61,367 bases of DNA from Flavobacteriaceae bacterium. Lineage in GTDB: Bacteria; Bacteroidota; Bacteroidia; Flavobacteriales; Flavobacteriaceae. The stretch spans positions 1 through 61,367 of the forward strand of contig JAQXBT010000043.1 of assembly GCA_029252265.1 (NCBI GenBank), read 5' to 3'. Shown piece after piece: positions 1 through 61,367 of this stretch (the first letter of the stretch is position 1; each line of letters opens with the position of its first letter). The translations under genes were made by a program, and so were the position numbers. The notes beneath the pieces are model-generated. The model saw only the letters and a program-made list of their open reading frames with translations. It searched no databases and was not told where the DNA came from.

Positions 1-5
1 ATCCG

Positions 6-13
6 TACCTTTG
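6..13 (+). promoter_or_regulatory. Putative -7 promoter element of pepD
   Basis: The octamer TACCTTTG fits the Bacteroidota -7 consensus TAnnTTTG and lies 28 bases before the pepD ATG. The -33 element would fall outside the window. Motif match only; no transcription start is known. Confidence 0.5.
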
Positions 14-41
14 TACGACAAAAAATAAACACACATATATC

Positions 42-1502
42 ATGAGTCAAGAAATACGTCAGCTAGAACCTAAAGCAGTTTGGAACAAGTTTGCAGATTT
101 AAATGCGGTTCCTCGTCCTTCTAAAAAAGAAGAACGTGTTATTTCATTTATGAAAGATTTTGGAAAAAAATTAAATCTTGAAACCATTGAAGATTCAGTA
201 GGAAATGTCATCATCAAAAAACCAGCAACTTTGGGAATGGAAGATCGAAAAGCTATTGTGATGCAATCGCATTTAGATATGGTACATCAAAAAAATAGCG
301 ATACTAATTTCGATTTTTTAACTCAAGGAATTGAAATGTTTGTAGATGGAGATTGGGTCAAAGCAAAAGGAACAACATTAGGTGCTGATAATGGTCTTGG
401 CGTGTCAACTATTATGGCAGTTTTAGAAAGCACAGACATTCCACATCCTGCTATTGAAGCACTGTTTACCATTGATGAAGAAACAGGTATGACAGGAGCC
501 AAGGGGCTAGATGGTGGGTTGTTGAATGGAGCCATTCTCTTAAACTTAGATACTGAGGAAGACGATGAGATTGGAGTAGGCTGTGCAGGAGGTATAGATG
601 TAACCGCAACAGGGACTTACAATGAAGAACCCACACCAGAAACTAAAATAGGCTATTCGATTGAAGTCAAAGGATTGCAAGGTGGCCACTCAGGAATGGA
701 TATTCATAAAGGATTTGGAAACGCCAATAAAATCATGAACCGTTTACTTTTTGATGGGTTTGAAAACTTTGGTTTACGAATCTCTGAAATTGATGGTGGA
801 AGTTTACGAAACGCCATTCCAAGAGAAAGCAAAGCGATTGTTGCCATTGATCAGGTGCACGAAACTGCTTTTGAATTTGAGATGGGTTCCTTAGTTAAAT
901 CTATTAAATTAGAACTAAAAACATTAGAACCAGATTTAACGGTTGTTTTCAGTAAAATTGAAACGCCAAAAATGATTATGGATTTGGGGGTTCAAGAAGG
1001 TTTAACGCGCGCACTCTACGCTGCCCATAATGGGGTGTACCGAATGAGTCCTGACATTCCTGATTTAGTAGAAACATCGAATAATATCGCACGCGTGATT
1101 ATTAAAAACGGACGTGTAAAAATAGGCTGTCTCACACGGTCTTCGGTCGAGTCCTCTAAAATGGATTTAGCAATGATGCTACGAGCAACATTCGAATTAA
1201 CAGGGTGTGATGTGGATCTTTCTGGCGATTATCCAGGTTGGGAACCCGATATGGATTCGTCTATTTTGAAAGTATTGAGAACTTTATACGAAAAATTATA
1301 TAACGAAAAACCACATGTAGCAGCCTGTCATGCGGGATTAGAATGTGGTCTTTTAGGAACGAATTATCCAGATATGGAAATGATTAGTTTTGGGCCTAAT
1401 ATAAGAGGGGCACATTCTCCTGATGAACGTGCACAAATTTCATCGGTTCAAAAATTCTGGAGCTTTGTCTTAGAAATTTTAAAAAACATTCCCAAAGCAT
1501 AA
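42..1502 (+). CDS. pepD: Aminoacyl-histidine dipeptidase (PepD, peptidase family M20C)
   Basis: Cytosolic di-zinc dipeptidase that cleaves Xaa-His and other dipeptides. At 486 aa it matches the usual family length. The metal-site motifs are all visible: HLDMV (His77, Asp79), GADNG (Asp116), the acidic pair Glu146-Glu147 in TIDEETG, Asp170 in LNLD, and His458 in GAHSPDE near the C-terminus. The spacing agrees with characterised PepD enzymes. The lid/dimerisation domain lies between about residues 190 and 390. It is a single gene with its own -7 motif upstream and a hairpin terminator downstream. The ATG start is preceded by an A/T-rich leader without Shine-Dalgarno, as is common in this phylum. 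Confidence 0.93.
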   Translation: MSQEIRQLEPKAVWNKFADLNAVPRPSKKEERVISFMKDFGKKLNLETIEDSVGNVIIKKPATLGMEDRKAIVMQSHLDMVHQKNSDTNFDFLTQGIEMFVDGDWVKAKGTTLGADNGLGVSTIMAVLESTDIPHPAIEALFTIDEETGMTGAKGLDGGLLNGAILLNLDTEEDDEIGVGCAGGIDVTATGTYNEEPTPETKIGYSIEVKGLQGGHSGMDIHKGFGNANKIMNRLLFDGFENFGLRISEIDGGSLRNAIPRESKAIVAIDQVHETAFEFEMGSLVKSIKLELKTLEPDLTVVFSKIETPKMIMDLGVQEGLTRALYAAHNGVYRMSPDIPDLVETSNNIARVIIKNGRVKIGCLTRSSVESSKMDLAMMLRATFELTGCDVDLSGDYPGWEPDMDSSILKVLRTLYEKLYNEKPHVAACHAGLECGLLGTNYPDMEMISFGPNIRGAHSPDERAQISSVQKFWSFVLEILKNIPKA

Positions 1503-1519
1503 ACGTTCATTTTATCTTA

Positions 1520-1551
1520 AAAAAAAGCAGCCAATTGGCTGCTTTTTTTGT
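1520..1551. terminator. Bidirectional intrinsic terminator between pepD and the PPIase gene
   Basis: A perfect stem AGCAGCC/GGCTGCT around an AATT loop is flanked by seven A on the left and seven T on the right, so it can act on both strands. It lies between the convergent ends of pepD (+) and the cyclophilin-FKBP gene (-). Confidence 0.85.
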
Positions 1552-1570
1552 GAGTTATTTTTGTTGAGGG

Positions 1571-2746
1571 TTATTTTGCAACTCCAAGCATTTCGATAAT
1601 AAAAATTAAATCGGTGTTTGGTTTAATCGGTCCACGCCCTTTTTCTCCATACGCCATATAAGAAGGAAGGTATAAGAATGTTTTGTCACCGACAGACATA
1701 TTAAAGACCCCTTCTTTAAATCCTGGGATCATTTGTGCTTCTGGATTAAGCGGCATTGGGAGTGGATTATAAGCCCCTTGTTGCTCTTTTCGGACATCGT
1801 AAGTTCCACATTTTTCATCGATGCTTTTGATGTTAGTTCCAAATAATTTTCCATCTGTAAAATAGCCTTCATAGTTAAGCTTTACAGTCGTGCCTTTACT
1901 AGGTTTTGGACCTTCGCCTTTGACAATGTTATAGACCAATAGTCCAGAAGGAAGGGCCGTCGCCTTGCTCTTGTAATTTTCAAGAACAGGAATCATTTCT
2001 TTGGCAGCAATCGCAGTTTTTTCTTCTGCAATCTTTTTAGCTTCAGCTGCTTTTAATTTTGCTTCATTAATTTTTTTAAGCCGTTTTTCTTCTAATAAAG
2101 GAAGTTCTATGTTCCATATATCGGCCGCATCAAATCGCTTTGCACTTAATCCTTGACGGATGATGTTTAGTTCCAATATTTTGACGTCTTCAACAGGCTT
2201 ATTAGATCCAGATGTTACTTCTACACTAGATATAGCTTCGATGACTTCAATACCTTTGACAACAGCTCCAAATACAGCATGTTTGTTATCAAGATGCGGG
2301 GTTGGTGCATCTGTAATAAAAAATTGACTGCCATTAGTTGCTGGTCCTGAGTTGGCCATTGACAAAATTCCGGCTTTATCATGTTTTAGACTGCTGTCAA
2401 ATTCATCCCCAAATTTAAACCCTGGACTTCCCGTTCCAGTTGCAGTTGGGTCGCCACCTTGAATCATGAATTTGTCAATAACTCTGTGAAAAACGGTTCC
2501 GTTATAATAAGGGATTCCTTTTAAAGAATTGGCTAACATTGGGTGTGAGCCTTCTGCTAATCCAACAAAATTGGAAACTGTTAAAGGAACTTTGTCATAA
2601 AATAACTGAATAATGACCGTGTCCTTCGAAGTTACAAATTCGGCAAAGATCCCTTCACCCAAATCTGGGTATTGTTGTTGACAAGCAGTAGAACTTAACA
2701 AAAGTCCTGCTGTAAATACGCTGATAAATAATTTAGTGATTTTCAT
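1571..2746 (-). CDS. Dual-family peptidyl-prolyl isomerase lipoprotein (cyclophilin + FKBP fusion)
   Basis: A 391-aa cell-envelope foldase with two unrelated prolyl isomerase domains. Residues 1-22 form a lipoprotein signal ending in LSSTAC (Cys22). A cyclophilin domain spans about 31-197, with FHRVI at 86-90, QGGDP at 96-100 and NGSQFFIT at 138-145. A charged helical linker rich in Lys, Glu and Ala covers about 216-255. An FKBP domain spans about 265-391, with YEGYFTDGK, PGFKEGV and AYGEKGRG. Fused immunophilins of this kind are known from flavobacteria. The gene follows gldI, another FKBP lipoprotein, 40 bases downstream on the same strand. It probably helps fold exported proteins; the client set cannot be read from sequence. 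Confidence 0.88.
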   Translation of the reverse strand: MKITKLFISVFTAGLLLSSTACQQQYPDLGEGIFAEFVTSKDTVIIQLFYDKVPLTVSNFVGLAEGSHPMLANSLKGIPYYNGTVFHRVIDKFMIQGGDPTATGTGSPGFKFGDEFDSSLKHDKAGILSMANSGPATNGSQFFITDAPTPHLDNKHAVFGAVVKGIEVIEAISSVEVTSGSNKPVEDVKILELNIIRQGLSAKRFDAADIWNIELPLLEEKRLKKINEAKLKAAEAKKIAEEKTAIAAKEMIPVLENYKSKATALPSGLLVYNIVKGEGPKPSKGTTVKLNYEGYFTDGKLFGTNIKSIDEKCGTYDVRKEQQGAYNPLPMPLNPEAQMIPGFKEGVFNMSVGDKTFLYLPSYMAYGEKGRGPIKPNTDLIFIIEMLGVAK

Positions 2747-2786
2747 TTTTTTATTTTTTTATGGGGTTTTAAAGATTAAAAGTGTT

Positions 2787-3320
2787 TTAATTTGTAGTGA
2801 GATTTAGTATTGAGACATCGCAAACTAGTGGGAGATTACTCCCAATTTGATCGTTATCACCATAATAGCCATAGGCTTGTTGAGAGGGGAAGATGAAAGT
2901 AACCGATTCACCTTTTTTCATAAGTTTTAAGCCTTCTCTAAGACCAGTGAATAATTCTTGCTGATCTATATAATAAGTTTGCAATTTTAAATCATCCTCC
3001 GTATAAATAATGCGACCTTCTAAAGTTTGAACGTTGTAAGTATACGTAACCATGTCTCCAAATTTGGGTGTTTGTGCGTCCAGATCAATTTTTGTGTTAT
3101 AACGATACCAGAATCCGTATTCAGAAGGGGTGAAGTCTGTTTTAGAGGTCGTTATATAAGAAGCGATACGAGTATATTCAAATTCGTTTAATTCTTTGTT
3201 ACGTTCAATTGAAGCGTCAATAAATGAGCCTGAATTGCTCGAAACTGGGCGCCTCGCTTCAGAAGGTTTACAGCTGATAAAGGCCAGAAGAGTTAACAAA
3301 AAAAACAGGGGCTGTTTCAT
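2787..3320 (-). CDS. gldI: Gliding motility FKBP-type lipoprotein GldI
   Basis: A 177-aa lipoprotein with a signal ending LAFISC (Cys17). The linker carries the GldI-like stretch SEYGFWYRYN, and the C-terminal FKBP-type fold spans about 80-175 with FTGLREGLKLMKKGE and FPSQQAYGYYG. GldI is required for gliding and type IX secretion in Flavobacterium johnsoniae. The start overlaps the stop of the upstream DHH phosphoesterase gene by 4 bases, so the two are translationally coupled. A longer frame overlapping the 5' end is a shadow. The assignment rests on the overall pattern and on synteny with the other PPIase gene. Confidence 0.8.
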   Translation of the reverse strand: MKQPLFFLLTLLAFISCKPSEARRPVSSNSGSFIDASIERNKELNEFEYTRIASYITTSKTDFTPSEYGFWYRYNTKIDLDAQTPKFGDMVTYTYNVQTLEGRIIYTEDDLKLQTYYIDQQELFTGLREGLKLMKKGESVTFIFPSQQAYGYYGDNDQIGSNLPLVCDVSILNLTTN

Positions 3321-4333
3321 GAATCAAGTTCAAATTTATAGTCTTCCAATATACTAATAAAATTTGCAATAGTGTCTTCGAGATTAAGGGTGCTACGCCC
3401 ACCAGACGCATTTTTATGTCCACCCCCATGAAAATGAGTGCGAGCAAACTCATTTACGTCAAAGCTCCCTTTGGATCGAAATGAAATTTTGATGATACTT
3501 TCTTCTTTATGCTCAATAAATATGACTGCAAATTTTGCGCCTTTTAACGAAAGTCCATAGTTAACCAATCCTTCAGTATCTCCTTTTTCAAATCCATGTG
3601 CATCTAACTCTTTATTTGATAAGCTGATATAGGCCGTTTTAAAGTTTTCTAAAAAACGTAAATTATTTAACGCACATCCCAAGAGTTGTAAGCGCCCAAA
3701 GCTATTGGTGTCATAAACAGAATTATGAATTTTAGATTTCTCGACGCCAACATCAATTAAATGTGCAATGACTCGGTGAGTGGTACTTGTCGTTAGTGGA
3801 AATCGGAACGAGGCTGTATCGGTCATAATCCCTGTGTATAGTGCTTCTCCTATGGTAATGTCGATTAAATCTAAATCCCCCATTTTTTCAATAAAATGAT
3901 ACACCATTTGACAGGTAGAACACATGGTCACATCCGAATACATAAAAGCGGCATACGCATCAGGTTGTTGGTGATGATCAATCATAACCTTAATTGCTTT
4001 AGAGTTTTCGATTGGAATTTCCATCGCACCACAGCGATGTAGCGCATTAAAATCTAAGGTGAAAATTAGATCAGCATCAGAAATTAGTGCATCTGCCACG
4101 GCTAATTCCTTTTCATGAATAACAACCGATTCTGTTCCAGGAATCCATTTAAGGAATTCTGGATAGTCATTAGGTGCAATAACGGTTGCTGAATGCCCAA
4201 GTTTTTCAAGGTAATGATAGAGTCCTAAAGTAGATCCCATGGCGTCACCATCGGGGTTTTTATGAGGAACAATGACCACTTTCTTTGGAGTGGATAGTAT
4301 TTTTTTTAAGTCTAAAATTTCTGCAGTATTCAT
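3317..4333 (-). CDS. DHH/DHHA1 phosphoesterase (NrnA-like nanoRNase/pAp phosphatase)
   Basis: A 338-aa cytosolic manganese-dependent phosphoesterase of the NrnA type, expected to degrade short oligoribonucleotides and/or 3'-phosphoadenosine 5'-phosphate. Motifs: HKNPDGD (His24, Asp28, Asp30), FTLDFN (Asp94), IDHH (Asp119-His120-His121), TDTASFRF (Asp172), and the C-terminal DHHA1 motif HFHGGGHKNASGG near residues 300-313. It is the first gene of a short minus-strand unit with gldI (4-base overlap). It is divergent from ndk, so promoters for both should lie in the 4334-4422 gap. NrnA activity is inferred from the family; cyclic-dinucleotide phosphodiesterases share the fold. Confidence 0.87.
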   Translation of the reverse strand: MNTAEILDLKKILSTPKKVVIVPHKNPDGDAMGSTLGLYHYLEKLGHSATVIAPNDYPEFLKWIPGTESVVIHEKELAVADALISDADLIFTLDFNALHRCGAMEIPIENSKAIKVMIDHHQQPDAYAAFMYSDVTMCSTCQMVYHFIEKMGDLDLIDITIGEALYTGIMTDTASFRFPLTTSTTHRVIAHLIDVGVEKSKIHNSVYDTNSFGRLQLLGCALNNLRFLENFKTAYISLSNKELDAHGFEKGDTEGLVNYGLSLKGAKFAVIFIEHKEESIIKISFRSKGSFDVNEFARTHFHGGGHKNASGGRSTLNLEDTIANFISILEDYKFELDS

Positions 4334-4371
4334 AGCTAGCGAAGATACAATTTTTTAAAATAGTTGGAAAG

Positions 4372-4401
4372 TTGATTATCTATAGAAAAACCTTATTTTT
4401 G
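4372..4401 (+). promoter_or_regulatory. Putative ndk promoter
   Basis: A TTG at 4372-4374 and TATTTTTG at 4394-4401 are separated by 19 bases. This fits the Bacteroidota -33/-7 arrangement. The ATG of ndk follows 21 bases later at 4423. The upstream in-frame ATT/TTG codons lie inside this promoter, which argues for the ATG start. Confidence 0.6.
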
Positions 4402-4422
4402 CACAAAAATTATACACACATT

Positions 4423-4842
4423 ATGTTTACTAACAAAACGTTTACAATGCTTAAGCCAGATTCTGTTGAAAAAGGGAATATTGGTGCAATATTAGAAAAA
4501 ATCACAGCTTCAGGGTTTAGAATTGTTGCTTTGAAATTAACACAACTTACCAATGCAGACGCCGAAGCGTTTTATGCAGTGCATAACGAGCGTCCATTTT
4601 TTGGTGATTTGGTCACGTATATGACTCGTGGGCCTATCGTAGCAGCGATTCTTGAAAAAGAAAATGCAGTAGAAGATTTTAGAACCTTAATTGGAGCGAC
4701 AAATCCAACCGAAGCAGCTGAAGGAACCATCCGAAATATGTTTGCAGATTCTATTAGTGAAAATGCAGTACACGGGAGTGATAGTGATGAAAATGCTGCT
4801 ATTGAAGGAGCGTTCCATTTTTCGGAAAGAGAGATGTTCTAA
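4423..4842 (+). CDS. ndk: Nucleoside diphosphate kinase
   Basis: Transfers the gamma phosphate of ATP to nucleoside diphosphates through a phosphohistidine. The chosen ATG gives 139 aa, the normal size, and begins [15 protein letters not shown] as expected. A longer frame from 4372 would place the promoter inside the gene. Visible motifs are KPDSVEKG (residues 11-18), TRGP near 68-71, the NMFADS stretch and the catalytic His117 in NAVHGSDS. It stands alone, divergent from the DHH gene, and is followed by a hairpin terminator. Confidence 0.96.
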
Positions 4843-4866
4843 GAGAATTCAATCTAATACCAATTT

Positions 4867-4896
4867 AAAAGCTACAATTCTATTGTGGCTTTTTTT
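4867..4896. terminator. Terminator between convergent ndk and DUF721 gene
   Basis: Stem AAAAGCTACAAT paired with ATTGTGGCTTTT (one G-T wobble), a 3-base loop, then a run of T. It separates ndk (+) from the end of the recF transcript (-). Confidence 0.75.
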
Positions 4897-4906
4897 ATAC
4901 TAGTAA

Positions 4907-5203
4907 TTATTTTAAAATTATTTTTGTAATCAGGTTTTTCCCCAGCGCTTCGTTAAGCATGCCAATAATTTTATCTTTTCCATAACTGAGTTCTTCCCGA
5001 AGTACAGAGGAACTCAACTCGACGTAGAGGGTGTCCTTGTGAAGTTTAACGCTATTGGTATAATTATTCACACCAGTACCCATCAAATCTCGCCAAGCCG
5101 CTTCAACATTGACTTTGTCGAGCCCTTTTTCTAGTTTGTTTTCTTTCATGAATGATTTCATCAAATCATCCATTTTGAACGGATTGTTTTGGCGTTTACT
5201 CAT
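4907..5203 (-). CDS. DUF721 domain-containing protein
   Basis: A 98-aa small basic protein. Its core reads VEAAWRDLMGTGVNNYTNSV followed by LYVELSSSVLREELSYG, the typical DUF721 pattern (DciA-like fold). DUF721/DciA proteins are linked to replicative helicase loading in many bacteria. That role is only inferred here, but the neighbourhood with recF fits DNA replication. It is the last gene of the recF unit, and its start codon shares one base with the stop of the lipoprotein gene upstream. Confidence 0.8.
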   Translation of the reverse strand: MSKRQNNPFKMDDLMKSFMKENKLEKGLDKVNVEAAWRDLMGTGVNNYTNSVKLHKDTLYVELSSSVLREELSYGKDKIIGMLNEALGKNLITKIILK

Positions 5204-5619
5204 TAGTCAAAAATTAAAGGTTCATAAGGTTTGTAAGTATAAATAAACCCATCGTTATTACTGATAATTAAACTAGATTCATTGGCCCGAATAATTTCTT
5301 CACGAAAAAAAACAGCATTGTTATCATATTGAATCCATAATTGATCCTTATCGACTGAGAGGGTAAATTCAGATTGGTGTTGAGACATTTCAAAAGCACC
5401 ATCAAATCGTGGAGTTACTTTTTTTCGATACCCAGACAAATTTTCATTTACTTTAAAGTAATCGATCGATCCACTAATTTTAAATTCTTTTATTTTATTC
5501 TGATCTTTAGTCACACTGACAATTTCCCAATAGCCCTCGATAAATGGAATGTAGGTTGTGACATCTGACCTGCAGCTGTTTAGTGAAATGATTAAGAGGA
5601 GCGCTAGAAGTTGTTTCAC
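5203..5619 (-). CDS. Lipocalin-like lipoprotein, function unknown
   Basis: A 138-aa protein with an SPII signal ending ISLNSC (Cys16). It continues with [11 protein letters not shown], a start typical of lipocalin-like beta-barrel proteins of Bacteroidota. The rest alternates beta-strand-like segments ([27 protein letters not shown]). It lies between recF (4-base overlap at its start) and the DUF721 gene (1-base overlap at its end), so it is co-translated with replication genes. This is conserved-looking but unexplained. No enzymatic motif is visible. Confidence 0.75.
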
Positions 5620-6695
5620 AGTTTGAATATTTGATAGGATTGATGAACGCTTTTGATAGCTTTCTCGGTACGATCAGCATGCGTGTCTGAAATAAAAATC
5701 TGCCCAAAATTTTCATCATTAACCAATTTGATGATTTGAGCCACGCGTTGTTCATCGAGTTTGTCAAATACATCATCAAGAAGGAGCAGAGGGGTGACCC
5801 CACTTTGTGCTTTGATGAAATCAAACTGGGCCAGTTTTAGAGCGATTAAAAACGATTTTTGTTGTCCTTGACTTCCAAATTTTTTAATTGGATAGCCTTT
5901 GATTGAAAAATCTAAATCGTCTTTATGAATACCAACGCTTGTATATTGAAGCATCCGATCTTTGTTAAGATTCGTTGCGAACAAGTCTATTAATGTCGAT
6001 TCATTCAACTGGCTGTTATATATAAGGTCAACATCCTCATTGTTATTACTAATGGCTTTATAACGACTTTTAAAGATTGGTGTAAAGGTTTCTAAAAATA
6101 AGTTTCGCTTCTCATGAATATGATTTCCATATTCGTTAAGTTGTTCATTGTAAACTTCTAACGTATCTTTATTAAAGTTATTATTTAAAGCGAAATACTT
6201 TAATAAGGCATTTCGCTGTGCGAGAATTTTAGAATAGTTTAAAAGCGCTTCTAGGTAGCTTTTATCACTTTGAGAAATGACCCCATCCATAAATTTCCGT
6301 CGTGTATCACTGCCTTCAATAATCAAATCTCGATCGGTAGGTGAGATAATTACTAAGGGTAAAAACCCAATATGATCACTAAATCGGTCGTATGCTTTTC
6401 CGTTACGTTTGATAATTTTTTTTTGTCCTCTTTTGAGCGAAACAATCACTTTTTCATCGCGTTCATTTTTTTCATAAAAGCCGTCAACAACAAAAAAATC
6501 TTGCTCATGTCTGATGTTTTGAGATGCAATTGGATTAAAATAGCTTTTCCCAAAGGATAGGTGGTAGATAGCGTCTAATATGTTTGTTTTTCCGACACCA
6601 TTAGCACCCACAAAACAATTGATCTTCGCATCAAATTCTACCGAATAAGCATCGAAATTTTTATAGTTTAATAAATTTAATGATTTTAAAATCAT
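5616..6695 (-). CDS. recF: DNA replication and repair protein RecF
   Basis: An SMC-like ATPase that loads RecA at gaps through RecFOR. The 359 aa include Walker [10 protein letters not shown] (residues 30-38) near the start, the FGSQGQQKS signature, and the Walker B/D-loop [15 protein letters not shown]. The N-terminal [14 protein letters not shown] is classic for RecF. It heads a minus-strand unit with the lipocalin-like and DUF721 genes and is divergent from the TPR gene at 6836. Confidence 0.95.
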
Positions 6696-6806
6696 GAAAA
6701 ATTGGTCTTAATTTTTTATTTATCTTCTTGAAGTGGCCTTAAAAAAGATGCTGCAAATTATTGAAAAATAACAAATAATTTGCCTTTTTTTTACGAATAA
6801 AAATTA

Positions 6807-6814
6807 TATTTTTG
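6807..6814 (+). promoter_or_regulatory. Putative -7 element upstream of the TPR-ribH unit
   Basis: TATTTTTG matches TAnnTTTG and lies 21 bases before the ATG at 6836. A TTTG at 6779-6782 could be the -33 element, but its spacing (24 bases) is long. The motif overlaps the ATG at 6812, which argues that translation begins at 6836. Confidence 0.5.
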
Positions 6815-6835
6815 AGCTTCAACAATAACAAGACT

Positions 6836-7603
6836 ATGGCAACATATAAGAAACGAGGCGGAAAACCGTCCACGAAGGCAGAATTAGAGACTTCAATAGA
6901 AGATGGTTCCACAACCGCAGAGGTTTTTAACACCTTAGATGAATCGGCATCTCGCACAGAAGAGTGGGTAATAAAAAATCAAAAATATATTTTTATTATT
7001 GTAGGACTCGCAGCAGTGTTGGTTTTAGGATCTCTAGGATTTAGTAAATATGTTCAGGAGCCTAAAGAAAGTCAAGCAACAAATGATTTATTTCAGTCCC
7101 AACAATATTTCGATCAAGCGGTCAATGGAGCTTCTAAAGATTCATTATTTACCCTGTCCTTAAATGGATCTGATGGCAAATATGGTTTTATTGATATTGC
7201 TGAGGTCTACTCTGGAACAGATGCTGGAAATTTAGCAAACTATTATGCAGGGATGGCTTTTTTAAATATGAAAGATTATCCGAATGCAGTGACCTATTTA
7301 AGTGCGTTTTCATCTGATGATGATGTCCTTGGCCCTATTGCAAAAGGCGGTATTGGCGATGCCTTTGTACAGTTAGAACAATTAGAAGATGCCTATGAGT
7401 ATTATGTACAAGCAGCACAACTAAAATCAAACAACTACACAACTCCAATGTATCTTTACAAAGCAGGAGTGATTGGCTTAAAGTTAGAGAAAAATAAACA
7501 AGCTTTAGGTTTTTTCAATCAAATTAAATCAGAGTTTTCTGAAAGCAATGAATCCAAAAACATTGAAGTATTTATTGGTAAAGCAGAGGCAGCGATTAAC
7601 TAA
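6836..7603 (+). CDS. Membrane-anchored tetratricopeptide repeat protein
   Basis: 255 aa from the ATG at 6836 (MATYKKRGGKPS). The earlier ATG at 6812 falls inside the promoter motif. A basic/acidic cytoplasmic head of about 50 residues is followed by one membrane segment (YIFIIVGLAAVLVLGSLGF). TPR-like helical pairs follow, with repeats such as NYYAGMAFLNMKDYPNAVTYL and AYEYYVQAAQL. The layout resembles YfgM-type proteins, which help cell-envelope folding, but identity is not certain. ribH starts two bases after its stop, so the two share a transcript. Confidence 0.82.
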   Translation: MATYKKRGGKPSTKAELETSIEDGSTTAEVFNTLDESASRTEEWVIKNQKYIFIIVGLAAVLVLGSLGFSKYVQEPKESQATNDLFQSQQYFDQAVNGASKDSLFTLSLNGSDGKYGFIDIAEVYSGTDAGNLANYYAGMAFLNMKDYPNAVTYLSAFSSDDDVLGPIAKGGIGDAFVQLEQLEDAYEYYVQAAQLKSNNYTTPMYLYKAGVIGLKLEKNKQALGFFNQIKSEFSESNESKNIEVFIGKAEAAIN

Positions 7604-7605
7604 TT

Positions 7606-8091
7606 ATGGCCACCGAAAACACGCATTTATCTAATTACGATTCTACGACACTCCCAGACGCGACAAAATTTCGGTTTGGGATTGTTGTTTCTGAATGGAA
7701 TCCAACCATTACAGAAGGATTACTTAAAGGAGCTACAGATGCTCTGTTAGAGTGTGGTGTAGAAGATTCAAATATCAAAACCATTCATGTTCCTGGTAGT
7801 TTTGAACTTATTTTTGGCGCTAAAAAAATGCAGCAGCAACATGTGGATGCTGTGATTGCGATTGGAAGTGTTATTAAAGGCGAAACGCAACACTTTGATT
7901 TTGTATGTGACGGCGTCACTCAAGGCATCAAAGACTTGAACATCCTTCATGATGTGCCGGTAGTTTTTTGTGTTTTAACAGATAACAACCTTCAACAATC
8001 GATCGATCGATCAGGCGGGAAGCATGGTAATAAAGGCATTGAGGCCGCTATTACTGCAATTAAAATGGCACATTTGAATCATACCTTGTAA
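7606..8091 (+). CDS. ribH: 6,7-dimethyl-8-ribityllumazine synthase
   Basis: Penultimate step of riboflavin synthesis: condenses 5-amino-6-ribitylamino-uracil with 3,4-dihydroxy-2-butanone 4-phosphate. The 161 aa carry VSEWNPTITEGLL at the substrate site, HVPGSFELIFGAKKM, IGSVIKGETQHFDFV with the catalytic His, and the DRSGGKHGNKG end motif. No other rib genes and no FMN riboswitch were noticed nearby. Downstream of a short gap are two small membrane proteins and mutL. Confidence 0.95.
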   Translation: MATENTHLSNYDSTTLPDATKFRFGIVVSEWNPTITEGLLKGATDALLECGVEDSNIKTIHVPGSFELIFGAKKMQQQHVDAVIAIGSVIKGETQHFDFVCDGVTQGIKDLNILHDVPVVFCVLTDNNLQQSIDRSGGKHGNKGIEAAITAIKMAHLNHTL

Positions 8092-8128
8092 ATTCAACAT
8101 CTGTTGATAATTTTTAATTTGATTCGTT

Positions 8129-8156
8129 TTTGATACTCTAGATTTAAGTATTTTTG
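8129..8156 (+). promoter_or_regulatory. Putative promoter of the small-protein/mutL unit
   Basis: TTTG at 8129-8132 and TATTTTTG at 8149-8156 are spaced by 16 bases, slightly short for the Bacteroidota consensus. The GTG start at 8179 follows 22 bases later. This suggests that the genes from 8179 onward can be transcribed separately from ribH. Confidence 0.45.
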
Positions 8157-8178
8157 AATAGTTTCAAATCACAATAGT

Positions 8179-8370
8179 GTGTTTCCTAGAAAATCCAGAA
8201 AATTTACGTTAAGAGTCTCTGAAAATGATATTTCAGGTTCTAATAATGCTTCAAAAAAGGATCGTTTTCTTGTGAAATCCACTAGAAAATCACGCGGTTT
8301 TTCATTAACTTGGCTTTTAATTGCACTGGTCCTTTTGTTGATGGGAATCTATATATTAGAAACTTTATAA
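8179..8370 (+). CDS. Small single-pass membrane protein, unknown function
   Basis: 63 aa from a GTG start that sits 22 bases after a -7-like motif. The first 40 residues are polar and basic (RKSRKFTLRVSEND, KSTRKSRGFS). The C-terminus is one hydrophobic segment (LTWLLIALVLLLMGIYIL). It is followed after 9 bases by another small tail-anchored-type protein with the same layout, then by mutL. I do not recognise a family. Confidence 0.6.
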   Translation: MFPRKSRKFTLRVSENDISGSNNASKKDRFLVKSTRKSRGFSLTWLLIALVLLLMGIYILETL

Positions 8371-8379
8371 TGTTATGTA

Positions 8380-8652
8380 ATGGGTATATTTAAAACAAAA
8401 CAAAATAAAAAATATAATTATACACCTCGCTTTTACAAAGGCGAACGTAGCCCGTTTGAAATAAAACACAAGTTTGATGATCAACGGGTGACCATCAAAA
8501 AAACAAATCTGAAAGGAAAAATCACCAATGCAATTGATGATTTAAAAACCAACCCTAATACCTTAGCCAACAGACGGGTTTCTGTTATAATTTTAATATT
8601 AATATTTGTCTTCCTTTGGATTATAGATTTTGATTTAAGTATATTTTTCTAA
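8380..8652 (+). CDS. Small tail-anchored membrane protein (often mislabelled riboflavin synthase beta subunit)
   Basis: 90 aa. A basic N-terminal part starts MGIFKTKQNKKYNYTPRFYKGERSPFEIKHKF, of which the first residues and the stretch YNYTPRFYKGE are characteristic. A single C-terminal membrane helix follows (VSVIILILIFVFLWIIDFDLSIFF). Homologues next to ribH and mutL in flavobacteria are, from memory, annotated as riboflavin synthase subunit beta. The sequence has none of the lumazine/riboflavin synthase motifs, so that name looks unfounded. It ends three bases before mutL, so coupling with mutL is likely. Confidence 0.78.
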   Translation: MGIFKTKQNKKYNYTPRFYKGERSPFEIKHKFDDQRVTIKKTNLKGKITNAIDDLKTNPNTLANRRVSVIILILIFVFLWIIDFDLSIFF

Positions 8653-8655
8653 TAC

Positions 8656-10488
8656 ATGGCCGATATAATTCACTTATTACCCGATCATGTTGCAAATCAA
8701 ATCGCTGCTGGTGAAGTTGTGCAACGTCCTGCTTCTGTAGTTAAAGAACTTCTAGAAAATGCAATTGATGCGGGGGCAACAACAATCAAACTGTTAGTAA
8801 AAAATGCTGGTAAAACACTCATTCAAGTCATTGACGATGGAAAAGGTATGAGCGTAACCGATGCACGATTGAGTTTTGAGCGACATGCGACTTCAAAAAT
8901 TAGAGTTGCCGACGATCTATTTAATTTACACACCAAAGGCTTTAGAGGGGAAGCGTTGGCTAGTATCGCCGCGATTGCACATGTAGAGTTAAAAACAAAA
9001 CAAGCTTCAGACGAATTAGGGACGCTTTTAACGGTTGAGGGGAGTGTTTTCACCTCTCAAGATGTAATTGCAACCCCGAATGGAACTTCAATAGCCGTTA
9101 AGAATTTATTTTTTAACATCCCTGCACGTCGTAATTTTTTAAAATCGGATACGGTCGAGTTCCGTCACATCATCGATGAATTCCATAGAGTCGTATTGGC
9201 ACATCCCGCGATTAACTTTTCCTTGTACCACAACGGAAGTGATTTATTTAACCTCTTAAAAGGAAATTTCAGACAACGAATTGTAAGTGCATTTGGTGGG
9301 AAAATGAACGAAAAATTGGTTCCTGTAAATGAAACGACCGAGATTATTACCGTCACTGGGTTTGTTGGAAAACCAGAATATTCAAAAAAATCTCGTGGCG
9401 AACAATTCTTTTTTGTCAACAATCGTTTTATTAAGAGTCCATACCTAAACCATGCCATTTCGTCGGCTTTTGAGGGCTTACTTCAATATGGAAAACATCC
9501 CTGTTATTTTTTAAACTTAGAAGTTGATCCTCAAAGTATCGATATCAATATTCATCCGACCAAGACCGAAATTAAATTTGATGATGAACAAACCATCTAT
9601 GCTATTTTACGAGCAGCGGTTAAACATAGTTTAGGACAATTTAGTATTGCGCCGGTGCTTGATTTTGAACGAGATAAGAATTTAGATACCCCTTACGGGT
9701 TTCAAGGCACGCAAACCCCCACACCAAAAGTGGAAGTGGACCGAGAGTTTAATCCATTTTCTAAGTCTGGAACAAGCGCGTCTACTTTTTCGAAACCGGC
9801 AACGCAGGCTTGGGAGGGATTATACGTTGGTTTGGAATCTAAATCAAATACAGATAGTTTTAGTCAAGTCAAATTTGAATCCGATGAAATGACCTCGTCT
9901 ATTTTTGACGATTTAACTGAACGCAAGGTTCAGAAAACATTCCAATTACACAATAAATACATTATAAATACGATTAAATCAGGGATGTTAGTGATTGATC
10001 AAAACAGAGCACATGAACGAATTTTATATGAAGAGTTTCTTCGTAAAACAACCGTCAATGAAGCCGTTAGTCAACAATTGTTATTTCCATTACAACTTAA
10101 TTTTTCGAAATCCGAGTTCACCATATTAACAGACCTTCAACAGGCTTTAGAAACAACAGGTTTTGTGTTTTCTAGTTTTACGATCGAAAGTGTTGAGCTA
10201 ACTGGGCTGCCCGTTGGCGTCAAAGAATCGGAAGTTCAAAGCGTATTCGATCAACTCATTCACGATATCGAGCATGAAGTTCCAGATGTAAATTTTAGTC
10301 TTAGTGACTTATTGTCAAAATCCTTAGCCAAAAGTTTAGCGATTAAAAATGGAAAGAAATTAGAAATTCAGGAACAGGAATACATCGTGAATACCTTGTT
10401 TTCTTGTAAAGAGCCTTCAGTTTCGCCTTCAAACAAAACCATCTTCACCACTTTAAAGGTGGAAGATTTAGATAAAAAATTTAATTAA
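8656..10488 (+). CDS. mutL: DNA mismatch repair protein MutL
   Basis: GHKL ATPase linking MutS to downstream mismatch repair. The 610 aa show the N-terminal motifs ELLENAIDAGA (31-41), DDGKGM (60-65) and GFRGEAL (95-101), then the transducer domain to about 330 and a variable linker. The C-terminal dimerisation domain follows. At the place where endonuclease-type MutL proteins carry DQHA(X)2E(X)4E, this protein reads DQNRAHERILYE (from Asp448), so His and Ala are replaced by Asn and Arg. No clear CPHGRP-like motif is seen at the C-terminus. ATPase and scaffold function look intact; nicking activity is doubtful. A rhomboid gene starts one base after the stop. Confidence 0.95.
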   Translation: MADIIHLLPDHVANQIAAGEVVQRPASVVKELLENAIDAGATTIKLLVKNAGKTLIQVIDDGKGMSVTDARLSFERHATSKIRVADDLFNLHTKGFRGEALASIAAIAHVELKTKQASDELGTLLTVEGSVFTSQDVIATPNGTSIAVKNLFFNIPARRNFLKSDTVEFRHIIDEFHRVVLAHPAINFSLYHNGSDLFNLLKGNFRQRIVSAFGGKMNEKLVPVNETTEIITVTGFVGKPEYSKKSRGEQFFFVNNRFIKSPYLNHAISSAFEGLLQYGKHPCYFLNLEVDPQSIDINIHPTKTEIKFDDEQTIYAILRAAVKHSLGQFSIAPVLDFERDKNLDTPYGFQGTQTPTPKVEVDREFNPFSKSGTSASTFSKPATQAWEGLYVGLESKSNTDSFSQVKFESDEMTSSIFDDLTERKVQKTFQLHNKYIINTIKSGMLVIDQNRAHERILYEEFLRKTTVNEAVSQQLLFPLQLNFSKSEFTILTDLQQALETTGFVFSSFTIESVELTGLPVGVKESEVQSVFDQLIHDIEHEVPDVNFSLSDLLSKSLAKSLAIKNGKKLEIQEQEYIVNTLFSCKEPSVSPSNKTIFTTLKVEDLDKKFN

Positions 10489-10489
10489 A

Positions 10490-11311
10490 ATGCGTCAATT
10501 AACTCCTACAGTAAAGCATCTTCTAATCATTAATATCATCGTTTTCTTGGGTACTTTCCTGTTGGGGAATAAGGGTTTCTTCTATGGTTTATTGGCACTG
10601 TACTATCCATTGAGTGCTAATTTCATGCCTTGGCAGGTTTTTACTCACATGTTTATGCATGGAGGTTTTCAGCATTTATTGTTTAATATGTTTGCTTTAT
10701 TTATGTTTGGTACTGCTGTTGAACGTGTGTTTGGACAACGTAAGTTTTTAATTTTTTATCTAAGTTCTGGCTTAGGTGCTGTGGCTTTAACTTTTTTAGT
10801 TTACTACGTTCAGGTGTATCCACTTATAAGTGATTTAAAAGCATTAGGATTTTCATTTGATTTTATAAAGGAAGTCTCTAGTTTAAATATTCTTAGTGAT
10901 CGTATGTTTCAAGGCGAGATTTTAGCTTCTAAAATAGAACCAGTATTGTCAACCTATGGCTATAATATGAGTCAACTCAATCAGGATTCATTTCGAATGT
11001 TTTTTGATCTGAATGTGAATAGTAATGGATCTATGGTTGGAGCTTCGGGAGCTATTATGGGTATTTTAGTAGCGTTTGGTATGCTCAATCCAAATGCCGA
11101 GTTAATGATGTTGTTTTTGCCAATCCCAATTAAAGCAAAATATTTCATTCCTGGAATTATAGCACTCGATTTGTTTTCTGCCTTTACTGGGATGTCCATT
11201 TTTAGCCCGAGTAATACCGCCTATATTGCCCATATTGGAGGCGCAGTCACTGGCTTCTTGTTAATGTATTTTTGGAAAAAAAATCAATTTGATAAATACC
11301 GTTGGAATTAA
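10490..11311 (+). CDS. Rhomboid family intramembrane serine protease (first of two)
   Basis: A 273-aa polytopic membrane protease that cleaves transmembrane substrates. The catalytic dyad is visible as Ser186 in GASGAIMG and His248 in IAHIGG. The conserved L1-loop/TM2 segment reads HMFMHGGFQHLLFNMFAL at about residues 53-70. There are about six membrane helices. An inserted stretch of about 75 residues (108-183) lies between helix 3 and the catalytic serine. It overlaps the next rhomboid gene by one base. Confidence 0.9.
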   Translation: MRQLTPTVKHLLIINIIVFLGTFLLGNKGFFYGLLALYYPLSANFMPWQVFTHMFMHGGFQHLLFNMFALFMFGTAVERVFGQRKFLIFYLSSGLGAVALTFLVYYVQVYPLISDLKALGFSFDFIKEVSSLNILSDRMFQGEILASKIEPVLSTYGYNMSQLNQDSFRMFFDLNVNSNGSMVGASGAIMGILVAFGMLNPNAELMMLFLPIPIKAKYFIPGIIALDLFSAFTGMSIFSPSNTAYIAHIGGAVTGFLLMYFWKKNQFDKYRWN

Positions 11312-12171
11312 TGAAGAGTCTTAATCAAGATATCAGAGAAAAATTATCAAACCTCAATATTTTTGAAAAAATTATTGTCGCTAATTTCGTTGTTTTTTTA
11401 ATTAGCTTCATATGCATGAGACTTCAAGGATCGGATGCTAGTTTACAATGGCTTTCACTCTCAAAGTCGTTTTCCGATTTACTTTCAAAACCTTGGACAC
11501 TTCTTACGTATGGTTTTTCTCATTATAGCTTTAGTCATTTGTTTTTTAATATGATTGTCCTTTATTTTTTTGGTCGATCATTTTCTAATTTATTCAAAGA
11601 AGATGTGTCGCTTAAAGTGTACTTTTTAGGTATATTTTCTGGAGGATTGGCTTTTGTGCTAGTTTATAATTTATTTCCATCGGGGATTTTAAATACAGTT
11701 GGTCCTTTGGTTGGTGCTTCAGCAGGCGTTCGTGCAGTTATTATTTTTTTATGTACGTATTTACCCAATAAAGAAGTTCGATTTTTCACCTTCCAATTCC
11801 CATTAAAGTACATTGGGATCGCATTGATTTTGTTTGATATCCCTGGGTTGTTTACTCAAAATTCTGGCGGAACAGTGGCTCATATTGGTGGATATATTTT
11901 AGGGTATATCTATGCAAAACAATTTCAAAATGGAGTTGATATAGGACAATTTATAGATCGGATTACGTCCTATTTTTCAGCTTCAAAATCCAACCTAAAG
12001 ACGGTTCACAAAAAGAAAAAAAACAATTCCTTTGCTGGAAAGAAAAAAGAAGAGTTTGACCGTTTTACGCATCAAAAACAGATAGACCTTATTTTGGATA
12101 AAATTAGTAAAAGTGGTTATGATAGTTTAACCCAAGTAGAGAAGGATTTTTTATTCAGAGCTGGAAAATAG
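11311..12171 (+). CDS. Rhomboid family intramembrane serine protease (second of two) with basic C-terminal tail
   Basis: 286 aa from the ATG at 11311, which shares a base with the preceding stop codon; an in-frame TTG at 11302 is less likely. The dyad is Ser137 in VGASAGVRA and His191 in VAHIGG, with HYSFSHLFFNMIVLYFFG as the H-rich segment (71-88). After six helices there is a cytosolic tail from about residue 215. It carries a lysine-rich patch (HKKKKNNSFAGKKKEEFDR) and ends LTQVEKDFLFRAGK, a short domain seen in other Bacteroidota rhomboids. Tandem rhomboid genes upstream of an EEP-fold gene form one operon. Confidence 0.88.
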   Translation: MKSLNQDIREKLSNLNIFEKIIVANFVVFLISFICMRLQGSDASLQWLSLSKSFSDLLSKPWTLLTYGFSHYSFSHLFFNMIVLYFFGRSFSNLFKEDVSLKVYFLGIFSGGLAFVLVYNLFPSGILNTVGPLVGASAGVRAVIIFLCTYLPNKEVRFFTFQFPLKYIGIALILFDIPGLFTQNSGGTVAHIGGYILGYIYAKQFQNGVDIGQFIDRITSYFSASKSNLKTVHKKKKNNSFAGKKKEEFDRFTHQKQIDLILDKISKSGYDSLTQVEKDFLFRAGK

Positions 12172-12177
12172 AGACGT

Positions 12178-13200
12178 TTGAAAAACTTAAATTTTTTAGA
12201 TAAAGTTGTGTTTCTGATAAATTCAGTGGTGGCACTGTTGACGCTATTGTCCTACGGAATTTATTATGTACCACCCAAAACGTTTTCACTGATTTCAGTG
12301 TTAAGCTTATCCGTTCCATTGCTCATTATTTTAAACATTATGTTTGTAGTTTTTTGGCTGCTCAAACTAAAAAAGCAATTGATTCTTTCTCTATTAGTTC
12401 TTGCTGTAGGGTATAATTATGTCGCATCATTTTATAAATTTTCGTCTCAGGATTCCTCCAATTCAGAAGCTACTTTTACACTGATGAGTTACAATGTTCG
12501 CTTGTTAAATTTATATAATTGGATTAAAGAGGATTCAATACCTTCTAAAATTCAGGATTTTATTGCAGAAGAAGCCCCAAGTATTTTGTGTTTTCAAGAG
12601 TATGATTCTAGTGCTGGGTTGGATTTTAGGTCGTACGCTTACAAGCATCAAATAAACACTTCTAACAATAAATCGGAACTTGCTATTTTTTCGACATATA
12701 AAATTCTGAATTCAGGATTTATTAATTTTTCTAATTCTGCCAATAGTGCCATTTATGCGGACATTCTTATAAAATCCGACACCATTCGGGTGTATAATGT
12801 GCATCTTCAATCGTCAGGCATCAATCCCAATGTAGAATCGCTTGACAAAGAACAATCCAATAGGCTTTTAAAACGCTTAGGCATCACTTTTAAAGCCCAA
12901 CAATCACAAGCCGAACTAGTAGTAGATCATGTTGCAAAGTCACCTCACAAGGTATTGATGAGCGGTGATTTTAATAATACCGTTTATTCGTATGTGTATC
13001 GTATTTTGAAAGGCGATTTATTAGATGCTTTTGATGTTTCTGGAAATGGTTTTGGTCGCACCTTTAATTTTAGATATTTTCCAGTTAGAATCGATTTTAT
13101 TTTAGCCGATGAACGTTTCAAAGTAGAATCATTTCAGAACTATTCCGTTCCTTATTCTGATCATTATCCGATTCTATCACAGTTTTCTTTAGATAAATAA
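12178..13200 (+). CDS. Membrane-anchored endonuclease/exonuclease/phosphatase family protein
   Basis: 340 aa from a TTG start six bases after the second rhomboid gene. Three N-terminal hydrophobic helices fill about residues 8-90. A DNase I-like EEP domain follows, with MSYNVRLLN, the metal-binding FQEY, HLQSSG, MSGDFNN and the terminal SDHYPI. The catalytic domain probably faces the periplasm. The substrate (nucleic acid, sphingolipid or phosphate ester) cannot be decided from the sequence. Its last 12 bases overlap the convergent DUF6122 gene. Confidence 0.85.
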   Translation: MKNLNFLDKVVFLINSVVALLTLLSYGIYYVPPKTFSLISVLSLSVPLLIILNIMFVVFWLLKLKKQLILSLLVLAVGYNYVASFYKFSSQDSSNSEATFTLMSYNVRLLNLYNWIKEDSIPSKIQDFIAEEAPSILCFQEYDSSAGLDFRSYAYKHQINTSNNKSELAIFSTYKILNSGFINFSNSANSAIYADILIKSDTIRVYNVHLQSSGINPNVESLDKEQSNRLLKRLGITFKAQQSQAELVVDHVAKSPHKVLMSGDFNNTVYSYVYRILKGDLLDAFDVSGNGFGRTFNFRYFPVRIDFILADERFKVESFQNYSVPYSDHYPILSQFSLDK

Positions 13201-13497
13201 ACAATCGCAATAATCCGCGAAGATATGTATACAAAGGCCTAAACCGACCAATCTTGTTTTGGATGGAATCAGCAAACACACATATAAACCAATAGCAAAA
13301 TAGGAGTGAAGCGGATGGAAATCAATACTACAGCGATTTGGATCAAATATTGGCATGGCCAGTAAATGGTCGAGATCAATGATAAAAGTACTCAGTAAAA
13401 TGACAAAAGTTTTGACCCAATTAGTTCTATAGATTAATAAAGCCAATAGCAACGGTCCTAAAAAATGAATCCCGTAATGAACAAATCCTTGTATCAT
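13189..13497 (-). CDS. DUF6122-like small membrane protein
   Basis: 102 aa, mostly hydrophobic with about four helices, and short polar motifs: FVHYGIHFLGP at the start, FIIDLDHLLA (acidic pair plus His inside a helix) and IDFHPLHSY. The His/Asp motifs resemble metal-dependent hydrolase-like membrane proteins (the LexA-regulated YdjM type), but no activity is established. It is the last gene of the parA-parB-dapB-lepB run, 3 bases after the WbqC gene, and its 3' end overlaps the EEP gene. Confidence 0.7.
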   Translation of the reverse strand: MIQGFVHYGIHFLGPLLLALLIYRTNWVKTFVILLSTFIIDLDHLLAMPIFDPNRCSIDFHPLHSYFAIGLYVCLLIPSKTRLVGLGLCIHIFADYCDCLFI

Positions 13498-13500
13498 CTT

Positions 13501-14115
13501 TTAGAATGTTAATGGATTTTGTTTTAAATATGTCAAAGCATTAGGTCCCTCGTTAAATAATAAATCTAAGATACTCAAGTTATTTATATAGCCATGTTTA
13601 TCTTGAAAAACTTGAATGTAGCTCGGATTGTTAATGATGGATTCTTTGCGTGCATTGACTAAAAATCGATAATCTGAATCGGAGGTTGATTTTGAAAATT
13701 GATCGGATTTCATGAAAATGACTTCCAAATTCAAACAGCGATTGATTACTTCAATACATTCAAAGTTAAAAGCGATCAGAAATTCTTTAGGGGTATTAAA
13801 TAGCGCCGTAAATTCATCTTCATAAAATTCAAAAAATGGCGAAGTTTTATAAGCACTTTCAATTGATTTCCATTGAATAGACTGCCAGTTAGACGAATTG
13901 TCAATCTTGATTTCAGTAGAATTTTGACGATTTTTTTGAGAATAATGAACCGGAATATTTAACCCTAGTTTTCCATTGGCACCATAAATATAGCAGCGGT
14001 TTCTATAGGTCTGTTTCTGGTATGAATCTTGAATTTCAAACACTAAATTTGTGGATTGTACCATCACCATATAGCTAGCAACGTTTGGGAAAAATGTAGG
14101 GTAAAGAAGTGTCAT
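13501..14115 (-). CDS. WbqC family protein
   Basis: 204 aa, beginning LLYPTFFPNVASYMVM with the WbqC signature of an aromatic/proline start and YRNRCYIYGANGKLGLNIPV. The middle carries WQSIQWKSIESAYKTSPFFEFY, also typical. Founding members are encoded in polysaccharide gene clusters, but the biochemical role is unknown. It lies 9 bases after lepB and 3 before the DUF6122 gene. Confidence 0.85.
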   Translation of the reverse strand: MTLLYPTFFPNVASYMVMVQSTNLVFEIQDSYQKQTYRNRCYIYGANGKLGLNIPVHYSQKNRQNSTEIKIDNSSNWQSIQWKSIESAYKTSPFFEFYEDEFTALFNTPKEFLIAFNFECIEVINRCLNLEVIFMKSDQFSKSTSDSDYRFLVNARKESIINNPSYIQVFQDKHGYINNLSILDLLFNEGPNALTYLKQNPLTF

Positions 14116-14124
14116 ACCAAAGTA

Positions 14125-15726
14125 TTAGACGGTCGTGTTTTTTCTTTTGCGCCATTTACTATACCCTATCCATACAGCTAATAAAACTAAGAAAGGAATG
14201 AAGTAAGAGGTGCGTTCTCCATCTGGATGAACGGTTGTAAAGACACGATCCCATCGTATTTTATTGAACCCTTTGCCATTGGTGTTCCAACTCATCCATA
14301 TAAAAACAGGTTTTCCAACCACATGATTAAAAGGAACAAATCCCCATCTTCGAGCGTCAATAGAATTGTGCCTATTGTCACCCATCATCCAATAATAATT
14401 TTGTTTGAAAGTATATGAATCAGAGAGATGACCGTTTATGAAAATTTGATTTCCTTTTGTATAGAGTTTGTTTCCTTCGTATTCAGTAATGAGACGTTTA
14501 TAAACGGGCAGGTTTTTTAGATTAAGCGCCATTGTTTTGCCTTTTTCTGGTATATATAAAGGTCCAAAAAAATCGCGGTTCCAATCATAACTAGGATCAT
14601 GTGGAAATTCTAAAGGATCTCGTTGTCCTTTTGGCTCAATGAAGCGGTCGATTGTAGCCACACTCGGGTGGTTTTTAAACACCTTGACAGCCTCATTGGA
14701 AGCAGCAGGGATGATGATTTTATTACCCATTGCATAAATGCCATCGGTAATATCATAGCGCGTTTTTAATTGCTCAATAATACTTCGTTCAAACGTTTTT
14801 CCGGGTTTTAAGGTTACTTCATAGCTAAACTGAAGCTTTGCACGATAGGGTAAAGTATTTTGAATCCCGTTGATATATACATATCCATCTCTTATTTCTA
14901 GCGTATCTCCAGCAATCGCCACACAACGTTTTACTAGGTTGGTTTTTTTATCAATAGGTTTGTAGTAATTTCTATCTGGATTAAAATCGTTCATATCCAA
15001 AAGCGTATCTGCGGGCTGATTGAAAACAACGATTTCATTACGTTTGATGGTTTCCCACCCTGGGATCCGTAAATAGGGGAGTTGAAATTTACTTTTCAAA
15101 GATGTGTTTTGTAACTCAATTTGATCGTCAAATAAATACGATTTTTTATTTATTATCGGAATCGTATCATGGACCATTGGAAGTCCAACCGTAGTCATTG
15201 GAACGCGAGGACCGTAATGCATTTTACTAACAATCAAAAAATCACCTACTAACAACGATTTTTCAAGCGATGATGATGGAATTACATAAGGCTGAAGAAA
15301 GTAGGTATGAACGATTGTCGCAGCAACTATTGCAAATAATATAGAACTCGTCCATTCTCCTGAACCCGATTTAGGCTGTAAACTTCTGTTTGGAATGTGA
15401 CTGACTTCTGCGAAATAATTCAAGTAGTAATTATAAAACCCTAATGAGAAAATTGCTAATACAGTATCAGAAAATTTATTTTTCCCAAAACTACGAGCGG
15501 TTTCGACCCATATAATAATTAGCATGATTAAACTGATCACCGGTAAAAATAACAACGCAACCCACCAAGTTGGACGGTTGATTATTTTCATCAATACAAT
15601 GCCATTATAAATGGGTATGAATGCTTCCCATGCGCTTCGACCTGCTTTTATGTATAATTTCCAAGTTCCTAATCCGTGAACTAATTGCACGATTAAGAAA
15701 AAAATAAACCATTGAGATAATGTCAT
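14125..15726 (-). CDS. lepB: Signal peptidase I, long Bacteroidota type
   Basis: Cleaves signal peptides of secreted proteins on the outer face of the inner membrane. At 533 aa it is far longer than the approximately 320-aa E. coli enzyme. Residues 1-110 form an extra multi-helix region. A further helix (about 127-145) precedes the catalytic Ser153 in VIPSSSLEKSL and the general base Lys266 in LVKRCVAIAGD. About 150 extra residues (roughly 285-435) separate that box from MGDNRHNSIDARRWGFVP (448 onward). A last helix at 508-523 is followed by a basic tail. It lies 9 bases upstream of the WbqC gene and 61 bases after dapB. Confidence 0.92.
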   Translation of the reverse strand: MTLSQWFIFFLIVQLVHGLGTWKLYIKAGRSAWEAFIPIYNGIVLMKIINRPTWWVALLFLPVISLIMLIIIWVETARSFGKNKFSDTVLAIFSLGFYNYYLNYFAEVSHIPNRSLQPKSGSGEWTSSILFAIVAATIVHTYFLQPYVIPSSSLEKSLLVGDFLIVSKMHYGPRVPMTTVGLPMVHDTIPIINKKSYLFDDQIELQNTSLKSKFQLPYLRIPGWETIKRNEIVVFNQPADTLLDMNDFNPDRNYYKPIDKKTNLVKRCVAIAGDTLEIRDGYVYINGIQNTLPYRAKLQFSYEVTLKPGKTFERSIIEQLKTRYDITDGIYAMGNKIIIPAASNEAVKVFKNHPSVATIDRFIEPKGQRDPLEFPHDPSYDWNRDFFGPLYIPEKGKTMALNLKNLPVYKRLITEYEGNKLYTKGNQIFINGHLSDSYTFKQNYYWMMGDNRHNSIDARRWGFVPFNHVVGKPVFIWMSWNTNGKGFNKIRWDRVFTTVHPDGERTSYFIPFLVLLAVWIGYSKWRKRKNTTV

Positions 15727-15787
15727 AATTGAAATAAGTTATTTAAATGTCTAAATTTATAGTTTAGTACTATTTGTTTATAGCAGT

Positions 15788-16492
15788 TTAACCAATGTTT
15801 AACACGTCATTCATTGTAAAAATACCCGTTTTTCCGATAATCCATTCGGCGGCAACAACGGCGCCAAGTCCAAAACCTTCTCTATTATGAGCAGTATGTG
15901 TTAATGAAATGCTATCGACTGTAGAATCGTAATTTACAGTATGTGTTCCCGGTACATCATTGGTACGTTTAGCAGTGATGGCTAATTTTTTGTCATCATT
16001 TAGAGGGGCTAACCCCCAGTTATCATAATCACTGTTTTGCAAAATACCTTCTGCCAGTGTAATCGCTGTTCCAGAAGGAGCATCTTGTTTTTGGGTGTGA
16101 TGAATTTCTTCTAGATTGACATCATAGTCCGTCAGATTTCTCATCATCTTGGCTAAATGTTTGTTGAGTTCAAAGAATATATTCACTCCCAAACTAAAAT
16201 TGGAAGCATAAATAAAGGCCCCTTTTTTTGTATCACAAAGATTCTTTATAATTTCCATTTCAGATAACCAGCCTGTGGTTCCAGAAATTACTGGAATTCC
16301 ATTTGATAGCGCACTACTAATTGCACTGACCGCAGAATCAGGGGTGCTGAAATTAATTGCTACATCCACTGTTTTGATATCGTAAGGAGCGTTGTCTTTA
16401 TCAATTTTCAACGCCACTTCATGTCCACGACTAATCGCAATTTTCTCGATCACTCTTCCCATTTTTCCGTATCCTAAAAGTGCTATTTTCAT
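15788..16492 (-). CDS. dapB: 4-hydroxy-tetrahydrodipicolinate reductase
   Basis: NAD(P)H-dependent step of the diaminopimelate/lysine pathway. The 234 aa start with the Rossmann loop GYGKMGR (7-13). They include SGTTGW, the catalytic EIHHTQKQDAPSGTA (His-His and Lys followed by the substrate-binding SGT), and the AHNREGFGLGAV end. It is slightly short for the family (about 240-270 aa) but complete. It starts one base after the DUF5683 gene. Confidence 0.95.
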   Translation of the reverse strand: MKIALLGYGKMGRVIEKIAISRGHEVALKIDKDNAPYDIKTVDVAINFSTPDSAVSAISSALSNGIPVISGTTGWLSEMEIIKNLCDTKKGAFIYASNFSLGVNIFFELNKHLAKMMRNLTDYDVNLEEIHHTQKQDAPSGTAITLAEGILQNSDYDNWGLAPLNDDKKLAITAKRTNDVPGTHTVNYDSTVDSISLTHTAHNREGFGLGAVVAAEWIIGKTGIFTMNDVLNIG

Positions 16493-16493
16493 T

Positions 16494-17090
16494 TTAAAAA
16501 TTAAAGTTTAATGTGAGACCCATTTGTGATGAAGTATCAGGCGATTCAAAGTCATAATGAGGTCTGATGGCTAAATTTTTATCGACATTCCATTGTAATA
16601 AATGGGCATCAACGTTGGCATCAATAATATTTAAGGCATAGAGGCCTATCGTAATTAAAATAGATAATTCACTATTTCGTCTTAGTGATTGTTGAGCTCT
16701 AATGAGTCCTTCATCTGAAACTATTGGAACTTCAGTAGTTCCAAAAAATTCGTCATCTGAAAACCCAGCTAACCGTCTTTTGTATGCTGATCTGTAGCGT
16801 TTGTAGAGTTTGTTGTTAGAGTTGTAAAAATAGATCCCGGTTCCAAGGGCTCCCAAAACAATCGGAATTTTCCAATATTTTTTATTATATGCTTGGCCTA
16901 ACCCTGGGAGTATCGCAGAATAAAAGGCTGCTCTCGATGGAGCTAAGGCATCTATGACAGTAGGGGTGACCCCCTCAAATTCCAAAACACTTTGAGAATC
17001 TTCATCAATTTGTGGTGCTTCGAGTTCTTGAGCAAAATTAATCCACGAGCATGCACAGAAAAATATAACGAGCCATTGCTTATTTATCAC
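16494..17090 (-). CDS. DUF5683 domain-containing exported membrane protein
   Basis: 198 aa with an N-terminal signal-like helix (WLVIFFCACSWINFAQ). The core is PSRAAFYSAILPGLGQAYNKKYW, followed by VLGALGTGIYFYN, the hallmark of DUF5683. The C-terminus ends in a beta-like LTLNFNF. Its start overlaps the parB 3' end by 11 bases and dapB begins one base after it, so it is locked into the par operon. The function is unknown; the ending suggests contact with the outer membrane. Confidence 0.8.
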   Translation of the reverse strand: MINKQWLVIFFCACSWINFAQELEAPQIDEDSQSVLEFEGVTPTVIDALAPSRAAFYSAILPGLGQAYNKKYWKIPIVLGALGTGIYFYNSNNKLYKRYRSAYKRRLAGFSDDEFFGTTEVPIVSDEGLIRAQQSLRRNSELSILITIGLYALNIIDANVDAHLLQWNVDKNLAIRPHYDFESPDTSSQMGLTLNFNF

Positions 17091-17979
17091 TTTTAAATAA
17101 TTTTAAGATGCGATCATAATCTTCCTTAGAATGAAATGGGATTTGAATTTTTCCACTACCATTTTTCTCCATTTTAATGTCAATTTTATGACCAAAGTAA
17201 GACGCTATTTCTTGAACTCCTTTTTGAATAAATTCAGGAAGTTCAGTCTGTTTTGTCACTTTTACTGATTTTGGAGTGTGATACTTTTTGACAAGTATTT
17301 CTGTAGCTCGAACGGATAGTTTATTTGATAAAATTTGTTTGTAGATGTCAATTTGATCAGAAAGTGATCCAATATTAACAATTGCTCTTCCATGTCCCAT
17401 ACTAATAAATCCATCACGCATTCCAGTCTGAATTAAAGGATCTAATTTTAATAAGCGGAGATAATTAGCAATCGTAGACCGTTTTTTCCCAACACGTTGA
17501 CTCATTTGTTCTTGCGTCAGTTGAATGTCATCTATTAAACGTTGGTAGCTTAAAGCAATTTCAATAGGATCTAAATCTTCTCGTTGAATATTTTCAACCA
17601 ACGCCATCTCTAGGGCTTCTTGGTCATTAGCCGATCTTATGAATGCAGGAATTGTTTTTAATCCAAGTAAAGTTGATGCTCTAAAACGACGTTCACCAGA
17701 TACTAATTGAAAGGTATTAGGTTCTATTTTACGAACGGTAATGGGTTGTATAACCCCTAATTCTTGAATTGAAGACGCTAATTCTCTGATGGCATCTTCT
17801 TTAAATTGGGTTCGAGGTTGAAAAGGATTGACCTCTATTAGATTTAATTCTAATTCAACGATAGATCCAATTTGAGGGCTATTGTTTATGCTTTCAATAG
17901 ATGATTGGTCATTTTTTGAGTCCTGTAAAAGAGCAGATAATCCGCGTCCTAAGGCTTGTTTTTTAATAGCTTTGGCCAT
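17080..17979 (-). CDS. parB: Chromosome partitioning protein ParB
   Basis: A CTP-dependent DNA clamp that binds parS and works with ParA in origin segregation. The 299 aa contain the N-terminal ParA-interacting LGRGLSALL, the ParB/Srx domain with NPFQPRTQF and VSGERRFRA, the helix-turn-helix region (LTQEQMSQRVGKKRSTIANYL) and a C-terminal dimerisation domain. It begins four bases after the parA stop. I did not find a convincing parS site by eye. Confidence 0.95.
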   Translation of the reverse strand: MAKAIKKQALGRGLSALLQDSKNDQSSIESINNSPQIGSIVELELNLIEVNPFQPRTQFKEDAIRELASSIQELGVIQPITVRKIEPNTFQLVSGERRFRASTLLGLKTIPAFIRSANDQEALEMALVENIQREDLDPIEIALSYQRLIDDIQLTQEQMSQRVGKKRSTIANYLRLLKLDPLIQTGMRDGFISMGHGRAIVNIGSLSDQIDIYKQILSNKLSVRATEILVKKYHTPKSVKVTKQTELPEFIQKGVQEIASYFGHKIDIKMEKNGSGKIQIPFHSKEDYDRILKLFKSDK

Positions 17980-17983
17980 TATG

Positions 17984-18745
17984 TTACTGTTTACTGATGA
18001 TTTCTTTAGCCAAACTTAAGTAATTTGTAGCACCTTTACTATTTACGTCATAATTAATTATACTTTCTCCGTAACTTGGCGCTTCACTGAGTCTTACATT
18101 ACGTTGAATAATGGTTTTAAAAACCATGTTTGAAAAGTGGTTTTGAACCTCTTCAACAACTTGATTAGATAATCTTAACCTTGAATCATACATTGTGAGT
18201 AAAAGCCCTTCAATATCTAACTCTGGATTATGAATTTTCTGAACACTTTTTATTGTATTTAATAATTTACCTAAGCCTTCTAGTGCAAAATACTCACATT
18301 GAATTGGAATGAGGACCGAATCGGCTGCCGTGAGTGCATTTAGAGTCAACAGGCCAAGAGATGGCGCGCAATCTATAAGAATATAATCGTAGTTAGATTT
18401 GATAGGTTCAATCGCTTGTTTTAGCATATATTCCCGTTTATCCATATTAACGAGTTCAATTTCTATGGCTACCAAATCAATATGTGCGGGTATGATATCC
18501 ACGTTTGTAGCGGATGTTTTTTGTATAGCTTCTTTGGCAGTACAATTATGCTCTAAGAGTTCATACGTTCCAAGCTCTACAGAATCGACATCGATCCCGA
18601 GACCAGATGAGGCATTAGCTTGTGGGTCTGCATCAATTAATAATATTTTTTTATCTAAAGCTCCTAAACAGGCAGCCAGATTCACCGTAGTAGTGGTTTT
18701 TCCAACGCCTCCTTTTTGATTTGCTATAGCAATGAGTTTTCCCAT
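17984..18745 (-). CDS. parA: Chromosome partitioning ATPase ParA
   Basis: A Walker-type ATPase that moves ParB-parS complexes. The 253 aa have the deviant Walker A KGGVGKT (11-17), the Walker B-like DYILIDCAPSLG, and NVRLSEAPSYGESI near the end. It is the housekeeping copy: compact, 4 bases from parB, and syntenic with parB-dapB-lepB. A paralogue lies directly upstream at 19033-19917. Confidence 0.95.
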   Translation of the reverse strand: MGKLIAIANQKGGVGKTTTTVNLAACLGALDKKILLIDADPQANASSGLGIDVDSVELGTYELLEHNCTAKEAIQKTSATNVDIIPAHIDLVAIEIELVNMDKREYMLKQAIEPIKSNYDYILIDCAPSLGLLTLNALTAADSVLIPIQCEYFALEGLGKLLNTIKSVQKIHNPELDIEGLLLTMYDSRLRLSNQVVEEVQNHFSNMVFKTIIQRNVRLSEAPSYGESIINYDVNSKGATNYLSLAKEIISKQ

Positions 18746-18826
18746 TATTATTTTTATATATTTAGGTAAAAATACAATTAATTACGATGAATTAAAACCA
18801 ATTTGTTTAAGAATTTAATCAAGTTT

Positions 18827-19092
18827 TTAACTGTACTTGAAGCGTCTTAATTCAATACTTTTAACTTTATTGTTTTCAAAATATAAATAAAGATAATTTT
18901 TACGAAATAGACTTATTTTATCGTTAGCACGATACATCCAGATTTCACTATGCAAGTCATTATAAACCAATCCTAATACATTTATAATTTCATTTTTTGT
19001 GTAACCACGCAGCTTACTGTAATTTTTATCTTCTAATGAAAATGAATTAAAATCATCGAGATTTCGTTCTTTTTCAGTAGGTGAAAAGAAAC
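18827..19092 (-). pseudogene. Out-of-frame coding tail of the second ParA gene (BamE/SmpA-like domain)
   Basis: Reading the minus strand in a different frame from the ParA paralogue gives an open stretch of 100 codons (19129-18830) with no ATG, GTG or TTG in its first half. It reads like real protein from [17 protein letters not shown] through KLRGYTKNEIINVLG, SEIWMYRAND and YLYFENNKVKSIELRRF. The pattern G-T-x-x-E-I-x-x-x-L-G, then W-x-Y, then a strand pair resembles BamE/SmpA-type domains. Adding one T in the GTTTC at 19088-19092 would fuse it to residue 276 of the ParA protein, giving about 363 aa. This could be a true frameshift, a base-call error, or a recoding site. Confidence 0.6.
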
Positions 19093-19917
19093 ATTTTCGT
19101 TTGTCTCTTTCATGATTTGATGTAATTCTTTACCTAATTTTTTTGGTTTGGATAGTTTTTTATTTTTCATAATTTCTCGAGATAGATTTAGGTAATCCGT
19201 AGAGCCTCCACATGTCGCTTTGTAATCAAACACACTGGTTCCAAAACTAGGCGCTTCGCTTAAGTTTACGTTTCTTTTGATAATTGTTTTAAATATTAGA
19301 TCGTTAAAATGTTTTTTTAACTCATAAATAACATGGTTGTTATGTCTTAATCTTTCATCATGCATTGTCATTAAAATCCCTTCAATATCTAAGTTTGAAT
19401 TGAATGATTTTCTAACACTTTGAATCGTAGAGAATAATTTACTTAATCCGTCCAATGCGAAAAATTCACATTGGACAGGTATTATTACGGAGTCAGAGGC
19501 GACAAATGAATTTAAAGTCAGATATCCTAATGAAGGCGAACAATCTATAATAATATAATCATATTTGCTTTTCAATTTACAAAGTGCCTCTTTTAATCGA
19601 TTGACGTTCGTGTTTTGAACATTTATTTCAAGTTCAGCAAGTTTAATAGATCCTGGTATTATTTTTAAATTTGGACTGTAAGTTTCTAAAATAGATTGAT
19701 TAATATCTTCATCTCCTTGGAATAAATTTACAATAGAATGTTTAAGGTTTGTTGTTAAAACTCCTAAGCCTGAAGTTGCATTAGCCTGTGGATCGGCATC
19801 GATAAGCAACACTTTTTGATCCAAAATGCCAAGAGCACAGGATAAATTTATAGCAGTGGTAGTTTTACCCACCCCACCTTTTTGATTAGCAATTGCTATT
19901 ATTTTTGATTGAAGCAT
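19033..19917 (-). CDS. ParA paralogue with altered C-terminus (probably frameshifted)
   Basis: 294 aa. Residues 1-250 are a complete ParA ATPase with KGGVGKT (13-19), [19 protein letters not shown] and [14 protein letters not shown]. It is clearly related to the housekeeping ParA just downstream, but with many substitutions. After residue 255 comes a lysine-rich linker ([20 protein letters not shown]). The last 18 residues ([18 protein letters not shown]) look like out-of-frame translation, because the alternative frame continues as a plausible domain to 18827. The tandem layout suggests gene duplication. A role in positioning a cargo other than the chromosome is possible but is inference. 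Confidence 0.85.
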
Positions 19918-19983
19918 ATGAGATTTAGGATTTCATTTGCAACTTACATGTCAGTAGATCCGGTTAAGATTTTATAAAGGTAA

Positions 19984-22101
19984 TTAATTTATTAGTATAT
20001 CCAAAACTGTAATAGCAGCATCACTTATTTTAGTGCCTGGCCCAAAAACAGCGACGGTACCGGCATCAAATAAATATTGATAATCTTGTTTGGGAATAAC
20101 CCCCCCTACAATCACCATAATATCTTCGCGACCATGTACTTTTAGAGCTTCTATAACTTTAGGGACGAGCGTTTTGTGACCACCTGCCAAAGACGATACT
20201 CCTAATATATGAACATCATTTTCAACCGCTTGTTTCGCAGCTTCTTCGGCGGTTTGAAAAAGTGGGCCAATATCAACATCAAACCCTAAATCGGCATAGC
20301 CAGTCGCCACCACTTTTGCACCTCGATCATGTCCATCTTGCCCCATTTTTGCAATCATTATTCTGGGGCGACGCCCTTCGAATTTCGCAAATTTATTGGC
20401 CAATTGTTTGGCTTTTTCAAAAGACACATCGTTTTTAATTTCTTTACTGTACACGCCTGAAAATGTTTTTATGTCTGCTTTATACCGTCCAAATTCGTGT
20501 TCCAATGCATCGCTAATTTCACCTAATGTTGCTCGTTCTTTGGCAGCTTCTACGGCTAAAGCTAATAAATTTTCGGTTCCATTCGCAGCTGCTTCTGATA
20601 TTTTTTTTAATATCATTTTCACTTTCTTAGAATCTCGATTGGATTTAGTGGTTGCTAATCGGTTTATTTGTTGCGAGCGTACAAGTTCATTGTCAACCTC
20701 CAAAATTTGCAATGCGTCTTCGTTATCGAGTTTGTATGTATTAACTCCGATAATAAGGTCTTGGCCAGAATCGATTCGGGCTTGTTTTCGGGCTGCGGCC
20801 TCTTCAATTCGCAGTTTAGGAACGCCTGTTTTAATGGCATCCGTCATACCACCTAATGCTTCCACTTCTTCAATAAGACTCCAAGATTTTTCAGCAATTT
20901 CATGGGTTAATCTTTCAACATAGAAACTTCCAGCCCATGGATCGACGGTTTTTGTGATTTTGGTCTCTTTTTGAAGGTATAGTTGTGTATTTCTTGCAAT
21001 CCTCGCCGAAAAATCGGTAGGTAAAGCGATGGCTTCATCCAAGGCATTGGTATGTAAACTTTGGGTGCCTCCAAAAATGGCTGCCGTCGCTTCAATACAA
21101 GTTCGAGCGACATTATTAAAAGGATCTTGCTCTGTTAAGCTCCAACCACTTGTTTGACAGTGCGTTCTTAAAGCTAATGATTTTTTATTTTTTGGATTAA
21201 ATTCCTGAACAATTTTAGCCCATAACATACGTGCAGCACGCAGTTTGGCGATTTCCATAAAGTGATTCATTCCGATGCCCCAGAAAAAGGATAACCTTGG
21301 TGCAAAAGTATCGATATCTAGTCCTGCGCCTAATCCTTTTCTTATATATTCAAGTCCATTTGCTAACGTGTAAGCGAGTTCTATATCGGCGGTTGCACCT
21401 GCTTCCTGCATATGGTATCCAGAAATACTAATGCTATTGAATTTTGGCATGTGTTTACTGGTATATTCAAAGATATCTGACACAATTTTCATGGACGCTT
21501 CTGGAGGATATATGTAGGTGTTTCTAACCATAAATTCTTTTAGAATATCATTCTGAATCGTGCCACTCAATTGATGTAATTCCACCCCTTGTTCTTGTGC
21601 TGCGACGATGTAAAATGCCATGATGGGCAAAACCGCCCCATTCATGGTCATGGAAACACTCATTTGATTCAAAGGAATTTCGTCAAATAATAATTTCATA
21701 TCTTCAACAGAATCAATGGCAACACCTGCTTTTCCTACATCTCCAACGACCCGTTCGTGGTCACTATCATACCCACGATGAGTGGGCAAGTCAAAGGCGA
21801 CGGAAAGCCCCTTTTGTCCCGCTTTTAAATTTCTTTTGTAGAAAGCATTACTATCTTCTGCTGTTGAAAATCCAGCATATTGTCTAATAGTCCATGGGCG
21901 TTGGACATACATCGTGCTATAAGGCCCTCTTAAAAAGGGGGGAGACCCAGCTGCAAAATTTAGGTGATCTAGAGTTTCGGTATCTTTTTCAGAATAGTTG
22001 GATTGAATTGCAATTGTTTCGGCCGTTTCAAAAGATTTTTTTGAAATGACTTTAGAGCTCATACTTTCTAAAACAATATGTTGAACCTTTTTTCTATTCA
22101 T
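19984..22101 (-). CDS. scpA: Methylmalonyl-CoA mutase large (catalytic) subunit
   Basis: An adenosylcobalamin enzyme that interconverts succinyl-CoA and (R)-methylmalonyl-CoA, used in propionate metabolism. The 705 aa hold the TIM-barrel catalytic domain, with [20 protein letters not shown] and [12 protein letters not shown]. The C-terminal B12-binding domain follows, with DGHDRGAKV where His591 is the expected lower cobalt ligand, then SSLAGGHKT and IVGGVIP. It overlaps the small-subunit gene by 8 bases. Activity will need cobalamin. Confidence 0.96.
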
Positions 22102-23464
22102 CTTTCAGACGTTTTTGTTCAATTTTCTCAGAAATTCTACGAGGGATGATGGGTTCTAATAAAGTTTTTCGAGTCTGTTGTTTGAGGAATGGATATAACT
22201 CAAGTTCTGTTTTCATTTTGTCGGAGGCATTTTTTTGAAAATGCGTTCCCAATAAACCTTCATGCCCCTCATCGTATATCCGTTGTTCTTTTTGAGCGTG
22301 CTCTTTAAGTTTTCGCTGGATAAGTCCTTCTTTGAGGAGTTTTAAATAGCCACCTTGTCGCTCAACTTCTTTGAATAATTCTAAGGATTTTTGAGCCAAT
22401 TGATGCGTCAATGTTTCAATATAATATGTGCCTTCTGTTGGGTTTGAAACCGCATCAAAATAACTTTCATTTTTAAGAATCAGTAATTGATTTCTTGACA
22501 ATCGATCCCCAAATTCATTATCCTTGTGGTATAAATGATCGTAAGGCATATTAATAATTGTATCACTACTTCCCAAAATAGCGCTCATACATTCTGTAGT
22601 GGTTCGAAGCATGTTGGTATTATAATCATAAATCGTTTTATTGCGACGACTCGGCTGAGTAAGAATGTGACAGTCAATAGACCCGCCATACTCCTTAGTG
22701 AGACTTTGCCATAACACACGAACTGCTTGAAGTTTTGCAATTTCAAAAAAGTAATTACCACCAACAGAGACTTTAAAAACAATTGATTTCAAACTCTTTT
22801 CATTTACTAAATTAAGATATTCATTTGCATGGGCTAGGGTATAAGCCAGTTGTTGAATCATACTTCCTCCTGCGTTTTGAAAGAGCCCTAAATCTACCGA
22901 AAGAACACTTTTTAAATCAGGTCCAGTAACCAGAATTTGTTTTAAATGATCTAAATCTGAAGTTAGATTTTTATGCCAATTCCCAGAACGAGCTAAGTGA
23001 CCAATAGGGTCATTTAAAATATAAAATGAAGCGTTATGATTTACGGCATACGTATTAAGTGTTAGCGCCAGTTTTTTAGAAATAAACAACGGTTCAAAAT
23101 AAATGGGAATTTTGCTTGTATCAATATTTTTGAGAAGTTTCTCTAACGATATTTCATCTGTTGGGAGCGTAAAATGTAAGCTTTCTACACCATTTTCAAT
23201 GAGATCGATAGCATGGATGTTGTTTTTTTGTATTGAGTTTACATAGATTGAATGCCCGATGTTCCAATCGGTGGCATTTTGTTGAATTGAAGGCGCTTTT
23301 GAATAGGATTCAGAATGGTAAAACGGTTTCACATCAATCCCTTCTATAGAATTCCAAACCAAGTGCTCATTAAAATCGTTTCCTTGAAGTTCAAATTGAA
23401 TCTTTTGTTTCCAAGCTTTAGCAGAAAGGGATTCAAAATTCTCAAAAAGACTCGACTTACTCAT
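22094..23464 (-). CDS. mutA: Methylmalonyl-CoA mutase small subunit
   Basis: 456 aa, homologous to the barrel of the large subunit (matching stretches around [15 protein letters not shown] and [21 protein letters not shown]). It has no C-terminal B12 domain and no DxHxxG motif, so it is the non-catalytic partner of the heterodimer. It overlaps scpA by 8 bases downstream and the divIC-like gene by 8 bases upstream, which supports stoichiometric co-translation. Confidence 0.92.
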
Positions 23465-23789
23465 TCGTTTTAATTTTTAAACTGTCGGAGTCTTCAATGA
23501 TATAAACGACTTCATCTTCTTTTTTCATTTTATAATGCTCACGTGCATATTTTTCAATTCCACCAGGTGAGTTAAGAGTGTTAATTTCTTCGGAATCGTT
23601 TTCAATTTCATTGTTGTAAAATTCAATTTTTGAATCTAAATCTTCAATATCGTCATTTAGATCTTTATGAATTAGCCAAGAATTTGCATCAAAAAAAGTC
23701 ATCCATACAATAAATATAATCAATATAAGGAAATAGATATTCTTAAAGGGTTTTAAAAAACTCCAAAAACTTTTTAGCTTTTTAAACAT
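23457..23789 (-). CDS. Septum formation initiator family protein (DivIC/FtsL-like)
   Basis: 110 aa. A short basic cytoplasmic N-terminus is followed by one membrane helix (IYFLILIIFIVWMTFFDA), a periplasmic coiled coil (DLNDDIEDLDSKIEFYNNEI), and the DivIC-type sequence GIEKYAREHYKMKKEDEVVYII. Family members act with FtsQ and FtsL in the divisome. It is sandwiched by overlaps between udk and mutA, an unusual mixture of division and metabolism in one transcript, though such packing is common here. Confidence 0.88.
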   Translation of the reverse strand: MFKKLKSFWSFLKPFKNIYFLILIIFIVWMTFFDANSWLIHKDLNDDIEDLDSKIEFYNNEIENDSEEINTLNSPGGIEKYAREHYKMKKEDEVVYIIEDSDSLKIKTNE

Positions 23790-24394
23790 TACAATTGTTC
23801 GTTTATAATAGATTTTACAACATTAACGGCCACCGTATTATAATGATTATTAGGAATGATAATATCAGCAAATGCTTTCATGGGTTCTATAAATTGTTGG
23901 TGCATCGGTTTGAGTGTTGTTTGATAGCGTTCTAAGACTTCATCTAAATCTCTCCCACGTTCAGCAATATCTCTTTTTAAACGACGCATTAATCGTTCGT
24001 CACTATCGGCATGAACAAATATTTTTATATCAAATAAAGATCTTAATTCGGTATTCGATAAAATCAAAATACCTTCAACAATGACCACTTTTTTTGGCTT
24101 TGTAACGGTAGTTTCTCCGGTACGATTGTGTGTTTTGAACGAATATACAGGTTGATTAATATTATCGCCTTTTTTTAAAGATTTTAGATGGGATTCAAGA
24201 AGCTCAAAATCAATTGATTGTGGATGATCAAAGTTGATTTTACAACGCTCTTCGAAAGATAAATGAGAGGTGTCCATATAATAGGAATCTTGTGAAATCA
24301 CTTCTACTTCACCTGCAGGAAACTCTGATAGAATCTGATTGACCACTGTGGTCTTTCCACTTCCTGTTCCACCACCAATACCAATAATTAACAT
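23789..24394 (-). CDS. udk: Uridine kinase
   Basis: Phosphorylates uridine and cytidine in pyrimidine salvage. The 201 aa include the P-loop GGGTGSGKTT (7-16), SQDSYY near the nucleoside site, NFDHPQSIDFELL, and RRLKRDIAERGRDLDEVLERY in the lid. It is the first gene of the udk-divIC-mutA-scpA unit. The motif CAAAGTTA on the + strand at 24417-24424 (TAACTTTG on the coding strand) is a candidate -7 element 22 bases before the start. Confidence 0.94.
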   Translation of the reverse strand: MLIIGIGGGTGSGKTTVVNQILSEFPAGEVEVISQDSYYMDTSHLSFEERCKINFDHPQSIDFELLESHLKSLKKGDNINQPVYSFKTHNRTGETTVTKPKKVVIVEGILILSNTELRSLFDIKIFVHADSDERLMRRLKRDIAERGRDLDEVLERYQTTLKPMHQQFIEPMKAFADIIIPNNHYNTVAVNVVKSIINEQL

Positions 24395-24537
24395 AACTCT
24401 TGCTTTTCAATTTTAACAAAGTTAAGATTATTTTCTTGGTTTTGGTTTATTGCACCCCAATAATAATGCGATGATTTAGTCTACAATTATAAATTAAACT
24501 GTTAATAACTTCCCACTCAAATTTTATGTAAAACGCC

Positions 24538-24545
24538 TATTTTTG
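24538..24545 (+). promoter_or_regulatory. Putative -7 element of trxB
   Basis: TATTTTTG matches TAnnTTTG and lies 18 bases before the ATG at 24564. It overlaps a TTG that would otherwise extend the frame by seven codons, so it decides the start. No clear -33 TTG was seen. Confidence 0.5.
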
Positions 24546-24563
24546 TATCCTAAATTTAAAATT

Positions 24564-25514
24564 ATGTCTGATACTATAGAGTCTGTAAAATGTTTAATTA
24601 TTGGGTCGGGTCCTGCGGGCTATACCGCTGCTATTTATGCAGCTCGTGCCAATATGTTTCCAGTGTTATACCAAGGTACTCAACCTGGAGGGCAGTTAAC
24701 AACCACCAATGAAGTTGAAAATTTCCCTGGATATCCTGACGGTATTACAGGACCAGCGATGATGCTCGAATTACAAGCGCAAGCCGAACGATTTGGGACC
24801 GATGTTAGAGATGGATGGGTAACGAAAGTTGATTTTTCTGGGCCAATTCATAAAGTTTGGATTAATGGTACTAAGGAAATTCACTGTGAAACGATTGTAA
24901 TTTCAACAGGCGCCACTGCAAAATACTTAGGCTTGGATTCTGAACAAAAATATTTAAAACTTGGTGGTGGTGTGTCCGCTTGTGCAGTTTGTGATGGATT
25001 CTTTTACAGAAACCAAGAAGTTGTCATTGTAGGTGCGGGTGATTCGGCTTGTGAAGAAGCACATTACTTATCTAAACTTTGTACGAAAGTTACCATGTTG
25101 GTGAGACGAGATGAATTTAGAGCCTCAAAAATTATGGCGAGCAGAGTTAGAAATACAGAAAATATTGAAATTTTGTTCAATACAGAAACAGATGAAGTCC
25201 TTGGAGATGGTCAAGTTGTGACAGGCGTTCGAGTCAAAAACAACAAAACAAATGCCTTAGTAGATATTCCAGCGACCGGATTTTTTGTTGCCATTGGACA
25301 TAAACCCAATACAGATATTTTCCAAGACTATTTGACGTTAGATGAAACTGGATATATTATTAATACAGCGGGATCTTCTAAAACCAATATCGAAGGCGTT
25401 TTTGTGAGTGGTGACGCTGCAGATCATGTATACAGACAAGCTGTTACTGCCGCTGGAACAGGTTGTATGGCTGCTCTTGATGCAGAACGCTATTTGGCTG
25501 CCAAAGAAGGCTAG
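24564..25514 (+). CDS. trxB: Thioredoxin-disulfide reductase
   Basis: A FAD enzyme passing electrons from NADPH to thioredoxin. 316 aa from the ATG at 24564, with the FAD loop GSGPAGYTAAIYAARA from residue 15, the redox pair Cys140/Cys143 in ACAVCDG, and the NADPH loop GAGDSACEEA. The terminal FAD motif reads GVFVSGDAADHVYRQAVTAAG. Length and order are standard. It is a single gene, convergent with pheT; the two stop codons abut with no gap. Confidence 0.96.
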   Translation: MSDTIESVKCLIIGSGPAGYTAAIYAARANMFPVLYQGTQPGGQLTTTNEVENFPGYPDGITGPAMMLELQAQAERFGTDVRDGWVTKVDFSGPIHKVWINGTKEIHCETIVISTGATAKYLGLDSEQKYLKLGGGVSACAVCDGFFYRNQEVVIVGAGDSACEEAHYLSKLCTKVTMLVRRDEFRASKIMASRVRNTENIEILFNTETDEVLGDGQVVTGVRVKNNKTNALVDIPATGFFVAIGHKPNTDIFQDYLTLDETGYIINTAGSSKTNIEGVFVSGDAADHVYRQAVTAAGTGCMAALDAERYLAAKEG

Positions 25515-27941
25515 TTAGCGTAGTTCAGCACCTAATTCTGATTCAAAACGCTTTTGGATTTTTGACATGATTTTATCAATTTGAATATCTGTCAGCGTTT
25601 TGTTTTTGTCTTGTAATGTGAAACTAACCGCATAACTCTTTTTGCCTTCGGCTAATTTATCGCCAGTATATACATCAAATAAATTGATATTTTTCAAGAA
25701 GTTATTTTCGGTTTGTTTTGCTAATTTATAGATACTTTCAAAAGTAATATCTTCATTAATTAATAATGAAAAGTCACGTTTTACTTCAGGATATTTTGAA
25801 ATTTCTTTAAACTTGATGGTGTTTTGATTGATAACTTTTAACAAGTTGTCCCAATTAAAATTAGCACAAAAAACACTTTGAGAAATTCCAAAAGATTTAA
25901 GTGTGCTGGCTTTTAGACTTCCAAATTCTACCAACGCGTGTTTGCCGACACTCAACTGTTGTCCTTCGCTAAAAACGTCGTTTGTGAGTGGTGAACTTTT
26001 AAGTTTTTGTATTCCCAATCGATCAAATATAGCTGAGACTAATCCTTTTAAATAAAAATAGTCAACTTCTGTGTCTTTGGTATTCCATTGTTTACCAACT
26101 TTATTTCCAGTTACAAAAATAGAAAGGTGGTTTAATTCTTCTTTTTTAGCTTCGAAATTGTGATAGGTTTTACCAAATTCAAAAAGCTTTAGATCACTTT
26201 GTTGTCTATTAATATTAAATGTAATCGCTTCTAATCCTGAAAAAATTAAGGATTGTCGCATCACAGATAAATCGGCACTTAATGGATTTAATATCTGAAC
26301 ATCATGCGCTTTATCCAATAGATCACTGTAAGACGTGTATTTATCAGAAGTCAGAGAATTACTCATAATTTCATAAAACCCTTGTCCTACAAGTTGATTC
26401 GCAAGAATATTTTCGATTTTATAGCTTTCAAATTTAGAAGTATTCGAAATGGAAGCATTTAATTTATTGGTGATTCCAATATTATTATAGCCGTAAACTC
26501 TTAAAATTTCTTCTATGACATCCACTTCTCGTTGCACATCATTTCTGTATGCAGGAATTGTGAGTCCCAGCCCACTTTCAGTGACGTTATTCACCTTAAT
26601 TTCCAAAGCACTTAAGATTTCTTTGATGGTTTCTTTTGGGAGTTCTTGACCAATTAATTTATTGGTGTTTTCAAAACTTAAAAATACTTGAGCGTCTTCA
26701 ATTTTATTAGGATACTCATCAATTAAGTCACTGGAAATTTTTCCACCAGCGATTTCTGTAATTAATAATGCTGCACTTTTGAGTGCGTATTTGGTGATAT
26801 TCGGATCAATTCCACGTTCAAATCGAAATGAAGCATCTGTGTTTAAAGCATGTCTTTTTGCTGTTTTTCGAATGCTCACAGGGTTAAAGTAAGCACTTTC
26901 AAGAAAGATAGAAGTGGTTGAATTGGAAACTCCAGAGTTTTCACCTCCATAAACACCTGCAATACAGAGCGGTTTTTTGGCATCACAGATCATAAGATCC
27001 TCTTCGTGAAGCGTTCGTTCAACACCATCTAAGGTGACAAATTTAGTCCCTGCTTTTACTGTTTTAACCTTGATTTTTTTGCCTGTTATTTGGTCTGCAT
27101 CAAAAGCATGTAAGGGTTGTCCTAAGTCATGCAACACATAGTTTGTAGCATCCACAATATTATTTATTGGATTGACTCCAATCGCTTTAAGCCGGTTTTG
27201 TAACCATTCTGGAGACTCTTTTACTACAATCTCAGAAATTGTTAATCCACAATATCGAGGTGCTTTGAGTTTGTCTTCAACAATAACATCAATTTTGAGA
27301 CCTCTATTATCCACATGAAAAGCTGAAACAGACGGGCTTATTATTTTTGTATTTATTCCATGCTGGGTCAAACCAGCCATTAAATCTCTAGCCGTTCCGT
27401 AATGACTCATGGCGTCTGCACGGTTAGGCGTTAATCCAATTTCAAAAACTAAATCATCTTCAATGTTAAAATGATTAGCAAGGTCACTTCCTACTTTTAG
27501 AGAATCCTCTAAAATCAAAATTCCATCATGAGATTTCCCTAATCCTAATTCATCTTCGGCACATAGCATTCCGTGACTTTCTTCGCCACGAATTTTACCT
27601 TTTTTGATGGTCCAAGCTTCGCCTTCTGGCGTATATAAAGTAGTTCCTATGGTAGCGACGGCTACTTTTTGACCCGCAGCTACATTGGGGGCTCCACAAA
27701 CAATGGCTAACGGAGCCTCGGCACCAATATCTACAGTAGTCACACGTAATCGATCTGCGTTAGAGTGTTGTTCACATGTGAGGACATGTCCTACTACGAT
27801 ACCATTTAGTCCGCCTTTAACAGATTGATACACGTCTAGTCCTTCAACTTCTAACCCTAAATCGGTAAGTAGTTCTGAGGTTTTTTCTGCAGTCCAATCA
27901 ATTTTAATAAATTGTTTTAACCAATTATATGATATCTTCAT
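25515..27941 (-). CDS. pheT: Phenylalanine-tRNA ligase beta subunit
   Basis: Charges tRNA-Phe together with PheS, which is not in the window. The 808 aa have the N-terminal tRNA-binding EMAP-like domain (about 39-155), the B3/B4 editing domain, B5 (FFENTNKLIGQ region), the catalytic-like core, and a C-terminal ferredoxin-fold anticodon-binding domain (KYPEVKRDFSLLINED onward). It is preceded by a terminator for the upstream ompA-like gene, so it is transcribed alone. Confidence 0.96.
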   Translation of the reverse strand: MKISYNWLKQFIKIDWTAEKTSELLTDLGLEVEGLDVYQSVKGGLNGIVVGHVLTCEQHSNADRLRVTTVDIGAEAPLAIVCGAPNVAAGQKVAVATIGTTLYTPEGEAWTIKKGKIRGEESHGMLCAEDELGLGKSHDGILILEDSLKVGSDLANHFNIEDDLVFEIGLTPNRADAMSHYGTARDLMAGLTQHGINTKIISPSVSAFHVDNRGLKIDVIVEDKLKAPRYCGLTISEIVVKESPEWLQNRLKAIGVNPINNIVDATNYVLHDLGQPLHAFDADQITGKKIKVKTVKAGTKFVTLDGVERTLHEEDLMICDAKKPLCIAGVYGGENSGVSNSTTSIFLESAYFNPVSIRKTAKRHALNTDASFRFERGIDPNITKYALKSAALLITEIAGGKISSDLIDEYPNKIEDAQVFLSFENTNKLIGQELPKETIKEILSALEIKVNNVTESGLGLTIPAYRNDVQREVDVIEEILRVYGYNNIGITNKLNASISNTSKFESYKIENILANQLVGQGFYEIMSNSLTSDKYTSYSDLLDKAHDVQILNPLSADLSVMRQSLIFSGLEAITFNINRQQSDLKLFEFGKTYHNFEAKKEELNHLSIFVTGNKVGKQWNTKDTEVDYFYLKGLVSAIFDRLGIQKLKSSPLTNDVFSEGQQLSVGKHALVEFGSLKASTLKSFGISQSVFCANFNWDNLLKVINQNTIKFKEISKYPEVKRDFSLLINEDITFESIYKLAKQTENNFLKNINLFDVYTGDKLAEGKKSYAVSFTLQDKNKTLTDIQIDKIMSKIQKRFESELGAELR

Positions 27942-27990
27942 TATGCGGAATTATTGCTTTTGAGCAAATATAAAATAAAGCGCTTAGCTA

Positions 27991-28024
27991 TCAAATAAAA
28001 AGCCCACCTAAACGGCGGGCTTTT
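27991..28024 (-). terminator. Terminator downstream of the OmpA-like lipoprotein gene
   Basis: Read on the minus strand, GCCCGCC and GGTGGGC pair (one G-U) around a GTTTA loop and are followed by a T-rich tract. It separates the OmpA-like gene from pheT. Confidence 0.75.
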
Positions 28025-28047
28025 GTAATTTTATCTTAGGTAATTGA

Positions 28048-28902
28048 CTATTGACCAGAAAGCGCTTTTACTTCGTTTTCTATCATTTCGTAAAACTGAT
28101 CAATTTTAGGGAGTACGACCACTCTAGTACGTCTGTTTTTAGCTCTGTTTTCGGAAGTATCATTATCTGTTAATGGTACATAACTACTTCGTCCAGCTGC
28201 AATTAGTTGAGCAGGATTTACACCCATGCTTTGTAATTCTCTAATGATAGAGGTGGAGCGTTTAACGCTTAAATCCCAGTTATCAACCAAAACGCCGCTT
28301 GAATATGTACGATCATCAGTATGTCCTTCAATCATGGCTTCAAAATCTGGCTTATCATTAATGACCATTGCTACTTTTTCTAAAACTGATTTTGCTTTTT
28401 GAGTTACTGTAAAACTTCCACTTTTAAATAATAATTTATCAGCAATGGATATGAAAACAACGCCTTTTTCAACATTTATTTCGATGTCCGGATCATTGAT
28501 GCCTACAGATTTCTTTAGACTAGAAACAATTGCCAAAGTAATGCTGTCTTTTTTGGTCATAGCATCTTGAAGGCGATTAATTTTCAAGTCTCTTTCTTGT
28601 AGACTTTCGAGTGTTTTTTCTAAATTATCAGCACCTTTAGTAGTAAGAACCGTCATGTCTTTAGAACTGCTTATAAGAGCATCATTCGTTTTTCTTAAAT
28701 CGACTAATTGATCTTTTAAAGCAGTTAAACTGGCGTTCGCAACGGCTTTATCGGACAAACAGCTATTTAACTTTACAGTCGCCGTATTTAATAAATTTTC
28801 AGTGTTTTTTAATTTTTCTTGAGCAGCCACCAAATCTTTGCTTGGGCCACATGATGTTAGCACTATGAGTGCAGTAATTCCTAGGGTGTAGATTATTTTC
28901 AT
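28048..28902 (-). CDS. OmpA family lipoprotein with periplasmic coiled coil
   Basis: 284 aa. A lipoprotein signal ends VLTSC (Cys18). Residues about 20-125 form a long heptad-rich helical region (KLKNTENLLNTATVKLN, KTLESLQERDLKINRLQ). The C-terminal OmpA domain, which binds peptidoglycan, contains EGHTDDRTY and AAGRSSYVPL, and ends with NRRTRVVVLPK. It is a tether between the outer membrane and the cell wall, in the manner of Pal/OmpA. It is monocistronic, with a hairpin terminator. Confidence 0.88.
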   Translation of the reverse strand: MKIIYTLGITALIVLTSCGPSKDLVAAQEKLKNTENLLNTATVKLNSCLSDKAVANASLTALKDQLVDLRKTNDALISSSKDMTVLTTKGADNLEKTLESLQERDLKINRLQDAMTKKDSITLAIVSSLKKSVGINDPDIEINVEKGVVFISIADKLLFKSGSFTVTQKAKSVLEKVAMVINDKPDFEAMIEGHTDDRTYSSGVLVDNWDLSVKRSTSIIRELQSMGVNPAQLIAAGRSSYVPLTDNDTSENRAKNRRTRVVVLPKIDQFYEMIENEVKALSGQ

Positions 28903-28976
28903 CTTAAAATAATTAATTATTTAAAATGTAAAATTATGAAATTATTCTTCTTAATACCACCATAAGCACCACTATT

Positions 28977-29966
28977 TTACAATTTTTTAAAATTAGAAAT
29001 ATTGGATACAAAATGAGACCATACAATTGATGGCAAAAGCCTAAATAGAACTCTTGTCCGATGCTGTTTTCTAAATCTAAGTAAATAGGGTAGAGCGGTA
29101 TAAAAACTTCCATGTGCTTTAAGAATGGCAATCGTGTGTTTTGGTTGGCCTTGAATTAAAAATCGAATTCCCGCAAGACCATCTAAAATTAATCGAATAA
29201 AAACAATCACTAAGAGATGAGAATGGGTGTTTTTAACGACGGTATATAAGCTGTTTCTAAAATTCAAATATGTTTTTTTTGGATTCAAAGTTTCTAAACT
29301 TGCGCCCCCTACATGGTAAATAGTCGAAGTTCCAATGTAAGAAACTGTCAGGCCGTTGTTTTTAGCGCGCCAACACAAATCAATTTCTTCCATATGAGCA
29401 AAAAACTTAGAATCAAAGCCTCCCAAAGTTTCCAAAACGTGTGCTCTAACAAAAAAACAGGCCCCAGAAGCCCAAAATACATCTTTTTGGTCGTCGTATT
29501 GGCCATGATCTTTCTCGATTGCATTAAAAATTCGACCTCTGCAATACGGGTACCCAAGTTGATCGATAAAACCGCCGCCAGCACCCGCATAATCAAACTT
29601 AGTTTTATCATTATAATTTAGAATTTTAGGTTGAATGATCGCTGTGTTTGGATTGGATTCAAATGCACCAATAACAGGTTTTAACCAGTTTTCAGTCACT
29701 TCAACATCGGAATTTAGTAGACAATAAACGGCCTCATTAACGTGTTTCAGCCCCTCATTATAGCCACCAGCATACCCTAAATTCTGCATCAATTGAATGC
29801 ATTTAATTGAAGGAAATTGAGTCTTTAATAAAGGAACTGACGCATCTGTTGATCCATTGTCAATGACATAAATGGGATGCCCTTTGGAGTGCGCTATAAC
29901 AGAAGGAAGAAACGTTTCTAAGAGTTTTTTTCCATTCCAGTTGAGGATGACAATAGCTAATTTCAA
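28977..29966 (-). CDS. Glycosyltransferase family 2 (rhamnosyltransferase-like)
   Basis: 329 aa. A GT-A fold with VILNWNG at the start, DNGSTD (36-41), NSDVEV (85-90) as the DXD-type metal site, and the ED motif in FAHMEEIDLCWR. The C-terminal part is amphipathic and hydrophobic (LLVIVFIRLILDGLAGIRFL), suggesting membrane association. It probably adds a sugar to an envelope glycan; the substrate is unknown. Its start overlaps the end of the small nuclease-like gene by 4 bases. Confidence 0.9.
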   Translation of the reverse strand: MKLAIVILNWNGKKLLETFLPSVIAHSKGHPIYVIDNGSTDASVPLLKTQFPSIKCIQLMQNLGYAGGYNEGLKHVNEAVYCLLNSDVEVTENWLKPVIGAFESNPNTAIIQPKILNYNDKTKFDYAGAGGGFIDQLGYPYCRGRIFNAIEKDHGQYDDQKDVFWASGACFFVRAHVLETLGGFDSKFFAHMEEIDLCWRAKNNGLTVSYIGTSTIYHVGGASLETLNPKKTYLNFRNSLYTVVKNTHSHLLVIVFIRLILDGLAGIRFLIQGQPKHTIAILKAHGSFYTALPYLLRFRKQHRTRVLFRLLPSIVWSHFVSNISNFKKL

Positions 29967-30418
29967 ATTGATTTTTTATTATAGTTTGGGAGAGATTCTA
30001 AAAACTGATAGCTCTCTAAGTCATGATTCATTGTACAAAAATAATGATTTATTCCATTAGTTACCATCAGATAGTTGGCTTCTAGAGTGCGGTTGTAGCG
30101 TGCTATTTGATCAAATGTATCTTGAGATATTTTGACATTAGGAGCTTTGCATTCCACCACAACACACAAACTTCCGTCTGAATTAAAGACAACGATGTCA
30201 TAACGTTTGTTGAGCCCATTGATTAAAACTGCTTTTTCAACATTAATAAGAGCAATCGGATATTTTTTTTCATGAATTAAATACTGAACACAATGTTGGC
30301 GCACCCATTCTTCGGGATGAAGCACCACAAATTTTTTACGGATAACATCAAAAATATGAGTATTATTTTCGCTATTTTTGAGCCTGAACGAATATGTTGG
30401 AAAATTTAAATTTTGCAC
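29963..30418 (-). CDS. HsdR N-terminal-like PD-(D/E)xK domain protein
   Basis: 151 aa that match only the N-terminal nuclease fold of type I restriction HsdR subunits. The core reads KRYDIVVFNSDGSLCVVVECKAP, here cited in part: Asp74, then Glu89 and Lys91 in VVVECKAP, which is the PD-(D/E)xK signature. There is no helicase domain and no hsdM or hsdS nearby. It overlaps the glycosyltransferase gene by 4 bases and is divergent from holA. It may be a repair-type nuclease; this is inference. The catalytic residues look intact. Confidence 0.8.
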   Translation of the reverse strand: MQNLNFPTYSFRLKNSENNTHIFDVIRKKFVVLHPEEWVRQHCVQYLIHEKKYPIALINVEKAVLINGLNKRYDIVVFNSDGSLCVVVECKAPNVKISQDTFDQIARYNRTLEANYLMVTNGINHYFCTMNHDLESYQFLESLPNYNKKSI

Positions 30419-30444
30419 GATACAAATTTGGTAATTTTTTTTGA

Positions 30445-31446
30445 ATGTACACTAATAACCAACTAATAACTGACATTAAAGGAGGTAAGATTGCGCCCAT
30501 CTATTTTTTAATGGGTGAGGAGGCTTATTATATAGATATGATTTCTGATTATATTGAATCCTATGTATTGGCAGAAGAAGAAAAGGGATTTAATCAAATG
30601 GTACTTTATGGAAAAGACGTCTCCATTCAGGACATTGTATCGAATGCTAAGCGCTATCCCATGATGGCCGAACGTCAAGTGATTATTGTAAAAGAAGCAC
30701 AAAACCTTATTAAAACCATCGAACAGCTTGTAGATTACGCTAAAAACCCACAGCCGTCCACAGTCTTGGTTTTTAATTATAAATACAAATCCTTAGATAA
30801 ACGAAAAGCACTTTACAAAACACTATCAAAATCAGCTATTGTTTTTGAAAGTAAAAAAATTTACGAAGATAAAATCCCAAGTTGGATTCAGAATTATTTA
30901 AGCGCAAAAAAAATCACGATCACTCCAAAGGCTGCTTTAATGCTTTCGGAATTTTTGGGGAATGATTTGAGTAAAATAGCCAATGAACTCAATAAATTAG
31001 AAATTGTTGTGGGTGCTCAAAGAGAAATTACGCCTGAAATTATTGAAGAAAATATTGGAATTTCTAAAGACTTTAATAATTTTGAACTTCAAAAAGCGAT
31101 TGGTCATTTGGATCATAAAAAGGCCTATCAAATTGTTAATTATTTTTCTCAAAACTCTAAGCAACATCCGTTTGTGTTGACTATTTCGATACTGTATTTA
31201 TATTTCAAAAAATTAATGACTTTACATACGGTTCGAGATCGAAACCCAGGGACCGTGGCCAAAGCGTTGGGAGTGAATCCATATTTTGTAAATGAATACA
31301 TTGCAGTGTCTCGAAACTTCCCTATGAGACGTATTAGTGGAGTTCTTGAAACGCTTCGAAAATACGATGCTAAAAGTAAAGGTGTCGGTGCTAACTTATC
31401 GCCTAGAGACTTATATAACGAACTGATTTATAACATTCTTAAATAG
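30445..31446 (+). CDS. holA: DNA polymerase III delta subunit
   Basis: Clamp-loader subunit that opens the beta clamp. The 333 aa show the AAA-like fold without a P-loop. Typical stretches are YFLMGEEAYYIDMIS, MMAERQVIIVKEAQ, NKLEIVVGAQREITPEII, and NDLSKIANELNKLE in domain II. The C-terminal collar ends LSPRDLYNELIYNILK. It is monocistronic and divergent from the PD-(D/E)xK gene; its last 8 bases overlap the convergent hypothetical gene. Confidence 0.9.
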   Translation: MYTNNQLITDIKGGKIAPIYFLMGEEAYYIDMISDYIESYVLAEEEKGFNQMVLYGKDVSIQDIVSNAKRYPMMAERQVIIVKEAQNLIKTIEQLVDYAKNPQPSTVLVFNYKYKSLDKRKALYKTLSKSAIVFESKKIYEDKIPSWIQNYLSAKKITITPKAALMLSEFLGNDLSKIANELNKLEIVVGAQREITPEIIEENIGISKDFNNFELQKAIGHLDHKKAYQIVNYFSQNSKQHPFVLTISILYLYFKKLMTLHTVRDRNPGTVAKALGVNPYFVNEYIAVSRNFPMRRISGVLETLRKYDAKSKGVGANLSPRDLYNELIYNILK

Positions 31447-31801
31447 CATGTTTCTGTTTCCTGCTCATTTGAGTATTGGTCATTTCAATAGCACTCGAAA
31501 GCATTTTTTCTAAATCTTCTTGAAAGAGTTCAATTGGGACGTTATTAATTAATACTCGATTATGATAGACCCATATGATTGTTTTCAAAGCACGATTTCT
31601 AAGCTTGGAAATGGATGACCAATTCACCATAAGTGCTTCTTTCCATGCTCTATTTGGTGTTGTTGATAATGCAAAGGGCACTTGATATAAAACAAAGGGG
31701 GTGTCTTGTTCAATTGAAATTTCAGTAATCAGTAATCTACTAAGTTTAATGGATGCATTGGGTAGGACCAATTGTTTGATAGAGTCTGTAGGTATGTTCA
31801 T
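31439..31801 (-). CDS. Hypothetical protein, no recognised domain
   Basis: 120 aa from the ATG at 31801 (MNIPTDSIKQLVLPNASIKL). An open frame reaches further upstream to 31852, but that extension reads like non-coding. No signal peptide or membrane helix. The sequence is mixed alpha/beta with conserved-looking pieces such as TPNRAWKEALMVNWSSISKL and IIWVYHNRVLINNVPIELF. It ends inside holA by 8 bases. It is downstream of the ppgK-like gene by 59 bases and probably co-transcribed. Confidence 0.6.
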   Translation of the reverse strand: MNIPTDSIKQLVLPNASIKLSRLLITEISIEQDTPFVLYQVPFALSTTPNRAWKEALMVNWSSISKLRNRALKTIIWVYHNRVLINNVPIELFQEDLEKMLSSAIEMTNTQMSRKQKHAI

Positions 31802-31860
31802 GTTTAAAAGCAATTTGGGACTTGCAATACAAGTGTATGAAAAAAAAAACAAACAGTCTT

Positions 31861-32613
31861 TTATGCGTTTCTCTCAATACAAGTTTTGGCGTAAATGGCT
31901 GCGCCAATAATTCCTGCATTGTTTTTTAATTCAGCGGCTTTTAAAGGCGTATTAAGATCGATATACTGTTCAAATTTATCCATCTTTTTACTCACACCAC
32001 CTCCAATAATAATGAGGTCAGGATTAAAGGTTTTTTCGACGTGATTTAAAAAAAAGTTCACACGTTTTGCCCATGCTTTAAAACTCCATTCTTCGCGTTT
32101 TCTGGCAGAATCTGCAGCAAAAGACTCCATGATATCTCCTTTTCGACCATACATGCGCCCAAGCTCAAAATTAGATAATAATTTCCCATCAAAGAAGACT
32201 CCAGATCCAATTCCGGTTCCTAAAGTGATGGTAATAACCAAACCCATTTGGTTTTTTCCTACGCCAAATTCCATCACTCCCATTGCAGCGGCATCTGCAT
32301 CATTGACGATATAGAAATCATGCCCTGTTTTGGATTTAAAAAGCGTGTCTATTTGAGTGTATTGCCACGATTTGTCTAGATTACCATACTGCATCGCTTT
32401 CCCATTTTTAATCACCGTTGGAAATGAAATTCCAACAGGACCTTTCCAGTCAAAGGTATTTATAAAGGTTTCTAACTCCGCAGCTACACTTTCTGGTGTG
32501 GCGGGTTTAGGGGTTGAAACCCGAAGGCGATCACTTAATAGTTCCCCTGTTTTGGTATCTACAATGGCACCTTTTATGCCAGTGCCTCCAATGTCTATTC
32601 CTAAAATTTCCAT
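31861..32613 (-). CDS. Polyphosphate glucokinase-like ROK family kinase
   Basis: 250 aa of the ASKHA fold. The phosphate-1 loop reads [14 protein letters not shown] (5-18), phosphate-2 is in [12 protein letters not shown], and [10 protein letters not shown] holds the probable catalytic Asp. Overall arrangement and length match polyphosphate/ATP glucokinases (PpgK) rather than regulatory ROK proteins: there is no helix-turn-helix and the CxCGxxGC zinc motif is absent. Use of polyphosphate as donor is inferred from the resemblance. Confidence 0.85.
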
Positions 32614-32622
32614 GAGATAGTT

Positions 32623-33102
32623 TTAAAGTTCTGTAAGATCGTCGAGTTGTATATTATAATCATATTGCAAATCTTCGTGTAATTTAATAATTTTTTTTTC
32701 AATGTTTTCAATTTGCTTCAAATAAATATTAGTGAGCGTTACGTTGTTATTAATTGAAGGTTTGAGCGTTTTGAGTTTATAACAATAATAGAGTAGGAGT
32801 TCAATTTCGGTTTCTTTTTTATTAGAATAGCGAGCATATTTTTTAAGAAGCCGCAGAATTTTGCGAACACTTTTTTTGATATAAAAATAGCTTTTGGTAT
32901 TAATTTCTATAAACAAACGATCTACTTCTTCTTTGATCCCTTCAATATAATAAGTTTCATCTTCTGATTCAAAAAGTAAATAGGTGAGGAGTTCTTTATT
33001 CTCTAATTTAAAGCGTGCGAGGCGTAAACAGAGTTCTTTTAAATGTTCGGAATTTAAAGTTTCTAGTTCTTTTTTGAGTTGTACAACCGTGGACGCTTTC
33101 AT
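32623..33102 (-). CDS. Hypothetical helical protein
   Basis: 159 aa from the ATG at about 33102; a TTG 13 codons upstream is possible but less convincing. It is highly charged and helical, with stretches such as VVQLKKELETLNSEHLKELC and SVRKILRLLKKYARYSNKKE. The first section (leucine heptads) could be a coiled coil. No membrane helix or catalytic motif. It lies 9 bases before the glucokinase-like gene on the same strand. Family not recognised. Confidence 0.65.
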   Translation of the reverse strand: MKASTVVQLKKELETLNSEHLKELCLRLARFKLENKELLTYLLFESEDETYYIEGIKEEVDRLFIEINTKSYFYIKKSVRKILRLLKKYARYSNKKETEIELLLYYCYKLKTLKPSINNNVTLTNIYLKQIENIEKKIIKLHEDLQYDYNIQLDDLTEL

Positions 33103-33190
33103 AGAGTTAGTAATAATACAAATTTTATAGAAGCAACACAAATTGAAGTTTTAGAATAAAACGACAGACACCCTTTAAGTGTGCTAATTT

Positions 33191-34330
33191 TTAGTTGAGC
33201 AATTCTTTTATTTTTGTTTCTAAATCAGCCCCTCTTAAACGGTCGGCAATAATAACGCCATTTTCATCGATAATAAATGTGGCAGGAATTGAATTTACAT
33301 TGTAAGCTTTTGCAATCGGATCGTTCCAATACTTAAGATTAGAAACATTGTACCAATTCAATTGATCTTTTTGGATCGCTTGGGTCCAAAATTCTTTTTT
33401 ATTTTCACGGTCTAAAGCCACACTAATAATTTCGAGACCTTTGTCATGATATTCATTATAAACTTTTACTAGGTTAGGGTTTTCGATCCGGCATGGTTTG
33501 CACCAAGAGGCCCAAAAATCGATAATCGTTACTTTTCCCTTAATTTTACTCATAGTGATTTGTTGACCTTCGGGGGTTGGGGCTGTAAAATCAGGGGCTA
33601 AATCCCCTTTTTTTAGTGGAACATTTGAGGCCGCTTCAATTTTAGTTTTTACTTTATTGGCAATCAAAATATTAGAAGCGTTTCTACTAACCATCGTTTC
33701 GTCTAAACCTTCAAATGCTTCAGAAATTAACTCGACATCAAAACCACTTCTGACCGTCAAATTTTCTAACAAAAGAAGAGAGAAATCAGAGTCGGGATAT
33801 GAAATCGCAAATTCAACACCAAAGTTTTTATTTACTTTTCGAAGCGAATCGCCTCGTTTTCGAAGTACTTTTTGCAATTCAAGATCGTTGTTTGATTCCA
33901 TGTATTTTTTACGGATGCTCCCTATTTCTTCTGATAACACACGGTTTTGAGTTTTAAATGCTTCAAAAACAGTATTATTATACGTTCCTGTAACTTTGGA
34001 AGCTCCTAGACTATCTTTATACGCCTCGATAAAAATTTCACCGGGCTCTAAAATGAAAACTAATTTCCCCAAAACTCCATCTATTGTTATGGCACGCATT
34101 TGAGATCCTGGAACGATTCCTTTTAATTTAAACGATCCATTCATAACAATTGAAGTATCAATTGTGACGGCTCTGCTTCCAGCTTCGGTCGTTTTCAAAT
34201 ACGCTCTTAATCCATTGTAAACGCCTTCGGTATTGACGGTAATTTCATATTCATTCCCCGACAGTTTGGAGGAAGGTTTACAAGTAAACAAAAGAGCTAA
34301 TATAATAACAGAAATGAGCTTCGTTTTCAT
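33191..34330 (-). CDS. TlpA-like thioredoxin lipoprotein with N-terminal DUF4369 domain
   Basis: 379 aa from the ATG at 34330; a TTG three codons earlier is less likely because the ATG gives a clean lipoprotein signal ending ALLFTC (Cys17). The N-terminal half (about 25-140) is a DUF4369-type beta domain. The C-terminal thioredoxin fold contains DFWASWCKPCRIENP with the redox CxxC, and the cis-proline loop SIPATFIIDENG. Envelope thiol-disulfide oxidoreductase; the partner is unknown. TATTTTTG on the coding strand at 34353-34360 is a possible -7 element. Confidence 0.88.
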   Translation of the reverse strand: MKTKLISVIILALLFTCKPSSKLSGNEYEITVNTEGVYNGLRAYLKTTEAGSRAVTIDTSIVMNGSFKLKGIVPGSQMRAITIDGVLGKLVFILEPGEIFIEAYKDSLGASKVTGTYNNTVFEAFKTQNRVLSEEIGSIRKKYMESNNDLELQKVLRKRGDSLRKVNKNFGVEFAISYPDSDFSLLLLENLTVRSGFDVELISEAFEGLDETMVSRNASNILIANKVKTKIEAASNVPLKKGDLAPDFTAPTPEGQQITMSKIKGKVTIIDFWASWCKPCRIENPNLVKVYNEYHDKGLEIISVALDRENKKEFWTQAIQKDQLNWYNVSNLKYWNDPIAKAYNVNSIPATFIIDENGVIIADRLRGADLETKIKELLN

Positions 34331-34399
34331 TTGAATCAATTTTAGATTTCCACAAAAATAAATTAAAATTTTTACTTATATCATTTGAAGTAATATTAA

Positions 34400-34407
34400 T
34401 ACTTTTG
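34400..34407 (+). promoter_or_regulatory. Putative -7 element of mnmE
   Basis: TACTTTTG matches TAnnTTTG, 14 bases before the GTG start at 34422. No good -33 element was found. Confidence 0.4.
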
Positions 34408-34421
34408 TAAAAAATAAAACT

Positions 34422-35810
34422 GTGCATCAAAACGATACCATTATAGCATTGGCCACACCTTCTGGTGCGGGTGCCATTGCGGTTATACGACTTTCAGGCC
34501 CCGAAGCAATTGTGATGGTTGATGCTTTTTTTAAATCGATACATTCCAAGAAATTAGTATCTCAAAAAACACATACCATCCATTTAGGACATATCATTGA
34601 AGGTTCTATAATTTTGGATGAAGTTTTAGTCTCTGTTTTTAAAAACCCACAGTCGTATACTGGTGAAAATATCGTAGAAATCTCCTGCCATGGGAGTTCA
34701 TATATACAACAGGAAATTATACAGTTATTTGTTCGGAATGGGGCGCGTATTGCCAATCCTGGAGAGTTTACACTCCGCGCATTTTTGAACGCAAAACTCG
34801 ATTTGAGTCAAGCCGAAGCCGTAGCCGATTTGATTGCTAGCGACAATAAAGCATCACACCAAATAGCCATGCAACAAATGCGTGGAGGGTTTAGTAATGA
34901 GATCAAAGCCCTACGAGATGAATTGTTGAATTTTGCGTCACTCATCGAATTAGAACTCGATTTTTCGGAAGAAGATGTAGAGTTTGCCGATCGCAAGCAA
35001 TTTGAAGAATTACTACAACGCATTATTAAAGTTTTAAAACATTTGATTGATTCCTTTTCAACAGGAAATGTGATCAAAAATGGCATTCCAATTTCTATTA
35101 TTGGGGCGCCTAACGTGGGGAAATCCACGCTATTAAATGCGCTTTTGAACGAAGATAAAGCCATTGTGAGTGACATTGCTGGGACGACCAGAGATGCGAT
35201 CGAAGATGAAATCACTATTGATGGAATTAAGTTCCGATTTATAGATACTGCGGGCATTCGAACAACCGATGACACCATTGAAAGTATCGGCATAAAAAAA
35301 ACATTTGAAAAAATCACACAATCACAAGTGGTTTTATATTTGATAGATGCGTCTAAAGTGACGACACAAAACAACCAAGTTTTTAATACAGACATTCGGA
35401 AAATACAAGAACAATATCCTGACAAACAACTTATCGTTGTAGCCAATAAAATGGATCAGGCAGACCAAACGTTTATTGAAACGTCTTTTGTATATCCACA
35501 CACCCTTTTTACGTCGGCAAAAAGCGGATTGGGGATTGAGTCTTTAAAAACAAAATTGTTGGAATTTGTAAATACAGGAGCATTACGCAATAACGATACC
35601 ATCATTACCAACTCCAGACATTACGATTCACTATTAAAAGCGCTCTCAGAGGTACAAAAAGTACAGCAGGGGATGGCCGCCAAACTTTCAGGCGATTTAT
35701 TAGCGATTGACATCCGTCAGGCATTGTATCATTTTGGTGAAATCACCGGTGAAATCACGTCTGATGATTTGTTGGGTAATATCTTTGCTAATTTTTGTAT
35801 CGGGAAGTAG
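34422..35810 (+). CDS. mnmE: tRNA modification GTPase MnmE
   Basis: With MnmG, it makes the 5-carboxymethylaminomethyl modification of wobble uridine. 462 aa from a GTG start. The N-terminal folate-binding domain is followed by the inserted G domain: GAPNVGKS (228-235), GTTRDAIED, DTAGIR (275-280) and NKMD. The C-terminus ends FCIGK with the conserved Cys. It is the last housekeeping gene before the accessory region at 35.8-36.8 kb. Confidence 0.96.
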   Translation: MHQNDTIIALATPSGAGAIAVIRLSGPEAIVMVDAFFKSIHSKKLVSQKTHTIHLGHIIEGSIILDEVLVSVFKNPQSYTGENIVEISCHGSSYIQQEIIQLFVRNGARIANPGEFTLRAFLNAKLDLSQAEAVADLIASDNKASHQIAMQQMRGGFSNEIKALRDELLNFASLIELELDFSEEDVEFADRKQFEELLQRIIKVLKHLIDSFSTGNVIKNGIPISIIGAPNVGKSTLLNALLNEDKAIVSDIAGTTRDAIEDEITIDGIKFRFIDTAGIRTTDDTIESIGIKKTFEKITQSQVVLYLIDASKVTTQNNQVFNTDIRKIQEQYPDKQLIVVANKMDQADQTFIETSFVYPHTLFTSAKSGLGIESLKTKLLEFVNTGALRNNDTIITNSRHYDSLLKALSEVQKVQQGMAAKLSGDLLAIDIRQALYHFGEITGEITSDDLLGNIFANFCIGK

Positions 35811-35838
35811 TTTCAGATTTTTTTATGAATTTGTTTCT

Positions 35839-35878
35839 AAACTAAAAATTACCCTTTAGGTTTTGGGATTTTAAACAT
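35839..35878. repeat. Left copy of 40-bp imperfect direct repeat
   Basis: Matches 36828-36867 at 34 of 40 positions. The right copy is the true 3' end of the flavin reductase gene plus its downstream bases. On the minus strand this left copy reads MFKIPKPKG followed by a stop, against MFKLAKPKG followed by a stop in the gene. Homology stops abruptly beyond these codons. It looks like an attachment-site-type duplication or the remnant of a displaced gene end. Confidence 0.7.
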
Positions 35879-36017
35879 CCGCGATGGAGGTTAAGTAAAA
35901 TGTGACCAAAACACAGTAAATGGGTCTAAATAAACACAAGCCTAAGGAGATAAAAAAGGACTAATTGATGATGTGTTAGTTTTTAGAATGTATTAGGGCT
36001 AATTTAAAAATTACTAC

Positions 36018-36039
36018 ACGAAAGATTCGTGCGGCAACG
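36018..36039. repeat. Left arm of perfect 22-bp inverted repeat
   Basis: The 22 bases, starting ACGAAAGATTC and ending GCGGCAACG, are the exact reverse complement of 36734-36755. With the preceding C and within the arm, CACGAA and TTCGTG also form a small hairpin around AGA (36017-36031). The two arms enclose 694 bases containing two genes. Confidence 0.85.
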
Positions 36040-36040
36040 T

Positions 36041-36073
36041 GGTTTTTATTTTTTCCTATGGAAGTAAAAAACC
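36041..36073. repeat. Imperfect hairpin next to the left inverted repeat
   Basis: GGTTTTT at 36041-36047 pairs with AAAAACC at 36067-36073, and inside it TTCC pairs with GGAA around a TAT loop. Its position beside the inverted repeat suggests a structured element end. It could equally act as a weak transcription terminator. Confidence 0.45.
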
Positions 36074-36150
36074 TATTTATGCCTTTGATTGTAGCCGCTT
36101 TGTGTAATTTGATTAAACGTTAAAGTAGATATAAAATTTTTATAACTTAA

Positions 36151-36158
36151 TATTTTTG
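36151..36158 (+). promoter_or_regulatory. Putative -7 element of the cassette genes
   Basis: TATTTTTG, fitting TAnnTTTG, lies 44 bases before the ATG at 36203, inside the inverted repeats. The cassette therefore seems to carry its own promoter rather than relying on mnmE. No clear -33 TTG. Confidence 0.45.
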
Positions 36159-36202
36159 CTTAATATTTAATAACTCTAATCTTAACCCAATAACCCTAAA
36201 AC

Positions 36203-36373
36203 ATGGAACATTTTTTTAATGGATTTTGTTTATTTTTCAACCCTTCTAAGGCTAAAGAACTTTACTTTGAATCTAATGAAGGAGGTATAGGCGAGCATTT
36301 TAATAATGCATTTGGGCACTTAACCAAAGCCTTCAATGTCGAGAAAAAGAAAACAGACGCTGCCAATAAATAA
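36203..36373 (+). CDS. 56-aa hypothetical protein of the cassette
   Basis: An ATG-started frame of 56 codons reading MEHFFNGFCLFFNPSKAKEL and ending FNVEKKKTDAANK. It is amphipathic, without a clear membrane helix. Its 3' end overlaps the start of the next gene by 38 bases in another frame, a sign of translational coupling. A GAAGGAGG sequence inside it at about 36278-36285 is purine-rich like a Shine-Dalgarno, but lies about 50 bases before the second start. No family is recognised. The case for it being real is its position, promoter and overlap, not homology. Confidence 0.55.
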   Translation: MEHFFNGFCLFFNPSKAKELYFESNEGGIGEHFNNAFGHLTKAFNVEKKKTDAANK

Positions 36374-36713
36374 AAATAGCGGAGTTAAAGTAACACAAAC
36401 TAAATTTTTTTCGGGACCAATTCCAACACCAGAAACTCTTAGCGACTACAATCGTATTGACTCTACTTTTGCAGAGCGTATAATGAAAATGGCGGAGATT
36501 GACCAAAAAAGCAAGGTCAGATTAAATAACCGAGCTTCAATATTTGCTTTTTTAATCACCTCTTTTGGGATGATCTTCGCTATAGCCTCTATTGCAGGGC
36601 TTCTTTATGGATTATACTTGGCAATAGATTTAGGGATGGAAAGTACTATCAAGTGGATTGTGGGTTGCATGGCGTCTGTTGGAGGAGTCTTTATATGGCG
36701 CAAGGTTAGGTAG
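36336..36713 (+). CDS. DUF2335-like small membrane protein
   Basis: 125 aa. A basic N-terminus (MSRKRKQTLPINKN) is followed by the DUF2335-like motif FFSGPIPTPETLSDYNRID and then FAERIMKMAEIDQKSK. Two hydrophobic helices end the protein (IFAFLITSFGMIFAIASIAGLL and WIVGCMASVGGVFIW, shown in part). DUF2335 proteins are predicted membrane proteins without assigned function. The gene overlaps the 56-aa gene and lies wholly inside the 22-bp inverted repeats. It is the cargo of what looks like a small mobile cassette. Confidence 0.8.
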   Translation: MSRKRKQTLPINKNSGVKVTQTKFFSGPIPTPETLSDYNRIDSTFAERIMKMAEIDQKSKVRLNNRASIFAFLITSFGMIFAIASIAGLLYGLYLAIDLGMESTIKWIVGCMASVGGVFIWRKVR

Positions 36714-36733
36714 TTTCTTAAAATAATTAACCC

Positions 36734-36755
36734 CGTTGCCGCACGAATCTTTCGT
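36734..36755. repeat. Right arm of perfect 22-bp inverted repeat
   Basis: Exact reverse complement of 36018-36039. It lies 20 bases after the stop codon of the DUF2335-like gene and about 70 bases before the right direct repeat. The internal CACGAA/TTCGT hairpin is kept with one end mismatch. Confidence 0.85.
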
Positions 36756-36827
36756 ATGGTCATAAAAAAAAGTAAATCGCTAGTTTAGGACTTGTAGTCT
36801 GCGTACATCTTAGCTACCGGGCTAACA

Positions 36828-36867
36828 AAACTAAAAATCACCCTTTAGGCTTCGCAAGTTTAAACAT
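36828..36867. repeat. Right copy of 40-bp imperfect direct repeat (flavin reductase 3' end)
   Basis: Covers the last 10 codons including the stop of the flavin reductase gene and the ten bases beyond it. It is the counterpart of 35839-35878, 989 bases away in the same orientation. Both copies contain the run ACCCTTTAGG. Confidence 0.7.
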
Positions 36868-37470
36868 ACTGTCCTTTGTCACTCGTGTATACCAATCGCC
36901 ACCCAAACGTGCAACGAGGTCTAATTTTACAGGATCAATTTGGTCATTAATATCTAACAAGTCCGATTTGACATGAATATGCACCACTTTAGCAATGACT
37001 AATTGCCCAGCACCGCCATGTTCACCGAGTGAAATAATATTGTCCACTACACACTCAAAAGAAACTGGAGATTCCAAAACCCGAGGGGGTTTTACTTTAA
37101 GGGAGGGAACTTCGGTGAGTCCTGTTTCTATAAATTCATTCACCCCTTTGGCATACTCATTACTGGATTGTGACATTTGATCCACCATCAAAAAATCAAC
37201 GATATTGATCACCACTTCTTTTGTTTCTTCTGCGTTTTGAAGGGTATGTTTGGTGGTATTATCACGCACACGTCTGGCGGGTGAAAAAATTAAAATGGGG
37301 GGATTGGTACTAAAGACATTAAAAAAACTAAACGGACTTAGGTTCACATTCCCCTTTGCATCAATTGTACTTGCAAACGCAATTGGTCTGGGGGCAATCG
37401 AGGAGGAGAGTAATTTATGCACGTCTCTTGTCTCTAATAATTCGGGGTCAAATGATTTGATAGTCGACAT
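36838..37470 (-). CDS. Flavin reductase family protein
   Basis: 210 aa, FMN-binding split-barrel fold. Visible: SSIAPRPIAFASTID near the flavin phosphate, NLSPFSFFNVFSTNPPILIFS, TKEVVINIVD, and the SPVSFECVV strand. It belongs to the DIM6/NTAB type that reduces or carries FMN. It is the last gene of the aromatic amino acid operon, five bases after fahA. Its role there is not obvious; it might supply reduced flavin or reduce a pathway intermediate. Its 3' end is duplicated at 35839-35878. Confidence 0.88.
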   Translation of the reverse strand: MSTIKSFDPELLETRDVHKLLSSSIAPRPIAFASTIDAKGNVNLSPFSFFNVFSTNPPILIFSPARRVRDNTTKHTLQNAEETKEVVINIVDFLMVDQMSQSSNEYAKGVNEFIETGLTEVPSLKVKPPRVLESPVSFECVVDNIISLGEHGGAGQLVIAKVVHIHVKSDLLDINDQIDPVKLDLVARLGGDWYTRVTKDSMFKLAKPKG

Positions 37471-37475
37471 AATTT

Positions 37476-38711
37476 TTATTTAGCTTTTAGTAATGTTGAT
37501 TTCACCGCTCCAAATCCGACACGGATTGCACCTTTTTGGCAATGGCCTCTCATAATCACAGTATCATTATCTTCAATAAATTTTCGGGGGCCGCCTTCTG
37601 TTAATTCTACAGGTTTGGAGCCTGCCCACGACAATTCGAGCATGGAGCCATACGAATCGGAACGTTTTCCACTGATGGTTCCAGACGCCATCAAATCGCC
37701 CACATTCAAATTACAGCCGTTCACGGTATGATGCGCCAATTGTTGGTTCATATTCCAATACATATATTTAAAATTGGACTGACTTACCGCTGTTTCTTGG
37801 CAATTTTTAGGTTGAATAGAGACTTCTAGCTGAATGTCATAATTTTTTGGACCCTCAAAACTCAGATAAGGCAGAACAGCGGGTTGTTGCGTCGGCCCCG
37901 AAATTTTAAAGGGTTCTAGTGCTTCTAAAGTCACGACCCAAGGCGACATAGAGGACGCAAAACTTTTTGCCAAAAAGGGCCCTAAGGGTACGTATTCCCA
38001 TTTCTGAATGTCGCGTGCCGACCAGTCATTAAACAAGACTTTTCCGAAAATGTATTCCTCAGCCGTTTCCGTTGAAACAGAATCCCCAAGTTTGGTTGAT
38101 TTACCAATGATAAACCCCATTTCTAATTCAAAATCAACCCGAGTCGATGCTTGAAAACTTGGGGGGGCGTTGGGGTCTAAAATAACTTGTCCTTTTGGGC
38201 GATAAACGTTTTCTCCACTCACAATAATTGAGGAAGCCCGTCCATGATATCCAACTGGTAAATGTCTCCAGTTTGGGAGCAATGCATTGGTAGGATCCCT
38301 AAACATGGTTCCTATATTGGTGGCATGTTCAATACTTGAATAAAAATCGGTATAATCACCCACTTTTACGGGCAAATGCATCTTTATGAAGCTTTGTTTG
38401 ATAAACACAGAAGGGTGTGATTTTAATACGGAGTTTTCAGCACATAATTCGGCTTGAATCAGTTCTCTGACTTTTACAGTGGTCGATTTCCCTAAGGCAA
38501 TAAAGTCATTTAAAGAGTCTGATTCTAAAACTTTTACATCAAAGTTTAAGTCTTTAAAAACACCTAATTCAAAGGCGGCATAGAGATCTAATACTTGGTC
38601 TCCAATTGCGACTCCAACGCGTTTGATATCATCTGATTCGGAAAAAATTCCAAACGGTAAATTATAGATGCTAAAATCTGAGTGTTGATCAATTTTAATC
38701 CAAGACTGCAT
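37476..38711 (-). CDS. fahA: Fumarylacetoacetase
   Basis: Last step of tyrosine degradation: hydrolyses fumarylacetoacetate to fumarate and acetoacetate. The 411 aa match the eukaryote-like family length. Motifs: FYSSIEHATNIGTMFR and LPVGYHGRASSI near the active site, VDFELEMGFIIG (acidic metal ligands), FNDWSARDIQKWEYVPLGPF, and LMASGTISGK. It lies 3 bases after the hydroxylase gene and 5 before the flavin reductase gene. Confidence 0.95.
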   Translation of the reverse strand: MQSWIKIDQHSDFSIYNLPFGIFSESDDIKRVGVAIGDQVLDLYAAFELGVFKDLNFDVKVLESDSLNDFIALGKSTTVKVRELIQAELCAENSVLKSHPSVFIKQSFIKMHLPVKVGDYTDFYSSIEHATNIGTMFRDPTNALLPNWRHLPVGYHGRASSIIVSGENVYRPKGQVILDPNAPPSFQASTRVDFELEMGFIIGKSTKLGDSVSTETAEEYIFGKVLFNDWSARDIQKWEYVPLGPFLAKSFASSMSPWVVTLEALEPFKISGPTQQPAVLPYLSFEGPKNYDIQLEVSIQPKNCQETAVSQSNFKYMYWNMNQQLAHHTVNGCNLNVGDLMASGTISGKRSDSYGSMLELSWAGSKPVELTEGGPRKFIEDNDTVIMRGHCQKGAIRVGFGAVKSTLLKAK

Positions 38712-38714
38712 AGG

Positions 38715-40472
38715 TTATTTTTTAATAATTAACTCCAAGCCATCATGGATCAGCTTAGAAAATTGTTTGTTTTGTTTTAATTTAAGTAATTGTTTATGAA
38801 TTTTGGTGCTTAAAGCAATTTCTTTGTCGTAAACCAACTCATATAAGTTTAATAAAAGCAACCATTCTGAGGGATAGTTGTTGGTGACTTCATCTAGAAT
38901 TGCAGCAATAGCATCGACTTCAATTAATTTAGAAGTTCTAATTTGCGATACTTTTTCATACAAATTATGTAGCTGCTTTTCGTTTTCAGAATACGTTGTT
39001 TTGGTAGTTTTTTTATTGGATAAGGGGTATAAATCATCAAATGAATCGGAATCTGCTGGCCCAGCAAATGCCGACTGAATGTGTTTTCCAATCGCCATAT
39101 CATAAACGCCCCAGCTCGGATCAAATAAGACATCCTCAAGATAGGTTACTTTACAGTTTTTAAAAGTGATTAAAATAATTTTTCCTTGGAGATCTCTTTT
39201 TCCAGTAATTATTTCTCCTTCAACTCTCACGCCACCTTCAAATTGAAGTCGGGTCGTTTGGCCTTCTATAATCCCATAGACTTCTAAATCTTTGGGTGAC
39301 ATATCTTCAATCGCAATATTGATGCCTTCTAATTGACCAATAGGACTTCCAAAACCATTGGCATGATGTTCGGTGCCATGCCCGATTAGCTCTGTCCCCT
39401 TAAAAGAAAGGGCTGTAGGGCTATTGGTTTGGTAATAAATAGGCCTTTTATTGGCTTCGATCCCCGAATTAAAAATTCCAGAAATTTGAATCCCTGTACT
39501 TAGTTCGAGGGTTCCTAATTTTTTAGAAGTGATGAGTTTTTGTAATCCTTCGAGTCCGCCGGTTCGTATCGCCATAGTATTTGCAAATTTTTCTAAAACA
39601 AAGCTAAGACTTGAAAAGTTAGGAATCACAAATAATTGGGGTTGTGTGTTTGTAATATCAAAATTAACGTTGGCTGCATCAATTGAATACGGTATTTTTT
39701 TCACCTCTTTCTTCAAGCACAACGCACTTTCTTCAATAGAAGACAATAGTCCGGCTCCGTAAAGTTTGGGGGTGTCGAGCGTCCCAATTAGCCCGTATTC
39801 AACCGTCCACCAGTGTAAATTTCTTATTTGTGCCATTTCAGAAAGCGTTCCCATTTGGTTCTGAAGTTTGTGAACATGATTGGTTGCAGCGCTAATTTCA
39901 GTCTCAGATGACTGCGGGTTTTCTTTTAAAATGGACAACCACCGAATGGCTTCATACATTGCGTCATCTTTTGGGGATGCGATGGCTTTACATCCAATTT
40001 CCCCCAAACGTCTGAGGTATTCTGAGTATTCTGGATTTGCAATGATGGGGGCATGGCCCGCCGCTTCGTGAATAATGTCGGGAGCAGGCGTGTAATTAAT
40101 ATGATCGATCGTTCGAATATCGGAAGAAATCACCAACACATTATACGCTTGAAACTCCATAAAGGCATTTGGAGGAATAAATCCATCAACGGCAACGGCA
40201 GCCCATCCAATATTTTTTAGAATTCGATTCATGCCCTCCATTTCAGGAATCGTATTTTCATCGATGCCCGTTTTTTTAAGTCCATCGCTATAGCTTTCAT
40301 GGGCGCGATGCTTTAAAGTACTGATGTTTATACGCATCACGTACCGCCATACTGCTTGGTTTTGGGCCGTATATGCGCCATAGGGCTGTTGAACCATAAA
40401 TTTATGAAGATGTTTAGGTAACTTTTCAGTTACGCGATTAAATGGCATCGTCTGTTCTTCATGGTTCAGCAT
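38715..40472 (-). CDS. Aromatic amino acid hydroxylase (phenylalanine 4-monooxygenase-like) with large C-terminal extension
   Basis: A non-heme iron, pterin-dependent hydroxylase that would turn phenylalanine into tyrosine. The iron triad is visible: His135 and His140 in IIHEAAGHAPII, and Glu225 in HWWTVEYGLIG. The catalytic domain fills about residues 20-300. Unlike animal enzymes there is no N-terminal ACT domain. Unlike typical bacterial PhhA (about 260-300 aa) there are almost 300 further residues of unassigned sequence, with a beta-rich part (about 330-470) and a helical end. Substrate preference is inferred from the operon. A second ATG at codon 9 is a possible start. Confidence 0.9.
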   Translation of the reverse strand: MLNHEEQTMPFNRVTEKLPKHLHKFMVQQPYGAYTAQNQAVWRYVMRINISTLKHRAHESYSDGLKKTGIDENTIPEMEGMNRILKNIGWAAVAVDGFIPPNAFMEFQAYNVLVISSDIRTIDHINYTPAPDIIHEAAGHAPIIANPEYSEYLRRLGEIGCKAIASPKDDAMYEAIRWLSILKENPQSSETEISAATNHVHKLQNQMGTLSEMAQIRNLHWWTVEYGLIGTLDTPKLYGAGLLSSIEESALCLKKEVKKIPYSIDAANVNFDITNTQPQLFVIPNFSSLSFVLEKFANTMAIRTGGLEGLQKLITSKKLGTLELSTGIQISGIFNSGIEANKRPIYYQTNSPTALSFKGTELIGHGTEHHANGFGSPIGQLEGINIAIEDMSPKDLEVYGIIEGQTTRLQFEGGVRVEGEIITGKRDLQGKIILITFKNCKVTYLEDVLFDPSWGVYDMAIGKHIQSAFAGPADSDSFDDLYPLSNKKTTKTTYSENEKQLHNLYEKVSQIRTSKLIEVDAIAAILDEVTNNYPSEWLLLLNLYELVYDKEIALSTKIHKQLLKLKQNKQFSKLIHDGLELIIKK

Positions 40473-40483
40473 TAATTTTAAAT

Positions 40484-41644
40484 TTAAAGGGTGCCTCTAT
40501 TTTTTTGTTCTCTTTCAATGGCTTCAAATAGGGCTTTAAAATTTCCTTTTCCAAACGATTGTGCGCCTTTACGTTGAATGATTTCAAAAAACATAGTAGG
40601 CCGATCTAAGACTGGTTTTGTAAAAATCTGTAATAAATACCCTTCTTCATCTCTATCAATTAAAACGCCATGTTTTTTTAAGGTACTTAAATCTTCATCT
40701 ATTTCTCCTACACGTTCTAATAAATCATCGTAATAAGTTTCAGGGACGTATAAAAATTCGACTCCTCGATTTTTCATCTCTTGAACGGTTTTGGCGATGT
40801 CATCCGTCGCCAATGCTAAATGTTGGACACCAGCACCCTTATAGAATTCTAAATATTCTTCGATTTGAGATTTTTTCTTCCCCTCAGCAGGTTCATTGAT
40901 TGGAAATTTGATGCGGCCATTTCCATTACTCATCACTTTACTCATAAGCGCCGTGAACTCGGTAGAAATATCGTTATCGTCAAATGAAATTATTTGGGCA
41001 AAGCCCATCACTTCTTGATAAAATTTACACCAAGTATTCATTTCATCCCAATCGACATTTCCAACAATATGATCAATATATTTAAGACCAACGTTTTCGG
41101 GATTGTAATGAGAATCCCATTTTCTATACCCTGGAAGAAATAAGCCTGAATAGTTCTTTCTCTCGATAAAAAGATGCACGGTTTCTCCATAAGTATAAAT
41201 CCCCGATTTGATGATGGTTCCATGTGTATCACTTTCTTCAGTAGGCTCCAGAAACGGTTTCGCGCCTCTTTTGACCGTTTCATTAAATGCTTTTGTGGCA
41301 TCTTCAACATGCAACGCAATTATTTTAACACCGTCACCATGCAGATCAATATGCTTATTAATGACACTGCCTTCTTCTAAAGAAGTGGTTAAAACGAGTC
41401 GAATCTTTCCTTGTTTTAAAACATAAGATGCGATGTTTTTGAGTCCAGTTTCAAGGCCGGCATAGGCTTCCGATTGAAATCCAAAAGCGGTTTTGTAATA
41501 ATGGGCACTTTGTTTGGCATTTCCTACATAGAATTCAATGTAGTCCGTGCCTACAATAGGTAAAAAATCCTGAGCGTCATCAAATATTTTTTTAATCTCG
41601 AAATTAAAATTTTGTAATTCTTCAATAGTTTTTGCGGGTTCCAT
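40484..41644 (-). CDS. hpd: 4-hydroxyphenylpyruvate dioxygenase
   Basis: Fe(II) enzyme converting 4-hydroxyphenylpyruvate to homogentisate with loss of CO2. The 386 aa contain two vicinal-oxygen-chelate domains. The metal ligands are His192 (YIDHIVGNV), His275 (GVQHLALAT) and Glu354 (MFFEIIQRKG), and the C-terminal helix has the gate sequence FGKGNFKALFEAIEREQ. It lies one base after hmgA and 11 before the hydroxylase gene. Confidence 0.96.
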   Translation of the reverse strand: MEPAKTIEELQNFNFEIKKIFDDAQDFLPIVGTDYIEFYVGNAKQSAHYYKTAFGFQSEAYAGLETGLKNIASYVLKQGKIRLVLTTSLEEGSVINKHIDLHGDGVKIIALHVEDATKAFNETVKRGAKPFLEPTEESDTHGTIIKSGIYTYGETVHLFIERKNYSGLFLPGYRKWDSHYNPENVGLKYIDHIVGNVDWDEMNTWCKFYQEVMGFAQIISFDDNDISTEFTALMSKVMSNGNGRIKFPINEPAEGKKKSQIEEYLEFYKGAGVQHLALATDDIAKTVQEMKNRGVEFLYVPETYYDDLLERVGEIDEDLSTLKKHGVLIDRDEEGYLLQIFTKPVLDRPTMFFEIIQRKGAQSFGKGNFKALFEAIEREQKNRGTL

Positions 41645-41645
41645 T

Positions 41646-42809
41646 TTAGTTCTTATTTAACCAGGATTTATAATACGATTCGTCACTTATTTTGAGTGCT
41701 TCTTCAGTCACCATTAATGGACTAAACGTATCCACCATCACAGCGAGTTCAAAAGTTTCTTTTTTACCAATACTTTTTTCCATTGTTCCAGGATGTGGTC
41801 CGTGCGGAATGCCGGCAGGATGCAGCGTCACACTCCCTTGATCGATGTCTTTACGACTCATAAAATCACCATCCACATAATAAATCACTTCATCGGAGTC
41901 TATGTTTGAATGGTTGTAGGGTGCTGGTACCGAATTTGGGTGGTAGTCATACAGTCTAGGGACAAAGGAACAGATCACAAATGCGCTGGTTTCAAAGGTT
42001 TGATGCACGGGTGGTGGTTGATGAATCATCCCTGTAATAGGTTCAAAGTCATGAATCGAAAATTTGTATGGAAAGTTATAACCATCCCAGCCAACCACAC
42101 TAAACGGATGGGCTGCATAGATATATTCGTGTATAGTATCTTGTTTTTTAACTTTGATTAAAAAATTACCTGTCTCATTAAAAGTTTCAAGTTCGGTAGG
42201 CGGGTGAAGGTCTCTTTCGCAATAGGGTGCGCCTTCTGCATGTTGGCCAAACCAATTTCGATAGCGTTTTGGGGTATAAACGGGACTCTTGGATTCGATA
42301 ATAAAGAGTCGATTATCGGCATCGTTAAACTCAATTTGATAGATTATGCCTCTAGGGATTACAAGGTAATCACCATATTTAAAATCAATATTCCCAAGAA
42401 GGGTTCTTAGTTTCCCGGAGCCTTTATGAATAAATAAGACTTCGTCAGAATCGGTGTTTTTATAGAAATAATTTGTTAATGATTCTGTTGGAGCTGCCAA
42501 ACTAATTTGACACTCCTTGTTTGTTAATACGCAAGTTCTACTTTCTAAATAATCAGCTTTTGGAGCCACTTTAAACCCCTCAAATTTTAAAGATTTCATG
42601 TTTTTAGAAACCGCAATCTTTGGTGCGACATCATAGGATTTTAGAATCGCTTTGACCTGTGTGGGGCGTTGGGTGTGATACATTAAAGAAGACATGCCAT
42701 CAAACCCAATCGTGCCAAATAATTCTTCATAATAAAAAAGGCCGTTTGTATCTTTAAAAATGGTGTGTCGCTTCGCTGGAATTTTTCCTAACGTATGATA
42801 TCTAGGCAT
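41646..42809 (-). CDS. hmgA: Homogentisate 1,2-dioxygenase
   Basis: Opens the homogentisate ring to maleylacetoacetate using Fe(II). The 387 aa are a cupin-type fold with FIHKGSGKLRTLLGNIDF, DYLVIPRGIIYQIEF, DEVIYYVDGDFMSR and LHPAGIPHGPHPG. It matches the shorter bacterial branch of the family rather than the 445-aa human form. It is the first gene of the five-gene operon. TAGATTTG on the coding strand at 42857-42864 is a possible -7 element. Confidence 0.9.
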   Translation of the reverse strand: MPRYHTLGKIPAKRHTIFKDTNGLFYYEELFGTIGFDGMSSLMYHTQRPTQVKAILKSYDVAPKIAVSKNMKSLKFEGFKVAPKADYLESRTCVLTNKECQISLAAPTESLTNYFYKNTDSDEVLFIHKGSGKLRTLLGNIDFKYGDYLVIPRGIIYQIEFNDADNRLFIIESKSPVYTPKRYRNWFGQHAEGAPYCERDLHPPTELETFNETGNFLIKVKKQDTIHEYIYAAHPFSVVGWDGYNFPYKFSIHDFEPITGMIHQPPPVHQTFETSAFVICSFVPRLYDYHPNSVPAPYNHSNIDSDEVIYYVDGDFMSRKDIDQGSVTLHPAGIPHGPHPGTMEKSIGKKETFELAVMVDTFSPLMVTEEALKISDESYYKSWLNKN

Positions 42810-42856
42810 ATTTTGGATTTAAAATTGACATGAACTAGTAAAATAATTGACAAGAA

Positions 42857-42936
42857 CAAATCTATAGATAATATAAGTTACTTATTTGTTTATTACTAAA
42901 ACAGTTTCTAAATAAGAATATTTATATGTATTTTTG
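42857..42936. promoter_or_regulatory. Divergent promoter region hmgA / Lrp-type regulator
   Basis: The 193-base gap between hmgA (-) and the Lrp/AsnC gene (+) holds a minus-strand TAGATTTG (42857-42864) and a plus-strand TATTTTTG (42929-42936), both fitting TAnnTTTG and about 65 bases apart. The rest is AT-rich. A binding site for the regulator is likely here but cannot be delimited by eye. Confidence 0.45.
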
Positions 42937-43002
42937 TATTAATAAAGTGTTTTTATTCTTTTTTAAGATGCTAATTTAATTATTAATAAATGTTTTTTCT
43001 AG

Positions 43003-43479
43003 ATGCTTGATAAACTAAACACAACCGATATTAAAATCTTAAGGTTATTACAAGAAAATAGTAACCGTACCATCAAAAATATAGCTGACATCTTAGGAAT
43101 GACAACGACCCCTGTTTTTGAGCGCATTAAAAAATTAGAAAAAAATGGATTTATTAAGAAATATGCAGCCATTTTGGATTCTAAAAAATTGGGTTTAAAA
43201 CTGACCGTTTTTGTGGGAATCACGCTTAAAGCCCATACACGCAGTTATTTGGAGAAATTTGTCACTACCATTCAAGGATTTCCAGAAGTGGTAGAATGCC
43301 ATCGGGTCTCGGGAAATTTCGATTATTTATTAAAATTAGTGGTGATTGATATTGAAGACTATGAGCAATTTATCTTAACCAAACTCGCTATTATCGCCGA
43401 TTTAAGCAATGTACAAAGCTATGTAGCGCTGTCTCAAAGTAAATCGACCAATGAGGTCAACTTGAATCATTTGATGTAA
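43003..43479 (+). CDS. Lrp/AsnC family transcriptional regulator
   Basis: 158 aa. N-terminal winged helix-turn-helix (LNTTDIKILRLLQENSNRTI, then IADILGMTTTPVFERIKKLE). A C-terminal RAM/AsnC effector domain follows, with GFPEVVECHRVSGNFDYLLK. Lrp-type proteins bind amino acids. It is divergently placed against the Phe/Tyr degradation operon, so it probably senses an aromatic amino acid and controls that operon; this is inference from position. Confidence 0.92.
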   Translation: MLDKLNTTDIKILRLLQENSNRTIKNIADILGMTTTPVFERIKKLEKNGFIKKYAAILDSKKLGLKLTVFVGITLKAHTRSYLEKFVTTIQGFPEVVECHRVSGNFDYLLKLVVIDIEDYEQFILTKLAIIADLSNVQSYVALSQSKSTNEVNLNHLM

Positions 43480-43553
43480 GCTTTTAAGAGATTTATTTTT
43501 TTGGAGTTTTTATTATTTTGAGGACATTAAGCACAAAATCTCGGATAGTCTCC

Positions 43554-44207
43554 TTACTCTCTAAGTACAATCAAACTGGCCTTATACCCTGTTGTTAACA
43601 ACCATTCCCCAGAACCAATAATGCTGTCATTTTCATTATAAACTTTTAGTTGAGCCGTATTTGGACTGGAGCTGCCTTCATTAAGCGCATAAAATTCAAT
43701 TGTATTTAGGCCTACTTTTAATTCAACTTCAATAATATAAGCTGAATTTCTTAGGGTAATATTAGGGTGAACAATGGCTTTGTTAAGTATTAATTTAATA
43801 CGATCGCCATCTTCATACTCATGATCTCGACACAAGATGCGAATGTATTTGGAAGTCGTTTTAATATCTCCTAAATAATAATCCCGATCAAATTTAGATA
43901 CATTTTTTCGGTTTTCATTAAACTGTTGTTTAATTTCCCAAGTAGGATCGACCACATCTCGGGTTTCGGTAATTCCATATTTCTTTTTTGCAAATCCATC
44001 AATCGGCTTGATTCCCATGGTAATGGTCACTCCTTTATCCGTTAATCCCACAATAGGAGATACTGTTAATGGATATTGCTCTGAGACCTCATTTTTCTCT
44101 AAGGCTAAGGCTTTGATTCGAAACGTTTCTTGAGTCGTCTCTAACTGGGAAAATGCAGTATTTTGCATTCCGAAAACGAGTAGTAACAGTATCAAATATC
44201 GATTCAT
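43554..44207 (-). CDS. Exported protein of unknown function
   Basis: 217 aa from the ATG at 44207, which gives a clean signal peptide (YLILLLLVFGMQNTAFS followed by Q). A frame five codons longer is less likely. The mature part is beta-rich: YPLTVSPIVGLTDKGVTITM, YYLGDIKTTSKYIRILCRDH, RIKLILNKAIVHPNITLRN and NTIEFYALNEGSSSPNTAQL. The pattern suggests Ig-like sandwich domains that bind or scaffold. Family not recognised. Convergent with the Lrp-type gene. Confidence 0.7.
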   Translation of the reverse strand: MNRYLILLLLVFGMQNTAFSQLETTQETFRIKALALEKNEVSEQYPLTVSPIVGLTDKGVTITMGIKPIDGFAKKKYGITETRDVVDPTWEIKQQFNENRKNVSKFDRDYYLGDIKTTSKYIRILCRDHEYEDGDRIKLILNKAIVHPNITLRNSAYIIEVELKVGLNTIEFYALNEGSSSPNTAQLKVYNENDSIIGSGEWLLTTGYKASLIVLRE

Positions 44208-44364
44208 GAAGCGTATTGGCATATCTTAGATTGTAAATATATTAATTTGATTGTTCTTATCCTTCCAAAAAATGTTCCAAATTTTTTCGAATCAATTTAA
44301 AATCCATGAATCAAAATAACAAGCTCAATTTTTTATACCTTTAAACTTTATATAATTAAATGTA

Positions 44365-47271
44365 TTGCAAACACATCTTACAACTTTAAAACAACAGCTT
44401 TCAGGCGAACTTTACGACAGTGATCTTGTAAAAACCTTGTATGCTACTGATGCCTCTGTGTATCGAGAACTGCCCTATGCGGTGGCCATTCCAAAAACAA
44501 CGACGGATATTAAACGATTGATTGAATTTGCGAATTCAAATGCGCTTTCAATTATTCCGCGTGCGGCAGGCACTTCTTTGGCGGGTCAATGTGTGGGCGA
44601 TGGTATTGTGATTGATGTATCTAAATATCTAAATGAAATCTTAGAAATTAATACGCAAGATCAATGGGTGCGTGTGCAGCCAGGTGTGGTTCGTGATCAT
44701 TTAAATACATTTTTAAAACCCTATGGTTTCTTTTTTGGCCCCAACACTTCGACTGCCAATCGTTGCACGATGGGAGGTATGGTTGGAAATAATTCTTGTG
44801 GATCAACTTCCATTGAATATGGTTCGACTCGCGACCATACCCTTGCGATCAAAGCACTTTTGAGTGATGGGAGTGAAGTTGTATTTTCTGCGTTATCCAA
44901 AGAAGAATTTAAATCAAAAACAAAAGGCGATACGTTAGAAGCCTCTTTATATAAACAACTATTTTCGGAGTTAAATAATCCCCTGATTCGAGATCAAATA
45001 GAAGCGGGCTATCCAAAAGCGACCATTAGCCGAAGAAATACGGGCTATGCTGTAGATGCACTCATGCATAGCAGTCCATTCAATGAAACTGGTGATTCTT
45101 TTAATTTCTCGAAATTAGTATGTGGTTCGGAAGGAACTTTAGCGTTTATTACAGAGCTAAAACTTCAAATTGTACCGTTGCCAAAACCATTTCAAGTGGT
45201 TTTAAATGCACATTTTAGTTCCATTAACGAGAGTCTTCAAGCGACTTTGGTTGCTATGAAACAAGCACCGTCTGCATGTGAATTGATGGATAAAACTATT
45301 TTGGATTGTACAAAAGATAATAGTACCCAGCAAAAAAATCGATTTTTTGTAGAAGGCGATCCCGAAGCTATTTTAATGGTAGAGTTTAGGGGTGATTCCT
45401 TAGAAGCTGCCAAAAAACAAGCAGCATTGCTAGAGCAACGACTCAAAGATTTAAATTTAGGCTATGCGTATCCTTTGGTGGAAGGCGATGCATGTAATAA
45501 CGTTTGGGATTTAAGAAAAGCAGGCTTGGGTCTTTTGGCAAATATTCCGGGCGATGCAAAAGCGGTTGCTTGTATTGAAGATACAGCGGTGGCAATTGAA
45601 GATTTGCCTCTTTATATCGAAGCCTTTACTGCACTTATGAAATCCTACGATCAAAAAGCAGTGTATTATGCTCATGCTGGGGCGGGGGAATTACACCTTA
45701 GGCCGATCTTAAATTTAAAAGCATCGACCGACGTTGCATTGTTTCGTACCATCAGTGAAGCCTCTGCAAAATTAGTCAAATCGTATCGGGGTGCCCTCAG
45801 TGGCGAACACGGGGATGGCCGGGTGCGATCGGAATTTATTCCGTTGGTTTTAGGCGAAGAAAACTACCAACTCCTAAAACGAATTAAATCGACTTGGGAT
45901 CCGTTAACGCTCTTCAATCCAGGGAAAATAGTTGATGCGGTTTCTATGGACATTTCATTACGATACGAAGCAGATCAAAAAACTTCTAAAATAGAGACGC
46001 TTTATAATTTTGAATCCACGGGGGGTATTTTATCCACCGTCGAAAAATGTAACGGTTCCGGCGATTGTCGAAAACTAAGTTTTGCAGGTGGTACTATGTG
46101 CCCAAGTTATCGAGCAACTTTAGATGAAAAGGATTCGACGCGGGGTCGTGCCAATGTATTAAGAGAGTTTTTAACTCAAAATACCAAAGACAATCCATTT
46201 GATCACCCCGAGATTAAAGAAGCTATGGACCTCTGTGTGTCATGCAAAGCGTGTCAATCAGAATGCCCCTCCAATGTTGATATGGCCACCTTGAAAGCTG
46301 AATTCTTGTACCAATATAATAAATCAAATCCAGTCTCCCTCCGAACAAAATTAATTGCTCATAATGCTAAAATTAATTCTTTAGCACATCGATTTGCAGG
46401 GATTTATAATTTTCTCGGAAACAATTCTTGGTTCAAAATATTTATTGGAATCCACCCAAAACGATCGCTTCCTCAATTACATTCTACCACTTTCAGACAG
46501 TGGTTTGAGGGTTTTCATCAGGGGAACTATTTAAAAAAAGTGTATTTGTTTTGTGATGAATATACCAATCATTACGATATTGAAATTGGTAAAAAATCGG
46601 TCAAACTATTAAATACATTGGGTTACAAAGTATTCATGCCAAACCATCTAGAGAGTGCTCGAGCCTATATTTCAAAAGGATTTTTAAAGGAAGCAAAAGC
46701 CATCGCGACCGAAAACATTCACATTTTTAGTTCATTGATTACAAAAGAAACACCATTGATAGGTATTGAGCCCTCTGCCATTTTAGGGTTTCGAGATGAG
46801 TATCCGAATTTAGTGGAGTCAGACTTAAAGGCTTCTTCTGAAACTCTAGCCAAAAATGTACTTACGATTGAAGAATTTCTATCCAATGAAATGACCCTTG
46901 ATAAGATTGATGTTTCAAAGTTCACAACAACACCAAAAACCGTTTATTACCATGGGCACTGCCATCAAAAAGCAGTGTCCTCTAATGCGCATGCAGTTTC
47001 TATTTTAAGCATTCCTCAGAATTTCAAAGTACATTCAATCGACAGTGGTTGTTGTGGTATGGCAGGTTCATTTGGATATGAAAACGAACATTATGAGCTA
47101 AGTCAACAAATAGGAGAGGACCGTTTATACCCTGTACTTCGAACCATAGATACACCGGCGATCGTGTCGGCATCAGGAACAAGTTGCAGGCATCAAATTA
47201 AAGATGGTGTTCAAAAAACAGCACTTCATCCTATTGAAGTACTTTATAATGCCTTAAATTCGTCAATATGA
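44365..47271 (+). CDS. FAD/Fe-S dehydrogenase (YdiJ/D-2-hydroxyacid dehydrogenase type)
   Basis: 968 aa from a TTG start. Order of domains: FAD-binding type 4 (PRAAGTSLAGQCVGDGIVID, GGMVGNNSCGSTSIEYG), FAD oxidase C-terminal domain (AHAGAGELHLRP, ALSGEHGDGRVRSEFI), then two Fe-S clusters. CNGSGDCRKL with a later Cys in TMCPSYR gives one, and CVSCKACQSECP the other. The CCG-type cysteine-rich domain follows (YHGHCHQKAV, DSGCCGMAGSFG). This build matches E. coli YdiJ, a D-2-hydroxyglutarate dehydrogenase; a D-lactate dehydrogenase role is the alternative. It overlaps the transporter gene by 4 bases. Confidence 0.92.
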   Translation: MQTHLTTLKQQLSGELYDSDLVKTLYATDASVYRELPYAVAIPKTTTDIKRLIEFANSNALSIIPRAAGTSLAGQCVGDGIVIDVSKYLNEILEINTQDQWVRVQPGVVRDHLNTFLKPYGFFFGPNTSTANRCTMGGMVGNNSCGSTSIEYGSTRDHTLAIKALLSDGSEVVFSALSKEEFKSKTKGDTLEASLYKQLFSELNNPLIRDQIEAGYPKATISRRNTGYAVDALMHSSPFNETGDSFNFSKLVCGSEGTLAFITELKLQIVPLPKPFQVVLNAHFSSINESLQATLVAMKQAPSACELMDKTILDCTKDNSTQQKNRFFVEGDPEAILMVEFRGDSLEAAKKQAALLEQRLKDLNLGYAYPLVEGDACNNVWDLRKAGLGLLANIPGDAKAVACIEDTAVAIEDLPLYIEAFTALMKSYDQKAVYYAHAGAGELHLRPILNLKASTDVALFRTISEASAKLVKSYRGALSGEHGDGRVRSEFIPLVLGEENYQLLKRIKSTWDPLTLFNPGKIVDAVSMDISLRYEADQKTSKIETLYNFESTGGILSTVEKCNGSGDCRKLSFAGGTMCPSYRATLDEKDSTRGRANVLREFLTQNTKDNPFDHPEIKEAMDLCVSCKACQSECPSNVDMATLKAEFLYQYNKSNPVSLRTKLIAHNAKINSLAHRFAGIYNFLGNNSWFKIFIGIHPKRSLPQLHSTTFRQWFEGFHQGNYLKKVYLFCDEYTNHYDIEIGKKSVKLLNTLGYKVFMPNHLESARAYISKGFLKEAKAIATENIHIFSSLITKETPLIGIEPSAILGFRDEYPNLVESDLKASSETLAKNVLTIEEFLSNEMTLDKIDVSKFTTTPKTVYYHGHCHQKAVSSNAHAVSILSIPQNFKVHSIDSGCCGMAGSFGYENEHYELSQQIGEDRLYPVLRTIDTPAIVSASGTSCRHQIKDGVQKTALHPIEVLYNALNSSI

Positions 47272-48065
47272 ATTATTTAGAACTGATTGGGTTTTTTGGG
47301 GCCTTTGTCACCGGAATAATTATTGGCCTTTTTGGGGGCGGTGGTTCCATTTTAGCCGTGCCTATATTTGTGTATTTATTTCAATTAAACCCCATTTTAG
47401 CTACGAGTTATTCTATGTTTGTAGTTGGATTTTCTGCGGCCATTGGGACGCTTATCAATATTAGAAAAAAAATAATTGAATATAAAACAGCCTTCATCTT
47501 TACACTGCCTGCATTGGCCTCCGTGTTCATAACCCGGAGGTTTATAATTCCAAATCTTCCTGATAATGTAGCAACCATTGGAAGTTTTGTCATTACCAAA
47601 GAAATGGCATTGATGTTATTTTTTAGCCTCATTATTATTTTGTCTTCTGTTTTTATGATGAAAAAACCAACGACTGTAGACTCTAAGTCAGATTCTAAAA
47701 GAAAGGATCTATTTTTACTAATTATTGGATTGGGGGTTGGGCTTATCACAGGTTTAGTAGGGGCTGGTGGCGGTTTTATTATAGTACCAGCCTTAGTGTT
47801 ATTTGCCAAATTATCAATTAAACAAGCGGTTGCAACTTCTTTAATCATCATTACCTTTAATTCCCTTATTGGATTTAGTGCCGATTTGCCCTTATTACAA
47901 ATTGAATGGCGATTTTTGAGTCTTTTTACAGCACTCTCAATATTAGGTATTTTTGTTGGATCCTATTTCTCAAATTTCGTTCAAGAATCGACCTTAAAAA
48001 TCAATTTTGCACGCTTTATGATCATCATGGCGGCGGTAATTATTTTTAAGGAATTCAATTCTTAA
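47268..48065 (+). CDS. TauE/SafE family anion exporter
   Basis: 265 aa with about eight membrane helices. The two half-repeats each carry the glycine motif: GLFGGGGSILAVPIFVYL near residue 21 and TGLVGAGGGFIIVPALVLF near 160. Family members export sulfite, sulfoacetate or other organic anions. Translational coupling (4-base overlap) with the 2-hydroxyacid dehydrogenase suggests that it moves a related anion; that is inference. Confidence 0.9.
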   Translation: MNYLELIGFFGAFVTGIIIGLFGGGGSILAVPIFVYLFQLNPILATSYSMFVVGFSAAIGTLINIRKKIIEYKTAFIFTLPALASVFITRRFIIPNLPDNVATIGSFVITKEMALMLFFSLIIILSSVFMMKKPTTVDSKSDSKRKDLFLLIIGLGVGLITGLVGAGGGFIIVPALVLFAKLSIKQAVATSLIIITFNSLIGFSADLPLLQIEWRFLSLFTALSILGIFVGSYFSNFVQESTLKINFARFMIIMAAVIIFKEFNS

Positions 48066-48114
48066 TTTGTAACTAATCAGCTATTTAGACGTCTAATAAT
48101 TAAACTTATTTATC

Positions 48115-48450
48115 ATGAAACAAGACAATCAAACCATTGTGCTGATGCATCTTTCTCAACTTGTCACCATAGCTTTAAGCTTTGGAAGTATCCTTATCCC
48201 GCTTTATATTTGGATGACCAAAAAGGAAGCTATCAGAGACTTAGATACCCATGGAAAAAACATTCTTAACTTCCAATTTAGTTTATTAATTTACAGTTTA
48301 ATCTGTATCCCTTTAGTGCTTATTGGAGTTGGTATTATAGGACTGATTTTGATTTTAATTGCATCGATTGTTTATCCTATTAAAAATGCCATCAAAGCAA
48401 GTCATGGGCTTTTGCCAAGCTATCCTTTCAGTATTTCGTTTTTAAAATAG
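48115..48450 (+). CDS. DUF4870 domain-containing membrane protein
   Basis: 111 aa with three helices. The DUF4870 (Tic20-like) pattern is clear: VLMHLSQLVTIALSFGSILI, LYIWMTKKE, THGKNILNFQFSLLIYSLI. The function is unknown. A single gene with an own leader of about 50 bases. Confidence 0.85.
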   Translation: MKQDNQTIVLMHLSQLVTIALSFGSILIPLYIWMTKKEAIRDLDTHGKNILNFQFSLLIYSLICIPLVLIGVGIIGLILILIASIVYPIKNAIKASHGLLPSYPFSISFLK

Positions 48451-48517
48451 CGGTCTGCACTGAATGGACTCGATGTCATTAAATGAAGAAGCCGTGATGT
48501 TATTTTAATTTTTTCAT

Positions 48518-48525
48518 TACCTTTG
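48518..48525 (+). promoter_or_regulatory. Putative -7 element of the pyrR-pyrB-rnz unit
   Basis: TACCTTTG, matching TAnnTTTG, lies 23 bases before the pyrR ATG. The leader is too short for the PyrR-controlled attenuator known from Bacillus, so regulation by that mechanism is unlikely here. Confidence 0.5.
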
Positions 48526-48548
48526 TACTTCGAATACGTTGAACCACT

Positions 48549-49088
48549 ATGAGTCAAAAAGTTTTACTTAACAACAAAGAAGTAAACATCATTCTACATC
48601 GATTGGCTTGTCAACTCATTGAAAAACATACCGATTTTTCTGAAACCGTTTTAATAGGCCTTCAACCAAGAGGGACTTTCTTAGCGCATCGCATCAAGCA
48701 ATTATTAACAGAAGAGTATCACATTTCTGATGTCAAATTAGGACTTCTAGACATTACTTTTTACAGAGATGATTTTAGACGATCAGCTAAAGTACTCGAA
48801 GCAAATTCAACTGAAATAGATTTTTTAATAGAAAATAAGCGCGTTGTTTTTATTGATGATGTTTTATACACCGGTAGAAGTATTCGTGCTGCTTTGACAG
48901 CCATTCAATCCTTTGGTCGCCCGAGTGAAATTGAACTTTTAACCCTTATAGACCGTCGGTTTAGTCGACATTTACCCATTCAGCCCGATTATAGAGGCCG
49001 ACAAGTCGATGCTATTAATGACGAAAAAGTGTTGGTAAACTGGAAAGAAACCAGCGGTGAAGACACCGTTTACTTAATAAATAATTAG
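48549..49088 (+). CDS. pyrR: PyrR-like phosphoribosyltransferase
   Basis: 179 aa of the type I PRTase fold. The PRPP loop VVFIDDVLYTGRS is at 99-111, and LIGLQPRGTFLAHRI near 35-49. PyrR is a bifunctional attenuation regulator/uracil phosphoribosyltransferase in Gram-positives. In Bacteroidota the RNA-binding role is uncertain. It lies 3 bases before pyrB, the expected partner. Confidence 0.9.
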   Translation: MSQKVLLNNKEVNIILHRLACQLIEKHTDFSETVLIGLQPRGTFLAHRIKQLLTEEYHISDVKLGLLDITFYRDDFRRSAKVLEANSTEIDFLIENKRVVFIDDVLYTGRSIRAALTAIQSFGRPSEIELLTLIDRRFSRHLPIQPDYRGRQVDAINDEKVLVNWKETSGEDTVYLINN

Positions 49089-49091
49089 ACC

Positions 49092-50018
49092 ATGAGCGAA
49101 CTGAGTGTAGATCATTTATTAGGAATAAAATATCTCAACAATGACGATATTTCCCTTATTTTTGAAACTGCCGATCATTTTAAAGAAGTGATCAATCGTC
49201 CCATAAAAAAAGTACCCTCGCTTAGAGATATAACAATCGCTAATCTTTTTTTTGAAAATTCAACGCGCACCAAATTATCTTTTGAGTTAGCTCAAAAACG
49301 ACTGTCTGCTGACGTAATTAACTTCTCTTCAGGGCAATCATCGGTTCACAAAGGGGAAACGCTTATTGACACCGTTAATAATATTCTGTCGATGAAAGTT
49401 GATATAGTTGTGATGCGGCATCCAAATCCAGGAGCGGCGGCATTTTTATCGAAACATGTAGATGCAAAAATTATTAATGCAGGCGATGGAACCCACGAAC
49501 ATCCAACACAAGCTCTTTTAGATACCTATTCGATTCGTGAAAAATATGGAGAAGTAAAGGGGAAAAAAGTAGTCATTGTTGGCGATATATTACACAGTAG
49601 AGTTGCCCTGTCAAATATATTTGCTTTGCAATTACAAGGGGCTGAAGTGATGGTTTGCGGGCCAAAAACTCTCATTCCAAAGTACATTGACAAACTAGGG
49701 GTTAAAGTAGAAACAAACTTACAAAAAGCATTAAAATGGTGTGATGTGGCTAATATGTTGCGCGTCCAAAATGAACGCATGGAAATTAGTTACTTTCCAT
49801 CCACAAGAGAATATACACAACAATATGGCGTGACTAAAAACCTGCTAGAATCGTTGGATAAAGAAATTTCTATCATGCACCCAGGCCCAATTAATAGAGG
49901 TGTAGAGATCACCAGTGAAGTCGCTGACTCTAACCAATCAATAATTCTTAATCAGGTAGAAAACGGGGTCGCCATTCGAATGGCTGTGATTTATCTCTTA
50001 GCTCTAAAAATCAAGTAA
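49092..50018 (+). CDS. pyrB: Aspartate carbamoyltransferase catalytic subunit
   Basis: Makes carbamoyl aspartate in pyrimidine synthesis. The 308 aa show FFENSTRTKLSFE (53-65) for carbamoyl phosphate, DGTHEHPTQALLDTY, the aspartate-binding RVQNERME, and MHPGPINRGVEI. No pyrI regulatory chain follows. Spaced 3 bases after pyrR and 4 before the next gene. Confidence 0.96.
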   Translation: MSELSVDHLLGIKYLNNDDISLIFETADHFKEVINRPIKKVPSLRDITIANLFFENSTRTKLSFELAQKRLSADVINFSSGQSSVHKGETLIDTVNNILSMKVDIVVMRHPNPGAAAFLSKHVDAKIINAGDGTHEHPTQALLDTYSIREKYGEVKGKKVVIVGDILHSRVALSNIFALQLQGAEVMVCGPKTLIPKYIDKLGVKVETNLQKALKWCDVANMLRVQNERMEISYFPSTREYTQQYGVTKNLLESLDKEISIMHPGPINRGVEITSEVADSNQSIILNQVENGVAIRMAVIYLLALKIK

Positions 50019-50022
50019 AATT

Positions 50023-50346
50023 ATGATTATTGAACACCACAACTCGATCGCCGTTATTACGCAAAAAAAGACAAGTCTGACAGAGTTTTCAACGAAATTC
50101 TCGCTGCTTTACGAACGTTTTAAAGCGGATGATATTGTTTTAAATTTGAACGATACTTCTATAGGAACGTTAGACTTATTAATCGCTATTTCAAAAAAAC
50201 ATAGTCTTTTAAATCATTCTTTTGTGATTGTTAGTCCACACTTAAATCAAAATGATTTCGAAGATGATTTTATCATTGTTCCAACCCTACAAGAGGCCTA
50301 TGATTTTATAGAAATGGACCTTTTATCTCGCGATTTAGGAATTTAA
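50023..50346 (+). CDS. STAS-like small protein in the pyrB-rnz operon
   Basis: 107 aa with alternating strands and helices: SIAVITQKKTSLTEFSTKFS, ADDIVLNLNDTSIGTLDLL, HSFVIVSPHLNQNDFEDDFI and TLQEAYDFIEMDLL. This resembles anti-sigma-antagonist (STAS) folds. Homologues in flavobacteria are, from memory, sometimes labelled ribonuclease Z because of the neighbour, which the sequence does not support: there is no HxHxDH motif. It lies 4 bases after pyrB and 11 before rnz. Confidence 0.75.
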   Translation: MIIEHHNSIAVITQKKTSLTEFSTKFSLLYERFKADDIVLNLNDTSIGTLDLLIAISKKHSLLNHSFVIVSPHLNQNDFEDDFIIVPTLQEAYDFIEMDLLSRDLGI

Positions 50347-50357
50347 AAACAACACTT

Positions 50358-51263
50358 TTGAAACTTTCTATTCTTGGTTGTTACAGTGCAACCCCCCGAA
50401 TTATAGCACACACTACCTCTCAGGTTTTGGAGATGCGAGGGCATCTATTTTTAATTGATTGTGGCGAAGGAACGCAAGTCGAATTAAGACGCCATAAAAT
50501 CAAGTTCAATCAAATCAAACATGTTTTCATCTCCCATTTACATGGCGATCATTATTTTGGATTGGTCGGATTAATCTCCACCTTTCGATTGCTCACCCGT
50601 GAAACAGATTTACATATATATGGACCAAAAGGGTTAAAGGAGTTAATAACACTTCAGATGAAACTCGCCGATTCATGGACAAATTATAAATTGATCTTTC
50701 ATGTACTATCTTCCAAATCATCAGAACTTGTTTATGAAGATGAGAAAGTCTCTGTTCACACCATTCCTCTCGATCACCGTATATATACCAACGGATTTTT
50801 ATTTAAAGAAAAACCATTTGATCGGAAGTTAGACATCGATAAAGCGGAAGAACTTCATATTGACAAGGCGTATTATAGAAAACTCAAACAAGGCGATGAT
50901 GTGTTGAACGAACAGGGCGAATTAATTTCTAATACTGACGTTACTTTTGAGGGGCATCCACCAAAAAGTTATGCTTTTTGTAGCGATACCGCTTACAAGG
51001 AAGCGATTGTCCCAATTATAAAAGATGTGGATGTGTTATATCATGAATCCACCTTTTTGGACGCGCATGAGCATTTGTGTGAAAGAACCAAGCATTCGAC
51101 TGCTAAACAAGCAGCTACAATTGCGTTGAAGGCAAATGTTAAAACCTTAATTTTAGGTCATTATTCGACACGTTATGGTGGACTTGAAGGGTTTAAAACA
51201 GAAGCTGAGACCGTATTTAAGGACGTGTTGTTGGCCGATGATGGTAAAGTGTTTACCTTTTAG
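50358..51263 (+). CDS. rnz: Ribonuclease Z
   Basis: Zinc metallo-beta-lactamase nuclease maturing tRNA 3' ends. 301 aa from a TTG start (MKLSILGCYSATP). The metal motif HLHGDH is at 60-65, followed by YFGLVGLISTFRLL. Further ligands are in FCSDTAY, YHESTFLDAH with HSTAKQAA, and ILGHYSTRYG. Length matches the short bacterial form. It overlaps the convergent TIGR02757 gene by 4 bases. Confidence 0.94.
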   Translation: MKLSILGCYSATPRIIAHTTSQVLEMRGHLFLIDCGEGTQVELRRHKIKFNQIKHVFISHLHGDHYFGLVGLISTFRLLTRETDLHIYGPKGLKELITLQMKLADSWTNYKLIFHVLSSKSSELVYEDEKVSVHTIPLDHRIYTNGFLFKEKPFDRKLDIDKAEELHIDKAYYRKLKQGDDVLNEQGELISNTDVTFEGHPPKSYAFCSDTAYKEAIVPIIKDVDVLYHESTFLDAHEHLCERTKHSTAKQAATIALKANVKTLILGHYSTRYGGLEGFKTEAETVFKDVLLADDGKVFTF

Positions 51264-52033
51264 AATTTCTCAAAAACACCCAAACCAAATAACGCAAAAT
51301 CATATTTTACAGGATCTTTGGGATCTAATTGACGAAGAGCTTCGTCCAGTTGTGCTAAAGCTTTTCCATCATTTTGTGTGCGTTTTAGAAGCCCTAGTTT
51401 ACGTGCTACATTTCCAGAATGAACATCGAGAGGGCAGGAGAGTTGTGAAGGCGATAACTGCGTCCATAATCCAAAATCAACTTTGGTATCATTTGAACGT
51501 ACCATCCACCTCAAAAACATATTAATTCGTTTTGCGGCCGATTTTTTTAAGGGATCACTAATGTGTTTTTGGGTACGCTGGAGGTGATCAATTTCAAAAA
51601 AATGGTGTTTTAAGTAGTGAATTGCCAGTTGTAAACTATCGACTTCCGCATACGTATTAAAAATACCTTCTAATCCATTATGATGCGTATAGATATGTTT
51701 AAGACTTTTCATAAACTGAATACAATCGGAGCCATTAAAGGTGCGATGTACAAATGGCGTCAGGGTTTCTAAGTCTTTTGGTTGATGCTGCATGACAAAT
51801 TCATACGGGGCATCGTCCATTAGAGCCATCAATTGTTTAGCATTATTGATAATGCTTTTTCGGTTGCCCCAAGCAATGGTCGCCGTTAGGAAGCCAGCAA
51901 TTTCGATATCTTCTTTTAATGAATAGCGGTGTGGGATTTGAAGGGGATCGGAGTTTATAAAATCAGGATTGTTATACTGAATGACTTTCGCATCCAGAAA
52001 TTCCTTAAGTTCAAAATTGTTTAGTTGTTGCAC
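51260..52033 (-). CDS. TIGR02757 family protein
   Basis: 257 aa, helical. Family-typical runs are LDAKVIQYNNPDFINSDPLQ, IAGFLTATIAWGNRKSIINN, CIQFMKSLKHIYTHHNGLE and SQLSCPLDVHSGNVARKLGL. The shape resembles HhH-GPD-like DNA glycosylase folds, but I see no catalytic motif that settles it. It begins one base after the LolD-type gene ends, so both share a transcript. Confidence 0.85.
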   Translation of the reverse strand: MQQLNNFELKEFLDAKVIQYNNPDFINSDPLQIPHRYSLKEDIEIAGFLTATIAWGNRKSIINNAKQLMALMDDAPYEFVMQHQPKDLETLTPFVHRTFNGSDCIQFMKSLKHIYTHHNGLEGIFNTYAEVDSLQLAIHYLKHHFFEIDHLQRTQKHISDPLKKSAAKRINMFLRWMVRSNDTKVDFGLWTQLSPSQLSCPLDVHSGNVARKLGLLKRTQNDGKALAQLDEALRQLDPKDPVKYDFALFGLGVFEKF

Positions 52034-52034
52034 C

Positions 52035-52700
52035 TTAAACCGTTTTTACAAGACCATCAACCATGGTGATTTTACGATCGGCCATCTCTGCTAATTCACG
52101 ATTATGAGTTACGATGACAAAGGTTTGCCCAAAACGATCTCGTAACTTAAAAAACAATTGATGGAGTTGTTCGGCGGATTCACTGTCTAAATTCCCCGAA
52201 GGTTCATCTGCAAAAACAACCGCTGGGTTATTAATTAATGCACGGGCTACGGCAACGCGTTGCTGTTCACCCCCAGAGAGTTCGTTGGGTTTATGATTGA
52301 TACGGTCTTCTAAACCTAAAAAACGCAATAATTCAGTTGCTTTTTGGATGGCTTCTTTTTGGGAAATTCCTTTTATAAACGCAGGAATACACACATTTTC
52401 AACTGCCGTAAATTCCGGTAACAACTGGTGAAATTGAAAAATAAAACCCAATTGTTCATTTCTAAATTTTGCTAAAGAGGTATCGGAAAGCGTTGTAATA
52501 TCTACGTTATTGATCTGCAATTGACTGTCTGAATGTTTCGAATAAGAATCTAAGGTTCCTAAGATCTGTAACAAGGTCGTTTTCCCAGCTCCTGAAGCGC
52601 CAACAATCGATACGATTTCCCCTTTTTTTATGTCTAAATCAACCCCTTTAAGAACATGAAGTTGATCGTAATATTTATGTATGTGCTTCGCAATTATCAT
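52035..52700 (-). CDS. LolD-type ABC transporter ATP-binding protein
   Basis: 221 aa. Walker A GASGAGKT (34-41), Q-loop [16 protein letters not shown], signature [15 protein letters not shown], Walker [10 protein letters not shown] and the H-loop VTHN. It belongs to the MacB/LolD type, which powers lipoprotein release or macrolide/peptide export. No permease gene lies next to it in the window, so its partner is encoded elsewhere. Confidence 0.9.
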
Positions 52701-52766
52701 AGTGTGAAATTAAGTTTTATAGTTTTTATGTGCAATAATTCGAGCTAATTTTAATTATTTGTTTAG

Positions 52767-52774
52767 TAACTTTG
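52767..52774 (+). promoter_or_regulatory. Putative -7 element of msrA
   Basis: TAACTTTG, matching TAnnTTTG, lies 18 bases before the msrA ATG at 52793. Confidence 0.5.
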
Positions 52775-52792
52775 AAATCAAATTAATTTATC

Positions 52793-53320
52793 ATGAAACG
52801 AGCTATATTTGCTGGGGGGTGTTTTTGGTGTACCGAAGCGGTTTTTAATCGCCTTATAGGGGTTCAGGATGTCAAATCAGGGTATACAGGCGGATTTATA
52901 AAAAATCCAGCTTACCGTGAGGTTTGCCAAGGTCGTACGGGCCATACAGAAGGCATTCGACTCGATTATGATGAAACATTGATTTCGTATGTGGAGTTAT
53001 TGGAAGTCTTTTTTGCAACCCATGATCCAACAACACTCAATCGGCAGGCAAATGATGTAGGAACTCAATACCGATCGGCTATTTTTTATACAGATTCAGA
53101 GCAGTATGAAACGGCCAATCAGTACATTAAATCTCTCGACGCTGCCAAGGTTTTTGAAAACCCAATTGTCACAGAATTATCGCCTTTGGAGGTGTTTTAT
53201 GATGCCGAGGACGCTCATGATAGTTATTATGATCTAAACAGGGAACAGCCGTATTGCACCTATTTAATCGATCCGAAAATTAAAAAACTAACGACTCATT
53301 TTAATAAAATTTTAAAATAA
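52793..53320 (+). CDS. msrA: Peptide-methionine (S)-S-oxide reductase
   Basis: Repairs oxidised methionine. The 175 aa begin MKRAIFAGGCFWCTEAVF with the catalytic Cys10 in GCFWC. Further motifs: SGYTGG, GHTEGIRLDYDE, FFATHDPTTLNRQANDVGTQYRS (Asp and Tyr of the substrate pocket), and DAHDSYYDLN. No MsrB domain is fused. A second Cys-pair typical of long MsrA forms is not obvious. Confidence 0.95.
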   Translation: MKRAIFAGGCFWCTEAVFNRLIGVQDVKSGYTGGFIKNPAYREVCQGRTGHTEGIRLDYDETLISYVELLEVFFATHDPTTLNRQANDVGTQYRSAIFYTDSEQYETANQYIKSLDAAKVFENPIVTELSPLEVFYDAEDAHDSYYDLNREQPYCTYLIDPKIKKLTTHFNKILK

Positions 53321-53344
53321 AATCTACTCCCAATTCTAATAGTA

Positions 53345-53635
53345 ATGAACCTTAAAAATAAATCCAAAACATCAAAATTATTTTTCAGTTTATGCTTTGA
53401 TGCGTTAGGCTATGTTTCTCTTCTTTTTCCGTTTTTCGATATTTTATGGGCGCCATTGTCGGGATATTTAATGACCCAACTTTTTGAAGGTAAAAAAGGA
53501 AAAATAGCAGGTGTACTGATCTTTATTGAAGAAGCACTCCCGATATTAGATGTGGTTCCAACATTTACAATTATGTGGGTTTACACCAATTATTTTGACA
53601 AGTCCTCTAAAGCGTCAAGCGAAGTGTCCAATTAA
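53345..53635 (+). CDS. Small membrane protein, unknown
   Basis: 96 aa with two or three hydrophobic segments: ALGYVSLLFPFFDILWAPLS, then KIAGVLIFIEEALPILDVVP with charged breaks, then TFTIMWVYTNYF. It follows msrA by 24 bases on the same strand and may be co-transcribed. I do not recognise the family. Confidence 0.65.
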   Translation: MNLKNKSKTSKLFFSLCFDALGYVSLLFPFFDILWAPLSGYLMTQLFEGKKGKIAGVLIFIEEALPILDVVPTFTIMWVYTNYFDKSSKASSEVSN

Positions 53636-53656
53636 GTTCTAAAAGGGTTTAGGACT
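53635..53656. terminator. Possible hairpin between two convergent genes
   Basis: AGTTCTAAA at 53635-53643 pairs with TTTAGGACT at 53648-53656 (one G-T pair) around AGGG. It overlaps both stop codons. The following T run is poor, so the terminator role is tentative. Confidence 0.4.
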
Positions 53657-54146
53657 CATTTAAAAATTTTCCCAATCCAAAACGGCGAATCATTTTCTTT
53701 TCAAAATTCCAGAAAAACTGAAATTGTCCAAAAATCCAACCTAGCAAAACCAATAAAATTTGATAAAAAATTAAACTAATAACGACAAATAAAATCCAAT
53801 AGAGGATGGGATGTAAATTTTCTTTTGTGATTCCAATCAATTGAATAATGGGGCGCCCTACAACTACAGAAGAGGATCCTGTAATAGCAAAGACAATAAA
53901 AATCCTGATGAGTTCCCAACGTTGATTGACAACCCATCGAGATTCTACTTTATTGATAGCAAAAAGCACTACTTTTAATAAGATATAAAAGATAACCACA
54001 AAAGCAGGGATCGTAATATAGAGCGCATCAAAAGGCAGTGTTTTAGCCAATTTAAATGAACTATACCCGAGAGAAAATAGCCCAAGAATTGGAAACAATA
54101 GTTGCCAATTTTGTTTGATTTCCCACCTTGCTTTAAATGTCTTCAT
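53649..54146 (-). CDS. Membrane protein with internal duplication, unknown
   Basis: 165 aa with about four helices. Two copies of a similar unit can be seen: ARWEIKQNWQLLFPILGLFS (6-25) against SRWVVNQRWELIRIFIVFAI (69-88), each followed by a Gly-Ser-Ser-type turn and a second helix. The period is 63 residues. The C-terminus (NFEKKMIRRFGLGKF) is basic. The repeat suggests a two-fold symmetric membrane fold. Family not securely named. Confidence 0.7.
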   Translation of the reverse strand: MKTFKARWEIKQNWQLLFPILGLFSLGYSSFKLAKTLPFDALYITIPAFVVIFYILLKVVLFAINKVESRWVVNQRWELIRIFIVFAITGSSSVVVGRPIIQLIGITKENLHPILYWILFVVISLIFYQILLVLLGWIFGQFQFFWNFEKKMIRRFGLGKFLNES

Positions 54147-54190
54147 GCTTCAAATTTTGAAGCAAATATACTACATCTTAGGGTAAAAAA

Positions 54191-54826
54191 TTACTTTTTA
54201 CCAAACAGTCCACCAAGTAAACTGCCGAGACCACTTTTGCTCTTATTTCCACCAAGAACCATTCCAGTAACATCATCAATTACAGAGCCATCACCATCAG
54301 TATCGAGCATAGATTCTAAGAAACTTTGATTTTGATCTGAGGCGTTAGTTCCAATCAACCCTCCAAGAAGGCCTTGTATTCCACTAGATGAATTAACATT
54401 GCTTTGACGTTGTTGTTTGCCTAAGACTCCCATTAAAATTGGAGCTGCGACTTTTAAAATCTGTCCCACTGAACCAGCATCAATTCCAGATTTTTGACTT
54501 AAAGCATTTTGTACGTTACTTTGTTTATTTCCTAGTAAATGACCTAAGATTTTACCGCCATCATCCGAAACTGAATTAATATTTTCACCAGAAAATAAGC
54601 CACCAAGGTTGTCTAAGATACTTCCATCGTGTTTTTGAAGTGCCCCCATAATTCCTGAAGCGCCTTCACTCGAGTTGGCATTTCGTTTCATGGCTTGCAT
54701 CAATAGGGGCATTGCCATGGTAAGTAAATTAGAAGTTTTTGATTTTGATTGTCCTGTGTGACCGGACACGCCATTAATTAGTGATTTTCCGATATCACTG
54801 TTTAGTAGGTCTAGAATTCCTGACAT
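54191..54826 (-). CDS. DUF937 domain-containing protein
   Basis: 211 aa, low in charge and rich in Gly, Ser, Asn and Leu. DUF937 features: MSGILDLLNSDIGKSLINGV, ILGHLLGNKQSNVQNALSQ and VGQILKVAAPILMGVLGKQ. The tail has an acidic calcium-loop-like stretch (DTDGDGSVIDDVTG) and Gly-rich LGSLLGGLFGKK. The function of the family is unknown. Confidence 0.85.
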   Translation of the reverse strand: MSGILDLLNSDIGKSLINGVSGHTGQSKSKTSNLLTMAMPLLMQAMKRNANSSEGASGIMGALQKHDGSILDNLGGLFSGENINSVSDDGGKILGHLLGNKQSNVQNALSQKSGIDAGSVGQILKVAAPILMGVLGKQQRQSNVNSSSGIQGLLGGLIGTNASDQNQSFLESMLDTDGDGSVIDDVTGMVLGGNKSKSGLGSLLGGLFGKK

Positions 54827-54861
54827 ATAGATTTTTTAAGGGGTTAAAACGCCAATCTACA

Positions 54862-54893
54862 AAAAAAACCTTAACTAAAGTGTTAAGGTTTTG
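54862..54893 (-). terminator. Terminator of the serC-serA operon
   Basis: A perfect 11-base stem AAAACCTTAAC/GTTAAGGTTTT with a 6-base loop. On the minus strand it continues into eight T. It stands 24 bases after the serA stop codon. Confidence 0.85.
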
Positions 54894-54916
54894 ATAATCA
54901 GAATTTATGTTGAAGT

Positions 54917-55867
54917 TTATTTCAATATAGAAATAATTTGAGACGCTAATTCAGAACCTATTCGATCTTGCGCTTGATTAGTAGCTGCCCCAATATGAGG
55001 GGTTAAAGATATTTTTGGATTCATTAATATCTGAACTGCAGGAGATGGTTCGTTTTCAAAGGTATCTAAACCAGCAAATGATAGTTTGTTAGAATCAAGA
55101 GCTTCCACAAGCGCCACTTCATTGACCACACCTCCACGGGCCGCATTGACGAGAGCAGATCCGTCTTTCATAAGATCAAATTCTGGTTTGCCAATTACAA
55201 AATCTTTTTGTGCTGGCACATGTAAAGTGATAAAATCAGATTCTTTTAAAACGGTTTCTTTGGAGACTGTTTTGATCTCAAAATCAACAGTTTGACCATC
55301 ATAAAAAGAAAGTGATAGGGTAGTTTTTTCTAAAAATGGATCAAAAGCAATGACTTTCATCCCTAATCCTAAAGCCATTTTTGCAGTGGCTTGACCAATT
55401 CGACCAAAGCCAATTACACCTAAAGTTTTACCACGTAATTCAGTTCCTTTGGCATAGGCTTTTTTAAGGTTTTTAAATTTTGTATCTCCTTCTAAGGGCA
55501 TAGTTTTGTTTGAGTCGTATAAGAAACGAACTCCAGAAAATAAATGAGCGAATACCAATTCTGCTACCGATTCAGACGAAGCGGCTGGCGTATTAATAAC
55601 ACTTAATCCTTTTTCACGAGCGTACTCAACATCAATATTATCCATTCCAACACCACCTCTTCCGATGATTTTTAAACCTGGACAAGCATCAATAAGATCC
55701 TGTCTTACAGTGGTTGCACTTCTAACTAGAAGTGCGACGATGTTTTCGGTGTTGATGAAATTTTCTAATTGTTCTTGTGCTACAGTGGTCGTTAAGACTT
55801 CAAATCCAGCAGCGGTTAAATCGTCTATTCCACTTTGTGAAATTCCGTCATTTGCTAATATTTTCAT
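54917..55867 (-). CDS. serA: D-3-phosphoglycerate dehydrogenase
   Basis: First step of serine synthesis. The 316 aa are the compact form without an ACT or regulatory domain. The Rossmann loop GFGRIGQ is in LGVIGFGRIGQATAKMALG. The catalytic residues are Arg in NAARGGVVNE, Glu in DTFENEP and His in LTPHIGAAT. It starts four bases after serC, which supports a phosphoserine-pathway role over other 2-hydroxyacid dehydrogenases. Without an ACT domain, serine feedback inhibition is not expected. Confidence 0.9.
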   Translation of the reverse strand: MKILANDGISQSGIDDLTAAGFEVLTTTVAQEQLENFINTENIVALLVRSATTVRQDLIDACPGLKIIGRGGVGMDNIDVEYAREKGLSVINTPAASSESVAELVFAHLFSGVRFLYDSNKTMPLEGDTKFKNLKKAYAKGTELRGKTLGVIGFGRIGQATAKMALGLGMKVIAFDPFLEKTTLSLSFYDGQTVDFEIKTVSKETVLKESDFITLHVPAQKDFVIGKPEFDLMKDGSALVNAARGGVVNEVALVEALDSNKLSFAGLDTFENEPSPAVQILMNPKISLTPHIGAATNQAQDRIGSELASQIISILK

Positions 55868-55871
55868 TTTT

Positions 55872-56933
55872 TTATGCTTTTCGTTCTAGTTCACTCATAA
55901 CGTCTACTAAGGTTGCGACGCTTTCTAATGGCAATGCATTGTACATGGAGGCTCTGTAACCTCCAACACTTCTGTGACCATTTAAGCCGTTAATACCAGC
56001 TTCTTTCCACATGGCATCAAAAGTATCTTTTAATTTGTCATCGGTTAAAGAAAATGTGGCATTCATTGTCGACCGATCTGCCGTGGCAGCAAACCCTTTA
56101 AATAAAGGATTCAAATCAATTTCAGAATACATTAAACGTGCTTTTTTAAAATTTTCTTTTTCTATGGCTTCAATACCACCAATATTTTTTAACCACTCAA
56201 GTGTGAGCATCGACGTGTAAACGGCGAATACAGGTGGTGTATTGAACATGCTCTGCTTATCAATCTGTACTTTATAATCCATCATGGATGGAATTTTTCT
56301 GGATACTTTTCCAAGAATAGCTTCTTTAACGACTACAAGTGTTGTGCCTGCAGGTCCCATGTTTTTTTGAGCCCCTGCATAAATTAAATCAAATTTTGAA
56401 AAATCAAGGGTTCGAGAAAAAATATCACTACTCATATCACAAACTAATGGAATCTCTAATTTGGGAAACTCCTTTATTTGTGTTCCAAAAATGGTGTTGT
56501 TTGAAGTACAATGGAAATAATCAAGACCCGAAGGTACATTATATCCTTTGGGGATATAGTTAAAATTCGCCTCTTTAGAAGAAGCGACTTCAAGAACGTC
56601 TCCATAGAGCTTCGCTTCTTTAATTGCTTTATCACTCCAAGTTCCTGTATTTAGATAGGCAGCACGATTTTCTAATAAGTTTAATGCGGTTGCTAAAAAC
56701 TGTGTACTCGCTCCACCTTGAAGAAAGAGTGCTTTGTAGCCTTTTCCTTCTAATCCTAAAAGTTCGAGGGCCAGAGCGCTCGCATTTTCCATCACATCAA
56801 TAAAAGCTTTGCTACGGTGGGATATTTCAATTAATGAAAGACCATCATCAAAACTTAAAACTGCTTGGGCTGATTTTTCTAAAACTTCTTGAGGGAGGAC
56901 ACAAGGCCCTGCGCTAAAATTGTGTTTTTTCAT
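55872..56933 (-). CDS. serC: Phosphoserine aminotransferase
   Basis: PLP enzyme converting 3-phosphohydroxypyruvate to phosphoserine. The 353 aa begin HNFSAGPCVLP. EISHRSKAF, LFLQGGASTQF and the PLP Lys190 in YAGAQKNMGPAG follow. HRSVGGYRASMYNA is at the C-terminus. Forms a two-gene operon with serA. No serB is present in the window. Confidence 0.95.
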   Translation of the reverse strand: MKKHNFSAGPCVLPQEVLEKSAQAVLSFDDGLSLIEISHRSKAFIDVMENASALALELLGLEGKGYKALFLQGGASTQFLATALNLLENRAAYLNTGTWSDKAIKEAKLYGDVLEVASSKEANFNYIPKGYNVPSGLDYFHCTSNNTIFGTQIKEFPKLEIPLVCDMSSDIFSRTLDFSKFDLIYAGAQKNMGPAGTTLVVVKEAILGKVSRKIPSMMDYKVQIDKQSMFNTPPVFAVYTSMLTLEWLKNIGGIEAIEKENFKKARLMYSEIDLNPLFKGFAATADRSTMNATFSLTDDKLKDTFDAMWKEAGINGLNGHRSVGGYRASMYNALPLESVATLVDVMSELERKA

Positions 56934-57037
56934 TTGATTTTTGGTGTCTGTGCTAGTTGCAAATTAATGTAAAATAATCAAGCTGTAAAGGTCTGAATTT
57001 ATTAAAGATAATTAAATATCAAAATGCTAATATTATG

Positions 57038-58099
57038 TTATATTATTAACAAAAATTCAACAGTATCAATCCCATCCGCATAATCTTCTAATTGCGGGGT
57101 TTGTGTGCTTCCAAAAGGAAGGTGGTGCGCTAATAAGTTATTAGAAACAATGCACTGGATTTTATCGGCATCGGCATTTAATTTAGCGGTCAACGATTCT
57201 AAGGTTTCATAATGTTCATAAAAAAGGGTGGCGATAGGAGAGGCGTAGCTGGAATCTTCCTTGAGCATTAAAAACCCATTTTCAAGCATTTTAAACTCAC
57301 TCATCAAGTAAACAGCCTTATTGTAATCGTAATTATTAGCATATTTTGCGCCATTGATAATCGGGTGCCAGTGATACATCGCTTCAAAAAAGGCGTCAAA
57401 GTTATAGTCTTTTGGAACCAACAATTTAGAGACACTTCGGCAGCCCAATCCGTAATATTGAAAAATATCATTGGACAGTTGCATTAAATCTTTTTTGGAC
57501 TCCTCGCCAGTTAAGATCGCTAACGAATTTCTGTTTTTCCGAATGATCGATGGTTTATCCTTAAAATAGTATTCAAAATAACGCGCTGTATTGTTGCTAC
57601 CAGTAGCAATTACGGCATCAAATCCTTCTATTTTTTGTTCTAAGAAAGACACCTTATCTTTCAGTTCTGGAGCGACTTTGGTTAAATAAAGGACTAAAAA
57701 CGGTAAAAGGTGTTTGTCATTGGAGGATTGTTTGATGATAATTTCATGGTTACAAATCAACGCACATAAAAAATCATGAAAGCCGACAAGTGGAATGTTT
57801 CCTGCCATAATAATGGCTACTTTTTTTGGGGAAGCAGATTCAAAAGTATAGTTAGACACCCAGTTGGTTAACGGTTCTGTTCGCAAAAGTTTTGCCCAAT
57901 TTTCAATCGCAAACATCATATTTGAGGTCGAAAACCACCCGTTGTGTTCTTTTGATACTTTAATTTGATGCAAGAATCCATCAAAAAACAAATCGTTGAA
58001 ACGTACAGAATCGTTTTTTTTGGTTGATTCTGTTGTGAATTGACTTAAAAAACGCCCTAATTCATTTAATGCCGTAATTGTACTTGTTTTGTGATCCAT
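57038..58099 (-). CDS. LuxC-type acyl-CoA reductase family protein
   Basis: 353 aa of the aldehyde-dehydrogenase-like fold that reduces acyl-CoA. Visible: VAIIMAGNIPLVGFHDFL, IATGSNNTARYFEYYFK, and FQYYGLGCRSVSKLLVP with the probable catalytic Cys220. LuxC makes fatty aldehydes for luminescence, but no lux genes are nearby, so another role (for example lipid or polyketide aldehydes) is likely. It is divergent from a ferredoxin gene, a possible electron link; this is inference. Confidence 0.82.
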   Translation of the reverse strand: MDHKTSTITALNELGRFLSQFTTESTKKNDSVRFNDLFFDGFLHQIKVSKEHNGWFSTSNMMFAIENWAKLLRTEPLTNWVSNYTFESASPKKVAIIMAGNIPLVGFHDFLCALICNHEIIIKQSSNDKHLLPFLVLYLTKVAPELKDKVSFLEQKIEGFDAVIATGSNNTARYFEYYFKDKPSIIRKNRNSLAILTGEESKKDLMQLSNDIFQYYGLGCRSVSKLLVPKDYNFDAFFEAMYHWHPIINGAKYANNYDYNKAVYLMSEFKMLENGFLMLKEDSSYASPIATLFYEHYETLESLTAKLNADADKIQCIVSNNLLAHHLPFGSTQTPQLEDYADGIDTVEFLLII

Positions 58100-58101
58100 T
58101 A

Positions 58102-58145
58102 TTTGTGTAACCGCTTTTTTGGAGTTATTTTTGCTTGCAAATTTA
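58102..58145. promoter_or_regulatory. Overlapping divergent promoters, acyl-CoA reductase / ferredoxin
   Basis: For the ferredoxin: TTTG at 58102-58105 and TATTTTTG at 58126-58133 with a 20-base spacer. For the reductase on the minus strand: TAAATTTG at 58138-58145. The two -7 elements are 4 bases apart, so polymerases would compete for the 69-base gap. Confidence 0.55.
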
Positions 58146-58150
58146 AGTAA

Positions 58151-58519
<369 letters not shown>

Positions 58520-58535
58520 TTTTATATTTTTTATA

Positions 58536-58569
58536 TAAAAAAAGCCACGCAATTTGCATGGCTTTTTAT
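58536..58569. terminator. Bidirectional terminator between ferredoxin and TonB receptor genes
   Basis: A run of A, the stem AGCCACGCAA against TTGCATGGCT (one C-A mismatch on the plus strand, a G-U pair on the minus strand), then a run of T. It lies between convergent gene ends. Confidence 0.75.
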
Positions 58570-58591
58570 TTGTACTCGTTTTAGCTATCGA

Positions 58592-61258
58592 CTAGAACTT
58601 GTAGTTTAAAGATAAATTAAACATCGTTCCTAATTGGCTAAAGTGAGAACCATCGTATGTCATTTGAGAATAACGTTGGTTAAACGTAATGGCATTAGAT
58701 TCGTTCTGGAGTTGAGTTAACCCTGAAGACGTAAGCCTTGTGTCATTAATAATTGCTTGTCCAGCAATGTTTTCTGCTTTAAATTCCCATTCAGGTAATA
58801 TGTTAAACAAGTTATTTACATTAAAAGCAATGGTTAATTTATCAGTCGCATTAAAATTGATTGCTAGATCTGTAATTACTTTAGGTATAAACTCAGTTCT
58901 TAAGTTCTCACTCATAAATTTTTGCTTGAACGTTGTTTTACCGAAATAGGTGTTGTTTAAAGAAACACCAAACTTATCTAAATCATAATTAGCCCCTAAA
59001 ATCCATTTAGTTTTTGGTCTTGAGGTAAACATTAATGCTAAATTAGATCGGTCAAGAACATCATATTCTGCTCCTTCAACGACAATTGTAGGAACATCCT
59101 CTGTGTTTTTGTTTTCAATCGTATAGTTTCCAGAAAGATTTAATGCTAATTTACCAGCTCCCAATTCAATATTTGAAATACCTGAAACAAAATCAATCCC
59201 AGAAGTAGTGGTATCAAAACCATTGATGAAAAACTGATTTTTCCCAATTTGGTTTGTATAGATAACTCTGTCCATAACATCAATCTTGTAGTAATCAACA
59301 GTAAAGCTTACATTTTTGGATAATTTACCACCCAAACCAACTGTAAAGTTTGTTGATTTTTCTGGCGTTAATTTAGGAATTCCTAACTCTCTCGCTTTAG
59401 GAGATACGTTATTAACTAAACCAACCACATCAATTCCTCCACCATCAGCAAAAGAATATTGAGATTTTTCAGTATATATTTGGTGTAAGCTAGGCGCTCT
59501 AAATCCTGAAGAAACAGAACCTCTCATTGTAATTTTGTCTGATAGTTTGTAACGAGAGCTAAGCTTGTAAACAAACGTATCTCCAAAATCAGAGTAATTC
59601 TCACTACGTACGGTACCGCTTAATAAAAAATCTTCAGATACATCATAATCTAAACTGAAATATGCACCTAAGTTGTATCTATTAAATATCCCCGAGTTTT
59701 TAATATCATTTCCTGAAAACGAATCAGATCCACCACCTTCATAAGAAGATACTTTTCCTGCGATGACTTCAAAGTTTTCATTTCTGAACTCTGCACCCAT
59801 ACCAATACTAACTTTATCAGAAAGAAGTTTAGAAACATCTAAATTTCCAACGACATGACTAAAAGCAGTTCCACCCGGATCAAAACTTGTAGGACTTAAT
59901 GCTTGGTAATCCTCACTAGCGTTATGAGAATTGTTTACTTTGTAGGTTTGTTTGTTACCACCAAAAGTAATACTTCCGTCCACATTCCATTCGTTAACCG
60001 TTTTTCTAATTCCCACAGTGGCATTATAATCGTTTAATACCCCTTCGAAAGTTGGAACATACCCATCAAATCCACCTGCTTCATCAGATGGGAATAAATC
60101 TGTTAAATAAGCTAAATCGCCTGTTGCGACTTTCCAATATGGAGTTCTGTAATTTGCAAAACTATTTACTTTTTTAAATACATAAGCAGCATTAAAATAT
60201 AATTCTGCTTCATCAGATAAATCATAACCTCCGTTAATTAAGAACTTAGATGCAACGGTTTCTGGAGATCCATTAATGTTTCCCGCATCTGGTTTTCTTG
60301 ATAAAAACTCTCTAACTTGGTCAATATTAGCTCCAAATCCTGTTCCACCATCAGCTTCTCCCAGTGCACTTACCATTCCAGGTCTGTTTGCTAATCCAAC
60401 TTTAGAAAAGTCAATCGTATAATTAACATACCCTTTATCGTCACCAATAGAAGATCCATTATTGATACTTACGCCAATCATGTCGCCATCGCCTTCAGAA
60501 GTTGTTCCTGCTCTTAAAGTTGCAGAACCTTCGCTAGCATTATCTTTTAGTATAATATTGATAACACCTGCGATGGCATCAGAACCATACTGTGCAGATG
60601 CGCCATCTCTTAATACCTGTATGCTTTTAATTGCATCAATTGGAATTGCAGAGATATCTGTTCCTGTTTCACCACGTCCTGGAGAATCTTGTGTGTACAG
60701 TAATGCACTCACGTTTTTACGTTTTCCATTAATTAAAACAAGTGTTCTACTAGGTCCCATGTTTCTGATTTCATACGGATCTAATAAAGAAGTCGCATCG
60801 TTCACTGGCGTTTGAACCGTGTTAAATGATGGAATTCTAAATTGTAATGCTTTGTCAAAGGTTGCTTGACCTGTTCTAGAAAGCTCTTTTGCTTGTAAAA
60901 CATCCACTGGAAGTGGTGAGTTTGCATTACTTCGAGGCGCTGTACGCGACCCTACTAGGATTACTTCATCAAGTGAAGATCCATCTTTTAAAGTTGCATT
61001 TACAACAGATTGATTTCCGACTGCAATTTCTAACGTTTCAAATCCAACATAACTAAATACTAAAGTAGCATTTGAGCCTGCGTTAATTTGATAGTTTCCA
61101 TCAAAGTCAGAGATTGCTCCATTACTCGTGCCTTTTTCAATGACATTAACCCCTGTTATAGGCGTGCCATCGGTACCCAAAACCTTACCAGTAATGCTTT
61201 GAGCAGTTGCAAAATTGATGCTAACAAACGCTAGCAACAGAATGTAATAATTTTTCAT
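58592..61258 (-). CDS. TonB-dependent outer membrane receptor with carboxypeptidase-regulatory-like domain
   Basis: 888 aa. A signal peptide (YYILLLAFVSINFATAQ) is followed by the beta-sandwich domain typical of Bacteroidota receptors (SITGKVLGTDGTPITGVNVI, SDFDGNYQINAG). The plug domain follows, with NMGPSRTLVLINGKR and IQVLRDGASAQYGSDAIAGV. Then comes a 22-strand-type barrel ending FNLSLNYKF with a C-terminal aromatic. The substrate is not predictable: no susD partner gene is seen downstream or in the window. TATATTTG on the coding strand at 61288-61295 is a candidate -7 element. Its plug and barrel pattern is closer to the TonB receptor/siderophore type than to SusC. Confidence 0.93.
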   Translation of the reverse strand: MKNYYILLLAFVSINFATAQSITGKVLGTDGTPITGVNVIEKGTSNGAISDFDGNYQINAGSNATLVFSYVGFETLEIAVGNQSVVNATLKDGSSLDEVILVGSRTAPRSNANSPLPVDVLQAKELSRTGQATFDKALQFRIPSFNTVQTPVNDATSLLDPYEIRNMGPSRTLVLINGKRKNVSALLYTQDSPGRGETGTDISAIPIDAIKSIQVLRDGASAQYGSDAIAGVINIILKDNASEGSATLRAGTTSEGDGDMIGVSINNGSSIGDDKGYVNYTIDFSKVGLANRPGMVSALGEADGGTGFGANIDQVREFLSRKPDAGNINGSPETVASKFLINGGYDLSDEAELYFNAAYVFKKVNSFANYRTPYWKVATGDLAYLTDLFPSDEAGGFDGYVPTFEGVLNDYNATVGIRKTVNEWNVDGSITFGGNKQTYKVNNSHNASEDYQALSPTSFDPGGTAFSHVVGNLDVSKLLSDKVSIGMGAEFRNENFEVIAGKVSSYEGGGSDSFSGNDIKNSGIFNRYNLGAYFSLDYDVSEDFLLSGTVRSENYSDFGDTFVYKLSSRYKLSDKITMRGSVSSGFRAPSLHQIYTEKSQYSFADGGGIDVVGLVNNVSPKARELGIPKLTPEKSTNFTVGLGGKLSKNVSFTVDYYKIDVMDRVIYTNQIGKNQFFINGFDTTTSGIDFVSGISNIELGAGKLALNLSGNYTIENKNTEDVPTIVVEGAEYDVLDRSNLALMFTSRPKTKWILGANYDLDKFGVSLNNTYFGKTTFKQKFMSENLRTEFIPKVITDLAINFNATDKLTIAFNVNNLFNILPEWEFKAENIAGQAIINDTRLTSSGLTQLQNESNAITFNQRYSQMTYDGSHFSQLGTMFNLSLNYKF

Positions 61259-61367
61259 TTGTGTTAATTATTTTAAAATTAGTTAAACAAATATACTTTA
61301 ATTATAATTAACATATATTGAATGGATTTATAAACAAATAATAAAATTTAATATAAACTCCTTTTAA

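Follow-up and report, generated by a model that had tools for sequence, protein, structure and literature searches.

The perfect 22-bp inverted repeat at positions 36018-36039 and 36734-36755 of the window (the whole 61,367-nucleotide stretch of Flavobacteriaceae DNA analysed here, contig JAQXBT010000043.1) very probably belongs to two REP-like hairpins of two separate, decayed RAYT elements, with a DUF2335 gene pair caught between them in a variable slot. RAYT (REP-associated tyrosine transposase, where REP stands for repetitive extragenic palindrome) here is TnpA_REP, a HUH/Y1 element family of the genus, and the arms are its ends. The arms are largely of a known kind; that they mark gene turnover holds more widely than the window alone could show. 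The features of the region are as follows.

34422..35810, plus strand: left border of the slot, a gene that we take to be mnmE
35839..35878, minus strand: second copy of the flavin reductase 3′ end (MFKIPKPKG-stop), 85% to 36828-36867
35953..36014, plus strand: 3′-end remnant of a RAYT gene (KKGLIDDVLVFRMY-stop), joined to the left REP (blastn, tblastn)
36014..36042, plus strand: left REP-like hairpin, stem CACGAA/TTCGTG (36017-36022/36026-36031), loop AGA, A.C mismatch and foot
36203..36373, plus strand: 56-aa ORF, overlapping the DUF2335 ORF by 38 nt
36336..36713, plus strand: 125-aa DUF2335 / phrog_3996 ORF (Pfam, PHROGs)
36727..36775, plus strand: 5′-end remnant of a RAYT element or its MITE, right REP included (blastn)
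36731..36759, minus strand: right REP-like hairpin, inverted, containing the 36734-36755 arm
36828..36867, minus strand: native flavin reductase 3′ end (MFKLAKPKG-stop)
36838..37470, minus strand: right border of the slot, a flavin-reductase-like gene

The earlier note on this DNA had reported the exact inverted repeat, and this was confirmed. The two arms are perfect reverse complements over 22 bp, their ungapped match reaches 44 nt at 82% (36010-36053 / 36720-36763), and they form the sole inverted repeat of at least 20 bp with arms at most 2 kb apart in the window, against a mean of 0.0 inverted repeats of at least 20 bp in 200 first-order Markov sequences. That each arm folds on itself, also claimed, held for the left arm, whose fold beats 195 of 200 shuffles (z −2.5). 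The right arm folds weakly when taken alone (z −0.9, with 36 of 200 shuffles equally good), despite which the arm stem is conserved across a set of 36 hairpin copies. The outer ends of both hairpins, CAACGTGG for the left one, which contains the 36018-36039 arm, and CAACGGGG for the right one, point toward the cargo. Among 74 hairpin matches in the genus, only the two window arms have the CAACG state, so that both window elements probably had a single recent parent or were homogenised.

Searches with the arm itself found no copy of a 21-base stretch in the own genome beyond these two places (up to 3 mismatches allowed), no exact 20-mer in 100 relatives besides the window, and 0 matches for the exact 22-mer in genome_contigs and for a 21-mer in viral_contigs, two collections from which records near the own genome are perhaps excluded. 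Taken literally, the 22-mer therefore occurs only here, an outcome that the earlier note had set against its own proposal of a mobile cassette; the hairpin family is on the contrary widespread. A looser hairpin pattern gave the 74 matches, which fall in 12 of the 18 genomes of the genus, own genome included, at 0 to 26 per genome, and the reversed pattern, used as control, gave 5. The family is characterised by a 6-bp stem, a conserved A.C mismatch and a one-sided GGYAGCGRGG end, with the consensus CC-A-CACGAA-AGA/AGGA-TTCGTG-C-GG-YAGCGRGG. Stem pairs of the 36 copies, which were chosen, were counted by script and not with a covariance model, because the MAFFT alignment (A1) misplaces the loop gap. 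The mismatch, at pair 7, was found in 34 of the 36, and compensatory changes were seen at pair 1 (A-T/T-A), pair 5 (A-T/G-C) and pair 9 (C-G/G-C/A-T), altered on both sides yet paired in 4, 3 and 4 copies respectively; these counts are of copies, not of events. According to the accessible part of PMC8266576, conserved stem mismatches are required for activity in E. coli REPs. No GTAG or CGTC tag was found 5′ of the palindrome; CCCCGCTRCC is found instead, 5′ of the hairpin on the other strand, and we therefore speak of a REP-like repeat of a RAYT element and not of a GTAG/CGTC REP. Several hairpin copies share sequence with short ORFs or are taken up in the reading of ORFs. A script that searched for the hairpin plus tail, with 11 cases at its threshold, was abandoned.

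Intact elements were found in two congeners, G003 and G009, where inverted hairpin pairs about 690 bp apart enclose a RAYT gene coding for a 188-aa protein, in three copies each; at loci L023 and L024 the RAYT gene, three copies each, is flanked by hairpins of the family. In intact elements the GGYAGCGRGG ends face outward. Derivatives of 200-240 bp retain both ends, and two derivatives in G009 have an in-frame internal deletion of the RAYT gene. The RAYT proteins of G009 and G008, the two on which the NCBIfam model NF047646 was tested, exceed its cut-off of 80 with 87.8 and 92.7 bits, and the 188-aa protein also matches Pfam Y1_Tnp; a PDB search with RAYT gave no match at 0.001. Y1_Tnp (PF01797) is over cut-off in 6 of the 18 genomes of the genus. 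Across these 18 genomes, the number of hairpins correlates with that of Y1_Tnp matches (Spearman 0.77, p 2e-4), with hairpins present in 6/6 genomes that have Y1_Tnp and in 6/12 others (Fisher 0.054), a correlation that is supportive only, as genome completeness varies among the 18. The matching IS-like enzyme that had been predicted earlier thus exists in the genus, in a family of which two proteins pass the RAYT model, but no Y1_Tnp gene was found in the own genome, which is 89% complete.

The RAYT elements at L023:4150-8610 and L024:3970-8560 come as three nearly identical copies that all face the same way, and between them lie ORFs resembling orphan tips of DUF6443 proteins, which we take to be RHS-like. 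ORFs here begin inside the element and cross the hairpin in frame into the tip (TRKDSCGSEG...).

What is left of the RAYT elements in the window lies outside the arms. When compared with six elements only, positions 35953-36014 matched the G003 element by blastn at 83.9% over 62 bp (E 1.2e-13), and 36727-36775 matched a G009 MITE at 88.2% over 51 bp (E 5e-12); for the first remnant, tblastn gave 11 of 14 residues (E 0.006). The left arm closes an element of which the RAYT 3′ end survives, and the right arm opens an element of which the 5′ end survives. The window hairpin ends point inward, opposite to those of intact elements. Two decayed elements in the same orientation thus flank the DUF2335 pair, which sits between their facing outer ends. 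From the remnants outside both arms and the inward ends we concluded that no 694-bp cassette is terminated by these arms.

The two genes that border the slot are convergent. In four genomes (G004, G009, G011 and G012) about 5-21 bp separate the two stop codons. In G010 both genes abut on contig C44, but contig C6 carries another mnmE that is followed by different DNA; the state of the slot in this genome is ambiguous. Elsewhere the slot holds a small lipoprotein-like gene (G006, with similar sequence in G002), a ParE-type toxin gene (G003), a 472-aa ORF (G017), a gene for a 205-aa protein with a weak membrane-domain match below cut-off (G013), or an 8.66-kb island (G008:C19:219009-227673; loci L033 and L099) with a tyrosine integrase, an HTH_17 protein, a Phage_CRI replication protein and a RAYT. 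On the mnmE side, homology between the own genome and G013 runs to window position 36008, before the hairpin, after which each has its own hairpin and cargo. The match between G013 and G008 extends through another hairpin, of which AGAGCGGGG is the end, and is lost from the following base on (177/777). In G005, locus L107, adjoining mnmE, has a fragment that is fused to the flavin reductase 3′ end and resembles a fumarylacetoacetase C-terminus; the gene labels at L107 are our assumption.

The cargo may instead have come with an integrative element whose attachment site was the flavin reductase 3′ end, the hairpins being later or coincidental. This alternative is compatible with our reading of the arms, and we consider it possible, though less likely than not. 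A 40-45-bp copy of the flavin reductase 3′ end is present on the mnmE side in the own genome and in G013, so that direct repeats of a gene 3′ end flank the slot (35839-35878 and 36828-36867 in the window; 83-127 and 1263-1307 in locus L081), although their copies have diverged. The G008 island brings a tyrosine integrase into the same slot, together with the Phage_CRI replication protein and the HTH_17 protein, whose AlpA match is below cut-off, but no second repeat was found at the mnmE end of this island, and no integrase is present among the ORFs of the window's own slot. Against it, other hairpin loci have duplicated gene ends as well (231 bp at L122/L123 and 195 bp at L032). The alternative is further favoured by DUF2335 being a phage-moron family.

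The cargo was as described earlier: a 694-bp interval between the arms with a 56-aa ORF and a DUF2335 ORF (33.6 bits in Pfam, cut-off 25), and no transposase among its ORFs. A promoter motif of its own, which had also been claimed, did not rise above chance (4 sigma-70-like sites between 35700 and 37000, 4.3 expected). The 56-aa ORF gave no family match in the four libraries searched. The DUF2335 ORF matches phrog_3996, a phage 'moron' membrane protein, at 2e-14, and its product is probably a small membrane protein of the phage-moron type. The DUF2335 labels are in conflict, the PHROGs one being a phage-moron membrane protein, while DUF2335 is listed as a predicted phospholipase toxin domain of Vibrionaceae effectors in the available part of PMC6267618. 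DUF2335 was found in 1 of the 18 genomes of the genus, as a single copy in the own genome, and in 2 of 299 family genomes sampled, the own genome counted; in the second of these, G207, the gene lies among what, judged by eye, look like ordinary chromosomal genes. Relatives were detected neither by tblastn in plasmids and phages at 1e-5 nor by a back-translated scan of genome_contigs and viral_contigs. The gene pair seems to have arrived as foreign DNA, and is probably immobile today. PADLOC and NCBIfam gave no meaningful match for the cargo genes. The suspicion that such cassettes can carry defence genes fits some hairpin neighbours in congeners (a TIR-domain gene, an AbiEii gene, and an antitoxin with a ParE-like gene below cut-off).

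We infer that, in this genus, hairpin outer ends act as joints for neighbouring DNA. As had been anticipated, arm-like hairpins stand beside different small genes in congeners, and the homology between related loci was followed across them. It crosses the hairpin and stops at most 4 bp from its outer end in seven comparisons at 6 loci, all of them sharing 1,300 bp or more on the side of the hairpin: L032/L129 (0) and L030/L034 (−4), both at one locus, L122/L123 at the first REP (0), L037/L041 at the right REP (0), L124/L132 (0), L029/L127 (+1) and L031/L040 at the left REP (+1). In four comparisons homology runs past the outer end, with hairpin-side homology of about 550 bp (L122/L123, second REP), about 200 bp (L031/L040, right REP), about 200 bp (L037/L041, left REP) and at least 1,490 bp (L135/L136, ending at +55). 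Three loci yield both a stop and a run-through. Seven further comparisons, not counted among these 11, stop before or inside the hairpin (−15, −24, −29, −34, −46, −46 and −47), the partner having a different hairpin or none there; the window compared with G013 is the −34 case. These earlier stops and the run-throughs weigh against our reading, as do the missing Y1_Tnp gene of the own genome, an incomplete one, and the missing GTAG tag, which REPs typically have. Matches involving L023/L024 and L140 and MITE-to-MITE matches were left out as within-element homology. The comparisons covered named loci only, with 70 hairpins in one and 71 in the other, and as the loci were picked for holding a hairpin, the junction counts are not a genome-wide rate. 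Breaks at repeats can be assembly artefacts. This is less likely for the 4 of the 7 stops that come from G003 versus G009, because G009 is assembled in one contig and G003 in eight.

Among the genes adjoining the junctions were those for a DUF1648 protein (L124), a DUF6443 protein (L024), an antitoxin, with a ParE-like gene below cut-off (L027), and a MORN-repeat protein, and also a weak leucine-rich match below cut-off (both L123); several had no Pfam match. L122:3169-5465 (G009) and L123:2709-5836 (G003) represent the same locus, with the same two hairpins, in the same orientation, within 231-bp direct repeats that end at the REP; the genes between the hairpins differ, a TIR-domain gene in one and MORN plus others in the other, and an AbiEii gene adjoins. 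At L032 (4664-4859 and 4960-5154), a copy of about 195 bp of the 5′ region of a gene, presumably patatin-like, starts exactly after the hairpin end. On the reverse strand of L132, at about 3150-3230, the DNA directly after the hairpin end reads MKKILGLDLGTNSIG, which to our eye looks like a Cas9 N-terminus.

The hairpin outer ends would serve as joints most simply because RAYT nicks and re-ligates there, and we infer that RAYT makes the gene-content junctions. It would nick single-stranded REP at the outer edge of the hairpin and re-ligate the nicked end elsewhere, by which neighbouring DNA would be joined or lost at the outer end; recombination between dispersed REPs would be an alternative route. 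The outer end is 5′ of the hairpin on one strand, and by analogy a RAYT-type cut could fall there. The E. coli TnpA_REP, in the accessible text of PMC8266576, cleaves single-stranded REP on the 5′ or the 3′ side of its structure and ligates strands in vitro, and a 2010 proposal, as given in part of PMC2817692, holds that REP-directed cleavage and in-trans ligation between REPs by RAYTs could rearrange DNA. The junctions may also stem from recombination among dispersed REPs, from adjacent deletion or from misassembly at repeats.

Homologous recombination between dispersed hairpins may indeed have swapped the flanks without RAYT, in which case breaks at repeat edges would be trivial. We find this possible but somewhat unlikely; it, too, is compatible with our reading of the arms. 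Ectopic recombination leaves breaks at repeat boundaries, and at L122/L123 the repeats that flank the cargo, hairpin included, measure 231 bp, but the common sequence of single hairpins is only about 30 bp. Moreover, recombination predicts outer-side homology covering the hairpin and ending at its base equally often, and 0 such cases were seen in the 70-hairpin comparison, where n is small. Outer-side homology started at −2, −2, +3, +12 and +14 in the 71-hairpin comparison, and short stretches of it at 0, −5 and +3 in the 70-hairpin one; the G002 DNA common to G003 and G009 on the outer side begins at −2.

Returning to joints made by RAYT, a broader proposal is tentative and, in our judgement, unlikely: RAYT and REP would form a gene-turnover machine, the hairpin's outer edge being a site where a single strand can be nicked and joined repeatedly. 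At fixed slots, small genes for defence, toxin immunity or membrane proteins would come in, disappear or be exchanged, and REP-bounded segments, the DUF2335 pair among them, would behave like integron cassettes without an integron integrase. In integrons, gene cassettes have attC hairpin sites beside small turnover genes, and neighbouring sites are often in the same orientation. The hairpins described here likewise stand beside small turnover genes, neighbouring ones often in one orientation, but their end sequence does not fit attC boxes as we know them. An integron proper was rejected, as no integron integrase (TIGR02249, cut-off 265 bits) was over cut-off in any of the 18 genomes of the genus. 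Matches below this cut-off were found in 18/18 genomes (best 136 bits, in G012) and in 14/14 control genomes, as other tyrosine recombinases give.

That the arms are terminal inverted repeats of one non-autonomous 694-bp element, moved in trans by RAYT or another enzyme, as the earlier note had it, is very unlikely. Perfect arms with a CAACG state unique to the pair may be a matched pair, no transposase lies inside, and different small genes are found between hairpins elsewhere. The orientation of the ends and the RAYT fragments outside both arms nevertheless speak against it, no further copy of the arms or of DUF2335 was found in the own genome, and the exact 22-mer is absent from genome_contigs, as are 21 of its bases from viral_contigs. 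That the arms are ordinary intrinsic terminators of neighbouring genes is hardly credible: two terminator-like sites were found against 0.6 expected, and the left arm coincides in part with one of them on the minus strand, but no gene of the unit reads in that direction, the conserved GGYAGCGRGG end is not a T-run, and copies of the hairpin bound RAYT genes.

Among the closest described systems is RAYT/TnpA_REP subclass 2.6 (Bertels group 5), which the available part of PMC6006769 describes as mostly from Bacteroidetes and flanked by 'atypical secondary structures' copied elsewhere in the genome. Our Y1 proteins measure 188 aa and 185 aa against a median of 179 in the same portion of that source, with the motifs NHVH, WR and YVHNNP in G009 and SHIH, WQ and YIHNNP in G008, and the 188-aa gene, the one for which this was observed, has non-GTAG hairpins on its flanks that recur in scattered copies. 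Motif and length tentatively suggest that the RAYT is of subclass 2.6, although the motifs agree only partially. Our system differs from that description in the three near-identical elements that G003 and G009 each carry, in its MITE-like derivatives and in the exact junctions that it forms with variable genes. TIRYT/MITE-type elements, as presented in part of PMC3733652, similarly have a Y1 transposase gene between inverted repeats, and deletion derivatives, but the repeats of the window come from two elements and face the cargo. Whereas our hairpins adjoin variable genes, many strain-specific genes of Pseudomonas lie in REP deserts, according to the accessible text of PMC3390384.

The REP/RAYT literature searched, in the portions available, contains no description of exact gene-content junctions at REP ends, and a search for Flavobacteriaceae, REP and transposase together returned no publication. 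The role of RAYTs is unsettled, and where REP-like ends and the gene-content breaks of close relatives coincide to the base, natural junctions are available for testing the rearrangement idea, in a RAYT group with atypical hairpins. If REPs are exact joints of gene turnover, this would account for small genes of defence and immunity turning over at fixed sites within the lineage.

With REP, REPIN and BIME sequences, as far as the accessible parts of PMC3116915, PMC2817692 and PMC3733652 describe them, the hairpins have in common a palindrome with a one-sided conserved sequence, some inverted doublets and the association with RAYT. They differ in what is conserved at the end, where CCCCGCTRCC, on the other strand and 5′ of the hairpin, takes the place of GTAG or CGTC, and in numbering 0-26 matches per genome. 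REPIN-like doublets were seen near 5080-5171 of L035 and at the equivalent places of L124 and L132, where stems of the CGCGAA and CACGAA types stand about 15 bp apart.
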